Shown one piece after another: positions 1-64,000 of a DNA stretch of 64,000 nt (within the stretch, counting starts at the first letter, position 1; every line of letters begins with the position of its first letter). This DNA comes from Pegoplata infirma (Eukaryota; Arthropoda; Insecta; Diptera; Anthomyiidae): positions 89,217,904 to 89,281,903 of the forward strand of contig OY992538.1 of NCBI GenBank assembly GCA_963921195.1. The letters run 5' to 3'. The position numbers and the translations under genes are program-made. The notes beneath the pieces are model-generated. The model ran no database searches. It saw only the letters and a program-made list of their open reading frames with translations, and was not told where the DNA came from.

Positions 1-510
1 AAAATTAAAAGCTCATTTTAAATTTATTTTATTTTCTTGTGGTAAGGTTGTATGATTTTTTAGTTATTTACTTCGCGCCGAAAAAATCCTCAGCGATCCT
101 CAGTTCGATACAGTCTATATTTTTTCTTATATAGAATGGATCCAAACTTGCTCGAAATGATAAATGGCGAAATTACAGCTATATGAGGCATTCCACACCA
201 AATGTCCCGCTACAGAAAAACGTGTGTCCCGTAAATTTCTGAATAGGTTGTTTGGATAGCCCTATATTGGCACAAAAGATCCATAAGGGTCGCAGTGCCG
301 GCTGTTAGGGCTAGATCACCCCTTGAATAATAATAAATAGCCCTATATGGAACTAAGAAAATTGCGTTTTTGGTTTTTCAAATTTTCAAAAACTAGGCTT
401 TAGAGGCGTGGTCAAATATTGGAAAAATGATAAAATTTGTGGCGAGTTGCCTTGATTAAATATTTATCACATTAAAACGGAATGCACCACAATCTCAAAA
501 ATTTACATTC
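1..510. other. Unassigned AT-rich DNA
   Basis: No gene, tRNA or clear repeat boundary is visible. The stretch ends where the left arm of the next fold-back element begins. Confidence 0.5.
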
Positions 511-2779
511 CTATACATTAGACCACCCAAATTTGCAAAAGTATATTTTTGTTCGCTCCACCGGCAGTTTCTGATAGATTGGCCATAAAAAATAATATCT
601 GTGTAAGAACTGGATCTCTCGGTTGCATACAGGCCAGTCGATTTGAACTTTTGACCCCAAAAGTGACCTAAAAGCACTACAAAGCTTTTAAGAGCCATAA
701 CTCTTAAAATATGCGTGTTTCCAAAAAATACTATATAAGTTTTATTTTGCAGAATAAGAAAGCAAACATTTCCTTCATACAAATTTTTAGCCTAAGTCTA
801 AAACATCGTGGTGTTTTTCGCGGTTAAAATAAAAATTTATGTGAAGACTTCATTTAAAACGACCCTCGTTAAAATTTGGACGGAGACTCAAATAGTCGGT
901 ATCCATTATTTTGTAGAGTAAGATATGTAGTTTTCATAAACCAATTTCATTTGGAATTTATATGGGTAATTTCATTACAGAAGAGCCCAAAGCTGACTTT
1001 GAAGTTTCGATTATCCAAATGCTGTATACAAATTTGTAAAATTACTTTATTTTAAAGGACCCTCGTTAAAATTTTAATAGATTACAATCGGTTTCCATGA
1101 TTTTGAAGAGTTAAAAATGCAGATTTCAAACAAGTGTTGAAAAGTGCAGGCATTTTTAGCATTAATTGAAAACATGTTAGCAAAATACTATATGAAAAAT
1201 ACTTGGCATCTTATTACATTTGAACTTGAAGAATAAAAAAAAGTTATTACAGTAGAAAATTTCAATGAATTTCATGATTCGGATTGTATTCAAGTGGTCT
1301 GCCACACGTTAGATGCCTGGGGAAGTTTTAATAACTTGGCTGATTTTCAACTGATTTTAGTTTTTAGTACGTTATTAGAGAGGCATTTTACTCCAAATCA
1401 AAATTCTTTAACCACCTGAATTCAAATTTAACTTAAATACAAAAAAAAAAATGAGAAAACAGAAAAAAAAAATATTTTTCCTTGTAATCCGTTTTTTAAA
1501 ATTCAAGGCCGATGCGGGACGCCTTACCCATGTCCAATAAACCTAAATTTTTATGAGACATATTTTTACCAACAAATGAATGTATCTAGGGTAAGTTATG
1601 GTTAATGTCTTCCAATTTAATTATTTTGGAGCACCATATAAAATATACCAGAGTCTAAAAAAAACTGAAATTTTCAAAATTTGAAAAAAATATAACTAAT
1701 TGTGCTCACATCTCGAATTATGGATTAAAAATTGTGTAATTTAGAGTAGAATATTTAGACTTTTTAAAAAAAATCGAAGGTTTCGGACTTTTTCAAAAAT
1801 TCGATTTTAATTTTATACGTTAAAAAATAAGTGATAATTAATTCGAATAATTTTTAAATATTTTTTTTTTAACTACATTTAAATACAACAAAACGTCGTC
1901 TAACTTATTGTAAGATATTTATATTTTTTACTGGTCAAAATTAATGGAAAATTTCAATTTTTTATTTTTTTTTTTTTTTGAAAAAAAAAACACCATTTTA
2001 AAAAATTGATTACTCAACACCAACTTGGTACAAAAGTCTGAAAATTTGAGTGAAAGATGCATTTAAAACGTACTAAAATATATCAAAAAAAAATAATCGA
2101 ATGGGGTCGGGTCTAAAAGTGAGTGATTTGGCCTGGAATTCCCCAAATATTTTCCAAAAAGTACACATCTAACTCTTTAAAATCATTGAAACCGATTGTA
2201 TCCACTAAAATTTTAACGAGGGTCGTTTAAAATAAAGTAATTTCACAAATTTGTATACAGAATTTCAAAAATCTAAACCTCAAAGTCAGCTTTGGGCTCT
2301 TCTGTAATGAAATTAACCATATAAATTCCAAATGTAATTGGTTTATGAAAACTACATATCTTACTCTACAAAATAATGGATACCGACTATTTGAGTCTCC
2401 GTCCAAATTTTAACGAGGGTCGTTTTAAACACACATAAATTTTTATTTTAACCGCCAAAAACACCACGACGTCTTAGACTTAGGCTAAAAATTTGTATGA
2501 AGGAAATGTTTGCTTTCTTATTCTGCAAATTAAAACTTATGTAGTATTTTTTGGAAAAACGCATATTTTAAGAGTTATGGCACTTAAAAGCTTTTTAGTG
2601 CTTTTAGGTCACATTTTGGGTCAAAAGTTCAAATCGACTGGCCTGTATGCAACCGAGAGATGCAGTTCTTGCACAGATATTATTTTTTATGGCCAATCTA
2701 CCAGAAACTGCCGGTGGAGCGACCAAAAAAATACTTTTGCAAATCCCATACATTTTTTGGATGGTCTACTATACATATA
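511..2779. mobile_element. Fold-back element with about 600-bp inverted arms
   Basis: The segment 511 to about 1120 reappears inverted at about 2160-2779. The arms share GACCCTCGTTAAAATTT, a block with AGAAGAGCCCAAAGCTGA and CTGGCCTGTATGCAACCGAG, with scattered mismatches and small indels. The core, about 1121-2159, is AT-rich, contains poly-A and poly-T runs and has no credible ORF. Mirror-image short ORFs in the arms are a by-product of the inversion and not genes. No target duplication is clear at the outer ends. The right end abuts the retrotransposon piece starting at 2781. It could be a non-autonomous DNA transposon with long TIRs or a simple inverted duplication. Confidence 0.75.
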
Positions 2780-2780
2780 G

Positions 2781-3509
2781 TTTGGCGGAAATTGACTGTC
2801 TGGTTGACCATATAACAAATGTTTGTAATAGGTGCCTGGATGCGTCTTGCCCTTCTGCAAAGCCTAGAGGGAAAAAAAAGCCACCTTGGTGGTCAAATGA
2901 GTTGCAGACGAGCAGAGATTCCTGCAGAAAGCTCTTTAATAAGGCTAAATTTTCAAGAGCGGACGAGGACTGGTCTGCATACAGGCTGCAACTTAAGAGT
3001 GCTCAGAAATGCAAAATGTGATTCTTGGAAAACCTTCTGTGGAAACATAGAACACGTTTCTGAGGCATCCAGGCTGCGCAAGGTTCTGGCTTCTTCTCCT
3101 TGCACCCTGGGATACCTGAAAGATCCTAATGGGGTGTGGTCTTCCTCCAGTGGAGAGTCGCTGGATCTCCTTTTAAACACGCATTTTCCGGGCAATTCCA
3201 TGACGCCGTTTCAAGCTTTGGAACGTTCTGACGCCCAAGCATCTGAAATTGCTTCGGAAATAATAAATATGCCAACATTAATCTGGGCGATAAAAAGCTT
3301 CAGGCCCTATAAATCTCCGGGACCTGATGGTATAATCCCGGCTGAGTTGCAGCAAGTGTCGGACTATATAGCCCCGTTGCTGTATAATCTATACACAGCA
3401 TGCATCAACTGGTCGTATATTCCTTTAAAATGGAGGGATACCAGAGTCGTATTTATCCCGAAGGCTGGGAAAAGTTCCCACACAGCTCCGAAGGATTTCA
3501 GACCAATTA
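2781..3509 (+). pseudogene. LOA-like ORF2 piece 1: pre-RT linker and first RT motifs
   Basis: This encodes the linker between endonuclease and RT and the start of the RT domain. Recognisable stretches are KPPWWSNELQ, then SFRPYKSPGPDGIIPAELQ (the RT-0/1 region with the typical SPGPDGI) and the W..R....IPKAGK segment ending in DFRPI. The reading frame changes near 3010: the part up to about 3015 and the part after about 3005 lie in different frames, so a small indel has occurred. The piece is cut after DFRPI by the mariner at 3510, and the sense resumes at 4776. It is non-functional because it is truncated, frameshifted and interrupted. Confidence 0.85.
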
Positions 3510-4773
3510 AGGAGTGAGATCATAAAAATGTTAACACACATAAAGTTAAATAAAAAACAGACTACTGAATTTTAAGACTTCAAACGAAATTTTTATTAAA
3601 TAAAATTTAATACAAAATCATAACAAAAAAACCGCATGGAACTCTAACCACTACGAACAAAGGCTTTTATGGTAGTTTCTGTCACCTTTTTAGAGCAGGT
3701 GGTCCATCTACGTTTGAAATCTTGCATGTCCTGGGAGACCTTTTTTGTGCCCTTTAATTCTTTTTTAACAAGAGCCCAATATCTCTCCACTGGCCTGAGC
3801 TCCGGGCAGTTTGGTGGATTTGCCTCTCTTGGTACAAAAACCACATTATTATCATTATACCACTCCAGCGCTTTCTTGCTGTAGTGACAAGATGCTAAAT
3901 CGGGCCAAAAGTAAGTGGATACATTGTGCTGACTCAAGAACGGAAGAAGTCTCTTCTGCAAACACTCCTTGATATAAATTTCGCTGTTTATAGAGCCAGA
4001 TGTCACAAATGACTGGCTTCTTTGGCCGCAGCTACATATGGCTTGCCATACTAGGAATTTTTTGGGGAATTTCGTTTGCTTTTTTGACCGAAATTTTTCC
4101 GCAACATTTCCTCGAACATCGGAAACATAAAATTCTTGACCAGGGAGCTGCGCAAAATCAGCCAGGACATAAGTTTCGTCGTCCATTACACAACAGTTGT
4201 ATTTTTTTATAAAATTTGATTTCAATTTTCTAGCTCTGGTTTTGGCCTCCAAATTTTTAAAAGCGTTTCTATCGGGAACTTTTTGAACTTTTTAGGACTT
4301 TAGTCCCGCCTTACGTTTCACTTTACGTACAAAAAAGTCTGAGCATTGGGCTAACCGAGCTGTTTTTCTGCCAGATGTGTTAGGAGCTCTCTTAAGGATG
4401 CTTTTAACTTTATATGCCTTACCAATGTTACGATAACCAGTCGTTGTTCCTGTTCCCGGCTTCCTTTCAATTGTTAGGTGTTCCAGATACCTTTTTACCA
4501 CTTTTGAAACTGTTTGGCGGCATACATTAGTTTCTTTGGCAATTTTTTTGTATGTCCATGTTTGGTTTTGTTGAAAATATTTAATTATTTTTGAACGCAC
4601 TTTTCTTTCATCGTCCATTGTATAAAAAATTGCAAATTAAAACTCATGATGTAAATTAATTTATTAACTGACATATTTTTAAAATGTAAACTGCCGAAAA
4701 AAAAAAAATTTGGAAGCTTTACACCAAAGTTGTAGGCAAAAATGTGTGTTAACATTTTTATGATCTCACTCCT
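3510..4773 (-). mobile_element. IS630-Tc1-mariner element, DD37E (ITmD37E-like), 1264 bp
   Basis: The element is bounded by near-perfect inverted repeats of about 30 bp starting AGGAGTGAGATCATAAAAAT and is flanked by TA on both sides (3508-3509 and 4774-4775). Removing it and one TA restores the LINE reading DFRPI-SLSS. It contains one transposase gene on the minus strand, broken by one stop codon. The near-perfect TIRs and single lesion suggest a fairly young copy. Confidence 0.95.
3644..4618 (-). pseudogene. Mariner-type transposase (DD37E) with one in-frame stop
   Basis: The transposase would cut and rejoin the element ends at TA dinucleotides. It reads from ATG at 4618 to the stop at 3644 in one frame, about 325 codons, the usual length for the superfamily. 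The N-terminal part (residues about 1-110) is a helix-turn-helix DNA-binding region with ARKETN-like spacing (KKIAKETNVCRQTVSKVVKR). The catalytic acidic residues are visible as VMDDETY, then FWPDLASCHY, then CPELRPVERYW. The second D and the E are separated by 37 residues, the signature of the DD37E group described from mosquitoes. A TAA at 4292-4294 interrupts the frame after GLKS, and the frame continues directly as KVQKVPDRN. A tyrosine codon at that place would be typical, so a single nonsense change is the simplest cause. The copy is inactive as it stands. Confidence 0.92.
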
Positions 4774-4775
4774 TA

Positions 4776-5729
4776 GTCTGTCTTCCTTTTTGTTAAAGAC
4801 AATGGAACGAATGATAGACTCATATTTGCGTAGAGTGATTGACCCGAGGTTGCTTTCGACAAAGCAACATGCATACAGCAAGGGACGATCAACGGAAACA
4901 GCTCTTCATGAGCTCGTTGGTACCATCGAGAGCTCGCTTTCGGTAAAGGAGTACACTATGGTGGCCTTTCTTGATATTGAGGGGGCTTTTAATAATGTCA
5001 TCCCAGAATCGATAATATTGGCATTGTCTGGTCTGGGAGTAAAGCGTGAAATCGTTTTAATGGTGGAAAGCCTACTTGCCAGTAGACGTATAACGTCTGA
5101 ATTGGGAGCGTCCGTCATATCTCGATTTGTCAATAGGGGCACACCACAAGGAGGTGTTCTTTCGCCGCTTCTTTGGAACCTGTCACTGAATTCAATGCTA
5201 CTATCTCTAGAAGCACGTGGTTGTCATGTTGTCGCATATGCTGACGATGTCGCGATCGCGGTAAAGGGGAAGCATCTGCCAACATTGCGGGACATTCTTC
5301 AGGGTTCTTTGAAAGATCTGTCTAAATGGGCAAGAGACTGTGGTCTAGGAGTTAATCCTAGTAAAACAGAGCTTGTTTTGTTTACAAGGAAAAATAAGAT
5401 TCCTGCTTTTGATCCTATTTCTCTGGACGGTACTGAAATCACCTTCTCAGATGGAGCCAAGTATCTTGGAGTATTTCTAGATAGGAAGCTGAATTTCAGG
5501 CGTAATATTGAGGAACGGGTGAGAAAAGCAACGATTGCTTTGTATTCCTGTAAAAGGGCCATTGGAAAACGATGGGGTTTTAGCCCTCAAGTCGTTCATT
5601 GGATCTATACAGCAGTGGTGCGTCCAATTTTGCTGTATGGAATCATTGTCTGGTGGCCTGCTTTAGAAACAAAATCGAACTGTGTCTTTATCACGAAGGT
5701 ACAGAGAATGGCGTCAATGTGCATCACTG
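4776..5729 (+). pseudogene. LOA-like ORF2 piece 2: reverse transcriptase core
   Basis: This is the main RT domain of the host LINE. Landmarks in order are SLSSFLLKTMERMI, QHAYSKGRSTETALHEL, AFLDIEGAFNNV (first catalytic Asp), GTPQGGVLSPLLW, YADDVAIA (catalytic Asp pair), SKTELVLF, and the thumb region KYLGVFLDRKLNF. All RT catalytic aspartates are present and the frame is open through the piece. It begins right after the mariner target TA and is cut after ASMCIT by the TIR element at 5730. It is part of a broken element and has no start of its own. Confidence 0.92.
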
Positions 5730-6051
5730 CACTGAAAGAATTATTGTTCATTCCATCTATGAACAAATTTCATAAAACCAAATTCATAGAATCTATGAAA
5801 CAATTCATTGGCTGAATGAATATTCATTAGTATTCTGAAATTTTTCATAGAATTTTATTCATAGATTTTATTAAATTCATAGAAAAAATTCATAGAATTA
5901 ATGAATGTCATTCATAGAAGAAAATGCCATCAATATGCCATTTAATTTTTTAAATAATTAAAATAATGTTATTATAATTAAAACAGTTGAATAAATTTAT
6001 TAAAAAAAATAAAAAAAAAATAAAAAAACATTAAAAAAAAAAATTTTCATT

Positions 6052-6133
6052 GCTGCCCTGACCGGGGCTAGAACCCAAGACCTACCGGCTGAAGTGGCAA
6101 TTGTCGACGCCGTAGCTATCAGCGCCACCAAAG
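6052..6133 (-). other. tRNA-like module inside the TIR element
   Basis: Read on the minus strand it has a D-arm/A-box-like part (GCTGATAGCTACGGCGTCGA) and a B-box-like GGGTTCTAGCCCCGG. It is followed by a run of A on that strand. The pairing of the acceptor stem is not convincing, so this is a tRNA-derived relic or SINE head and not a gene. Confidence 0.45.
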
Positions 6134-6320
6134 AAGAAAAATCTCGCCAACTAACGCTTGGTTTTATAACGCTTCATTTTTGTAAATACACAAAATATTT
6201 GTTTTATACAAACACACACACAGCTTTTGGCAGAGCATTGTGACAGAGCAAAGACACAAACTTAATATGTTAGCAGAATATTATTCAAAATAGCTTTTAA
6301 GTGTTGTTACTTGTTTATAT

Positions 6321-6391
6321 AATTTAGCTAAGTGGTTAGACACTAAGCTTCACGAACAAGAGGTTCTATGTTCGAATCTCGGTGGGGATAA
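6321..6391 (+). other. tRNA-like module inside the TIR element
   Basis: The plus strand shows AGCTAAGTGGTTAGACA (A-box/D-arm-like) and GTTCGAATCTCGG (B-box-like), spaced as in a tRNA and followed by A-rich sequence. The T stem is imperfect and the acceptor does not close well. It is a tRNA-like relic. Confidence 0.45.
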
Positions 6392-6670
6392 GTTAAAAAA
6401 AAAATATAAATTTTTAAAAATAGAAAATAGTAAATAAATGAAATAATAAAAATAAAATAAAAAAAAATAAAATTGAAATAATAAAATAAATAAAAATAGA
6501 ATTGAATAATAATTTTTTTTCCATAGCCTATGAACTTTTTCATAGGTTTCTGGTTTCTATGAATTTGTTTCATAGATTCTATGAAGGGCATCATTGGCTC
6601 ACTTCTAATGATTTTTTTCATAGAATCAATGTACGTTTTCATAGCCGTAATGAACAAAATTCTTTCAGTG

Positions 6671-7404
6671 TGGTGCTCTTCGTACTACACCTACGGCTGC
6701 ATTAGAAATCCTCCTTCACCTGATACCCTTGGACATATTGGGTAGGCAGTATGCAGCTGCGTCGGCAATTCGACTTAATAGCACGCTGCAATGGAGGAGC
6801 AGCGATTGTGGCCATAGCGCGATCTTGAAAAAGATAACAATACCACAAAATGTGGATTGTGCTCCCTCTTTGAGCCTCTTTGAGCGCCACTTTACCACTA
6901 TGATACCATCCAGGGAGTCTTGGATGGGGGATACTCCGGGCAGTGGAGCTACCATAAATTTTTACACAGATGGATCGAGGCTGCACGAACAAGTGGGCTT
7001 TGGGGTCTATTCGGAAGAGCTTGGGTTGAGCCTGGCTCGTAGATTGCCAGATCATTGCAGTGTCTACCAGGCAGAGATGCTGGCAATAAAGGAAGTGGCT
7101 GACTGGTTGAGCTGCAATGTCTTGTCTACAACCGCAGTCAACATCTATACTGACAGTCAAGCCGCGGTCAAGTCCCTGGATTCAATGTTTCTGAAAACAA
7201 GATCTGCCCTTAACTGCAGCACGTCTTTAAATGAGATGGCCAAGCAGTTTAACATACGACTCATATGGGTTCCAGGGCACAGAGACATTCCAGGGAATTG
7301 CAAAGCCGATGAGCTTGCAAGACTAGGAACTACCTTACAGGTTCCAACAGAATTGGAATGTGTTGGTATGCCTCTAGAAACTTGCAAGCAAAACCTACGG
7401 CTTT

Positions 7405-7405
<1 letters not shown>
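6671..7405 (+). pseudogene. LOA-like ORF2 piece 3: RNase H domain
   Basis: This continues the host LINE after the TIR element as GALRTTPTAALEILLHLIPLD and then encodes an RNase H domain that would degrade the RNA template. Catalytic positions are all visible: FYTDGSRL (D), YQAEMLAIKE (E), IYTDSQAAVKSL (D) and WVPGHRDIPGNCKADELAR (H and last D). The frame is open to the next insertion. The piece is cut after CKQNLRL by the minus-strand LINE, whose poly-A tail is read here as poly-T. The intact catalytic set suggests that disruption came mainly from insertion, not long decay. Confidence 0.92.
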
Positions 7406-7441
<36 letters not shown>

Positions 7442-7512
7442 TTTATTAGTATTAAAAATACTTTAAATATTCCAAAATATTACATAAATTCATATTACAT
7501 TAGTTATAAGTT

Positions 7513-10302
7513 CTATATAAATAAATTGTATCTTACTACATTTGTACATTTTTTTCTAAATACATTGTAATTTCTTTCAAGTTTCATGTTGTTTGGTAAA
7601 TCATTGAACAATTTAAAGCCTTTATAAAAAAGGGATCTCTGCATATGTGTTGTCATGACTCTTTGGATTCGAAAATCTTCAGTATTTCTTAGTGCGTACG
7701 GTTGTACTTCTCCAACATATTTAATTTGATCGCATAGATATTCTGGAGCATCACCTTGTTTCATTTTTTTAATAAAAATTAAAGTGTTGAATTTCAGTCT
7801 TTGATTTATATTTAACCATTTTAGTTCTCCAAGCATTTCGTTGATGTGTTTATATCGATTGCATTTTAGTATAACCCTCATTGCTTTGTTTTGTAGTTTT
7901 TGCATTCTTTCTACCTGACTATCATTACAGCAAGTATATATTATTGTCGATCCGTATTCAAAATGTGGTTTAATTATTGTGTTATAAATATTTATTGCAG
8001 TTGTTTTTGATATTTTATTTCGTATTCTTTTAAAAAATCCGATTTTTTTCCCTATTTTTTTACAAGTATAGTCTATATGTTCTTTAAATTTTAAGTCTTT
8101 ATCTATTATAAATCCGAGATATTTTATGTGTTCAACTTTTTCTATTATTTTATCGTTAATTTTAAATATTGCTTCAGTGTTCATATTTATTTCAATTATT
8201 TTTGTTTTATTTTCGTTAAGTTTTAATTTATTCATTTTTAACCATGTATTAATTTTATTGATGTCATGGTACATATTTGCTCTGCAACTTTCATCATCAT
8301 CTCCTTCCGTGTATATTAATGTATCATCTGCGTAAAGGACCATTTCACTTCTATCTAATACCTTTGGCATGTCATTAATATATATAATAAATAAAAGAGC
8401 TCCCAAAATTGAGCCTTGTGGTACACCGAAATCATTTTCAATTTCATTTGACAAAACATTATTAACTTTAGTTATTTGCTTCCTATTTTTTAAATACGAC
8501 TCGAACCAATTTAATTCCGTACCTTGTATTCCATACATATAGAGTTTTTTCACCATAATTTGTCTGTCGATTGTTTCAAAGGCTCGTTTAAAATCTAAGA
8601 AAATTGCCATCACTTTTTTTGTTTTTTCTATATTTTTCCATTTACTTATTACATAATTTACAGTCGTTTCACATGAGTATTTTTTACGAAATCCTGATTG
8701 GTACTTTGACAATATAGAGTTTTCTTCAATATATTTTTCTAATTGTTCTTTGACAACTTTTTCCAAAATTTTTTCACAGGTTTTTAATGTGTTTATTGGC
8801 CGGTATTCTTCGCATTTATTTGTTTTTGTCACTTTTTCAATTGGTGTTATCATAGTTACTTTCCAATTTTCAGGGAATTCACCTGTATCTAACGATTTAT
8901 TTATAATTTTTAATATTGATTCTCCTGTTACGTTCCAGTTATCAAGAATGATTTTATTAGATATTTTATCACAGTCGGTTTTATTTTTCATATGTATAAT
9001 TATATTCTTAAGTTCTAAAATGTTTATTGCACGGAATTTGAATTGTTGGTTTATCACAGTTATTTGGTTTTCATATTGCTCATATTCTATGGAGTCTCTT
9101 ATTGCTTTAATACTATCTACAAAATAATTATTGAATTGACTAGCAATTTCTATATTATCCTTATATTCTACTTGGTTAAATATCACAGTTTTTATCACAT
9201 TATTGTTTTTTTTGATTACTAGATCTTTGATCTCTCTCCACATTTGTTTTTGATCACACGCATTGTTAATTTTATTATTAATGTATTTATTTTTTTCGTT
9301 TTCGATTTTCACTTTATATAAATTTCTTATTCTTTTGTAATTGGCCCATGCCTGATATGTATTTTCCAATTTTGCTGTTTGGTATTTAATTATTTTATCA
9401 TTTTTCATTAAACGTAATTCACTATTAAACCACCGATTTATATTGCTTTTTTCCCGTATAATTCTTTTATTAGTAAATTTTTGTATAGTTTCTTTAAAGC
9501 AATTATCAAATAAGGTTACATTTTCATTAATGTTTTTATTTTCATTGTATACCATATTTTTACTTAACTCTGTGTTAAATGTCTCTTTATTGTACTTAAA
9601 AATTTCTAGTTCTTGGTTGTCTATGTTGGTATAATAATTTTTTTCAGTTTTAATTAAAATATTTATCATTTCATGATCTGCTATTTTATCTGTAGTGCTG
9701 TTGTTTACTGATATATTACAATTATTTGTTATAACAAAGTCAATTATTGTTCTAGAATTTTTTGCTACTCTAGTATATTCACTAACTAATTGTCTAAGAC
9801 CATTATCATTTAGTATACATTCAAGTTGATTTTTATGTGCCGAATTTTTAGACCAATCAATATTAAAATCTCCTGTTATTAAAATATCACAGTTATAATC
9901 ACTTATTTCATCTAAAACTTCTTCAAAACTTTTACAAAACTCCGACTCTCCATAACTAGGCGATCTGTATATTGCAGCAATTATTATTTGATTGTCTTCA
10001 CATGTGGCTTTACATACTAAAATCCAGTATTTAACACCTTCTATCTTTTCAATAATTTTAGTTAGTTTCCATATCTTTTTAAAATAAATAATGACTCCAC
10101 CAGTTCTTGAAGAAGTAGAAAGCGACATAACATGATCATACCCTTGTAATATAATTTCATTTTCTTCTACGTCTTTTGTAATGTGGGTCTCCGAAAGTAT
10201 AAATAAGTCCGGGTTTTCTTTCGATGCAATGACTTCCACTTGATTATAATTATTTACCAATCCTTGTACATTTGTGTATAGAGCACGTATATTCTTTGAT
10301 TG
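7513..10302 (-). CDS. LINE ORF2: APE-type endonuclease and reverse transcriptase
   Basis: This enzyme nicks genomic DNA and copies the element RNA at the nick. The open frame runs from the codon after the ORF1 stop (10302) to 7513, about 930 codons. Endonuclease landmarks: NIRALYTN immediately after the stop, FILSETH, AIYRSPS, ITGDFNIDW and ADHEMI. RT landmarks: EEYRPINTLKTCEK, YQSGFRKKYSCETT, IFLDFKRAFETID, GVPQGSILGALLF, YADDTLIY and KYLGFIIDKDLKF. No RNase H follows. There is no ATG between the ORF1 stop and the catalytic start of the endonuclease, and the first candidate near 10260 is TTG. Expression must therefore use readthrough, reinitiation at a non-AUG codon, or the stop is a mutation. 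The clade is CR1 or jockey group and not resolved further. Confidence 0.93.
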   Translation of the reverse strand, partial: QSKNIRALYTNVQGLVNNYNQVEVIASKENPDLFILSETHITKDVEENEIILQGYDHVMSLSTSSRTGGVIIYFKKIWKLTKIIEKIEGVKYWILVCKATCEDNQIIIAAIYRSPSYGESEFCKSFEEVLDEISDYNCDILITGDFNIDWSKNSAHKNQLECILNDNGLRQLVSEYTRVAKNSRTIIDFVITNNCNISVNNSTTDKIADHEMINILIKTEKNYYTNIDNQELEIFKYNKETFNTELSKNMVYNENKNINENVTLFDNCFKETIQKFTNKRIIREKSNINRWFNSELRLMKNDKIIKYQTAKLENTYQAWANYKRIRNLYKVKIENEKNKYINNKINNACDQKQMWREIKDLVIKKNNNVIKTVIFNQVEYKDNIEIASQFNNYFVDSIKAIRDSIEYEQYENQITVINQQFKFRAINILELKNIIIHMKNKTDCDKISNKIILDNWNVTGESILKIINKSLDTGEFPENWKVTMITPIEKVTKTNKCEEYRPINTLKTCEKILEKVVKEQLEKYIEENSILSKYQSGFRKKYSCETTVNYVISKWKNIEKTKKVMAIFLDFKRAFETIDRQIMVKKLYMYGIQGTELNWFESYLKNRKQITKVNNVLSNEIENDFGVPQGSILGALLFIIYINDMPKVLDRSEMVLYADDTLIYTEGDDDESCRANMYHDINKINTWLKMNKLKLNENKTKIIEINMNTEAIFKINDKIIEKVEHIKYLGFIIDKDLKFKEHIDYTCKKIGKKIGFFKRIRNKISKTTAINIYNTIIKPHFEYGSTIIYTCCNDSQVERMQKLQNKAMRVILKCNRYKHINEMLGELKWLNINQRLKFNTLIFIKKMKQGDAPEYLCDQIKYVGEVQPYALRNTEDFRIQRVMTTHMQRSLFYKGFKLFNDLPNNMKLERNYNVFRKKCTNVVRYNLFI

Positions 10303-10305
10303 TTA
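10297..10305 (-). promoter_or_regulatory. In-frame TAA CAA TCA between ORF1 and ORF2
   Basis: The ORF1 stop is followed in the same frame by CAA and TCA, which fits the stop-CAR-YYA context known from tobacco mosaic virus-type readthrough. ORF2 sense begins within four codons (KNIRAL). That this is functional readthrough is inference. Confidence 0.5.
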
Positions 10306-11619
10306 AACTGATAAGCCAATCCTTCTCATTTTTAAATTCAATTTATTCTGATAAACGGGGCATTCTCTACTGTTTGTAAAATGGTTTTCATCTAAATCCA
10401 TATTTAGTTTATTGTTCATTTTCATGCAATTTATACATTTCATTATCTGCTCCGTATTTTTGCATTCTTTTGTTTTATGTTGTCCATGACATCTCAAGCA
10501 TATTTCCTGATTTTTGCATTCTTTTGCGATATGGTTATATCCTCTACATTTAAGGCACTGCGTAACATCTGTTCCATCGAACACTCTACATCTTTCCCAT
10601 CCAATATTTACTTTCCTTGCTTCTATCATTTTCGTATATGTTTCGTTATCCACTGCCATTTTCACATTATAGATTGTTTTATTATTTCTTTTGATTTGAT
10701 ATTTTTCTATAATTTTGAGTTCTGCATTAGAGATACTTGGGTTCTGCTTTTTTAGTTTCTCAATTATTTCCTCCTCTTCATGTACAAAAGTCATATCCGT
10801 AATTTTAACTCTTAGCTCAATTGGGTTGGGTACCTTAATTTCATATCCTTCTGTTAACTCGTTTTCTATTGCACTTTTTATTTTCTCTCTTTCTTCACTA
10901 TTCTCACTTTGGATTACAACCGTTCCATTTCTTCTATTTTCTACGCCTGTAATTTTTAAATTAACTGGATCAACTTTATCATTTAGTGCTTCCCTTGTTT
11001 TTTCTACCCCTTGTTTCTCCTTTGGTTTTACAATTAAGGGCACCTGTTTGTTAGCATCTGGTAGCACTGTTTTTTTTACCGACTCTGCATATGTTGGTTT
11101 TTTGTTGGTTTCTTTTAATACCTTCTTTATTTCGTTACACATATTTTTGTTCTTTTCTTCTATTGACTTGCACATTTCTTTATTGTTGTTTTCAAAATCA
11201 TTTACATTAATATATAATTTTTTAACTTCTTCCACATTTTTTTCACATGATTTTTGAACAGTATCCATTTTTTTTAACCTTTCTTCGTATCTTTTTTCTA
11301 TTGCCTCTAACAATTGTTTTAGTTCACTCTCGCTTTGTTTTAATGATGATGAAAATTCGTGTTTATAATCTACCAGGTTTTGTTTGTTTTTATGTACATC
11401 TTCCTGTATATCTTTTAGTATCATATCGACATTGTGAATGTACTGGATACAATCCTCACATACAAAACGTAAAAAATTACTTTCTTGCAAAGTTTTTTGG
11501 GAATACTGATCAATACCGGAACACTTCATAGAACTGTGATATGTTTTTTTACACACCCCCTCACATTGAATACCCGTTTCCCCACGAATGGATGACTTGC
11601 ATTTACTGCACTCAGCCAT
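10303..11619 (-). CDS. LINE ORF1: PHD finger, coiled coil, zinc knuckles
   Basis: This is a 438-residue RNA-binding partner of ORF2. The start is ATG at 11619, context AGTCATGG. Residues 4-57 show Cys and His spaced as C-x2-C-x11-C-x3-C-x4-H-x4-C and a final C-x2-C, which fits a PHD finger, as known in CR1-clade ORF1 proteins. Residues about 60-165 are rich in K, E and L and look coiled-coil. The C-terminal third carries CLKCRGYNHIAKEC (C-x2-C-x4-H-x4-C) and CLRCHGQHKTKEC zinc knuckles and a third degenerate one. It ends in RRIGLSV followed by TAA at 10305-10303, and the same frame continues as ORF2. The frame is intact throughout. Confidence 0.9.
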   Translation of the reverse strand: MAECSKCKSSIRGETGIQCEGVCKKTYHSSMKCSGIDQYSQKTLQESNFLRFVCEDCIQYIHNVDMILKDIQEDVHKNKQNLVDYKHEFSSSLKQSESELKQLLEAIEKRYEERLKKMDTVQKSCEKNVEEVKKLYINVNDFENNNKEMCKSIEEKNKNMCNEIKKVLKETNKKPTYAESVKKTVLPDANKQVPLIVKPKEKQGVEKTREALNDKVDPVNLKITGVENRRNGTVVIQSENSEEREKIKSAIENELTEGYEIKVPNPIELRVKITDMTFVHEEEEIIEKLKKQNPSISNAELKIIEKYQIKRNNKTIYNVKMAVDNETYTKMIEARKVNIGWERCRVFDGTDVTQCLKCRGYNHIAKECKNQEICLRCHGQHKTKECKNTEQIMKCINCMKMNNKLNMDLDENHFTNSRECPVYQNKLNLKMRRIGLSV

Positions 11620-11801
11620 GACTGAGTGCTTTTATTGTGTATTATTATAAAAACGTTTATTTTTATAAAAACTTTATTTTCCACTAATTATAATTAGTAT
11701 TTTTTATGGTTTTTAATAGTCCTGTCTATTTTTTTAAAACCAATTATTATTTTATTTTATTATTTTTATAGAGCTTTAGTTTTTACACTTCTTTACATTT
11801 G

Positions 11802-12213
11802 GCGTTGCCAGACGATTCTGCGACGGAGACTAATCAAAGATGGGCAAATGGATGGACGTGTGAGACAACACGACTGATTTGGCCTTCTCTTAATCAGGGG
11901 CGCACAAGTGAGCTGATATCGCTTCCAAGGGGAGAGATTTCAACGGTGGTTTCTATAATTACCGGACACTGTCTTATAGGGAAGTACGCAGAGCGGTTAA
12001 ATGTGCCGTCGAATGACTTTTGCCGAAGTTGCATGGATGAAGAGGAGTTGGAAACTATCGAACACTTTATTTGCCATTGCCCGGCACTTTCTGGTCAACG
12101 ACTTGCTTCACTGGGATCTAGGGAGCTGTACGATCTTTCAGATTTGTCGGATGTCAAAATTCAACATCTAAGGAGTTTCTTAAGAAGCTCAAACTGGTTT
12201 AACGACAGGGACT
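11802..12213 (+). pseudogene. LOA-like ORF2 piece 4: C-terminal Cys-His tail
   Basis: This resumes the host LINE as ALPDDSATETNQRWANGW and contains the tail motif typical of R1/LOA/I-type ORF2 proteins, here TGHCLIGKYAERL, then DFCRSCMDEEELETIEHFICHCPAL, a C-x2-C...H-x4-C arrangement that may bind nucleic acid. The ORF ends at TAG 12213-12215. The join to piece 3 is out of frame by one base if TTTG is the target duplication, so a small extra change or a different duplication length must be assumed. A 3' UTR of about 100 bp follows to AACCTAACCCAACCTAA. Confidence 0.88.
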
Positions 12214-12318
12214 AGTAGGGAAACCTATTACGATCCCGTGGTATCATAATGGACCTCAGAGTCTACGTGTGTTGACCTAAAACGTCAGCAGCCACTTACA
12301 ACCTAACCCAACCTAAGT

Positions 12319-13080
12319 ACTGGACCGATTGAAGTGAAATTTATACCGGTTATAGCCAACGCGATTTCGAGCTTAAGTTTGGACCGTGAACTGCACATGT
12401 TCAAAAGTGGCACCTTCAGGGGCCCCTAAAGTAGGACCCCTTTTGCATAAAAAAGCTTTTAATCTGTTTCCATTATAGCTATTTAGATGGGCAACATTTT
12501 TTTCCGATCCTGGTTCACTTTTTCGGGAATAACATGGCCATATCTTAAAAATTTGCTCAATGTCCCAGGGTTGCCCCTAGAGGATTCAAATGTATGACCG
12601 ACCTCCAATATTTTTTCAATACCAACTTTTTCTCAGAACATGCCTGCCCTTAATCTTCCACAATTAAGGTGTTCCCCATAATTTTTTTGTTATTTTAAAA
12701 CTCTTTTTTAAGGACATCAGCTCCTAGCGCTCATATGGTTTCCCTAAGAAGGGTAAAATTATTTTTTCTCCACAATAATTTTTAGAACGAACCTAATCCC
12801 TTTCACCACTTCCTAAAAGGGCTCCAATACAATTTTTTTTTTTTTTAAATATTGGGGGAAATTTTAATATGTAAAATTTCAACATCACTAAGAAAATTTT
12901 GGTATTTGATCATATTATAAAGAAATTAAAATTTGATATAGATCTTACTAATGGAAATGTTAACATAAAACAAAATATAAAGATTCGATGAAAGGAGTCC
13001 ACAGATTCCCAATTTGTTTCTTTCAAATTTCCAAAAAAAAAACTGATTTTTTGCAAATTTTTGCTGCCATGCCTATACAC
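12319..13080. other. Unassigned intergenic DNA
   Basis: No ORF of note and no recognised repeat. A poly-T run lies near 12833-12846. Confidence 0.4.
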
Positions 13081-13251
13081 GGTGAGCCTCAGCGATGTTT
13101 AGGTTCAACTTTAGTGTCGACGAAAAGTGTAAAAGCAGTTCGATTTCTACTTGATTAAATGTCACAAAACTGTTAACAGCGAAATCGTAGCTGCTCGCAT
13201 TCGCGAGATATCTCGAACTTAGTGTTTTTGTATTTTCTAAAATTTTGACAA

Positions 13252-13617
13252 CCCGAGTAAAAATTTTCTGATGTAATCATATATAATTTGATACAATCTT
13301 ATATGAGTTAATATGCTTCCGTATAAATTTATATCAAATTATATCTATCACTTTGATACAGTTGATCCACTTTATATGGTTAGATATTGCTCCATATATG
13401 ATAAGATTCGTATTTTGGTTTTGCTCATCAAATTATATAAAAATAGATATTATAAGATCAATTTGATATAATTAGATTTGACCAAATTCAGGATCAAATT
13501 GTATAAATTTTTATATTTGTTGATCTAAAGTAATACAATTATATATTATTTGATACAACCATTTTACGGATCAAATTAGATCTATTTAGTAAAATTATCA
13601 TAATATTTTTACTAGGG
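13252..13617. mobile_element. MITE, TIR CCCGAGTAAAAAT, GATATAAT words
   Basis: The ends are CCCGAGTAAAAAT and ATTTTTACTAGGG. The interior is made almost wholly of variants of TTGATATAA / TTATATCAA and GATCAAATT. No coding capacity and no clear target duplication. Confidence 0.7.
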
Positions 13618-13896
13618 AAGGAAGTTTTTTAAATATCTTCAAAAACTGAGTATGCAGATTTAATTTTATTTATTTACAGGTCATAAAACAGTTAACATCG
13701 AGATCATATCTTCTCAATTTCGCGAAAAATCGCAAAATTAAAAAAAAAAAAAAATTGGAAAAAAAAACTATTTTTCGCGTAAATAAGCAGTCAAGATATT
13801 GATTTGAGCAGTTTTACCACCATTAAACACATAAAATTTAAACTTCATGCATAATATTTGTCGTTCCTTGATTTTTTTCCTTTATTTTAGACAATA

Positions 13897-15398
13897 CCCA
13901 GCAAAACTTTTCGGAGTCATTCAAAAATAACTAGTTCTAGAAGTACTTCAAAGCTTGTCATGATAGGTTCTCAAAAGGGATCCTGGAACTAGTGATGTCA
14001 CAACTAGTTCTAGAAGTGATCCAAAAGGGAAATATTTTGATTCCAAAGAGCTTTTTTGGGGTAGTTTGGGAACTAGTGATTTGGAAGTAGTCGTACATGA
14101 CTTCTGCACCACTTCCAAGAAACAAATACTGGTCCTCAAATAACATCTTAGAAGCTGTTTCAAAAACTTATAATTTTTTTCAAAAATGAAAAAAATATAT
14201 ATTTCATTACGTATTTCTCTGTTGCATCGTCTATTTGGAAAAAGTCAAAACTTTTGAAATATGTACAGAGGGGCTAAAAATATTATTAAGTATTGGGTAA
14301 TTTGTTTGGTATTATAAAGTATTGGGGCATTATTGCAAATAGGTTTTTATAGATCCATTTAATTACCTTACTACAATCTGGAATAAACTTTTTTATTTAC
14401 TACAGCTGGAATTTTTTATTACAAAAAGTAAACAAAACTTTCCAATTGTAGCAAAAATAGTAAGCAATTTGAGTAATCCAACTAAGTATATAATCGTATA
14501 TTTTTGGAAAAAGTCAAAACTTTTGAAATATGTACAGAGGGGCTAAAAATATTATAAGTATTGGGTAATTTGTTTGGTATTATTAAGTATTGTGGCATTA
14601 GTGGCATTTTTATAGATCCATTCAATTACCTTACTACAATGTGGAATAAACTTCTTTATTTGCTACAGCTGAAATTTTTATTACAAAAAGTAAACAAAAG
14701 TTTCCAATTGTAGCAAAAATAGTAACCAATTTGAGTAATCCAACTAACAATAAGTATATAATCGTATATTTTTTGGTCCCTACAATATTTTTTTTTTTCA
14801 AAAATCCCTTATTCTCTTTGTAGATAATTTCTAATTGCATTAATGACTAAAAAACAAAAAAATACTACTAATTTTGTTCAGTAAAGTGCTGATATTGCGT
14901 TATATTTTCAACAAAAAATAATTCAAAAATGTTTTTTTTTTTGCAAAAAAAAAAATGTACAAAATGTTCCTAGACTGCTTCCCTAAAACTAGTTCTGATG
15001 GTGACAATTTCAAACAAAAATCATGAGTTAAAGAATGGGTTAAAGAATAAACTACTTTCCTCGAACTAGTTCTGATGGTGACAATTTTAAACAAAAATCA
15101 TGACTCTGAGAACGAGATAGAGAACTAGTGCCACAATAGCTTCTTGGAACTAGTTCCTGTCGTGACAATTTCAAAGAAAAATCATGGGTTAAAGAATGGG
15201 ATAAAGAACTGATTCTAGAAGTAGTGATGGAACCGTTCCATAGGAGGGGTGATTGTTCCTAGACTACTTCCCTAGAACTAGTTCTGAGGGTGACAATTTC
15301 AAACAAAAATCATGACTCTGAGAACGAGATAGAGAACTAGTCGAGCAAAAAAGAAGTACTCCAGCACTAGTTCTGGAAGTCATGCAAGTTTTGCTGGG
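13897..15398. mobile_element. MITE, TIR CCCAGCAAAACTT, TA target, GAACTAGTTC words
   Basis: It is flanked by TA on both sides (13895-13896, 15399-15400) with ends CCCAGCAAAACTT and AAGTTTTGCTGGG. Both subterminal regions repeat the palindromic word GAACTAGTTC and longer forms such as ACTAGTTCTAGAAGT. The centre holds a 270-bp tandem duplication. The family recurs at 57027-57758. No transposase. Confidence 0.85.
14236..14775. repeat. Tandem duplication of about 270 bp
   Basis: The segment starting TTTGGAAAAAGTCAAAACTT at about 14236 is repeated in the same orientation from about 14504, through GTATATAATCGTATA in each copy, with few differences. It lies in the centre of the CCCAGCAAAACTT element. 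Confidence 0.85.
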
Positions 15399-16256
15399 TA
15401 AAGAAAAAATAATTTAATTAATATAAAAGCTTGAAGAGTAATTTTGCAATTTCTCGGGAAATGGATCACCCATAATTTTAATGCTTGCAGTTTGGTCAAC
15501 TTTAATAATCTCGAATTCAAACTGCATACCACATTTGTGTCGATAATTGAAGTCAATGTTTTTACAGACCAAAAATAACACAAAGTAATGAATAAATAGT
15601 AGTTTAGCGAGTTTTTTTTAGCAATATCTCGAAGAATTGAGCAGCTAGAATTTAAATGTTAACAGCCTTATCACCTTTAATCAATAGCAAATCAAACTGC
15701 ATTTCGTGTTTTTCAACAATGTTTAAGAAACTTCTTTTATTAATCAAAACAAGAAATACCCCCAAAATGCTGTTTTCGCTATTTCTCGCGAAAGTGAGCA
15801 GCTATAATTTTTTTGTGGGCAGTTTTAATTTCTTCCAACATGCTCAAATCAAACTGCTTACCATTTTTTTTATTATTTCTAAAGAAGCGGTTTTAAAATA
15901 TAAATAAATAATAAAAAAAATTATATAATTACGCGATTTCTCGCGAAATTTAACACATACAATTTCGATGTCAACAGCTGAGTAACCTTTGATCAAGCAC
16001 AAGTAAAACTGCATACCATGTTTTTACAAAATTTTTTAAGAAACATATCTAAAGGTAAAAAACGAAAACAAAAACAGCAAAAAATTAATTTTGAGATTTC
16101 TCGCGAACTAAAGAAGATAGGATTTTGATGTTTACTGTTTTGTGACCTTTAAATAAGTACAATTAAAACTGTATACTCAGTTTTTAAAAATATTTAAAAA
16201 ACTCCAATGCCAAAATTTAAAAAAATACAAAAACACTAAGTTGTCCAACTTTCGAT

Positions 16257-16277
16257 GAGGGAGGGGGGGGGGGGGAG
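16257..16277. repeat. Poly-G tract
   Basis: A run of about 15 G within GAGGGAGGGG..., unusual in this AT-rich window. Confidence 0.9.
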
Positions 16278-16379
16278 CACAAAATATAAAATTTTGACAA
16301 GCTATTTAACCCATGTTTTTAAACTCATCTACATGATGTTGCCTTTCAGATAAATCGAAAAAACTAAACTGGCGATTAC

Positions 16380-17560
16380 TAGGAATTTTTATCTAATAGG
16401 AGGAGGAAAAGTCTTAGATTCTGAGTAATTTTTCCTATAGAAAAAGTCTTACACTCAAAAAAAAAACTGTAATGTTAGCAAAAAAAGCTTGTAAACCTAC
16501 AAGGAAATTTGCTGATTTTGAACCCACAATTTTTTTGCTAAAGTTAGCAAAAATGTTTTGCCAATAATTAGTTAACTAATTTTTTTTTTTTTTTGAATTA
16601 GTTCATACACATTTGAGGACCCCATTGGGTTCGGACCCGATGGGACAGACCCCGATGGGCCTAGACGTAGTTGGGTTCCTTAAAAATCGTCATAGTTTTT
16701 GATCCAAAATTTGTGTCTGTTTCGCTCTACCTTGCTTAGTTTTTGAGATACGTGATTATAGGGGACCACTGGGGTCTTGAGAATTAAAAAACTCGATAAC
16801 TTCAAAAATATTACTCGGAGAGCTTTTGACTATTTTGCGGTCTTGTTCTACGTATTGAGAGCTACAAAAATTCTTTTGGACTTTTTGTTGTGTGGGCAAT
16901 ATTTACCGAGATATGAGCATTTTAAAATTTTCGGGAATGCTAACTTTTTTGGATCCAAAGTTAGGGCTCATTAGGTTCCACACATGTGAAGAGGACCCGC
17001 GAAAGTATGGAGATTCTAAGAACCAAAAATGCCCTCCATTTTGCTCTATCTGGCTTAGTTTCCGAGATAGCGCCATTTTAAGTTTTCTGAAAATAAAAAA
17101 AAATTTACCATTTATTTTTGCTAATGTTAGCAAAAAATCTTGTAAAAATGTTGTCAACTCAATTTCAAATTTAGCAAAAGAAATTAGTTCAAAGTTTGTT
17201 TAAAATTGCTAATGTGCTAAATGAAGTTTACAAGAATTTTTTGCTAACATGCTAATCTCAACTTAAAATTTGCTAAAAGTTAGCTAACTAGCATTAGCAA
17301 AAAAAAAATTAGTAAATCTACTAACGTATTTTTTTGAGTGTAGATTCTGAGAAATTTTTTCGGTAGAAAAAGTCTCGGATTCTGAGACATTTTTTTTTTT
17401 TATACAAAGAGCCTCAGATTCCGAGACATTTTTTGTGTAGAAAAAGTCTCAGATTCTGAGACATTTTTCCTATAGAAACACTTTCAAATTCTGATACATT
17501 TTATCTGTAGAAAAAGTCTCAGATTTTGTGACCTAGACTCTGAAAATGTTACTTATTCAA
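16380..17560. repeat. Short 35-bp minisatellite scrap split by a MITE
   Basis: Units of the kind AGATTCTGAGACATTTTTCC + TATAGAAAAAGTCTC occur at 16410-16451 and again at 17341-17535. They belong to the same family as the large array at 40470-42415. The MITE at 16452-17340 lies between them. Confidence 0.85.
16452..17340. mobile_element. MITE, TIR CACTCAAAAAA, TA target, TTAGCAAAAA words
   Basis: Ends CACTCAAAAAAAAAACTG and TTTTTTTGAGTG, flanked by TA (16450-16451, 17341-17342). The TA duplication is confirmed because the interrupted 35-bp repeat unit reads GTCTTAGATTCTGAG when the element is removed. The subterminal regions carry GTTAGC/GCTAAC words. It is a close relative of 30236-31360. 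Short ORFs inside are not credible genes. Confidence 0.93.
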
Positions 17561-18175
17561 AAACAGTTTTCCTTAAAAAAAAAATATCTCCGATTTTGAG
17601 CTAATTTTCCAATATATTTTTCCTATGTTTGTAAATTTTTCTGCATGTATGTCTTAAATGAAAAACTCTGCTTTAAAATATATTATTTGAAAAATCGAAA
17701 GCAACAAGTACCTCTATTTTGTTGTTCATGCAAATATTGCAAATATATTCTTTATATTTCTTTATATTCTGTTTGTTTTTTGTAAATATATGCTTACGCA
17801 TGTGAGTATATGGAATTTTATACAACCGTATAAGTGTTCATACGTAGATATATTTGTGCATATCCTTAGCCGTTCTCATTATTTTAAAATATCCTTCTGG
17901 CGATACAAAAGAAAAACCAACATAAACAACAAATAACCAAAGGAAGATGAAAATAATGTAAGCAATATAAATTTTTACCATATTTACAATTTCTTGTTAT
18001 TCATGTATGTTTGAAACAATAGGGGTGTAACTTTAAATATATATAGTTTTCAAGACACAATAAAATAGAAAATTGAAAGAAATTGCTGTGTTAGGGTTTT
18101 AATGCAAAATTTTCGTTTTTTTTTAATAATACAAAATTGTTCTCTCCCAAAGTTCCTTGGCCAAAAATTGCTTAC
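17561..18175. other. Unassigned AT-rich DNA
   Basis: No gene or bounded repeat recognised. Contains T-rich and TATA-rich tracts. Confidence 0.4.
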
Positions 18176-18177
18176 TA

Positions 18178-19389
18178 CACACAGAGAAATCTTTAGTTGG
18201 AATTCCATTATAAAAACCGAATTTTGATAAATCTGACAAATTTTTAGTTGTTATTGTAAAGTTTTTATCATCATACCAAATACCTAACAAGAGTAAAAGA
18301 TAAATAGCAATCGTGACCGAATTGATGTATTAGCAACTAATAAGTTGGTCACCTGAAATAAACTAAAATATAATAAAGTTTTTGAAAAATATTTAGTCAA
18401 TACAACTGTTTCTTTTAGTCTAAATTTGCCCTCTCGACCAATAATCATTTGCTTTAATTGACAAATTTTAAAAATATTTAATAATTGTATCGACAACTGA
18501 AAATGTCGGTTACCTTAACCAAATTTAAAATATTTTTATATTTTTTGTACCATTTTACTAAACTATTTATTTGTATTGGCATTCTTGATCAATAATTGAT
18601 TGTAATGATTTCATTTCTATTAAACAAATCGAATGTCAAAAAAAATAAAAATTATAATTTCATTAAATAAAAAACGAAATACAATTCAGACGTGTTTGCG
18701 CAAAAAACTTTAATTAAAGAATACTTATGAAAAAATCATAAAAAATGTTGCAAATCTAGACGGTGAGTTGATAACTTTGCGAAATATGAGCAATTTTAAT
18801 CAATTAAACATATTTCAGATATTTGCACATGTGGTATAAATGCAGATTCTCAAGATGATATAAGGCGACAATATAACATCAAAAAAGGCGACAATAAAAG
18901 CATTTTCCAGCTAAATTCCAAAATAAAAATTATGAAAAAGTCTCCAAGAAGTCTCGCAGAGAGAATTGTAACAAGTTTCGTCCTTAGTGGTAACAAAGAT
19001 GCGAATACGAAGATTTACATATGTAGGTTAGTTATCCCCTAGAAATTCTCAGAATCTGTAATATGTATTTCGCTTTAAAAATTGTAAAATTTTATATAAT
19101 TAAATTTATTTATTAAAATTGTTTTACAAAAATAATAAAAATTTAATTTTTTAAGAAACAATGTAAAAAAATATTGATTGGAGCTACCATATAACGCTTT
19201 TTAAAATTCGATCACTATAACCAATGTTAATTTTAGCTTTTAAATATTCAGTTCTCATAATAGAATTTTAACAGTTGAGGCAACTGAAATTAACAGTGGA
19301 GGCAACTGAATGTTGTGATAGTTCGTGCAACCGCAAAAATTCAGTTGGCAAACAATTTAGTTGCAGCAACTGAAACTATTTTCTGTGTG
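18178..19389. mobile_element. MITE, TIR CACACAGAGAAAT, TA target, CAACTGAAA words
   Basis: Ends CACACAGAGAAAT and ATTTTCTGTGTG with TA on both sides (18176-18177, 19390-19391). CAACTGAA / TTCAGTTG words cluster towards both ends. No transposase. Confidence 0.8.
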
Positions 19390-19391
19390 TA

Positions 19392-19785
19392 AAATATTTA
19401 GTCCTTAATATACATTCATCTCCCGTTATTTATTTTTATTTATATATAGTATTTACACATATTCTTTTAATATATTTTTTTTTTGTGTAAAACAAAACAT
19501 ATTCCCATTACATGATGTCTATTTTTATATTGACAATAATCAAGGACATTTTAGCATTTATAAGTACATATTTTCAAATTTTAAAAGACAGAGATGTAGC
19601 AAAAAATTAAGAGCAAGAGAGAAAATAATTACTTTCCGTTTTATGTGTATTTTTAAATTCGCTTCAACAGTTTTACATTTATATGGTTAAAATAATCCTC
19701 TAACGACACAGGAATCGTACATACAACAAAAACTTCGTTGAAGGGGGGTTTAAAAGAAAAACACAGTCAAAAACAATTTACACAA
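19392..19785. other. Unassigned AT-rich DNA
   Basis: Nothing recognisable beyond simple AT-rich sequence. Confidence 0.4.
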
Positions 19786-20652
19786 TCCTGCAAGCATTTC
19801 GAAACGAAGAAGATACGCTAGCGTATCCCCTGGAAGATAAATTGTATTGTGGGGGATATTTTCTTCGTATTGCGGAAGAAACACCCATGAGTAGAAATCG
19901 TGTCCCGAAAGCGATACGTCCAGGAAATACGAAGGCAATTCTTCTGGAGGATAAATACGCAATATTGCCAGATAATCATTTGGAAGATAACTTGAAGATA
20001 TCACTCAAATTTTACCTAGAAGATAAAATGAAGATATTGCCATTTTTTCTAATAGGAGATAAAAGTATGTTTATTATTTAAATTAAAGAAGATATTTTAC
20101 AAACAATATTGTTGAACTATAATTTATTCACTGTTTCCGTGATCTTGAAATTGATTATCTTCTTCAAAAATGGCACATTGAGGTGTTGAAAATTTGCAGG
20201 ACCTAATGAAGTTAAAAAAAGTTATTAAATTTTGCAGATTAATGCTTTTGTTGTTTGCGAATTCATTACTTACCTCTTAACACCAATTTTTATGATCTTT
20301 TGTTGATTTATTCCGAAAAAACAATGAAAACCGAAATTAAAAATATTTTTGACAATAAATAAAATGTATTGATTTCGTATTTTTTACATCCGTATGATAA
20401 GAGGAAGATATCGTATATGTATCGCGCAAGTGAAAAATCGCCTAGAAGATAAATTTTTGATAATTTGGCGATTTTGTATACTTTATAAATGACAAAAAAA
20501 AATTATATATTCTTTTTTTAAATTGCTAAAATATCCTCGAAATAATAAAAGGAAAATTTTCAAAAATACTACTTTGATGAATTTTTATTACGATAAAAAG
20601 AAGATATTGCCGCAATTTCTTCTAGGGGATATTTCTTCCAATTGCTTGCAGG
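19786..20652. mobile_element. Probable MITE with GAAGATAT words
   Basis: Ends resemble CCTGCAAGCA and TGCTTGCAGG. The interior repeats GAAGATA/ATATCTTC many times on both strands. Borders and target duplication are uncertain. The open frames here arise from the repeated word and show no protein family. Confidence 0.55.
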
Positions 20653-20666
20653 GAAAATACACAATA

Positions 20667-22222
20667 TTTATACCCTACACCACTCTGTGGTACAGGGTAT
20701 AATGAGTTTGTGCTGATGTTTGTAACTACCCGAAATATTGGTCCTAGACCTACCTTTAAGCATACCGGTCGACTCAGAATCACTTTTTGAGTCGATTTAG
20801 CGATGTCCGTCCGTCCGTCCATCTGTCCGTCCGTCCGTCCGTCCGTATGTCCATTTATCGGTTTAAGCACGATACAGGTCGCAATTTTCAATCAATTAAC
20901 TTTAAATTTGAAACTTAAGCATCTTCTGGCCCAAGGACGAAGCCTATTGAAATTGGAGCAAATCGGTCCATGTTAAGACCTAGCCCCCATACAAACGCCC
21001 CCTTTGGATTAGGCTTAAATGACTCTAATAACCGTATTATAATTAGTGTTTGGGAATTCCCGGACTTATCAATTCCCGGGATTCCCGGGAAATATTCCCG
21101 GGAATCCCGGGAAATATTCGTTATTAATATAAATCATAAAAAACATTAAAATTTTTCCAACTTTCTATTAAAAACAGATTTATTAGAGATAAACAATTAA
21201 TTAAAACATATAAAATCAAAAAATAAAAGTTAAAAATCGTGAAATGCAATAAAACAAAACAAGAAAAATATTACAACTGTTTTCCCCCCAAAAAAACGCA
21301 AAAAATAGCTAAAAATCGCAAAAAAATTTAAAACTGCATTATTCGAGCAAAAACTACTAAAGTTGACAGCACTTTTAATATTTGTTCTGGAAGTGTAAAT
21401 TCTAGGTTCAAAAATTTTATATTTTTTTGACAGTCTTAGCAAAATTATCATTAACCGATGTAAATTTTTTGAATTTTTGAAGTTTTTTCATGATATTGTC
21501 ATACTTTTTACAGTTTTCCTATAGAAAATAGAAAAAATACAAAAAATAGCAAATGTAATTATACCTGTATGTAAAAAAGATATTAAAAATTAAATTAAAA
21601 TAAACCCTTTTATGTAAAATGGTCTATTTTATAAAATTTCCGGATTTCCCGGGAAAAATTAAAAAAATTCCCGGGAATTCCCGTCAGTCTTTTCCCGGGA
21701 ATTCCCGGGAAATACGACCCGGGAATTCCCGGACCCCAAACACTAATTATAATAGATAAAGCTTTAAAATTTAACAGGTAATCAAATTGTATACACAAAT
21801 CATCATTCCAAATTTCAAAGGAATCAGGTCAGTCCTTCTGGTAGTCCCCATACAAACCACCTTCCCGATATTCATATATTTCCCACAAAATTAATAAAAA
21901 TTTAAATATTTGATAAAAATTTTATTTTTAGGTATTAAATGTGTACTTTGGTTACCTAATCGAATCGGAATATAATTGGACCATTTTGGGACTTAGTCCC
22001 CCATATACAAATTTCGACCGATATTCAGTTAAATCGGTCAATTGGCAAAAAAATAAACCAATTCCACTAAAATTTGATCTGTGTGTGTTTTCAACACTAA
22101 ATAAAGATCTAACAAAAGGCAGATCCGTTCGGTCCATGTTTGGACTTGGACCCATTTCCCGAAAAACACTGGTGTAGGGTATCATATGGTCGGTATTGAC
22201 CGACTATAATTTTCTTACTTGT
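20667..22222 (-). mobile_element. DINE-1/mini-me-like repeat (type A) with hAT insertion
   Basis: It begins with the hairpin TACCCTACACCACTCTGTGG and continues through AATATTGGTCCTAGACC and a (GTCC)n tract at 20806-20850. It ends in CGGTCAATACCGACC-type sequence and the inverse of ACAAGTAAGAAAG at 22210-22222. A clean copy lies inverted at 28196-29006. The GTCY tract and terminal hairpin match the dipteran mini-me/DINE-1 pattern. A hAT element interrupts it at 21044. Confidence 0.8.
21044..21745. mobile_element. Non-autonomous hAT element, 8-bp TSD ATTATAAT
   Basis: Ends TAGTGTTTGGGAATTCCCGG and its inverse, flanked by ATTATAAT at 21036-21043 and 21746-21753. The uninterrupted sister repeat at 28.7 kb has a single copy of that octamer. 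Both ends are arrays of AATTCCCGGGAATT. 702 bp, no transposase. Confidence 0.95.
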
Positions 22223-22237
22223 TTTTAATTCTGTTTT

Positions 22238-22480
22238 TTATACCCTGCACCACTCTGTGGTACATTCAATTTTTCTTCTGCATTTTTTCAACTTGAACCC
22301 TTATAATTGCCAGAGTTGCCACTCAATTGTAGAATTCTTTTTTTTAACAGACAAAATAAGCTGCAGCTGTACAGCAAAAACTACTGAACCGATTTTGATA
22401 ATTTTTTTTTTATTATTTGGAAAATAAAATAAAATAAGTTAAAAGTAATAAATTTTCAAGCTCGAGGTCTTAGTTGTTTA
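22238..22480. repeat. Mini-me hairpin fragment and unassigned DNA
   Basis: TACCCTGCACCACTCTGTGGTAC at 22241-22263 repeats the mini-me type A terminal hairpin. The rest is unassigned. Confidence 0.6.
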
Positions 22481-22504
22481 AATGTTTTTTTATTTATTTA
22501 AAAA

Positions 22505-22548
22505 TCTTCCGACATTTCGCAATTCTTTGAATTGCATCTTCAGGGACG
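22505..22548 (-). ncRNA. Hammerhead-ribozyme-like motif
   Basis: On the minus strand: GTCC before CTGAAGA (fits CUGANGA), stem II GCAATT-CAAAG-AATTGC, GAAA, then TGTC followed by GGA. GGA can pair with TCC upstream as a short stem I, and GUC would be the cleavage triplet. Stem III is minimal, as in Penelope-type hammerheads. Activity is untested. Confidence 0.5.
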
Positions 22549-22660
22549 GCCTAATGTATGACAGAAATACAAAAATAATAATAAGAAAAACAATATAAGC
22601 AATATAATTATTTTTGTATTTCTATCATACATTATTTTTGTATTTCTGTCATACATTAGA

Positions 22661-22705
22661 CCGTCCCTGAAGATGCAATTCAAAGAATTGCGAAATATCG
22701 GAAGA
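22661..22705 (+). ncRNA. Hammerhead-ribozyme-like motif, second copy
   Basis: Plus-strand copy of the same motif: GTCC, CTGAAGA, stem GCAATT/AATTGC, GAAA, then TATC in place of TGTC. The cleavage triplet would be AUC. It is inverted relative to the first copy. Confidence 0.45.
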
Positions 22706-22710
22706 TATTT

Positions 22711-22779
22711 CGGCTTAGTGGTTAGCGCGTTGGACTACTAGCCAGCAAGCCTGGGTTCGATTCTCAGCTCAGGCAGACC
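22711..22779 (+). other. tRNA-like module (SINE head or relic)
   Basis: CGGCTTAGTGGTTAGCGCG resembles an A box/D arm. CTGGGTTCGATTCTCAG forms a five-pair T-arm with a TTCGATT loop. The acceptor strands do not pair, so it is not a working tRNA gene. A degenerate inverted relative is at 55830-55908. Confidence 0.5.
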
Positions 22780-24139
22780 AACATTTTTTCAGATATTTAT
22801 TAGTTTCTATTTATAACTAATATCTACACGCAGAAAAAAACATGGTTGCGGTGATCATGATTTAAGAGCGTCATATTATGATTGGGAATATAATTGTAAC
22901 AATAATGTTAATATGATTGAAGGCAACAAGGAATGTTGATCATTATATGATTGCGGCAATTATGGCATAAATGTTATATAATTATAATAATATAATTCTA
23001 GTTTAATATTTTTTTTTTTAAATTGAGAAACTATATGTATTATGCTTTAACACCACATGTTTATAGAAATTCTTCAATACTTTTTTTTTGATAAAGTTCA
23101 CACCAATAATTTATTTTTTGTTTTTAAATGTTGTTTTTATAAATATGAAACCATTTTTATTAATTTTGGTTCAATTTAGTGGCAACCTGTGTTTTACATC
23201 AATGATGTGCAATAAACGTATGGCATTTTTCTAAAAAAAATTTCATCAACGATAACATTTTTGTCAGTTAACATTGGATGATTGAATAAACCATTAAGTT
23301 ATTGACAAAATCATAACATATTTGCTACAATCATAACATATTTGTTACAAAATTAAAATTATTGTCAGCAATTATAACACATTCAGCAAACAAAAAATGC
23401 AAAAAACACTTTAATATTTTCGATTTTAAGTTTTTATTTAAAATGGAAAGTTATTTTTAAACCGCACAATAAATAAATTATATAAAGTAGATTTGTATTT
23501 TATTTCCTTCTGCGTTAATCCAATTTTTTAACTCAAATTGCCTTAAATTTTTTAAATAATTAATTGTAAGTCACGTCTTTGCGACTAACTGCTTGCTGGC
23601 AAAACACTAAACTGATGATAAACCTGACAATGTTTGCAAAAATCAATTTTCATTAAGTTGTGATTATCTAATGATTGTTATAATCATAATATGTTCAAAT
23701 TTTTGGTGTGTCGAGAATATAATTAACTATAACATTGTCCGCCCAATCGCGGATAATGAATTATACATAATCACATAACGATTATGTATGAGTCATTATC
23801 TTCATATGGAAAGCATAGCTGAGTGCTACCGGACGCGTCGCAGGTTGCGGATAGCGATACGCCCCGTAGATATGCGGGGTAGCTGCTTAAAGTGGCCGCG
23901 GACAATCAGCGGTTACAAGAGGAGAGTCTCGGAGGGTCTCTCGAGCTCCCACCCATTACCGAGTTGCCAATGATCCTTGTAACGACGTGGCGAGCATTTG
24001 GCGCCACCTAAATAACCAATTTCACAAAGCATGTCTGGAGGCTTTATTCGGCAATCCCGATACCAGAATCGGACGCTAACGGCCAATCACCGGTTCGTCT
24101 TAAACTCAACTGATTTCGGAAAGTTCACAGGAAAAACAT

Positions 24140-27100
24140 ATGGATCGATTAACAGGCGACGGAACCAGGCTACGAAAAAGGAACAATGATTTTAGGAAAC
24201 ACGATTGGAAATTTGGAAGTTGGAACGTAAGGACAATGCTACAAGCTGGAAAAATGCAGGAAATAGCAATCGAAATGAGAAAATTTAAACTACAAGTCCT
24301 TGCGCTACAAGAAATACGATGGAATGCAGCTGGTAGAATTGATAAACCGGATTATACCGTTTTTTATAGTGGTACTTTAGAAAAGAGCGGACAGGCCGGT
24401 ACCGGGTTTATGATCTCGGAGGATATCAGAAATTCAGTATTGGGATTTATTCCAATTGATGAAAGGCTATGCTCATTAAGGCTAAAAGGAAGGTTCAACA
24501 ATATCACTATCATATGCGCATATAGTCACATAATAATAGTGAGCCTCCCTATTAATATGTGTATCTTCTCCCTTCTACTCTTACTGTCTCATATAAATGT
24601 TTTATTTAACTCTCTCATTATTTTAATGAAGTTCGTTTTCCCTTTCCGTTCAATGTTTCCCTTTCCTATTAGCTAATAAACCTTTATCATTTACTCTCTT
24701 TCTCTCTCGCTCTTTATATGTTATTGTTCCTCTTCCGCTAAACAGTTTCCCTTTCCCAACAAGTTAATAAATTAACTAGAATAAGAACTTGAATATATTT
24801 TATGTACCTAGATAATAATTTTAAAGAGATTTAGAAAACTGTCTTAAACTTAAAGTCTAACAATAAAGACATATTTTTGTTTATTTCCATTAATAAAATG
24901 TTGTTTTATTTGTTAATAATAAAATAATATAAGTATATGCACCCACTGAAAATTCCGAAGAAGAGGAGAAGGAAAAGTTTTACCTACTTTTGGAGTCTCT
25001 AATTGACAAAACACCAAAATATGATACAATTTTAATGCTAGGTGATTTCAATGCGAAAATCGGAAAGGAACAATTTGTCAAAGATGTTGCAGGCATCCAC
25101 TCCTTGCACAGTGAAACATCGGAAAATGGCCTTAGACTCTGTCAAGTAGCTGCAAATTACTCGCTATATATAGCAAGTACACATTTCCCACATAAGTCAA
25201 TACACAAAGGTACATGGAAACACCCAAGATTTGAAAATGTAAACCAAATTGACCACGTCTTAGTCAACAAGAGAAGACTATCATCAGTTATTGACGTCCG
25301 CACATGTAGAGGTGCTTATTGTGGAAGTGACCATTATATGGTTAGAATTGTTTTCCGACACAAACTTTCTAACGTAATGAAAGAAAAAGGCCAAAGGAAA
25401 CAGAAATGGGATGTGGATAAACTTAAAGATGTACATATAAAACAAATTTTTCAGCAAACAATAAACAACAAGCTAATAGATACAGTAAACGATGACAACA
25501 CAGATGCTAACGAATTATGGAAACGATTAAATACAACTATGAACGAAACGGCAACAGACACAATTGGCTATGTAAAAAGGAAACGAAATGATGAATGGTT
25601 CGACAATGATTGTGAAATAGCCGTAAAAATGAAAATGGAAGCAAGAACAAAATGTCTTGCACAAAATACACATCAAAACGCCAGTAACTACAAATTGTTT
25701 AGAGCGCAGGCTAAAAGGCTTATCAAGAGGAAGAAAAAAGATGCCCAAAAAAGAAAAATCGAAAAAATATGTGACGATTTTGACTCCGGCAATTCGAAAG
25801 CTTTTTATCAAGGAATAAAAAATATTAAAGATGGGTTCCAGCCAAGACTTAATAACTGCCAAGATAAAGATGGAAACGTTCTAAGTGAAAATAACAAAAT
25901 ACTAAAAAGATGGGAAGAGTATTTTAGTGGATTGTTGAACATCCCTGAACAAAGTAGTGACCCAGCTACTGAATCAAACATAATGTACGAACAGACCTCA
26001 ACATATGATGTATCACCTACAATGCAAGAAGTCGAAAAAGCGATATCGCAAATAAAAAATAATAAAGCACCTGGAGATGATGGTCTAGTTGTAGAACTAT
26101 TTAAGAATGCAGGTACCGAATTTATGAAGCAGATGCATAGTTTGATAACTACAATATGGAACACCGAAACGCTCCCAGACGATTGGCAACGAGGCATTAT
26201 AATCCCAATACATAAAAAAGGAAATAAACTGAAATGCGAGAATTATAGAGGAATTACTTTGCTAAACACCCCATACAAAATCCTTTCAAACATCATCAAC
26301 AACAGACTCACAGAAGTATCGGAGACTATTTTAGGGGAATACCAGTGCGGGTTCAGGCCTAATCGATCCACAACTAACCAAATATTCCTACTCAGACACA
26401 CAATGGAGAAAGGCTATGAATATCAACGCGATCTACATATACTTATGATAGACTTTAAACAAGCGTTCGATTCAATAAATCGAAAACTTCTTGAACCAAT
26501 GTTTTTAAGTATGGGAATTCCCCAAAAATTAACAAAAATGGTTGCGCTTACACTTAAAAATACAACATGCAAGGTAGCGATACAAAATAACGTTTCATCG
26601 GAGTTCGAGATAACGTCAGGGGTTAGGCAGGGAGATGCGCTCTCAACAACAATATTTAATCTAACCCTTAACCAGGCAATATCCATCTTAGATAGAGGAG
26701 GACACATATTCTCAAGATCATCAATAATGTGTGCCTATGCAGACGATATAGCGTTAATATCACAAAGTATGCGCGATTTAGAAGAAAATTTTACTATCTT
26801 GGAAGCTGAAACTAGAAAGCTGGGCCTGATAATAAATGAGAGTAAGACGAAATATATATTTATGTCGCGAAATCAAGAAATAAATACACAACAAGCGATA
26901 AAGTTAAATGACTATACCTTCGAAAGGGTTAAGAGCTTTAAATACCTCGGCACTCTAATCAACAGTAACAATGATATGCATTTATCAATAAATGACCGCA
27001 TCCAAGCCGCCCAAAAATCTTTTTATGCGCACCTCAAATTATTTAAATCGAAAGCAATCTCCCGTGCTGTAAAGATCAGGCTTTACAAAACTGTGGTACT

Positions 27101-27533
27101 GCCAGTTCTTACATACAGCTGTGAAACATGGGCAATGACTTCAACAGATGAAGAAAAGTTGAGAATATTCGAACGAAAAATGATAAGGAAAATCTATGGG
27201 CCCAAAAGAGGGGAGGACGGCAGTTACATAATGCGAAGTAACCATGAAATTGACCTCATACTAGAAGGATCAAATGTAGTTAAGCTTATTAAGGCCCAGA
27301 GGTTGCAGTGGGCAGGCCATGTAGCAAGAATGCCAGATGATAGAGCCCAAAAAAGAATCCTTAACGCTATGCCACACAGGACTAGAGCAAGAGGTAAACC
27401 AAGGTCAAGATGGCTAAATGGTGTTGAAGATGACTGCCGAAAAATCGGCATTAACAACTGGAAGAACTCGACTAATAATAAATCCGAATGGAAACGAAAT
27501 GTGAATAAGGTTAAGGCCCACCCCGGGCTGTAA
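24140..27533 (+). pseudogene. RTE ORF: endonuclease plus RT, split by a solo LTR
   Basis: A single polyprotein nicks target DNA and reverse-transcribes the element RNA. It reads 24140-24523 and 24939-27533 in the same frame once the LTR and one ATAT are removed, 992 residues, with no other stop or frameshift. Endonuclease: SWNVRTM, LQEIRW (Glu about residue 58), MLGDFNAKIG, DHVLV and GSDHYMV. RT: NNKAPGDDGL, ENYRGITLLN, QCGFRPNRSTTNQI, LMIDFKQAFDSI, SGVRQGDALSTTIFN, CAYADDIALIS and FKYLGTLI. The C-terminal tail has LQWAGHVARMPDD and GKPRSRWLNGVEDD, conserved in RTE-type proteins. The start is the ATG at 24140, 26 residues before the endonuclease core. Apart from the insertion the gene appears intact, so it was probably mobile recently. 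Confidence 0.93.
24524..24934 (+). mobile_element. Solo LTR of a 17.6/297-like gypsy element, 4-bp TSD ATAT
   Basis: A 411-bp non-coding insertion starting AGTCACATAATAATAG and ending AATATAAGT. It is flanked by ATAT at 24520-24523 and 24935-24938 and splits the codons of ICAY-APTE exactly. AGT...-type termini and ATAT targets are typical of the 17.6/297 group of gypsy-like elements. An AATAAA lies at about 24862. There is no internal region. Confidence 0.8.
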
Positions 27534-27764
27534 CACCAAAAGATGATGATGATGATAACATTGTTACAACAACCATATTGTACTTTTGGATGTAGCAATT
27601 ATTTTTTCATGATTGAAGCGACTATTAAATGTCTAAAACAACCATATAAATGTTTAACTAAAATTTTAAAAAGAAAAACGTGATTGCTGCAATCATAACT
27701 GGGTTTAGAGATCATAGTATAGTTGCCGTGATCATGTCGCAACCATATTTTTTCTCTGCGTGTA

Positions 27765-28195
27765 TCGCAGCACCCTCCTTCGTTGATAAATAGCACTAAA
27801 AACGTCAACGAAGTAAAATAATAAAATAATGGCCATAAACACAGCTTCAAAAATAATTCACCATATCAATAACAGATGGCGATGCGACAACTGTACTCAA
27901 AATTATCAACACGCGCAATTACAGTGTTGCCACACTGAAGCCCTTCTATCTTTCAAATCTTTCATCTCTCTTCTATCCCCTTTCCGAAAGAAGCATCACG
28001 GTTACATTGGTAATTGATAGGCAGCATTGCCTGAGTGTTGCTTCTTTAAAAAAAAAAAAAAAAAAAAAAAAATAAAATACAATAAAATAAAATAACAGAG
28101 TTAGATTAGATTAAAGAGGCTCTATGCACTGCGACCAGAAATATCTATTGTGCAGAGTTACATTAAAGGTCGAATAAATACAACATTAAAAATAA
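27765..28195. other. Unassigned DNA with a poly-A tract
   Basis: A run of about 23 A at 28048-28071 follows a hairpin-like stretch (GAAGCATCAC ... GTGTTGCTTC), possibly the 3' end of a retroposed fragment. The small open frame at 27829 resembles no family. Confidence 0.35.
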
Positions 28196-29006
28196 ACAAG
28201 TAAGAAAGTTATAGTCGGTCAAGACCGACCATATGATACCCTACACCAGTGTTTTCCGGAAAATTAGTCCCAAGTCCAAACATGGACCGATTGTATCTGT
28301 CTTTTGTTAGATCTTTATTTAGTGTAGAAAACACACACAGCTCAAATTTTAGTGGAATTGGTTTATTTTTTTGTCAATAGACCAATTTATCTGAATATCG
28401 GTCGAAATTTTTATAAGGGGGACTAAGTCCAAAAATGGTCCAATTATATTCCGATTTGATAAGGTTACTAAAGTACGCGTTTAACACCTAAAAATAAAAT
28501 TTGTATCAAATATTTCCATAGTTATGAATTTTGAGGGAATTATGTGAATATCGGGAAGGTGGTTTGTATGGGGACTACCAGAAGGACTGAACCGATTCCT
28601 TTGAAATTTGGAATGGTGATTTGTGCATACATAGTTTGACTACCTGCTAAATTTTAAAGCGATATCTATTATAATACGGTTATTAGAGTCATTTAAGCCG
28701 AATACAAAGGGGGCGTTTGTATGGGGGCTAGGTCTTAACATGGACCGATTTTCTCCAATTTCAATAGGCTTCGGCTTAAGTTTCAAATTTCAAGTCAATT
28801 GATTGAAAATTGCGACCTGTATCGTGCTTAAACCGATAGATGGACAGACGAACGGACGGACGGACGGACATCGCTAAATCGACTCAAAAAGTAATACTGA
28901 GTCGATCGGTATAGTTGAAGGTAGGTCTAGGACCAATATTTCGGGTAGTTACAAACCTCAGCACAAACTCATTATACCCTGTACCACAGAGTGGTGTAGG
29001 GTATAA
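28196..29006 (+). mobile_element. DINE-1/mini-me-like repeat (type A), uninterrupted
   Basis: It starts ACAAGTAAGAAAGTTATAG, with the palindrome GGTCAAGACCGACC, and carries a GGAC-rich tract near 28850-28870 (GTCC on the other strand). It ends CACAGAGTGGTGTAGGGTATA. It serves as the empty-site reference for the hAT insertion at 21044. Confidence 0.85.
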
Positions 29007-29704
29007 AAAGTACCGTGAGGGTCAAAAAAGTACAATTTAAAATTCTTTTTGATACCAAAACGAAATTGCCATATTTTCTAGCATTCTAAGACCTTTTCAT
29101 ATAGAAAATATCTCAGCTTTTCCTATTAAAAAGTCTAGATTCTGAGGCGTTTTACGAGTAAACCACTTATTCCGCTTCCGAACGGAATTGAGTCTTTGAC
29201 ATGCCCCCAAGTCCGATAAGCTTGACTCGAATCGTAATGAATACACCGTCCGGCAAAAATAAAAAAAAGTCGTTGAACAATAAATGGAAGAATATGACGT
29301 AGGCGTATGAACAATATACAAATTTTGCTTTATATTAAGTATACGTCTAGGCATTTCAAATTGAAAATAACACTATAACTATCCAAAAATAAACTTTTTT
29401 TGCACAAACTTCTGAAACGCATTTGCTGTTCCTAAAATTATTTTTTGTCAAATCGTATTCTAGAGATGTAAGCTTTAGTATTTTTGCGGACCAATCCCCG
29501 CAAATGACTTAATATTGAAAAAAATTGCAACGTTTATTACTAGAGAATTTAATAGTCTACAAATCAAAAAAAAAATCATCAAAATCGGTCCAGCTGTACA
29601 ACTGCAGCCGATTTTGTCCTTTAAAAAAACATTCAACAATTAAGTGGCAATTTCAGTTCACCAAATTTTGTGTTATAAAATTTTAAAAATATTACAATAA
29701 ATTA
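29007..29704. repeat. 35-bp-repeat scrap and a CACCGTCC element fragment
   Basis: 29098-29150 contains degenerate units of the TCTGAG repeat. CACCGTCCGGCAAAAAT at 29244 is the left end of the family seen at 54815, without a matching right end. Confidence 0.5.
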
Positions 29705-30235
29705 CACCGTCCAAAAAAAAAAATAAAAAAAATCGTTTAACACGAACTGGATAATATACATTTGAAACTATAGACTAAATGAAGTAAAACTGCATTTACA
29801 GTTTTTCTTTTCACGATCCTGTTTGAAAGTTTTAGAGGATGAAATTTTATAAAATATTTTTTTTAATATTTGTACTTGCCCTAGGATGCCACTTGTAATA
29901 GCAAATTAGAGCGGAGGAACTCCAATAATTTTCCTATTTCATTATTTTACATATCAGGAAAAATGTATCCTTCAATATCATTCAAAATACTCAACAAAAT
30001 ATTTTAATAAAGTTTTCAAATGACTTTATTCACATCATTTTATCCTGATATGACAAAATAAGAAAAATGGAAAAACTAGGGGATATACGCCTCTCATTTT
30101 CCATCACCAGTGTCATACAAGGACAAGTACAAATATTTCAAAAAAATTTTACAAAATGTATCCTCCAAAATTTTAAAGTCCTTTAAGATGAAACAGGATC
30201 ACAAAATGAAAAAAACTGTAGATGCAGTTTTCCTA

Positions 30236-31360
30236 CACTCAAAAAAAAACTGTAATGTTAGCAAAAAAAGCATGTAAACCTACAAGAAAATTTGCTGATT
30301 TTGAACCCACAATTTTTTTGCTAAAGTTAGCAAAAATGTTTTGCCAATAATTAGTTAACTAAATATTTTTTTTTTTAACTTAGTTTATACACATCTGAGG
30401 ACCCCATTGGGTTCGGACCCGATAGGTTCAGACCCCGATGGGCCTAGACCTAGTTGGGTTCCTTAAAAATCGTCATAGTTTTTGATCCAAAATTTGTGTC
30501 CGTTTCGCTCTACCTTGCTTAGTTTTTGAGATACGTGATTATAGGGGACCGCTGGGGTCTTGAGAATTAAAAAACTCGATAACTTTAAAAATATTATTTT
30601 ATTATATTTTTTCGGCGTAAGCCAAGTGTATTTAATTTGTTGTTTGTGTTTTTTCTGATTGAAGAAGAAAATTGTGTCTTCTAAAGATTAAATTAAATGT
30701 GGATTTACCCTAGACCATGGTTTCTGTAGCCACTTCTACGTCATCAGTAGGCAATTACATTAAATTGATTATTTGATATTTGCTAGAAAAATTCTTTATA
30801 TGTTTTTTTTTTTTTTTTATCAACAGAATATTACTCGGAGAGCTTTTGACTATTTTCCGGTATTGTTTTACGTGTTGAGAGCTACAAAAACGCTTTTGGA
30901 CTTTTTGTTGTGTCGGCAATATTTACCGAGATATGAGCATTTTAAAATTTTCGGGAATGCTAACTTTTTTGGATCCAAAGTTAGGGCCCATTGGGGTCCA
31001 CACATGTGAAGAGGACCGGCGATACTATGGAGATTCTAAGAACCAAAAATGGCCTCCATTTTGCTCTATCTGGCTTAGTTTCCGAGATAGCGCCATTTTA
31101 AGTTTTCTGAAAATAAAAAAAAATTTACCATTTATTTTGCTAATATTAGCAAAAAATCTTGTAAAAATGTAGTCAACTCAATTTCAAATTTAGCAAAAGA
31201 AATTAGTTCAAAGTTTGTTTAAAATTGCTAATGTGCTATATGAAGTTTACAAGAATTTTTTGCTAACATGCTAATCTCAACTTAAAATTTGCTAAAAGTT
31301 AGCTAACTAGCATTAGCAAAAAAAAAAATTAGTAAATCTACTAACGTATTTTTTTGAGTG
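30236..31360. mobile_element. MITE, TIR CACTCAAAAAA, TA target, sister of 16452-17340
   Basis: The same TIRs and interior as 16452-17340, flanked by TA (30234-30235, 31361-31362). Without the 230-bp insertion and its 7-bp repeat it is 888 bp, against 889 bp in the sister. Confidence 0.93.
30597..30826. mobile_element. 230-bp insertion with 7-bp TSD AATATTA
   Basis: It is present here and absent from the sister MITE. AATATTA flanks it at 30590-30596 and 30827-30833. It starts TTTTATTATATTTTTTCGGC and ends in poly-T plus ATCAACAG. No TIR is seen. It could be a short retroposon on the minus strand. Confidence 0.75.
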
Positions 31361-31395
31361 TACATTTTATCTCTACTTTCAGACGTATATCATAT

Positions 31396-32778
31396 GTTTT
31401 CTTTCAAATAAAAAAAAAGAACTAAAAAATATTGTGTGTTTATTTTTTTATAGCTGTTTAAAAAATCACATGAAGGCTGTTTTTTTTTTCTTTAAGCCTC
31501 AATCATTACAATTATTCTCCCTGCTGTGAAATTCACAGATTCCTTTAAATCTAAAATATTTTTCGAATCCTAAAATATTTTTTGAAATTTACACAATTTT
31601 TCATAATATGAAAAAGAATTTAACATATCGCTCATTTGCTGGAAGGTCGATATAACTCAAAAAATGTTATATTATAGAAAACGAGTCTAAAGTTAAGCTA
31701 ATTTTCCATCACATACAGTATTTAAATCGATATAAATCAATGGAATTAACATTTTATCGACAGACCTAAATCGAATAGAAGCTATTAAATGAAATAAGTT
31801 GATTTTATAAGGTTTTTTTTTTCATTTTATATGGTGTTTACGGTGCGTATTATTAATATTATTACCTACACTATTAATATTAATAATACGCACCCGAATA
31901 TTGTAATAACACTAGTTTACAAATTAAAAAAAATATGTATCGATCCCCGACATTTTGCATTTATTTTCCATGTACAATCTTACGCTGAATCCGAAAATCT
32001 CCTTGAAAATTTTAAAAGTAGAACAGTTTTCGAGATATTACCAACTTTATAAATTTTCATCTTTTTTAAAAAAATGGTTTTATTTAAATTAAAATATCTC
32101 CAATGCAAATGCATGGATTTCATTGTTTTTGGTTTTAAATTAAATGTAATTTAACGATCTCTCAACCGTACATACAACATGTATCAATCTGATTATCGCC
32201 ATAGAAGATATTAATCGATAAATCGACAATTTTGCTTCAATTTTACCGAAATTCGGGGAAAAAATGTAAGTTCATTTGAAAATTTTAGACAGAGAAAAAA
32301 AATTTTAATTCATTTCTCTCTTTACAGATGAAGTCTGATCTATTAAGAATAAAAGGTATTTAAAAAAAAAAATCGTTAAAAATTTAAAAGTTGCGTGCAT
32401 ATGAGTAAAAATTCTGAATTCAGTTTTTATACATTTACAGTTATATTTGTGTGTTTTTACAGTTACATATATTTGTGTGTTTTTCGGCACACCCAAAAAT
32501 AAACAAATACAACTGTTTGTGTATAAAACTGAATTTGTGCATTTTTGTTCAAATGTATGTAATTTCTACAATTTTTGACGGATTTTATTAAACAAAAAAA
32601 CTGTTATTTTCTTCGTAATAAATTTGACTTGAACTTTACATTCAGAAATCAAATTTATATAATTTTTAACTAACAACGGAAGTATCTCAACCTTTTTGAA
32701 CCGATTTGCAGGAAACTTAAAATATATATAAAAGAACCAATTTTAAGGTTGAGGTGTTTCGCCTTATACGCCATATCG
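31396..32778. other. Unassigned AT-rich DNA with one 20-bp hairpin
   Basis: GGTGCGTATTATTAATATTA at 31842-31861 is inverted exactly at 31875-31894 with a 13-base loop. Otherwise there is no bounded repeat or gene. Confidence 0.5.
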
Positions 32779-33677
32779 CACAGTGGATCGAAAATCGAAA
32801 GTCCCGGTCAAAGGGTAAAACTAATCATCCAAACTCATTGAAATTTGTGTCCTATATGGATTTTGGCTAGCTGAATTCATGTGTGCTCTCAAACTTTTAA
32901 AATCTGTAATATTTTACGAGATATTTTGGTCCAAATTTTTTTATTTTTGGATTTTTTCAGTTTTTATATAATTTTTTATAGAAGATGTGTAATTTATTGT
33001 TATTTTTTTACGCTAATATGATAATAGGGAATTGTTTTAAAACATAGCATGCTTGGTTTGCAAAAAAATTGCGCGGAAAGCTAAATTCACAAAACGTGAC
33101 ATAACGCGAAAAATAGAAATGAAAAGTTATAAAGCTTTATATAAATTATAAATATCATCTGTCCTTATAATTTGACTAACACTATTTTCAAATTCGGCAA
33201 TTAATACACTGAAAAAAATTACTCTGAAATTTTAACCGTCAAATATTTCGGCGGGGTTCAAGAAAATGGATATAAAACCGATATGGAAATTAAAGAAGAC
33301 GTAAACACCTTTAGTTTTCTGTGCATAGTTTTTTTAAAGAACTTGGGCAATTTTTTTTATTCTAACCTAAAATTTTTGTTTTTTTCAGTGTGGAGTTTTT
33401 TTTACATATTTGGACCGATTTTATTTTTTTGGTAGTTTAACTTTTGGATTTGAAGCTGAATTAAAGAAAAATTATAATGGTATGCCTTTAATGAACGCGA
33501 ATGTTGCAAAATTGCAAAAATAAAAAATCGCCATTTTTGATTTTTTTGAAAATTTTTTTTTTTTGTTTTCGTCAAATTCGGAGTCATAGCCCCCTAAAAC
33601 ATATAAAAATACTTTTTTCATTAATAAAAACAGCGAAAAAATAATGACCGGGTGTTTCTTCTACACGATCCACTGTG
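32779..33677. mobile_element. TIR element CACAGTGGATCG, 5-bp flank TATCG
   Basis: CACAGTGGATCG at the left and CGATCCACTGTG at the right, flanked by TATCG at 32774-32778 and 33678-33682. 899 bp, non-coding. The superfamily is not clear. Similar starts (CACAGTGGAGCG) occur at 44419 and near 49403. Confidence 0.65.
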
Positions 33678-33682
33678 TATCG

Positions 33683-33980
33683 GGTCACAAATAGTTTTTT
33701 TGGGAATTTTTAGCCATTTCTTTCTAAAAAAACTATATGATGTTTTCATATGAGAAGAAAGTTTTCTTTAATGCCTATCCAACGGTGGCATAACATTGTA
33801 AAAATTCGGTTGCGCTAAATATTTTTTTTCATCAATATGTGTTAATTTTGGGGGATATTTATGTGAAGACATAGACCTACAATATCCATATGAATACGAA
33901 AGAATCTTTCGTATTCAAAAAATTTATGAAATCAGTTCTTCCATTGCAAATACATATCACTAATTTTATTTAAAAAAAAA
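33683..33980. other. Unassigned DNA with short hairpin
   Basis: GAATACGAAAG ... CTTTCGTATTC at 33892-33916 is a small perfect hairpin. Otherwise nothing recognised. Confidence 0.4.
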
Positions 33981-34256
33981 AAACTGATGTTAGTACATTT
34001 GCTTATATTAATGAAACATTTCATTAATACTATGAAACATTTTCATAAATAGTATAATGAAACTTGTCATTAAAGTAAATGTTTCATAAATATTATGAAA
34101 TGTTTTATAATAACTATGAAACATTTCATAGAAATAATAATTATTTTTTTAATTATTTCATTATATATATGGAATTTTTTCATAGTACACAATGAAAGGT
34201 TTTCATAAATGTTAAGAAAAATTTCATAGTATTTATGAAAGGTTTCATAAATACTA

Positions 34257-34653
34257 CACTCAAAAAATTATGTAGGTAAATTCCAGTGAATATTCACTAA
34301 AAACAAATGAAATTTTATTTAAAAACCATTCCACTGTTTTTTTCATTTAAAATAAAAACACATTACAGTCAATTTTAAATGTTAATTTAATGACTAACCA
34401 AAACATTAAAAAACTACTGAATATTCACTTATTTTGTATCGAAAAACAGTAAAACTATAGAAGAAATTTTTTACTATTGAAAATAAATGTAACAGAAAAT
34501 TCGTTTTTAAGACAGTAAATTATATTTTTTAAACTACAGAAATAGTAAAAAAATTAATTCCTTTATAAAATAAGTGATTTTTCTTTTAAAATAACTTTAC
34601 TGATTAAATTTTAAAATAACCTACAAACAGTTAATGACATAATTTTCTTAGTG
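34257..34653. mobile_element. MITE, TIR CACTCAAAAAATTATG, TA target
   Basis: Ends CACTCAAAAAATTATG and CATAATTTTCTTAGTG, with TA at 34255-34256 and 34654-34655. 397 bp with AGTGAATATTCACT-type words. Confidence 0.85.
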
Positions 34654-34741
34654 TATGATTTATTTCCATAAATGTGATGAAATTTAAAAAAAAAAATTAA
34701 ATCTACGAAATGTTTCATGAAACTTTTCATAAATATAATGA

Positions 34742-35452
34742 CGAAGGAAGGGTGTCTTCTTCTGAAAGCTGTCGACATCTCCACTTAGCCTGTGTTGTCA
34801 ATTAATTTTTTTCAGATTTTCTCATTGTACAACAAAAATAATTATTTCTCAGAAATAATTAATATGGACTCAAACCGAAATAAATAAAAACTTCAGTTAT
34901 AAAATATAAAGTCCAACAATATATAAAAAACAGAATTAAAACTCAACTCATAAGGTACAATGCAATTTAGTAATATTTCTAAGAGCTAGAAATACGAAAT
35001 ATAAATTCAAACCTAACGGACATTTTTCAAGACTTGAAAAGTCCTACTAAGGGTTGCAACTCTGAGAAAATCTACTACAGTGTAAGAAATTACAACTGTG
35101 TTGGAAAAAGTTAAAAATAGATTCATTAAGTTCGTGCTAAACGTAACATATGGGTAATGAAATGTGATATAATTCCCGTTCGCTTTTTCACCTCAATGTA
35201 CGTTTAAATAGCTGATCTTAATCTTACACACCTACAGTGACAATCGAAGAGTGCTGACGAAGGAAGGGTGGCTTCTTCCGAAAGCTGTCGACATCTCCAC
35301 TTAGCCTGTGTTGTCAATTAATTTTTTTCAGATTTTCTCATTGTACAACAAAAATAATTATTTCTCAGAAATAATTAATATGGACTCAAACCGAAATAAA
35401 TAAAAACTTCAGTTATAAAATATAAAGTCCAACAATATATAAAAAACAGAAT
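34742..35452. mobile_element. TRIM-like insertion: 198-bp direct repeats around 320 bp
   Basis: The sequence from ACGAAGGAAGGGTG to ACAGAAT at 34741-34936 is repeated almost unchanged at 35258-35452, period 517. TATAATGA at 34734-34741 and 35453-35460 flanks the unit and joins to one copy in the host repeat. Each repeat has AATAAA and a GACGA...GAAAG motif. It fits a miniature LTR element or a Penelope/retrozyme-like dimer. Termini are not TG...CA. Confidence 0.6.
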
Positions 35453-35535
35453 TATAATGAACTATTTCATAAAAACCGACCCTATGAGCATTTATGAAGC
35501 CGCTTTATTGTATTTATGAAACTGTTACATTGGAC

Positions 35536-35818
35536 GAACTGAGCAGACAGATGGGAATCATTGATAAACAAGGAGAGGACTTTCACGCAAATTAATATTT
35601 TTTCCCGTTCCCAGCATAAACCAAATATCTTTGCAATTCAAAGAATTTGATTAAAAACGGCATCGATTCGTAAGTGCATATTTTTGCATATTTTGCTGCT
35701 AATCTACATTTTTTAATATTATGCTAGTATTCTGCTAAAAATGCATATTTTTAAGGAATATTTTGTATAAAATTTTAGTTTTAGCTTGCATGTTTTTAAT
35801 TTTTTATAAGCTTTTTTG
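35536..35818. other. Unassigned AT-rich DNA
   Basis: Nothing recognised. Confidence 0.4.
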
Positions 35819-35820
35819 TA

Positions 35821-37610
35821 CACTCAAAAAAAAAAAGTTTGGACATAAAATCCCCGTGATTTTACGGGGCAGTTACAATTTTTTTTGTAAAATATTAACT
35901 TCGAGGTGAAATTTTTTTTTTGTAAATTTACAAAAAAATTTGGTAAATTTACAAAACAAAATTGTAAACTTACAGAAAAATGTTGTTATTTTACAACGAA
36001 AAAATTGAAAATGAAAAAAAAAAATTGTAGATTAACAAATTATTTGGTTAAACTACTGTTTTTACCGCAAAAAAATATTGAAAAACACTTAAGTATATTT
36101 ACAATAAAAATTGTAAATTTGCAAAAAAAAAATTTACAAAACAAATTGTAAACTTACAAAAAAAGTTGTAAATTTACAAATTGCTACTGTTTTTTATGAA
36201 AAAAAAACTTGTATATTTACAATAAAAAGTGGTAAATTTACAATTTTTATTGTAAATATACCATTTTTCTTATTTTTTCCCGTAAAAACAGTAGTTTAAC
36301 CAAATAATTTGTAAATTTACAATATTGTTTTTGTATTTTCTACTTCATTTTTGTAAAATTACAACTTTTTTCGTAAGTATACAATTTTGTATTTTAAATT
36401 TTCATATTTGTTTTGTTAATTTACAAAAAAAATTGTTTTATTTACATATTTGTTTTGTAAATTTAAAGGTTTTTTCCATTGGTGCATCTTATTTTTCCTT
36501 CTTCGGCAGCTGGAGTAGCACTTCAACAACCTGAAATGATTTTTTTTTTTAACTTGAACATTTTTAACAAACTTTTTAAAGTGTAACACTGCACTTTTTT
36601 ATTTTTTTTTTCGACATTTCGTTTTTCTTAAGTAGAACATATGAGAATTGCGAAGGTGGCTACACAAGAAATTTCTTATAATTTTTTTAAAAATAAGTCA
36701 AAAAATAACATTTTTTTTTGAATTTTTAATTACTTTCACAAGTATTTTTAAAAAATCGGAAAATTTTTTTTTGGATATTGTAGATTGGATGTCTAAGTAC
36801 CTGTTAAAATAAGAAAAATTAAATTTTTCATAATTGGCAGCTTTTTATTGACATTTTAGGTGCCAAATTAAAAAAAAAATATGGTAAAATTACAAAAAAA
36901 AATGGTAAAAATACAAAAAAAAAAAACTATAACAATTATATAGTAGAAACACATAAAAATTGTGGTATTTTACTTAACGCAAATTACCAAAAAATGGTGT
37001 AAAAATTAAATTTTTTTGCTAAAGCTTACAATTAGTTGAACAATTTTTGTGTCCGGAACTAAAAAAAATTTCCCAACTTATTTTTAATTAAATTTTTTAC
37101 TCCAAAACTCAAAAAATCTGAACTTAGAAAATTTTTGCGTGTCGTATTGTTGAATAATTAATTTTTTTTTTTTGTAAAACAACATTAATTCTAGTAATAA
37201 AATAAGTTTTGAAAAATTACATTGGAATTTTGTACTTTTCAATACATACATTTCAAACTGAAAACCTTGTAAATAATCTTAAAAAAATTTTTGTAATAAA
37301 ACATTTTTTTTTGGTAGAAGGACTAAATAACATCAAGTAAAATTTTGTTGTACAATTACAGTTTTCTTGTGTAAAAAAACTAAACACCTTGTAATATTTT
37401 ATTAATTTGTAAAATAATTCCCTTTTTTGTAAATTTACCTAAAAAATTTGTAAAATAAATTTACCAACATATAATAGTAAAATTACAAAGCAAACTGTAG
37501 TTTTCGTTTTATTAAATATACAATAATTTTTGTAAAAAGACAAAAATATTAAAAAAATAGAATTACAAGACCTTTTACTTGTAATTTTACAAACTTTTTT
37601 TTTTTGAGTG
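35821..37610. mobile_element. Large MITE, TIR CACTCAAAAAAAA, TTGTAAATTTACAA words
   Basis: Ends CACTCAAAAAAAAAAA and TTTTTTTTTTTGAGTG with TA at both sides (35819-35820, 37611-37612). The subterminal 600 bp on each side are made of TTTGTAAATTTACAA and related words, broken by a less repetitive core at about 36480-37200. Short ORFs encode only K/F/L-rich repeats. Confidence 0.85.
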
Positions 37611-37612
37611 TA

Positions 37613-39049
37613 AGCATCATTAATTTGCCGGTTGGGCAGGCCTCATAATTTTTTTCGATGTCAAATACTTGTCTGACCGAAATGAGTTGTTATATTCGAA
37701 TAGAGTATTATTCTAGCTCGAGGCCCAAAACTATTTCTATTTATGATATTGTCATAAAAGAGTGTTTTTATTTTATTGCTTTAAAAAAGTTACTCATCTC
37801 ATAGTATATCTATACCGATCAGTTTCACCCCCACTAAGGGATCTTCAGCAGATTTTTGGAAAACAGATTTTGGTCCTTCATATTAGTATTTCTCATTTAA
37901 CTTGTAAAATATATGAAATATTACGTCTGGTTTGATGTTTGATTGACCAACTATGATTCTCTAAAATCTTCAAAAAAATTAAAACTCGAGGTAAGATTTC
38001 AAACCCTTTGGGGGTTTTGGACTACTATTGGTATACTTCTATTTATTTTGGTCCTATCCAAGATACAAAATCGTGTTACACAGTTTAATATACCTACTCC
38101 TTTTTAAGGGTATACAAATAATGTTTTTTTCAAAATTCATAAACACTTACATAGTTATATTTTTTTTTTTCAGTAACACATTTGGGCATATGGAAAAAAT
38201 ACATACCTGAAATGAAAAGATAGAGAAAAAAATTAGTTATAGAAAATGTGTTATGGAAAGAAAAATAGTATTTGATAATTTTTTTAAAATTAACTCTTGA
38301 ACACTTAAAAAAATAAAATAATAGTACTAAAAAAAAATAAAACTTACAGACCTATGAGAATTTCTTAAATAAATTTACCGGAATTTGATTTAAATCTATA
38401 TTGTGTTACATTTCTTAAAAATCAATTTAACAGTCCCCCAATTTCTGCAGGTTCCGGTAAAAATCTCTTTAAGATGTCAGCTTTTATACTGAAATTTTTG
38501 TGCAACATCTAATAGACCCTTATTTTATACACCCCTGTGAAAAAATACATTCTCTAATTTTATAGACACACACGTATTGAATTACGTAAAATGCCTTTAA
38601 AGAAAAGTTTTATTTTAAATTTATGTTAATAATAATACAAATCTTTAGCATTCTTCATACTGTTTCTCTATCCCATTTCAATTGCTTCCTTTTGATTTGT
38701 ATTCATCTTATTTTTATTTTTCTAAATAAAGTTAGATATTCCAGCAACACATCAGTTTTTCCATATAACCTACTTCTTGACTTATTGATGTATGCGTGTT
38801 TTACTAACTGTCTGTTTGTCTAGCTGCCTGTGTAAGTGTCATAAACACTATCATATAAGGCATTTCACATTTAATGTTCCCAGAAAAAATGGAAGAAGAT
38901 TGATTGAAATTCGAAAAATACAAATTGAATTGAAGTGTATATTTTAAACTGTGAAACTGATTTTCAAAAAAAAACTATTGAAACTCATAAAAGAAAATTT
39001 GTAATCAAAAAAAAGAATACTTGAAATGTTTAAAAAACATTTTTTACAG
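37613..39049. other. Mostly unassigned DNA
   Basis: No gene is seen. At 37820-37850 the minus strand carries CTGAAGATCCC...GGGGTGAAAC, a hammerhead-like remnant. The rest is simple AT-rich sequence. Confidence 0.4.
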
Positions 39050-39101
39050 AAAATTTTTGAGATTCTTTAAAGTTTTTTCTTCATCAGATTCTAAAAACAT
39101 A

Positions 39102-40467
39102 CACCCAAAAAAAACCTTTTCAAATTACTAGAAAAAGTCTCGTAACCTCATTTTACCAATATTCGACAGTTAAATTAACGAAATATCCTTGTAAGTTTTA
39201 TTTCGTCAAAAAAGTAGTAAATTTCTAAGTTTATTAGTAAAAATCTTGTAAGATTACGAAAAAGCTCAACATTTTTACTAGGAATTCCTGTAAAATAGAA
39301 CGTAGGAAAAAATCAAGTAAAGTTACGAAACCTCCTTGTAAGTTTTATCTCGTTAAAAAAATTGTAAATTTACAATTTTATTGGTAAAAAGCTTGTAAAA
39401 TTTCAAAATTATTGGTAAAAAGCTTATAAAATAACACGGAATTCTTGTCAAATAGGAGGTTTTCTACCTCCTCCAAGTAGAAAAGTTAAATTCGACTTTG
39501 CCGAATCTATGAATACCCTCCACAATGCATTTTTACATTTTTTAACGTGAAAAAATCCACAATTTTAATTGGAAATATTTTATTTTGAGTAAAAAACTCT
39601 TTTTTTGTCATTTAAAAAAAAAAGAAATTACTAATTTTATTTTTTGAGTGTAAAATTTTTTTCGAGTGTAATGTTTTTTTACTTTAAAAATATTTATGAG
39701 TGAAATCACGTACGTGTGCACACAAAATATTGTAATTTTTGTAAAAAAAAAACAATTTTTTTTTTTTGAGTGTAAAATTTTTTTCGAGTGTAATTTTTAA
39801 GTTACCAATGCTTTTTAAACTAAACAAGTTTAAAAAGCATTGCTTTAAAACTAAACAAGTTTGAAAAGCATTGTTAAGTTACCACCAATGCCTTTAAAAC
39901 TTGTTTAAACACGTGGCATTTAAGATGAAACTAATCTGAAATTCAGGGTTTTGCTTATAACTTTTGAACCACCGGACCGATTGAGCTGAAATTTAATACC
40001 AAACAGACCTAGGGAACGGCAAAGATATATGTCAAGCTTCAGCAGTCTTATTATTGTCTTTCGAAAGTTATCGTGTTTTTTATCTCGAAAATTCGGAAAA
40101 CACCCTTGCCGAAATTTACTCTTTTGCTCATACCTTTTGAACCACTTGACCGATTTGGCTGGATTGCAATACCAACCTGACCAGGTAAATGACCAACATA
40201 CATGCCAAACTTCAGTAGCCTCTATAAAGTCTTTCAAAAGTTAGCGTGTTTTCTACGGACGGAGAGACAGACGGACGGACGGACATCGCTCGATCGACTT
40301 AAAATCGATCGAGGATCATGAATATATATACTTTATGCGGCCCTAGACCAATATTTTGATGTGTTACAAACGGAATGACATACTTATATATACCCTCTAT
40401 CACTAGAGTGTAGGGTATAAAAAGTTACAAACTTTTCTTGAAATTTGACAAGGGTTTTTTTTGAGTG
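39102..40467. mobile_element. MITE, TIR CACCCAAAAAAAACC, TA target, with nested mini-me
   Basis: Left CACCCAAAAAAAACCTTTTC, right GGGTTTTTTTTGAGTG, TA at 39100-39101 and 40468-40469. Its own sequence is GTAAATTTCTAAG/ACTAGAAAAAGTC words. Most of the length is a mini-me copy at 39474-40423. A relative begins at about 63140. Confidence 0.8.
39474..40423 (+). mobile_element. DINE-1/mini-me-like repeat (type B)
   Basis: It opens with CAAGTAGAAAAGTTAAATTC and TTTGCCGAAT...ACCCTCCAC and has a (GACG)n tract at 40258-40285 and TATATATACTTTATG. It ends in the hairpin ACCCTCTATCACTAGAGTG TAGGGTATA. Confidence 0.75.
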
Positions 40468-42483
40468 TAGAAAATGTATTTCCTAAGACATTTTTCCACA
40501 GAAAAGGTTCAACTTCTGAAAATTGTTTGGAACATTTTTCCTAGCAATAGCCATATACTCAGGTGCCGAACTATTTTCAAATACAAAAAAAAAAAACATT
40601 TTTTCTATAAAAAAAATTCTCAGATTCAGGGGCATCTCTCCTATAGAAATTGCTCAGCTTCAAAGACAATTTTTTTCGCAAAAAAACTTAGCTTCTCAGA
40701 TATTTATCCAATAGAAAAATTCTCAGATTCTGAGACATAGAAAAAATCTCAGATTTTGAAACATTTTTCCTATAGAAAAAGTTTTAGATTTTGAGATATT
40801 TTCCTATAGAAAAAGTATCAGATTCTGAGATATTTTTCCTATAGAAAAAGTATTGGATTCTGGGACGTTTTTCTATAGAAAAAGTCTCGGATTCTGATAT
40901 ATTTTTCTATAGAAAAAGTCTAAGATTCGAAGAAATTTTTCCTACAGAAAAAGTCTAAGATTCTGAGACTTTTTCTATAGAAAAAATGTCTCAGAATATG
41001 AGATTTTTTCTTTAGAAAAAGTCTTAGATTCTGAGACATTTTTCTTAGAAAAAAAGTCTTAGATTCTGACACATTTTTCCTATCGAAAAATTCTTAGATT
41101 CTGACACATTTTTTCTATAGAAAAAGTCTCAGATTCTGAGACATTTTTCCTATTGAAAAAGTCTCAGATTCTGAGTCATTTTTCCTATCGAAAAAGTCTC
41201 AGATTCTGAGACATTTTTCCTATTGAAAAAATCTCAGATTCTGAGACATTTTTCCTATTGAAAAAATCTCAGATTCTGAGACATTTTTCCTATTGAAAAA
41301 ATCTCAGATTCTGAGACATTTTTCTTATCGAAAAAATCTCAGATTCTGAGACAATTTTCCTATTGAAAAAGTCTCAGATTCCGAGACATTTTTCCTATAG
41401 AAAAAGTCTAAGATTCTGATTTTAGATTTTTCCTATTAAAATGTTCTCAGATTCTGAGACCTTTTTCCTAGAGAAAAGTCTGAGATTCTGAGAGATTTTG
41501 CCTATAGCAAAAGTGTCAGATTCTGAGGCATTTTTCCTGTGGAAAAAGTATCAGATTCTGAAACATCTTTCCTATAGAAAAAGTCTCAGATTCTGAGACA
41601 TTTTTGCTATAGAAAAAGTCTCAGAGTTTAAGACATTTTTCCCTTAGAAAAAGTCTTAGATTCTGAAACATTTTTCCAATAGAAAAAGTCACAGATTCTG
41701 AGGCATTTTTCCTGTAGAATAAGCCTCACATTCTGAGACATCTTTCCTACAGAAAAAATCTCAGATTCTGAGACATTTTTCCTATAGAAAAGGTCTCAGA
41801 TTCTGAGACATTTTTCCTATAGAAAAATCTCTTATTCTGAGATATATTTCCTATAGATATATTTCCTATAGTCTCAGATTCTGAGACATTTTTCCTATAG
41901 AAAAATCTCTTATTCTGAGATATATTTCCTATAGAAAAAGTTTCAGATTCTGAGATATTTTTCCTATAGAAAAAGTCTCGGATTCTGAGACATTTTTCTA
42001 TAGAAAAAGTCTAAGATTCGAAGAAGTTTTTCCTACAGAAAAAGTCTCAGATTCTGAGACAGTTTTCCTTTAGAAAAAATCTCAGATTCTGAGACATTTT
42101 TTCTATAGAAAAAGTCTTAGATTCTGAGACATTTTTCCTATAAAAAATTCTCAGATTCTGAGACATTTTTCTTAGAGAAAAAGTCTTAGATTCTGACACA
42201 TTTTTCCTATAGAAAAAGTCTTAGATTCTGACACATTTTTCCAATAGAAAAAGTCTCAGATTCTGAAACATTTTTCCTATAGAAAAATTTCAGATTCTGA
42301 AACATTCTTCCTATAGAAAAAATCTTAGACTCTGAGACATTTTCCTATAGAAAAAATCACAGACTCTAAGATATTTTTCCTATAGAAAAATTCTCAGATT
42401 CTAAGACTTTTTTATTTTTTATGAAATTCTTTTTGTGGTCAAAGCTATTTAATTTTTTTTTATAATAAAATTTTCTTCAATAA

Positions 42484-43449
42484 CACAGTGCAACAGCCCA
42501 ATTAGGGCCTCAACCAAACCAAGATCGTTTGAAAGTACTTATGTGTATTAGCAAATACCCCAAAGGGTTTAGCACTGTAACGTCTCAAATTTTTTTTTAT
42601 AGCCCACTGAATTTTTTAGTTTTTTTTTAAAGGCGTTGGAAAAAAGTCAAAAAAAAATGATGTTCATGTTCTTTTGAGCTTGAAATAGTGTTTAGATGTC
42701 TTCAATAGAATTTTATGGGGAACTTTTTTCTAGAGTACGCTAATCCTTTATCTCCCGTTTTAATGGGTCATTTAAGTACTTTTTTTAAGAAATGACTCAA
42801 AAGTATACTAAGACTTGCGTTTAGAGGATTAAAATGTTCTACGAATATGTTCAACATCAAATTTCACTTGGGGTTTCCGAAGGCAGAAAGTTCGACCGGT
42901 ATAAAATAAATACATGAAAAAGGTTAATTGCAAATTATCATTAACTTTTTATATTTTTTCCTATATTTGTTAGTTACAATTGTATACGGTTTCTGGCAAA
43001 ATATAAAAAAATTAGTGACACTTTACAATTTATATTTTTTCTGCATTTTCCTTATACCAGTCGAACTTTCTGCTGAACATATTCGTAGAACATTTTAACC
43101 CTTTAAACGCAAGTCTTAGTATACTTTTGAGCCATTTCTTAAAAAACTACTTAAATGACCAATAAATACGGCAGATAGAGGGTTCATATATTCTAGAAAA
43201 AAATTCCCCATCAAATTCTATTGAAGACATCCGAACACTATTTTAAGCTCAAAAGAACAGTTACATGATTTTTTTCGACTTTTTTCAAACGCCTTTTAAA
43301 AAAATTGAAAAATTCAGTGGGCTATAAAAAAAATTTGAGACGTTACAGAGCAAAACCCATTGGGGGTTTTGCTACTACACACAAGTACTTTCAAACTGTT
43401 TTGGTTTGGCTGAGGCCCTAAGAAATGACACTTCAATTGTGTCACAGTG
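42484..43449. mobile_element. Fold-back element with about 400-bp arms
   Basis: The left arm, 42484 to about 42900 (GGGCCTCAACCAAACC, GAAAGTACTTATGTGT, ATAGCCCACTGAATTTTT), is matched inverted at about 43070-43449. The ends are CACAGTG-like with TAA at both flanks. The centre is AT-rich and non-coding. A relative of the end, CAGTGCAACAACC, is at 56157. Confidence 0.8.
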
Positions 43450-43488
43450 TAATCGGTAATACATTGTGGAAATGGTGTGGAGTCCTTA

Positions 43489-44093
43489 CACTAAAAAAAA
43501 AAAAACTGTAAAGTTAGCAAAAAATTTAGTTAATATTAACTAAAAAAACACCTGATTTTGAACCTACTAAATTTCTAGTTAATTTAACAAAAAATATTTA
43601 GTTAACTTTTCGTAGAATGAATGTAGCAAAAAAACCGAAATTTTAACTACAAATTCAGCTGAAAATTTCGTAACATTTTTTATTAGTTGAATTCAGCTAA
43701 ACTTTTTTTAAAAAATTTTAAGTTTGTTCAATATTGGTTTAAGACACTAACACTTCACTTATTTTTTCTTATTTTTTTCACAGCATTAAGTTCAGCTTAA
43801 GTAGGACTTATGAGATTTGCATAGGAGGCTACACAAGAAATGTTTAAAATTTTTCACTTGACAAAAATGTTACAAAAAATCAGCAAATTAATTAGTAAAA
43901 ATTCGTAAACTCAGTTTTAAAGTCAACAAAAAAAATTAATTCAAAATTTGTACAAAATTAGTATTTTTGTAAATAGAACTTAACTAAAAAAAGTAGTTAA
44001 AACGCTGATTTTAACTAAAAATTTGCTAAAAAGCCAGTAAACTCGAGTTAACAAAAATAAATTTGTTAACTTTACAGTTTTATTTTTTGAGTG
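43489..44093. mobile_element. MITE, TIR CACTAAAAAAAA...ACTGTAAAGTTAGC, TA target
   Basis: Ends CACTAAAAAAAAAAAAACTG and CAGTTTTATTTTTTGAGTG, TA at 43487-43488 and 44094-44095. Words GTTAACTAAA/TTTAGTTAAC. Related to the 16452 family. Confidence 0.88.
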
Positions 44094-44095
44094 TA

Positions 44096-44940
44096 ACAAT
44101 TTTACAGTGAAACACTTGCACAAGAATGAGTCATATGTTAACGCAATTACAGTGTTTACAAGAATGAAATAATTTTGCGTAAACAATTTGTTTAAGGGTC
44201 GAACCAGAATCAAATGCGTAGCGCAAGACGTAAAAAAAAAACAAAAACAATCACATCAAATTTGAAATTTTTACGTCCGTTTGATTTAGGTAACTCACAT
44301 TTAAATATTAGAAACGAAAAATTATTGGGCGTTACGTCTTACGCGACGTAATTTGATTCAGGTTTTATACTTAAGGAAGAGCATTAACATTACCTTTAAA
44401 CCAATAATCGTACCGATGCACAGTGGAGCGAAATAAAAATATTTTGAAAACATTATATTTTTTCTGTAAAATTTATCTCGTATTTTTAGATGTATCTCAC
44501 TTTTTTAGATGTAGGGGAAATCTAAAAAAGTTTTGAGAAATTTTACATAAAACTTTAAAAATTAATTCTTTAAAGACTCTTCACCTCGGTACAAAATATG
44601 ATGTTTTTGGTTTTTACATATCTTTTTTTCATTTTTGTATTATCGATGTCTTCGATTTTAGTATACACATACATACTTAATATATGATGAAATTTCCTAT
44701 GACATTTCCATATAACTTGTATTTATATATCCTGTATTTATTATCTCATGTATTACACAGTACGGATGTATATATTGATTTTTGTTTCATCTTCTTCTTC
44801 TGTTTATGATTTCATAACATTATTTTATTTTTATGAAATACACATGAAAATAAAACACTAAGAAAAAAAATTTAAAGAACTTGTGTAGTAAAATTGGATA
44901 TCATTCAGAATAAAACACATGTCATTAAATTATACCTATG
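44096..44940. other. Unassigned AT-rich DNA
   Basis: CACAGTGGAGCGAAATAAAA at 44419 resembles the left end of the element at 32779, but no right end was found. Otherwise empty. Confidence 0.4.
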
Positions 44941-45666
44941 TAGAGTTGTCAATTATTCGACTTTTAACTTTGTTCGAATAATTCAAATAATTGTTTTTGT
45001 TCGTTCGATCAAACGATTAAATTTAAAAAATTATTCGATTAATCGATTAGAATAACGAATAACAAATTGGATATAAAAAAACATTTTGATTAAGTTTTAA
45101 GTTTTCTAAGTTGTGGGGATTTGGCGGGGGACGTTTGAGGACACCTCCCTCTTCACTTATGTAAATGTTAACAAATTCATTTAATACGATATTTATGCCA
45201 AAAAACGCACTTATTTTCTATACCCACGCCCTTAAAAGTGGGCTGGCCGAAAAAATTCCATTTGCTAATCATACAAATATTTAATTTGTTGAACAAATAT
45301 AAAAAAAACATGTAAACAAATTTTGTTTTTCTGGTGGTGTTTTAGTTCTTTACGGGGAAACATTATTCACCTCGTCCGATTTTGTCTCCGAAGTTAACCA
45401 GCCTATGACCAGAAGACATAAACGTGCCTAACTTCAGGAGTATAGCTCTTTTATTTTAAACTGTATCGTGCCCTCCACAGACGGACGGACGGACAGACGA
45501 ACATCGCTAGAATGTCTTATAATCGATCACTGATAAGAAATATATTTACTTTATGGGATCCTAGACCGATATTTCGATACTGTAGTTGGAGGGTATAACA
45601 AAATAATTGGTTTATTCGTTATTCGAAAATCGTAATCGAATTATTCTTAATCGGTTGACAACACTA
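44941..45666. mobile_element. hAT-like element, TIR TAGAGTTGTCAA
   Basis: Ends TAGAGTTGTCAATTATTCG and CGGTTGACAACACTA, the same terminus as the element at 59590. TTATTCGAATAA words lie at both ends. No matching 8-bp duplication remains. A mini-me type B copy is nested at about 45225-45600. Confidence 0.6.
45225..45600 (+). mobile_element. Mini-me-like repeat (type B), partial
   Basis: GACGGACGGACGGACAGACG at 45481-45500, ATATTTACTTTATGGGATCCTAGACC and the end GGAGGGTATA mark it. The left border is unclear. Confidence 0.6.
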
Positions 45667-46366
45667 GTATGTAACTAGAGTTTAAGTTGTTTCCCAGAAA
45701 AGTCATCAAATATAACATCAATTGATAAGTACAATTAAAGATATATTTACTCACATAATAACTTTTTTTATAACCAGTGTTGAAAAGCTTTATGATAAAA
45801 GGTATGTTTTAATAAGTCGAAATAATCTCATTGCCAAAGTACTTTCGGTTAAGCCGTATTTTTGTGGGATAGAAAAATATAAAAATCAACTGTTAATTTT
45901 GTTATTTGAAAGGAATTCAAGGAGGAATTCAAAATGAGGAATCCCTCATTTTTTTATTAAAAAATAAAAACTAATACTTATTTAGTCCGCTGTTTAATCA
46001 TGCAATGAAAAATAGTTAATTGTAGTTCGAGGCCATTTATTTTTCTTCGGTATGACCGATTTGGCAAATTTTTTTACGCCCACTCTTTTTAATTTATCTA
46101 AATAGGTGAACAGCTGGACCGAATTGGATATTTTTTTTAATGTTCTTCATAGTTAAATTTAGGTTTTACGGAAGAAAAATTGACCACGCTCAATTTTTTG
46201 CCAATTTTTCTCGATTTATCAAAAATTGGAGACCGACTGTGCCGATTTTGCTATATTTTTTTAAATGTTTGTCACAAACCAACTTATGTTTTTACGGAAA
46301 GAAAAATTGACCACGCCAACTAAAATCGCATAACGGCTAATTTGGCGTTTTTATACCCTCCACTCT
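45667..46366. repeat. Unassigned DNA, then minus-oriented mini-me type B fragment
   Basis: 46200-46366 (GGAAAGAAAAATTGACCACG, AAAATCGCATAACGGCT, TTATACCCTCCACTC) matches 52560-52665. The terminal hairpin is split by the next two insertions. 45667-46060 is unassigned. Confidence 0.55.
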
Positions 46367-46367
46367 A

Positions 46368-47916
46368 CACTGATAGAAAAACGCTTCAAATCACTAATGA
46401 ATGGAATTCATTAACGTTGTTTCATTACAACAATGAAATATTTCATATGCTGAATGAAATTTCATACATATTGTGCAAGATTTTCATTAATTTTGATTCA
46501 TTAGATTTCGTAGTTTCAATAAAAAAATTCACTAACAAGTTTTGTTTACAAAATTTGCTGCGACACGACAGGTGTCAATGTCGTGTCGCGGCTGTTATTT
46601 TACGTGCGCAAAAACATCTGATCAGAGCGTGATTTTTTTTTTAGCATTTTTATACGAAATTTAAAATGAAATGTTGTTGATTAATTATAAGTATTTATTA
46701 AACTCGCGTTGTATTTTATTATTTCGTGGTTTTACTAATGTATTAAAAGTAAATGTTAAAGTAAAATTTTGTGTGAGAAAACTGAGTGAAATCTATAGAT
46801 TAAATAAAAAATATGTGAAAGTGTTTTTTTAACTTGGTTATTTTGTGATTTTTTCAGACTTTTTTTTCTGAAATTTGAAATTTGAAATAAAAAATAAATT
46901 ATTAATTTTTTATTTACTAAATTCGTGCTGTTTTATATTAGTTCGTGGTTTTAATTATGTATTACAATTTAAGGTTGGAGTAAAATTTTGTGCGAGAAAA
47001 CTAAGTGAAAACCATTTTTTATTATTTTTAATTCTATAAAAATATCTTTACAAATTTCATACAAATATTTAATTTTAAAAATAAAAGTAGCATTTATTCC
47101 AGAGACCAAATATAACAGTTATATGTGTCTTTTTGTTTTAAAAAAATCATTAAACGAATGTTGTCCAAACTAAGTATTTTATATATGAAAGGACGTCTAA
47201 AGATGTCCCGTGTTTAAATTTGCAATAACTTTTATTTTTTGATTTTTACAATAACAGTATAAAATAACAGTTATTAAAAACTTTTTGTTCAAACAATCTA
47301 AAATAACTTTTATTTTATATTTATTGGAGTAAATAACTGTTATAACAGTTATTTAAAAAAAAAATCAATCAAAATTAATATCTTTAAATCAAAGTTTGAA
47401 GTATTAGCTATCAATAGGATTCTTTTGCATACGTTTATTTTAGTTTTAGTTTTATTTTAAAAACTCAAGTTTTTTAAGGCTCAAGGAGGGTTTGATAACA
47501 GTTATCAAATATAAAAGTTATTTATTTCTATTATTTTGGACAGATATTTATATAAATCATTTCAAACTGTTATTTTTAATTTTTATTTGAAAAAATATTT
47601 TTGGACAGTTAAATTTGATTTTTTTCAATAAATCACATAACAGTTATGGTCTCTGATTTATTCAATGAAAGTATTTTATTTCAAAAATAAAAAGTAGGAT
47701 TTATTCAATGAAAGTATTTCATAAGAATTATATACTTTTTTCATTAAAGTAATGAAAAAATTTCATAAAATATTATTTATATTTTGTATGAACAATTTTC
47801 ATTAATTTAATGAAACTTGTTCTTGCAATTACATTTTATGATACCTATTTCATTAATTCAATGAAACCCTACATAGGTTCCTTTTTAACGTCATTTTTCA
47901 TAACATTCTATCAGTG
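46368..47916. mobile_element. TIR element CACTGATAGAA, TA target, AATGAAATTTCATT words
   Basis: Ends CACTGATAGAA and TTCTATCAGTG, flanked by TA (46366-46367, 47917-47918) in the mini-me hairpin CCACTCTAGTG. Both ends repeat AATGAAATTTCATT. 1549 bp. No credible gene. Confidence 0.8.
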
Positions 47917-48195
47917 TAGTGCACTGAAAGAATTACTTTTCATAATATCTATGAACAAATTTCATTAAACCAAATTCATAGAATCTATTAGACAATTCAT
48001 TGGCTGAATGGATATTCATTAGTATTGTGAAATATTTCATAGAATTTTATTCATAGATTTTGTTAAATTCATAGAAAAAATTCATAGAAAAAAATATCAT
48101 CAATAAGCCTCTTAATTTTTTTAATAATTAAAATAATTTTACTATAAATAAAAAAATTGAATAAATATATTGAAAACAAAAATAAAAAAAAAATA

Positions 48196-48811
48196 ACAAG
48201 TAAAAAAGTTAAATTCGGCCTTGCCGAATGTAGTGATACCCTCCACAATTTCAAAAAGATTATTGCAAACAACTTTATTTAAAAGGAAATTACTTTTGAA
48301 AAAAAAAAAAATGAAAAAAAATTTCCGCGAAAAAAAATTTTGGTAAAAAAAAAAATCCGCGATTTTTTCTTTTTTTGTCAAAAAATATGTTCGTAGTACT
48401 TGTTTAAATACCATTTGGTGTTCAATTATGTTCACATATGTCAAGCAGAAGCCAAATTAAAGCATTTTGTATTTTTAGGTTATGTTGAATGTACTGAAAT
48501 TTTTGAGGTGTGCTTACATTTTCGTTCATAACTTTTGAACCGCTGAACCGATATCGCTCAAATGCAATACCAAACTTCTCGGGAGAACTTCCAATATATA
48601 TGTTAAGTTTCAGTCATCTCTGTGCAATATTTTGTCCGCGAGAGCATTTTCCACAGACAGACGGACAGACGGACATCGCTAGAATGTCTTAAAATCGATC
48701 GGGCATCATGAATATATATACTTTATGGGGTCCCAGACCGATATTTCGATGAGTTACAAACAGAATGACAAACTTATATATACCCTCTATCACTAAGTGG
48801 AGGGTATAAAA
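48196..48811 (+). mobile_element. DINE-1/mini-me-like repeat (type B), complete
   Basis: AACAAGTAAAAAAGTTAAATTC, palindrome TTCGGCCTTGCCGAA, GACAGACGGACAGACGGAC at 48656-48674, TATATATACTTTATGGGGTC and the end hairpin ACCCTCTATCACTAAGTGGAGGGT. Confidence 0.82.
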
Positions 48812-48832
48812 AAACGTTGAAAAAATTATTAA

Positions 48833-48905
48833 TACCCTGGTGGGATTTGAACCCCTTAGCAATCAGCGCCTCCAAAGCACAGTGCCACATTTGGCCAATC
48901 TAGCA
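48833..48905 (-). other. tRNA-like module
   Basis: Minus strand: GTGCTAGATTGGCCAAATG (A-box region) and GGGGTTCAAATCCCACC, a fair T arm. It sits at a place comparable to the module at 6052-6133 in the related element. Confidence 0.45.
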
Positions 48906-48940
48906 CGACAAAAATCAAAAAAAAAAAAGTTCCCCGATTT

Positions 48941-49509
48941 TTATGATTTGTTTGTATGTATTATAAAACATTCCTAATAGCACGAAAATACTCATATAAG
49001 AACGATAATTCTGTTCGTTATTAGGATGTGGGTGCATAAAGTTGCATCTTGTAAAATCTTGTAACTAGTGTACATTATTTCGCATAAATTAAGTCGAGTT
49101 TGAACTGTTGTAACTTTTGAACAAAAAGAGATATTTATCCACTCTTTTTTAATAATTTTAAAGGATATTTAAATGCTTTAAGTCATATCGTTTCTTTTTT
49201 TGTTTTAACAATTTTGTCTATTTTTTATTAAATTTTTAACACACTAAAAATTTTTGAAAAGAAAATTATATTATTATTTTATTTGATGGAATAGAACTTT
49301 TGTTTTTGGTCCTTATTGGTCGCCGGACTTTTTCAGACATATTGACCGATATCTATAGTACTTATTTTAACGGCTAACTTTTGCGACCGTCTGCGACGCC
49401 GACTACAGTGGGGCGAGATAAAAGCCTTGTTTTTACATATTTTTTAAACATATTTTTAAAAAGTGGGCGTGGCAGTTGCCTGACCGCCCCCTTTTTTCAG
49501 AGTACATAT
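48941..49509. other. Unassigned DNA
   Basis: Contains AGTGGGCGTGGCAG near 49464, a phrase common in fly repeats. No gene. Confidence 0.4.
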
Positions 49510-50099
49510 TAGGGTGGGGCGATTTGAACATCTTAATGGGCGCTTCGCGTTTCTGAATCTTGGGATTGTACTGAGCAAAAAAGTCAACTAGACCATACGT
49601 CTACGGTGAAAATCGAGCCTCCCGATTTTGACTTGAAGTTTTTTCTCAGACTTTATTTTTTTGGAAAATTTGCAAATATTCTTGGGCTCATATTTCGTAA
49701 ACTATTTGAAATTTTGACTTATTTTCAAAAGGAAAGTAGCTATTGTCTCGGGCTACAATTTCTCTGAACATATTACTTAGAAAAAACTTCGTTTTCATGG
49801 TCAAAAAGTCGAAAATGTAGAAAATTCACCACTTTTTGTAATATTTTTTTTGATATTTTGGCCTATAACAGCCAAACTCTTAAGATTTTCGATCCAATAC
49901 TAAGACAAAAATGCCGCAGAGTTTTGTACTCTTGCCCAAAAAATTAAATCATGATAATGTTTTATTTAATAAAAACTTTTTACGAATAACCCTCACATAT
50001 TTGCAAAAAAATATGTAAGGGTTAAAAAAATATTCAGAAAAAAAGAACTCCAAGAAATTTATCAAATTTATCAATATTTACAAAAAATTTGGAAAACTA

Positions 50100-50784
50100 C
50101 ACTCAAAATAATAAATTAAAGAAAAACTATGCTAATTTAACAGAGTTTACCGTATTTTTCCAGCTAGCAATATTAATTGGTAATTTTACTAAAAAATTCT
50201 GTAAAATGATTTTTACAAAAAAAAAACTGTTAATTTACAGACTTTATAGTAAATTATTGGTTAAATATTAGCGTCTTTTGACAGAAAAAACTCTGTTTTT
50301 TACTATAAAACTCTGTAAAATGTTTTGGACAAAAAAACTGTTAATTTACAGAGTCTCTAGTAAAATTTTGGTTAAATAAAGCACCATTTAGCAAAGAAAA
50401 ACTCTGTTAATTTATATAAATTTGTAAAATGTATTTGATGCAACCAAAATTTTATAGAAAAAACTCTATAGTTAAATGCAGTTTATTTTGGAATTTTCTT
50501 TTTTAAGTTTTCTGTGAAATTAATGTTTAAATTACAGACAAAACTTAGTTTTTGGTTACAAAAAATACAAAGTATTTTGCTAAAATCTGTATTTTTGCAG
50601 AAATATCTGTTAATTATCTGTAAAATAAAGATTACAAGGTTAAAAGTAATATAACAGATAAAACTTTGTTTTTTGTCACAAAAAATTCAAATTATTTTCT
50701 TTAAATCTGTATTTTGACAGAAAACTCTGTCAAACATCTGTTGAATATTTTACAATGTATTTTACAGAGTTATTATTTTGAGTG
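50100..50784. mobile_element. MITE, TIR CACTCAAAATAATAA, TA target, CTGTTAATTTACAG words
   Basis: Ends CACTCAAAATAATAAATTA and TTATTATTTTGAGTG with TA at 50098-50099 and 50785-50786. ACTCTGTTAATTTACAGAG-like words repeat through the element. The short ORF at 50089 comes from the words. Confidence 0.9.
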
Positions 50785-51015
50785 TAAGAACAAATCAAGA
50801 AAATACAAAAAATAAGTCAGAAAAATGCAGATATATTCAGAAAAAATCACAAAATTCAGAAAGAAATTCTAGAAAATTTAGAAAATTCTGAATATAAATA
50901 TTTTTTTTTTATTTATAATTAAAAAAAAAGTATAAAGAATTAAAACAAACAAATTTTTCCCTAACAAAAAGAAATGTACAAGCTAAAAAAAACTAAATAA
51001 AAAAAAAAAAATAAC

Positions 51016-51093
51016 TTGACAGATCACGGATTCGATCAGCGAACCTTCTGTTTTCCAGTCTGGCTCACTTCAGCAAGGCCACCGTAGCTTACT
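51016..51093 (-). other. tRNA-like module
   Basis: Minus strand: TAGCTACGGTGGCC-like start (AAGCTACGGTGGCCTTGCTG) and GTTCGCTGATCGAATCCGTG. It looks like a degenerate tRNA with a long variable region. No closing acceptor stem. Confidence 0.35.
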
Positions 51094-52305
51094 TGAATAA
51101 TGATTCGATTTTCAAATATACTGGTTAGTATTGCCATGTGGTAATATTTTATTGGAAAAAAATTGCGATGATGGTAACAAATCTAATTGGAAATGCGATA
51201 TTTGGTATGGCAATACTGCGTTAATCGAGTGACACCTAGCGCCGCTAGATGTCGCTACCAGGACTATGTATTTGTATTTTATTTATTAATTTTAAATTAT
51301 TGTCGAAGTTTTAGGTTGTAATAAAATGAAAACTGTAATTCTCATTTTCTTTTTTGTTTAATCGTTAGCTTATATAGTCAAACTGAGGTGGCGTCCTGCA
51401 ACTTTTTTAAAATTAGACCCCAGCCTAAAAACATTATCATGTTAAAATTGTAGCCAAGACAATAGATTTGATGATGACGCTGATGATTCTGGCTGCATCT
51501 CCATCTCCACATTCTCTGTATTATCAGAATCCACTGGATTATCCATATTTTTTATATCTTAAATTTTTTAGTAGCACTGCACAGTTTATACACGAAACAA
51601 TTATTTCTAAAACTTACATTCAAAAACTATAATAAGTAAAGACTAATTATGGGACCGTTCCTTTTAACGTTTATAGGTGTGGTTAGTTGTTTATATGGTA
51701 TCTGGGAAAGCTGGATGTTTTGTTTACCTTTTATTTTTCGATATGAACAACTGAAAATGGTAATTTATCAATATTTTCACAAAAAATTTGCACTTTCACA
51801 AGGCCAAAACTGCCTGAAGGAGCCTTCCAATGCTTTTGCGATGTACTAGAGAGTTCTTAACTATTGTCTTAGCTAAAATTTTTGTCTGAGTATTGGATCG
51901 AAAATCTCAAGGGTTTGGCTGTTATAGGCCAAAATATCAAAAAAAAAAATTACAAAAAGTGCTGAATTTTCTACATTTTCGACTTTTTGACCATGAAACC
52001 GAAGTTTTTTCTAAGTAATATGTTCAGAGAAATTGTAGCCCGAGACAATAGCTATAACTTTACTTTTAAAAATAATTTAAAATTTTAAATAGTTTACGAA
52101 ATATGAGCCCAAGAAAATTTGCAAATTTTCCAAAAAAAAATAAAGTCTGAGAAAAACTTCAAGTCAAAATCGGGAGGCTCGGTTTTCACCGTAGACGTAT
52201 GGTCTAGTTGACTTTTATGCTCAGTACAATCCCAAGAATCAGAAACGCGATGCGCCCATTAAGATTTTTTTCCTTCCTTACTAATCGCCCCACCCTAGTA
52301 CATAT

Positions 52306-52648
52306 GCCAAGTTTAAAGAAATTACAACCAAAATTGAAATTTTTTTAAAATGTGGGCGTGGAACTGGCTTCCCATATTTTTCATAATGTTGTTTTTGAAG
52401 TCAAAACGAACATTTATACCAAATGTCCAGTCAATATAAATAAAATTTTATTTTTGTCTCCCTAGATTGGCCAAATGTGACACCAATGCATTGGTGCTAC
52501 CCGTTTTTCAAAATTCGCGGTTTCAGTTTTTGACTTTTTGCCAAGGGCCCCCATATAGCTGCCCCAATGTGCAATCCAACTTATGTTTATACGGAAAGAA
52601 AAATTGACCACGCCAACTAAAATCGCATAACGGCTTATTTGGCGTTTT
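52306..52648. repeat. Unassigned DNA and mini-me type B internal part
   Basis: 52560-52648 repeats 46290-46360. The rest is unassigned. Confidence 0.45.
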
Positions 52649-53200
52649 TATACCCTCCACTCTAGTAATAGAGGGTATATATAAGTTTGTCATTCTGTTT
52701 GTAACACCTCGAAATATTGGTCTAGGACCCCATAAAGTAAATATATTAATGATCCTCTGTCCGTATGTCTGTTGAAAACACGCTAACTTTTGAAAGACTT
52801 TACGGAGGCGCCTGAAGTTTGGCATATAGGTTTGGCAATTACCTGGTCAGGTTTTGATTTCAATCAAACAAAATCGGTCCAGTGGTTCAAAAGTCATGAG
52901 CAAAAGACTGAATTTTGGCAAGGGTTTTTCGTGAATTTACGAGATAATAAACACGCAAACTTTCGAAAGGCAATTCTGAAATATTGAGTTTCAGCCAAAT
53001 CGTTCCAGTGCACTATGGCCGAAAAACCCCAAATCGCGGCAAAAACTATTTCCCGACAAGCTAGTCTCACCAAATTTGGTATGCAGGTTTCTACTGTCGA
53101 AATATTTGATTTGAGAAAAAATGGGCGGTCCACGCCCCCTTTTTCTAGTGGCCCGCCCATAAGGGGGATTTTCGAAAAAAAATTAATGCTCACAAAACTG
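52649..53200 (-). mobile_element. Mini-me-like repeat (type B), minus orientation, partial
   Basis: Hairpin TACCCTCCACTCTAGTAATA GAGGGTA, then GTCATTCTGTTTGTAACACC, GACCCCATAAAGTAAATATA and GTCCGTATGTCTG. The order and words are those of Drosophila DINE-1/mini-me. The 5' side fades near 53200. Confidence 0.7.
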
Positions 53201-54811
53201 TATTTAATTAAAATCTTCCTTACTATTTGAAGTGTCTGACCGAATATTCGGTAGGCAAAAAAGTACTATTCGGCCATTATTCGGCTTCGGTCACATTTTT
53301 GGACGAATATGGCCGAATACCGAATAATTGTAAAAAAATTGTAGTCAATTGTTGAAAAACATATTCAAGTAGAAAAACACTTTTTTAGTGATAGTAATTT
53401 ATTAAAAATATTATTATTTTGAGGAAATTACATTTTTTAATAATATAAAAAAAAAAAAAAATTTTAATGTACAATTTTTTTGAGTGTATAATTTTTTTTG
53501 AGTGTAATTTTTTTTTCGTTTGAGAATAAAAAGTTTTTTGAATGAAAGAAACACTGTAAAATATTTTTGTAGCTTTCCACTAAGCTTTAAAGCGTTTTTA
53601 GTGTGTTTTTCAACACGTGAATTTGCGAAAAAAAACCATCCAAAATTCACGATTTTGCTAATAACTCATTCGTTCGCACCCGTTCGCATACCATATTAAT
53701 ATACAATAAAACCTGAGCTTTCTACGAAGATTTACATGTATAAAAATGTTTTAACAATTGTTAACATTTTAAGTTATACTCCATGAAAGACGATAAAACT
53801 ATTAACAATTTCACAAAAAATTACCCATAAAAAGACTCCAAAATAACTACGAAATAAATTTTTTTTCCAGATATGTTAAGAATTCGTAAAAATACTCACC
53901 TCGAGTATTAAAATTCATATTCACAACATTTTTTTTAACCAAAATATATTTAAAAAAAAAAATATATAGATTTATTAAAATTTGGTTGCTTTACAATTTG
54001 CAACACGTGTTATAAAAACTGTATACATTAGCAGCTGTTTACACATCGACAGTGTTGCCAACTATCATAACTTTTTTAAATTTTTCTTACCAATATATTG
54101 GGAATTGAACACAATAAAAAAAAATCAATTTGACTTTTACAAAAACTTTTACTTTTGTAAAACTCCCGTTACTGTGGGACAATTTTTTGCTAAAAATTAA
54201 CTAACTCGTATTGGCAAAAAAAAAATCAGTACTCAATACCCAAGTTTTTGCTGGGTTTTATAGAAACAAAAGTCATATTCATTTCTTTGAAAAAATGTGT
54301 ACAATTCTAAGTATGTCGGTTTAGTATATGGAATTGCTACCAAGCTATAATACTTTATGACAATACTTAATTAAAAATTGATAATAAAATATATTTTTAT
54401 TTTATATCATAATTTTCTATTAATGTATGAAAAAACACTTTTATTTCTATAGAATTATAAAAAAAGACATATAATAGGAATCATAAAATGGGTATCCTGT
54501 TGCATTTGTATACATTTTTCATTCAAAATGGCTGGGGTATATTTACAAACAAGATAAGTTTCTTGCACACAGAAAAATAAAAATACCAACGGTATTTTTT
54601 TTTTAGTTGTACCCACTCAATATTTGGTTTCTTTTGAAACTATCTTAAATTTAAAATAGTGTAACTTCAGAATGAAACAAGATATCGCCAAATTTTTTTT
54701 TGAATCAGAAATCTATCTAGCTTTCAAATAAAATTATTTTGATTTTTGCTCTGTCGAAATTTGAAATTTCCCTTTTAAAATGGCTCTATATCGGAAAGTA
54801 TAAGATAAGAA
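53201..54811. repeat. Mixed fragments: CCGAATATTCGG words and MITE ends
   Basis: 53235-53325 has GACCGAATATTCGGT words without defined ends. 53480-53515 has two TTTTTTGAGTGTA ends. CAAGTTTTTGCTGGG at 54243-54257 is a right end of the CCCAGCAAAACTT family. 54300-54811 is unassigned. A CACACAGAAAAATA end lies at 54569. Confidence 0.45.
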
Positions 54812-55053
54812 TAACACTGTCCGACAAAAATTAAAAAAAGTCGTTGAACACGAACTGGATAATAATCGTTTGAAACTAGAGACTAAAACTACATTTACAC
54901 TTTTTCATTTCGTGATCCTGTTTCCTTTAAAAAGGACTTCAAGGTCAAAGAGTTTTAAATTTTATAAAATATTTTATTAATATTTGTACTTGTCCTAGGA
55001 TGCCGCTATTGATAGCAAATGAAAGAGGAGGATCTTTATCCCTATTTTTCCTA

Positions 55054-55504
55054 CACTCGAAATATTTTGTAAGTAAATTCAACGCAAAAAACGTTTAAAT
55101 CAATCGTTTTTCCTTTTAAAAAACGGACTACTTATATTTCCTTTAAAACAACATACTTTTTCAGTTAAACGTTAATAAATGACTAGACATTCCGTAAAAA
55201 CAAATGATATTTCAGTTATTTTAACTGTTTAAATTTTTTATTTTGTGGAGTAAAAATATTTTTTTTTTTGAATAACAAACTACAAAAACCGTACTTCTGT
55301 AAAATAATACGGTATAATCAGTTACACATATTTTAACTGATAAAAATATTTTTCCGTAAATTTTGTAGTTTATTGTTTTAATGACTGAAGAAATCCTTCA
55401 ATATTTTAGTTTTGTTGAAAAACAAACGATAAAACGTTTAAAACAACTTTAACTAAAAACTTTTTGAATAACCGTAAATAGTTACTGTAAAACTTTTCTA
55501 GGTG
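55054..55504. mobile_element. MITE, TIR CACTCGAAA / CACCTAGAAAA, TA target
   Basis: TA at 55052-55053 and 55505-55506. Absent at the matching place in the sister repeat near 29.9 kb. 451 bp with AAACGTTTAAA-type words. Confidence 0.8.
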
Positions 55505-55523
55505 TAATTTATTATTTTTACAT

Positions 55524-55687
55524 ATAAGGAAAAAGGAGATAAGTTACGTCTAGGGCTGTCAATCCCGAAATCCCGAAATCCCGGGATTTTTGTCATAAAA
55601 TCGGGATTCATTTTATGACAAAAATCCCGGGATTTCGGGATTTCGGGATTGACAGCCCTAGACGTAACTTATCTCCTTTTTCCTTAT
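55524..55687. repeat. Perfect 77-bp inverted repeat with 10-base loop
   Basis: 55524-55600 is exactly inverted at 55611-55687 around TCGGGATTCA. The arms include 20 bp of host flank, the GTTACGTC duplication and the first 50 bp of the hAT element. Confidence 0.97.
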
Positions 55688-55829
55688 CCCGGGATTTGAG
55701 CTTAAAAATCCCAGGATTTTTTAAATATTAAAAATGTATGAGAATTTATTTTTTAAAACACAACATTGTTAAATTATTGTTAGATTTGCATAAACAAATA
55801 AAAACTAAAACTTTTTTTAATTTTATCGT

Positions 55830-55908
55830 AGCTGGTCACGAATTTGGCTGAGCTGAGAATTCTACCCAGGATTGATGAATAATAGTCCAACGCACTAAAG
55901 TTTGCAGG
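55830..55908 (-). other. tRNA-like module, degenerate
   Basis: Minus strand shares GCGTTGGACTA and TTCTCAGCTCAG with the module at 22711-22779, but the B box is damaged. Confidence 0.35.
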
Positions 55909-56357
55909 TTTTGGCGAAAATTTTCCAAAAAAACCAAAACTTTGATCGAACGGGTAAATTTAATCCGATTGGCCTCTAATTTGTACCACATAAGTTTTAG
56001 GCGTAGGAGAATAAAAATGTTGCCGGACGTTCAAAATTGGAAGAAAAACTTTTTCTATACAAAAAATGCAAGTCTAATGTATTATTATATTATTACTTTT
56101 CTTCTTTAAATGTTTTTATTATTTTAAATTTTCTTTAAATTAGTTTTAAAATTATACAGTGCAACAACCAAAATCGGAATGGGATGAAACCAAAAGCAAA
56201 TAAAAGTTGTCATTTGCCATAACAAACCCCTCAACGCCTTTTTAAGTTCATTGCTAAATATTTAATAACAATTACTTGAAAACTGCATAAGTGGCGTATA
56301 TTTAATTTTTTAATTGCCTTTAAATAACAATCAGAATAATTAGAAATCATTTTTTTA

Positions 56358-56455
56358 ATAATCTCGTTGTAGCGAAATCGACCCAAGGGTTTTCGTGCGA
56401 ATCAAACCCACGCTTAATAGGCTAGCACGCTACCAACTAACTCACAGTAGCCTCC
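56358..56455 (-). other. tRNA-like module with good A and B boxes
   Basis: Minus strand: GAGTTAGTTGGTAGCGTGC (D arm with AGTTGGTA loop) and CGTGGGTTTGATTCGCACG (T-arm-like). The acceptor is not closed. Probably a SINE head or tRNA relic. Confidence 0.45.
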
Positions 56456-57026
56456 TTAATATGCACAATTAATTTGAAACATAAAGAGTCTACTATTTTT
56501 TACTTTTATAATCAAAGAAATTTAATCCCATAAAATCCTGAAAAATCCAGGGATCCCGAAAAATCCCGTGATCCCGAAAAATCCCGGGATCCCGGTATTT
56601 TGATTTTCAAATCCCGAATCCCGGGATTTAAATAATCGATCCCGTTTGACAGCCCTAGTTACGTCCATTTAAAAATGCGTCCTTTAATATCATTTAAAAT
56701 GTTCAACAAAATATTTTGACAAAGTTTTCAAATGACTTTATTCACATCCTTTCATCCTGATATGTCAAAATATAAATATGGAAAAATTAGGGGAGATCCT
56801 TCTTTTTCATCTGCCGTCACCAGTGTCATCCTAGGACAATTATAAATATTTCAAAAATATTTTACAAAATGTGTCCATTAAAACTTTGAACTCCTTTTAA
56901 AAGGAAACAGGATCACGAAATGAAAAACTGTAAATGCAGTTTTACTCCATTTGATATCTACTTTCAGACGTATGTCATCCGATTCATATTTATTATTGGC
57001 TGTCGGACGGTGTAATCACAAACTTA

Positions 57027-57758
57027 CCCAGCAAAACTTAGATTACCAAATAAGGTATAAAATAAGGTATAGGATCTCTTATTTTATACATTGCAGCATT
57101 GATGATTTTAACAGGCGATGAGACTCAAAGTAATGCATCCACATTATCACAAAGAATACCAGTAAGGTATAAAATAAGTCATAAATTAATAACGAAGAAT
57201 ACGAGTAAGGTGTAAAATATATGATATTTTATTGGTTACGAGAAATGAAATAATATAGCATACCAGAAGATAATATATAAGGTGTTACGAGTAGTGAAAA
57301 AGTAATTTTGTATTAAATTTACTCACGTGATTGTAAGTGAGTGTAAGTAGATAAAATATGCTCGTGAGTGTATGTCGTTAGAATTTCTTGCCGTGAGCCC
57401 ATCTCTAGCTTAAACGTATGCATTTTTTTATAAAACAATTATTTTTTATGTTATTGTAATGCATTATGCATCCAATTATAAATAATGCATTATTTCAAAC
57501 TTTCAAATAATACATAATATAACCAAATATAAGTCATCCATGATTTAATGTTTAGAAATAACAAATATGAAATACATTTTTTCCAATAATCATGCATTAC
57601 GTAGCAAATTATTAGTAATGCATTATTTTTCACTTGAAAATAATACGTTGTGGAACAAATGTTTGGTAAGACATCCTAAAATAATGCTACAAATAAGGTA
57701 TATACATTACCTGGTAATGTGTTATATAATCACTACCCATTACTAAAGTTTTGCTGGG
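57027..57758. mobile_element. MITE, TIR CCCAGCAAAACTT, TA target, AATGCATT words
   Basis: Same termini as 13897-15398, with TA at 57025-57026 and 57759-57760, but different words inside: AATGCATT and AAGGTATAAAATAAGG. 732 bp. Confidence 0.88.
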
Positions 57759-57760
57759 TA

Positions 57761-58069
57761 AGCACGTGTTTTTTAGGCCTCTACTAATACATTGCTCACA
57801 TATAATTTTTAAGAAATCTGATAACAAACAACAAATTGGCGTGCGATTAAAGAGTGCGTATGCAAATGGTACCCTACTTTGAAGGGCTCTGCTCCCTCCC
57901 CCGTTCAACCGCTGAGCTCCAACTTCCAAACTCAAGCACGCAAATACGTTAGCAAAAAATTTCCACTGTGCAGCATGCTTGCCACAGACGAACTGAATAG
58001 GTAATTTTTGATGTACTACCAAAAAGGGTTAATGATTTTTTTTTTTAAATAATATATTAATACGAAATT
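57761..58069. other. Unassigned, less AT-biased DNA
   Basis: 57830-57960 has more C and G than its surroundings. The open frame on the minus strand at 57687-58022 overlaps a MITE end and has no family signature. Confidence 0.35.
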
Positions 58070-58683
58070 ATAGTCAATGTGGGTTAAAGACGTCCTGGAC
58101 GTAATAGAATGCCACGACACCAAAAAACAGTAATTTGCCCAAAAATGAAATTAATAAGATTTTATTAAATCAAATTATTGATAAAACCAACATTTCCTTG
58201 AAATCCGTTAACTTCCCCCCGCGATTCCCGAAAAGTGGCCGGACGGATATCCACCATATTTCACGTTTTTATTCTCCAAGGTGTTCTTAATGAATTCATA
58301 AAGAAAAAATTATATATTTTAATTTTTTTTAATAAAATTATGAAAAAAGGTGTTTTGAGAACGCCCCCAAAATCATGCAATTTTTTTGGTATTAAGTTTG
58401 AACCGGTTAATGATATCGTAAAATATTTAAATTTCATATTTAAGTATTTACGAACAATTGTTATAAAAAAATATTTTTTTTAATTATTTTAATAAAAAAA
58501 CTTTAATTTTTTTTTAAAGTCCTTTTTTGCAAAAAACCCAATTTTGAGGCTCAAAGTGGAGACAGAAGATAAACTCCGATCGCAGCGATATTTTGCACGT
58601 AAGTAACCGTTAGGGGACCTACACTTTTGGCGGGTATTAGAATTTGATCAGAGAGAAAAGCCCAAAAACGAGCCACCCTATTA
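58070..58683 (-). mobile_element. Inverted sister of 62298-62835, end CGAGCCACCCTA
   Basis: It runs from CAATGTGGGTTAAAG through GCGATTCCCGAAAAG and ATATTTCACGTTTTT to AAGCCCAAAAACGAGCCACC. The same blocks occur inverted at 62298-62835, diverged. Confidence 0.7.
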
Positions 58684-59589
58684 CCCACGACTCCTTATTT
58701 GAATGATTTAACTATAATATGCTTAATGATCAAAAAGTGTAAATAAAATGTTCAACATTATAAAAAATTCTTCATTTTAAATTACCTCAGATTCTTGTAG
58801 TTAGTATAATTAAATATTTATTGCATTAAATTTCCATATTTCTCTGAGCGACACACACACATTTTCTATGTTTATACTTTTAAATGACATCACTACCTTG
58901 TCGTATGGGGATTTCTTATAAATTTGTTTAAAAGCGTGTGATAATGCGAGGGTCGTTTGGACAGGTTAAGGAATTTAAAATTCAAATGTGAATGAAATTT
59001 AAAATAAGATTTCACTTTTTTAAAAATTAAAATTTAAAATTACTTTAAAAAGGTTATTCCGGTATTCTCTTAAAGTATGATACCACCCTCGTATTAAGTG
59101 GGTAGATGACAAAAGGAAAAAAGAAAAAATGAACAACATCATAGAGATCATTTTTTACAAAGCTGTCATTTTTATGCAAATGAAGCATTTAATAAATTAT
59201 AGCTGCACCCTGTTGTCCTTATTATCCAGGGTGATGTACTCATTTTTTGTTGCCATTATTGTTGCTGCTGCTGTTTTTCTTGTTTATATTTGGAAACAAA
59301 CATTTACTTTAGAAAAAGCATACTTAACACTATAACAACCAACGTAAAATTACAACTAACCTTTGCAGTAATTTAATAGTTTGTATACAATGGAATTTAA
59401 TGCATTCATAACTAAAGAATTTGTAAACCAAACACATGTAAGATAGATTAGGTTAGGTTGGATAGATTCGTTGGGAGGAGAGATTCGTTATGACCACCGA
59501 ATGTATCGTCAAGCGAAGTCGGTTTCTTGGACCGAATTTTTTTTACTATAACCGAAATTTAGCCGAACAGAATTTCTTTTACTTTACAC
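58684..59589. other. Unassigned DNA
   Basis: GTTGCTGCTGCTG near 59263 is simple sequence. TTAGGTTAGGTTGG at 59449 resembles the LINE 3' tail seen at 61301. No gene. Confidence 0.4.
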
Positions 59590-60538
59590 TAGAGTTGTCA
59601 AAACCGGTTTCCGAATTATTCGAAGAACCGGGTTATTCGCTTTTTTCCTAGTTTTTTCTAGTTATTCAAAAAACCGGGTTTTTTGTGTCGAATTATTCGA
59701 CATTTTCGAATACATACTACTTAATTTTTTGGTCAACATTTGTTACAAATTTTGTAAAATACAACTCTGTATATGAAATTTTGTTTCTGAATGACAAAAA
59801 AAATAAAATGGTTCAAAAACGCGGCTGTGATTCTTCACAATGTAGCAGCAAGCAACAGACAACAAAATTTCCCATACATATTTTTTTGTTTGCTGTATGG
59901 AAAATTTGGCGTCTGCTGCTTGCTGCTGAACAACAACAAAATACATGTGGAAATTTTGCTGTCTGCTGCTTGCTGTTGTATTTTGAAGAGACATTTAAAT
60001 GTATTTATACCCTACACCACTCTGTGGTATAGGGTATAATGAGTTTATGCTGATGTTTGTAACCACCCAAAATATTGGTCCAAGACCCACCTTCAAGTAT
60101 ACCGATCGACTCAGAATCACCTTATGAGTCGAGTTAGCAATGTCCGTCTGTCCGTCCATCTGTCCATATAACGGTGTAAACACGATACAGGTCGCAATTA
60201 TCAACCGATTAAAATTTGAAACTTAAGCTTCTTTTGACCCAAGGACGAAACCTATTGAAATTAGAAAAACTCTGTCCATGTTTTGACCTAGCCCCCATAC
60301 AAACATCCCCTTTTAATTTCTTTCTATGACTCTAAAAGCGGTTTTATAAAAGGTTTCATTACGAAATTTGGCAGGTAAACGTGTTTTGTATACACAAATC
60401 ACCATGCTGAATTTTAAAGGAAACGGACCAGTTCTTCCTGTAGCCCCCATACAAACCACCTTCCCGATATTCACAAAAATCTCTCAAAATTCATGAAACT
60501 AGAAAAAAAAATTTTAACTATAATAGTTGACAACTCTA
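59590..60538. mobile_element. hAT-like element, TIR TAGAGTTGTCAA, flank ACTTTACAC
   Basis: Ends TAGAGTTGTCAAAACCGG and TTGACAACTCTA. ACTTTACAC at 59581-59589 and 60539-60547 (9 bp shared, 8 expected for hAT). GAATTATTCGAATAACCGG words at the left. An imperfect palindrome of GCAGCAAGCAACAGAC at about 59842-59980 and a mini-me copy lie inside. Confidence 0.8.
60004..60500 (-). mobile_element. Mini-me-like repeat (type A), partial
   Basis: TACCCTACACCACTCTGTGG, AATATTGGTCCAAGACC and GTCCGTCTGTCCGTCC at 60141-60156. It is truncated towards 60500. Confidence 0.78.
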
Positions 60539-60601
60539 ACTTTACACTACCTTTTGTAATTACAATAAAGAGAGAACAGACAGAACACACTTAATAATAC
60601 C

Positions 60602-60993
60602 CAATGTTGCCATTTTGACGCTTTTCGGGTATTTTATGGTGCTTTTTTTTTTGTCTATTTACCCGAAGTTTTTTTCGAATACCCTTTTTAAAAAAAACGG
60701 GTATTCATGGCGCTTTTTTATTTTCTCGTGACGCTTTCGGTGCTTTTTATAAAAGCTTTGTGATATTGTTATTATTTCTTTTTGTTGATTATTTTTATGT
60801 CAGGGTCTTTCAGAAAATATTTACTAAAGTTTTTGTAACAAAACTATAGTTTTTACATTTTTAAAATAAATTTTTAAATTTTGACTTTTTCCTCTTGGCG
60901 CTTTTTAACCTTTTTTTTTGTAAATTTTTACCCTTTTTTACCCTTTTTTCTAAAATTTTGGCGCTTTTCTTAATTTTGGAAATGGCAACACTG
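60602..60993. mobile_element. hAT MITE, TIR CAATGTTGCCATTT, TSD ATAATACC/ATAAGACC
   Basis: Ends CAATGTTGCCATTTT and AAATGGCAACACTG. The flanking octamers 60594-60601 and 60994-61001 agree at 7 of 8. The interior repeats GACGCTTTT and GGGTATTT words. 392 bp. CAGTGTTGCCA-type ends are common in insect hATs. Confidence 0.82.
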
Positions 60994-61045
60994 ATAAGAC
61001 CACATACAGAAAAATAACCTTTCAATCGAATTTTTTAGTTGTATC

Positions 61046-62092
61046 TTGGGTGGTTAGTCGATTAATTCTTGTTCGATTAATCAAACAATTTTAGACGAAT
61101 AATTGTACGATTAATTTAAAATTTCTAATTTCGATTAAAGGATTAATCGAAGAATTTATGCCGATTAATCAAATAATAATAATATACGGTTTTTCTAAAA
61201 ATATATAAAAATTTTTTAAAGTGTTAAGTCGAAAACAAACCAAATGTATGTGGCCTTTGGAATTAAAAAAAAACCGTCATGTTTATTAGAGCGGTTCTTA
61301 GGTTAGGTTGGATGGGTGTCCGCCAATTTGGCGAATTCACACGGAGGCCATAAGGCCCATTGTGATTCCCCTAAAGTTACTCCCCTCTGATATACAAAAT
61401 TCTACCTCTTAAACCACCCCGATTCTCTAAGGTATTCTGCTAGAGCGGTTCTTAATTTAAAATTTGTTTGGATTTTTGCTGCCCTTGGCTTGGATTTGTT
61501 GAACGACCTAAAATAAGTACCTGATATAATTTTGGACTAAATCACTTAACTCTATGACCGCGCTAAAATCGGTCAAAGTTTCGAGTTTTGGGAAAAACCC
61601 ACTGAATTATAAAAAAGTAATTACAAATTTTTTGAATATGCTCTTTTTTGTTTAAAATTATCCCAAATGTAGTCAGATAATAAATATTTAATTTTTTGAT
61701 ATTGGTTATCCAAATAAATTTGACATCAAAAATACTTTTTGAGTTCTACACATTTTTCAAATCTCTAAAATTCTTTTTTAAAATTTTCTTAAATTTAAAA
61801 TTTTCTCTTAAAGTATGATACATTTGTAATGTTTTTACGTTTGTTTCGTTTTTCTTTGTGTTAAAAAAAATGTTAAAATACTTGTAATTAATGTTGTTCA
61901 TTGCTCCAGTACCAATTTTTTCTAAAATTGTCGAAAAAATATTTTGTCATTTAGAAAATTTCTGAATTTGGAATTATTTGGTTAATCGATCAATTTTAAA
62001 ATTTTATTCGTTTAATCGAATAAATCAAAAATGTTAAACGTCGATTAATCGTTTAATCGAACCATAAAAAACCCGATTAATTGAACACCCTA
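61046..62092. mobile_element. hAT-like element, TIR TTGGGTG/CACCCTA, 8-bp TSD GTTGTATC
   Basis: GTTGTATC at 61038-61045 and 62093-62100. Arrays of CGATTAATCG and GATTAATC lie at both ends. 1047 bp with a nested 140-bp insertion. No transposase. Confidence 0.9.
61301..61440 (-). mobile_element. 140-bp 5'-truncated LINE or SINE, 14-bp TSD
   Basis: TAGAGCGGTTCTTA at 61287-61300 and 61441-61454. On the minus strand it ends CCAACCTAACC, like the LOA-type 3' tail at 12318. The long duplication and short length fit target-primed reverse transcription. Confidence 0.85.
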
Positions 62093-62297
62093 GTTGTATC
62101 AACTCATAATTCGGTTATCGCTACCATTTTTGGGTGTAACAACCGAATATTGCTGTTGTTTTATTAAAATGACTGTTGTATTATATTTAGTTGAAACTAC
62201 CGATAGTCAATTAATACGACCTATATGTATCAACTGATTTTAAGTTGTATATACTGAATTTCAGTTGGAAATTTAGAAATTTGTTTTTTGTGTGCAT

Positions 62298-62835
62298 TAG
62301 GGTGGCTCGTTTTTGGGCTTTGATTTGGATTTTTGAAGAAAAGGACTTTTTCAAAAAAAAAAAAAAATAATAATTAAAAGGTTTTTTATTAAAATTATTT
62401 AAAAATTATTTTTGTATAATATTTGATCGTAAATGCTTAAATATGAAATTTAAAGATTTTACGGTATCATTAACACATTTTAACTTGATAAAAAAAATGA
62501 CATGAAAAACCTCTAAACACATTTTTTCAAAATTTGAAAATTTAAAAATAAAATTTTTTGTACATTCATTAAGAAGACCTTAAAGAAGAAAAACGTAAAA
62601 TATGGCGGATATCTTTGGGCCATTTATCGGGAATCGCGGGGGGAAGTTAGCGGATTTCAATGAAATGTTGGTTTTATCAATAATTTGGCTTAATAAAATC
62701 TTATAAATTACATTTTTCGGAAAATAAACGGTTATTTCATGTCGTATTTGACAACATTCTATTTGACAACTGTAAGTTTCTCATGAAATCTTACCGATCT
62801 AGCCCACCTTTAACCCACATTGGCTGGGGATCAAA
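62298..62835 (+). mobile_element. TAGGGTGGCTCG element, inverted sister of 58070-58683
   Basis: It starts TAGGGTGGCTCGTTTTTGGG, passes TATGGCGGATATCTTTGGGC and reaches CTTTAACCCACATTGGC. No second terminal repeat or target duplication was found. Confidence 0.7.
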
Positions 62836-62930
62836 ATTGACCCCCGTAGAAAAACAGTATAAAATGGCTTCTTGTTTTTTACCTCAACTAAAATTTCGTA
62901 GTAATATGTTAGCTTTAAAAAAAACGTTAA

Positions 62931-63126
62931 CCCTTCTTGGTAGGTGGTCAAAAATCACCCATTCAGTAAAAAATATATATGTAACTGCAATTCAGCCATA
63001 TTGGCTAGGAGTCAAAAATGACCCCGGCAAAAAATGCCATGCATGCATAGTGCTTAAATTTTTTTAATTTCAACAAATATATATTTTTTACTCAATGGGT
63101 AATGTTTGACCCCCAGCCAAGAAGGG
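62931..63126. mobile_element. piggyBac-like MITE, TTAA target, TIR CCCTTCTTGG
   Basis: TTAA at 62927-62930 and 63127-63130 flank CCCTTCTTGG ... CCAAGAAGGG. Only 196 bp. GTCAAAAATCACCC / GGTAATGTTTGACC subterminal repeats. TTAA plus CCC ends are the piggyBac rule. Confidence 0.85.
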
Positions 63127-63130
63127 TTAA

Positions 63131-64000
63131 CGATTTTTGAAAAAAAACCTTGCCAAGTTGCTAGAAAAAGTCCCGTAATTCCATTTTAACAATATATAAC
63201 AACCCAGTCAGAAAAATACAATCGCAAAAACGTTGTGAAAGCGTTGTGGACGGTTGTACGAGCGTTCTGTATACCAACTTCAAAGCGCCTTCAGATGATC
63301 CGAATGATAACATCGATCTACGCTAGGTTTAAAGCGTTTTAAAAGCGAAGTCAAAAAGTGCTTTGAGAACGTTTTTTTAAAGTCATCAAAGCGCTTTAAA
63401 AACCCAAAAATAAAGAATTTCTGTTTTAGCTCAGTTATAATAATTTGTTTGATACAAAGTGAAATCCGAAAAAAAAAATTTTGTACACCAAGAAACTTAA
63501 AAAATTTTTCAAAAAAAATTTTGAAACTTTAGAAATTAAAAAAAAAAAAAAATTAAAAACATTTTTGATGATTTTTTTTTACTTAAAAAAAAAAAAAAAA
63601 TGTTATTCAAAAATAGTTTCGGAACATAGATTTTTTTTTTTCAAAAAAAAAATCTACAGAGCTCTTAAAATGCTTTTCGAATACGCTCGCAAAGCGTTCC
63701 CAAAAAACGTTTTGAGATTGCTTTTATTTTGTTATAGTGCTTTCAGAACACTTTTCAAAAACGCTCGCAAAGCATTTGAAAATAGCGTTTTGAGAATGCT
63801 TTTTTTTTGTTACAGTGCTTTTAGAACGCTTTTTTTTAGAACCGTTGCCAATTTCTGCTTGGGAGTGTTCCTTGTTTTTTAACAAAAAAATTCGTTCGAA
63901 ATTTTAATTTTTCTTTGTAATTTTGCATTTTTTTTTTTTTTTTTTGTAAATGCACAAATTTTCAAAGTAACTTTACAAAAAAAGTCGAGTTAAGTCACAA
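63131..64000. mobile_element. Fragment of the 39102 MITE family with nested GAAAGCG-word element
   Basis: 63140-63200 (CTAGAAAAAGTCCCGTAA) matches 39125-39180. It is interrupted by 63203-63863, whose ends CCCAGTCAGAAA and TTTCTGCTTGGG are near-inverse and whose interior repeats AAAGCGTTTT / AAAACGCTTT. The ORF at 63481 is a by-product of poly-A and these words. The window ends in T-rich and GTAAATG words. Confidence 0.55.

Follow-up and report, generated by a model that had tools for sequence, protein, structure and literature searches.

The window, a 64,000-nucleotide stretch of the Pegoplata infirma genome assembly (contig OY992538.1), holds on its minus strand a full-length LINE of the Jockey-superfamily type (CR1 or L2), whose features are collected in Table 1. 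Its 5′ end is common to eight other copies in the genome (L002, L003, L006, L007, L008, L009, L011, and L013) and is not shared by L014. ORF2 matched human L1 ORF2p in a profile search (E 3e-39) and carries both an endonuclease and a reverse transcriptase (Pfam, L1 ORF2p profile), as expected of the Jockey superfamily; the Exo_endo_phos match (2.6e-5) lies exactly at the Pfam cut-off. ORF2 of Jockey-superfamily LINEs is not known to carry RNase H, and the Pfam scan of this ORF2 returned RVT_1 and Exo_endo_phos only, with no RNase H domain. Codon 11 of ORF2 aligns with Asn14 of human L1 ORF2p, which we take to be the catalytic residue, and we hence refer to codon 11 as the catalytic Asn.

Table 1. 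Features of the LINE in the window (positions are those of the window)
Feature	Position	Strand	Basis or remark
Full-length LINE, Jockey-superfamily type (CR1 or L2)	7409..11812	-	5′ end TCTGGCAACGCC to end of poly(A) run
5′ untranslated region, ~193 nt	11620..11812	-	
ORF1, 438 aa, ATG at 11619	10306..11619	-	61 related proteins
PHD finger of ORF1, residues ~3-61	11437..11613	-	profile against PDB: Pygopus PHD, E 1.3e-8
CCHC zinc knuckles of ORF1, Cys355 to Cys420 nearly invariant	10360..10557	-	Cys/His columns, Pfam, PDB
ORF1 stop codon TAA, proposed readthrough codon	10303..10305	-	
CAATCA, a CAR-YYA hexanucleotide directly 3′ of the stop	10297..10302	-	motif as defined in PMC3542737
ORF2 frame, 929 aa, first ATG at codon 59	7516..10302	-	
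ORF2 codon 11, Asn aligned with Asn14 of human L1 ORF2p	10270..10272	-	profile alignment
AP-type endonuclease domain, residues 11-202	9697..10272	-	Pfam Exo_endo_phos, 24.5 bits at cut-off 24.5
First in-frame ATG of ORF2, codon 59, downstream of Asn codon 11	10126..10128	-	
Reverse transcriptase domain, residues 493-733	8104..8826	-	Pfam RVT_1, 2.6e-34
3′ untranslated region and poly(A) run	7409..7512	-	

With a PHD finger and zinc knuckles in ORF1, and endonuclease and reverse transcriptase in ORF2, the element resembles the Jockey-superfamily elements with ORF1 of type IC, a likeness that rests on the PHD and CCHC domains. PF00628 (PHD) was recognized in 4 of the 61 ORF1 members scanned, the window's own ORF1 not among them, and zf-CCHC (PF00098) in 8; the ORF1 profile matched nucleocapsid chains in PDB with a best E of 0.0005. 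Type IC comprises a PHD, two RRM, and three CCHC domains and is found in CR1 subgroup 3 and L2 subgroup 2, in elements that come nearly all from mosquitoes, also Diptera (PMC4120745). The main text of that paper on type IC contains neither "stop codon" nor "readthrough." The named relatives of ORF1 are all from Diptera, namely, Haematobia irritans, Lucilia cuprina, Condylostylus longicornis, Culex quinquefasciatus, and, weakly, Toxorhynchites.

A sequence-only reading of this DNA had proposed that ORF1 and ORF2 lie in one frame across a single TAA followed by CAA TCA, and that ORF2 has no ATG before its catalytic residues. Both points were borne out in the window copy. Positions 10305 to 10297 of the minus strand read TAA CAA TCA; the frame is open on both sides of the stop, through ORF1 (11619 to 10306) and ORF2 (10302 to 7516), and ORF2 has its first Met at codon 59, while the catalytic Asn is codon 11. 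Since CAA is the usual Gln codon of these elements (0.77 to 0.91 of Gln codons), the first codon after the stop is weak evidence when taken alone. TCA, by comparison, makes up only 0.23 to 0.32 of Ser codons. The chance of finding TCA in all four families with Ser at this place (A, C, E, and T1) would be ~0.25^4 = 0.004 if they were independent, a figure weakened by their kinship. Over the ~930 codons of ORF2, the three elements counted each have 4 to 7 in-frame CAR-YYA codon pairs, including the pair at the junction.

We asked how far this junction is shared by other copies in the 1.38-Gb host genome. A DNA search returned 42 matches, 10 of which, including the window's own, were 99 to 100% identical over the query. 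L002 and L003 are 100.0% identical to the window copy over 3,576 bases, and copies with ~100% identity are therefore recently made. A protein search spanning the junction returned at least 105 matches (119 of 2,777 candidates were scored, and counts are lower bounds). We examined 51 loci, excluding repeat fetches of the same places, and 44 of them gave junction-spanning matches. Stop-CAR-YYA was present in 43 of these 44: 30 read TAA CAA TCA, 8 TAA CAA CCA, 3 TAG CAA TCA, and 2 TAG CAA TTA. The exception, L019, is a copy that breaks off at the base following the stop and lacks ORF1. Among the seven loci without a spanning match, L017 is the same copy as L021, L066 and L127 are one place that has lost the junction, L104 is rearranged on its ORF1 side and retains TAACAATCA, and the stretches fetched for L107, L110, and L111 hold no stop-CAR-YYA. 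A decayed fragment across the junction (C1:131109976), with one TGA inside, stands outside the 44 matches. The sequence-only reading had pointed to conservation of TAA CAA TCA among genomic copies as informative; it is the motif class rather than the exact nonamer that is kept throughout, and the frames of ORF1 and ORF2 did not differ in any host-genome element read.

Because all copies in a family go back to a single master, families rather than copies are the units to be counted. By our own division, the 43 junctions belong to eight families: A (that of the window), B (~90% identical to A), C, D, E, and F (~70% DNA identity), and T1 and T2 (~40% protein identity). A second protein search, started from T1, recovered the same two groups; matches below them had at most 31% identity and were nearly all without a stop. 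Two stop codons, TAA and TAG, are used at the junctions of the host genome. The second codon after the stop encodes Ser (TCA), Pro (CCA), or Leu (TTA) in this genome and Leu (CTA) in L067, a related element on a soil-metagenome contig, so that all four YYA codons are seen and the changes among Ser, Pro, and Leu remain inside the type I readthrough motif.

Coding sequence is constrained on both sides of the stop. Over ORF2 codons 1 to 58, which precede the first Met of the window copy, pS/pN was 0.32/0.04 for families A and B, 0.65/0.21 for A and C, and 0.62/0.20 for T1 and T2; the weakest pair was A and D (pS 0.51, pN 0.34). The last 58 codons of ORF1 are likewise constrained. With A/B set aside, pS between fly families ranged from 0.50 to 0.85, and pN within the TAA group ranged from 0.16 to 0.34. 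Related ORF1 proteins point the same way: 60 of the 61 were aligned (P0143 was left out), 57 reach the end, and the final residue coincides in 39 of the 57 and falls within 3 residues of that point in 55, with 10 of the 55 finishing two residues earlier, although these are gene-caller ends, and a contig edge would look identical.

The stop is missing in one relative, P0010, a 1,367-amino-acid ORF1-ORF2 fusion with Gln in its place, which the tree puts as sister to family D. P0010 could be explained by mutation of the copy, by an assembly variant, or by loss of the stop in its family. The absence of sense codons at this place thus holds for all 43 junctions of the host genome and fails once outside it.

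From these observations, we infer that ORF2 is very probably made as a rare ORF1-ORF2 fusion through programmed readthrough of the stop. The frame, the context of the stop, its conservation, and the coding constraint come directly from the sequences; that ribosomes read through, how often they do so, and that the fusion serves as the working enzyme belong to the proposed reading. Most ribosomes translating ORF1 would terminate at TAA and release the ORF1 protein. The CAA TCA that follows would act as a CAR-YYA signal of type I, the class of tobacco mosaic virus, and a few ribosomes would accept a near-cognate tRNA at the stop and stay in frame, yielding a fusion of ~1,370 amino acids with endonuclease and reverse transcriptase. 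A single signal could then fix how much nucleic-acid-binding protein is made per enzyme, as in retroviral Gag-Pol, and the ORF1 portion of the fusion could carry the enzyme into a particle with its own RNA. Type I signals are described as acting through primary sequence, and CAR-YYA as boosting readthrough at UAA and UGA and not just at UAG (PMC3542737). All six bases of the hexamer matter in a mammalian reporter with UGA, and UAA with CAR-YYA is much weaker in mammalian cells than UAG or UGA (PMC4132726). This weakness, together with the use of TAA at 38 of the 43 junctions, counts against the proposal. The lower strength of UAA relative to UAG and UGA would, for its part, fit a low dose of enzyme.

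As a different route to ORF2, ribosomes could terminate at TAA and begin again on ORF2 close to or at the stop, using a non-AUG codon where SART1 uses UAAUG. The LINE SART1 is known to couple termination to reinitiation, and the same has been proposed for mammalian L1 (PMC5972666). Called starts in relatives lend this route some support. Of 20 close relatives of ORF2 (P0001 to P0020, 55 to 70% identity), 2 have a called start upstream of the catalytic Asn (P0001 at codon 3, immediately behind the hexamer position, and P0004 at codon 7), 17 start downstream of it, and the remaining one is the fusion P0010. As for the called start in 12 more distant relatives (P0021 to P0032), it lies before Asn in 6 (P0022 at codon 3; P0021, P0025, P0026, P0028, and P0032 at codons 5 to 10) and after it in 6. 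These relatives are known as proteins only, and gene-caller starts may be ATG, GTG, or TTG and may be wrongly chosen. Given the called starts before Asn, some relatives may have their own ORF2 start and use reinitiation. In the elements with CAR-YYA, however, none of the 10 read (nine families including L067, with two elements of family D) has a Met between the stop and Asn; their first in-frame Met lies at codons 15 to 106 (the frame of family F is broken). All 10 loci read from other LINE lineages of the host genome, several belonging to a single family, do have a Met there, 10 to 36 codons upstream of Asn. An AUG of the SART1 type, overlapping or adjoining the ORF1 stop and serving ORF2, was found in none of the 10 CAR-YYA elements, and ATGs of any frame around the junction vary in position between families. 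The lack of an ORF2 ATG thus stands for the host-genome elements and is less certain for some relatives. Reinitiation also gives the conserved CAR-YYA no expected role, and we consider it unlikely to be how these elements express ORF2.

Still harder to sustain is a solution at the RNA level, in which editing or splicing removes the stop or an internal ribosome entry site (IRES) directs translation of ORF2. Editing of UAG to UGG is possible in principle, but TAA would need two edits. Dicistroviruses do initiate at non-AUG codons from an intergenic IRES (PMC3542737). Against this, simple folding found no unusual stability 3′ of the stop in any of 17 elements (z of -0.78 to 2.26), a method that covers the 3′ side only and is blind to pseudoknots, and the conserved CAR-YYA would be left without a reason. 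We regard this explanation as very improbable. The chance nonsense mutation that the sequence-only reading had raised as its alternative, by which an ancestral ORF1-ORF2 fusion was broken and the copies are its dead descendants, has in its favor the stopless P0010 and Gln codons one change away from TAA or TAG, but it is scarcely credible and can be rejected for the lineage as a whole given a stop in eight families with widely diverged synonymous sites and constrained amino acids on both sides, its presence in ~100% identical, recently made copies, and the fact that 55 of the 57 related ORF1 proteins end within 3 residues of that point.

Programmed readthrough, as proposed here, would have close counterparts in viruses. 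Like type I readthrough (the tobacco mosaic virus class, UAG CAR YYA), the LINE junction combines a stop with CAR-YYA ahead of a frame that encodes a polymerase, in a short local sequence without 3′ structure by simple folding. The TAG CAA TTA of family T2 is the context of tobacco mosaic virus itself. It is also the context given for benyviruses (PMC3542737). Unlike the viral cases, this is a chromosomal LINE, and most of its families use UAA, whereas natural type I cases generally use UAG (PMC3542737). Gammaretroviral Gag-Pol (UAG with a 3′ pseudoknot) shares the order of nucleic-acid-binding protein and reverse transcriptase in one frame with a stop between them but differs in its hexamer, in a structure that simple folding, which misses pseudoknots, did not find here, and in lacking the LINE layout (poly(A) end, AP endonuclease). 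The silkworm LINE SART1 also has a special ORF1-ORF2 junction, but it restarts at an overlapping stop-start (PMC5972666), whereas the window element has no AUG before the catalytic Asn. Tca2 of Candida albicans likewise has an in-frame stop, UGA, between gag and pol; it is, however, an LTR element in which a reporter study detected no readthrough (PMC7175516). Readthrough has also been proposed for human L1, at premature stops in broken copies (PMC4176336).

Within the open-licence literature in PMC, we found no report of programmed ORF1-ORF2 readthrough in a LINE among the matches listed, and the sole paper among them with both "CAR-YYA" and "retrotransposon" concerns Tca2. LINEs and type I readthrough are each known, and it is their combination that seems to be absent from the matches listed there. 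To our knowledge, the route of ORF2 expression has been worked out for few LINEs and includes overlapping stop-start reinitiation, 2A peptides, and single frames. No 2A-like NPGP motif was seen in the window element; several mussel-associated contigs have one near the start of ORF2. If our reading is correct, readthrough of the viral type would be a further route to ORF2, the working enzyme would be an ORF1-ORF2 fusion, and RNA viruses and separate chromosomal LINE lineages would have converged on the same recoding signals. It would also be a caution that automated gene prediction divides elements of this kind and overlooks where ORF2 really begins.

In-frame stops between ORF1 and ORF2 were also found in more distant LINEs, on contigs within bacterial or archaeal assemblies that have the appearance of animal-host DNA. 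The soil-metagenome element L067 (34% identity) has an ORF1 open for 443 amino acids, then TAG CAA CTA, and then ORF2; His replaces the catalytic Asn, so this copy may be defective. In the tree, which was built without named reference CR1, L2, or Jockey elements, L067 and P0025 are sister to the other 19 rows of the clade with support of 100/100 (midpoint root), which would place the motif on both sides of the deepest split of the clade. A single-protein query of the viral contig collection returned no relative, and an alignment query gave one short reverse transcriptase match.

A second type of junction occurs in five contigs from Poribacteria assemblies (L087, L088, L090, L092, and L093), whose host is probably a sponge. 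ORF1 is open for 362 to 491 amino acids and is followed by TGA and an in-frame ORF2, with exactly one TGA within the matched stretch of each contig. The TGA is followed by CTA in four contigs and CTC in one, a small sample, and CTA makes up 0.11 to 0.20 of their Leu codons. TGA-CTA is a type II readthrough motif (PMC3542737, PMC4132726); simple folding of the TGA-CTA contigs did not reveal the extended stem-loop that normally accompanies type II. These five form a separate clade in the tree, with a weakly constrained ORF1 end (pN 0.45 to 0.54) and a well-conserved ORF2 start (pN 0.14 to 0.23). A search of 84 genomes of the same phylum for the TGA type returned the same five contigs and one weak, broken match (E 8.4e-4).

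Taken more broadly, these junctions incline us, with some reserve, to the view that readthrough is an old and repeatedly evolved LINE route to a Gag-Pol-like ORF2 fusion, with type I signals across the clade of this element (flies and a soil host), type II TGA-CTA in a clade probably hosted by sponges, TAG-G in a third, and drift of the fly motif confined to the viral consensus. The third type is represented by two contigs, likewise a small sample, L069 (TAG GGG) and L071 (TAG GAT), in which the stop is in frame, no Met precedes Asn, and the tree position is separate from those of the other two.

Two LINE contigs from bacterial or archaeal assemblies, L069 and L071, encode a zinc knuckle followed directly by an in-frame TAG and then G. 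No methionine was found in either ORF2 frame ahead of the endonuclease Asn, the ORF2 residue that aligns with Asn14 of human L1 ORF2p. These two elements possibly represent a type III readthrough pair.

2A-like NPGP motifs were observed upstream of the endonuclease in the LINE-like contigs L070, L072, L076, L077, L081, L084, L086, and L097, with the motif in L077 seen as far as NPG; seven of these eight contigs come from mussel-symbiont assemblies. L087, a TGA-CTA element and one of five TGA elements in Poribacteria assemblies, also carries a 2A-like NPGP, here close to the N terminus of its ORF1 frame.

Several copies of the CAR-YYA LINE in the host genome are altered at or beside the ORF1 stop. 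Two family C copies, L023 and L025, share a tandem duplication of ~21 nt immediately 3′ of the stop; TAA CAA TCA is intact in both. L019 is 5′ truncated exactly at the first base past the ORF1 stop, such that the copy starts with CAATCA. L021 is interrupted beside the stop, and the same 9 bp of element sequence is repeated at each edge of the interruption. A decayed fragment crossing the junction contains one TGA.

The window element is itself inserted into another LINE-like element. One flank of the insertion has Pfam matches to RT and RNase H, and the opposite flank has one to the zinc-binding zf-RVT that is weak and falls below the cut-off. When the flanks were inspected by eye, a clear target-site duplication was not found, and the frame of the interrupted element was restored across the empty site. 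Another ORF2-like LINE stretch in the window shares 24% identity with the window element's ORF2 (tblastn).

Coordinates of LINE features in the window and host genome (G000)
Feature	Location	Strand
Interrupted LINE-like element	window 4736-7408 and 11813-12215	+
ORF2-like LINE stretch	window 24990-27209	+
Truncated copy L019	G000 C5:215954589	
Interrupted copy L021	G000 C3:73718156	
Decayed junction fragment	G000 C1:131109976-131110278
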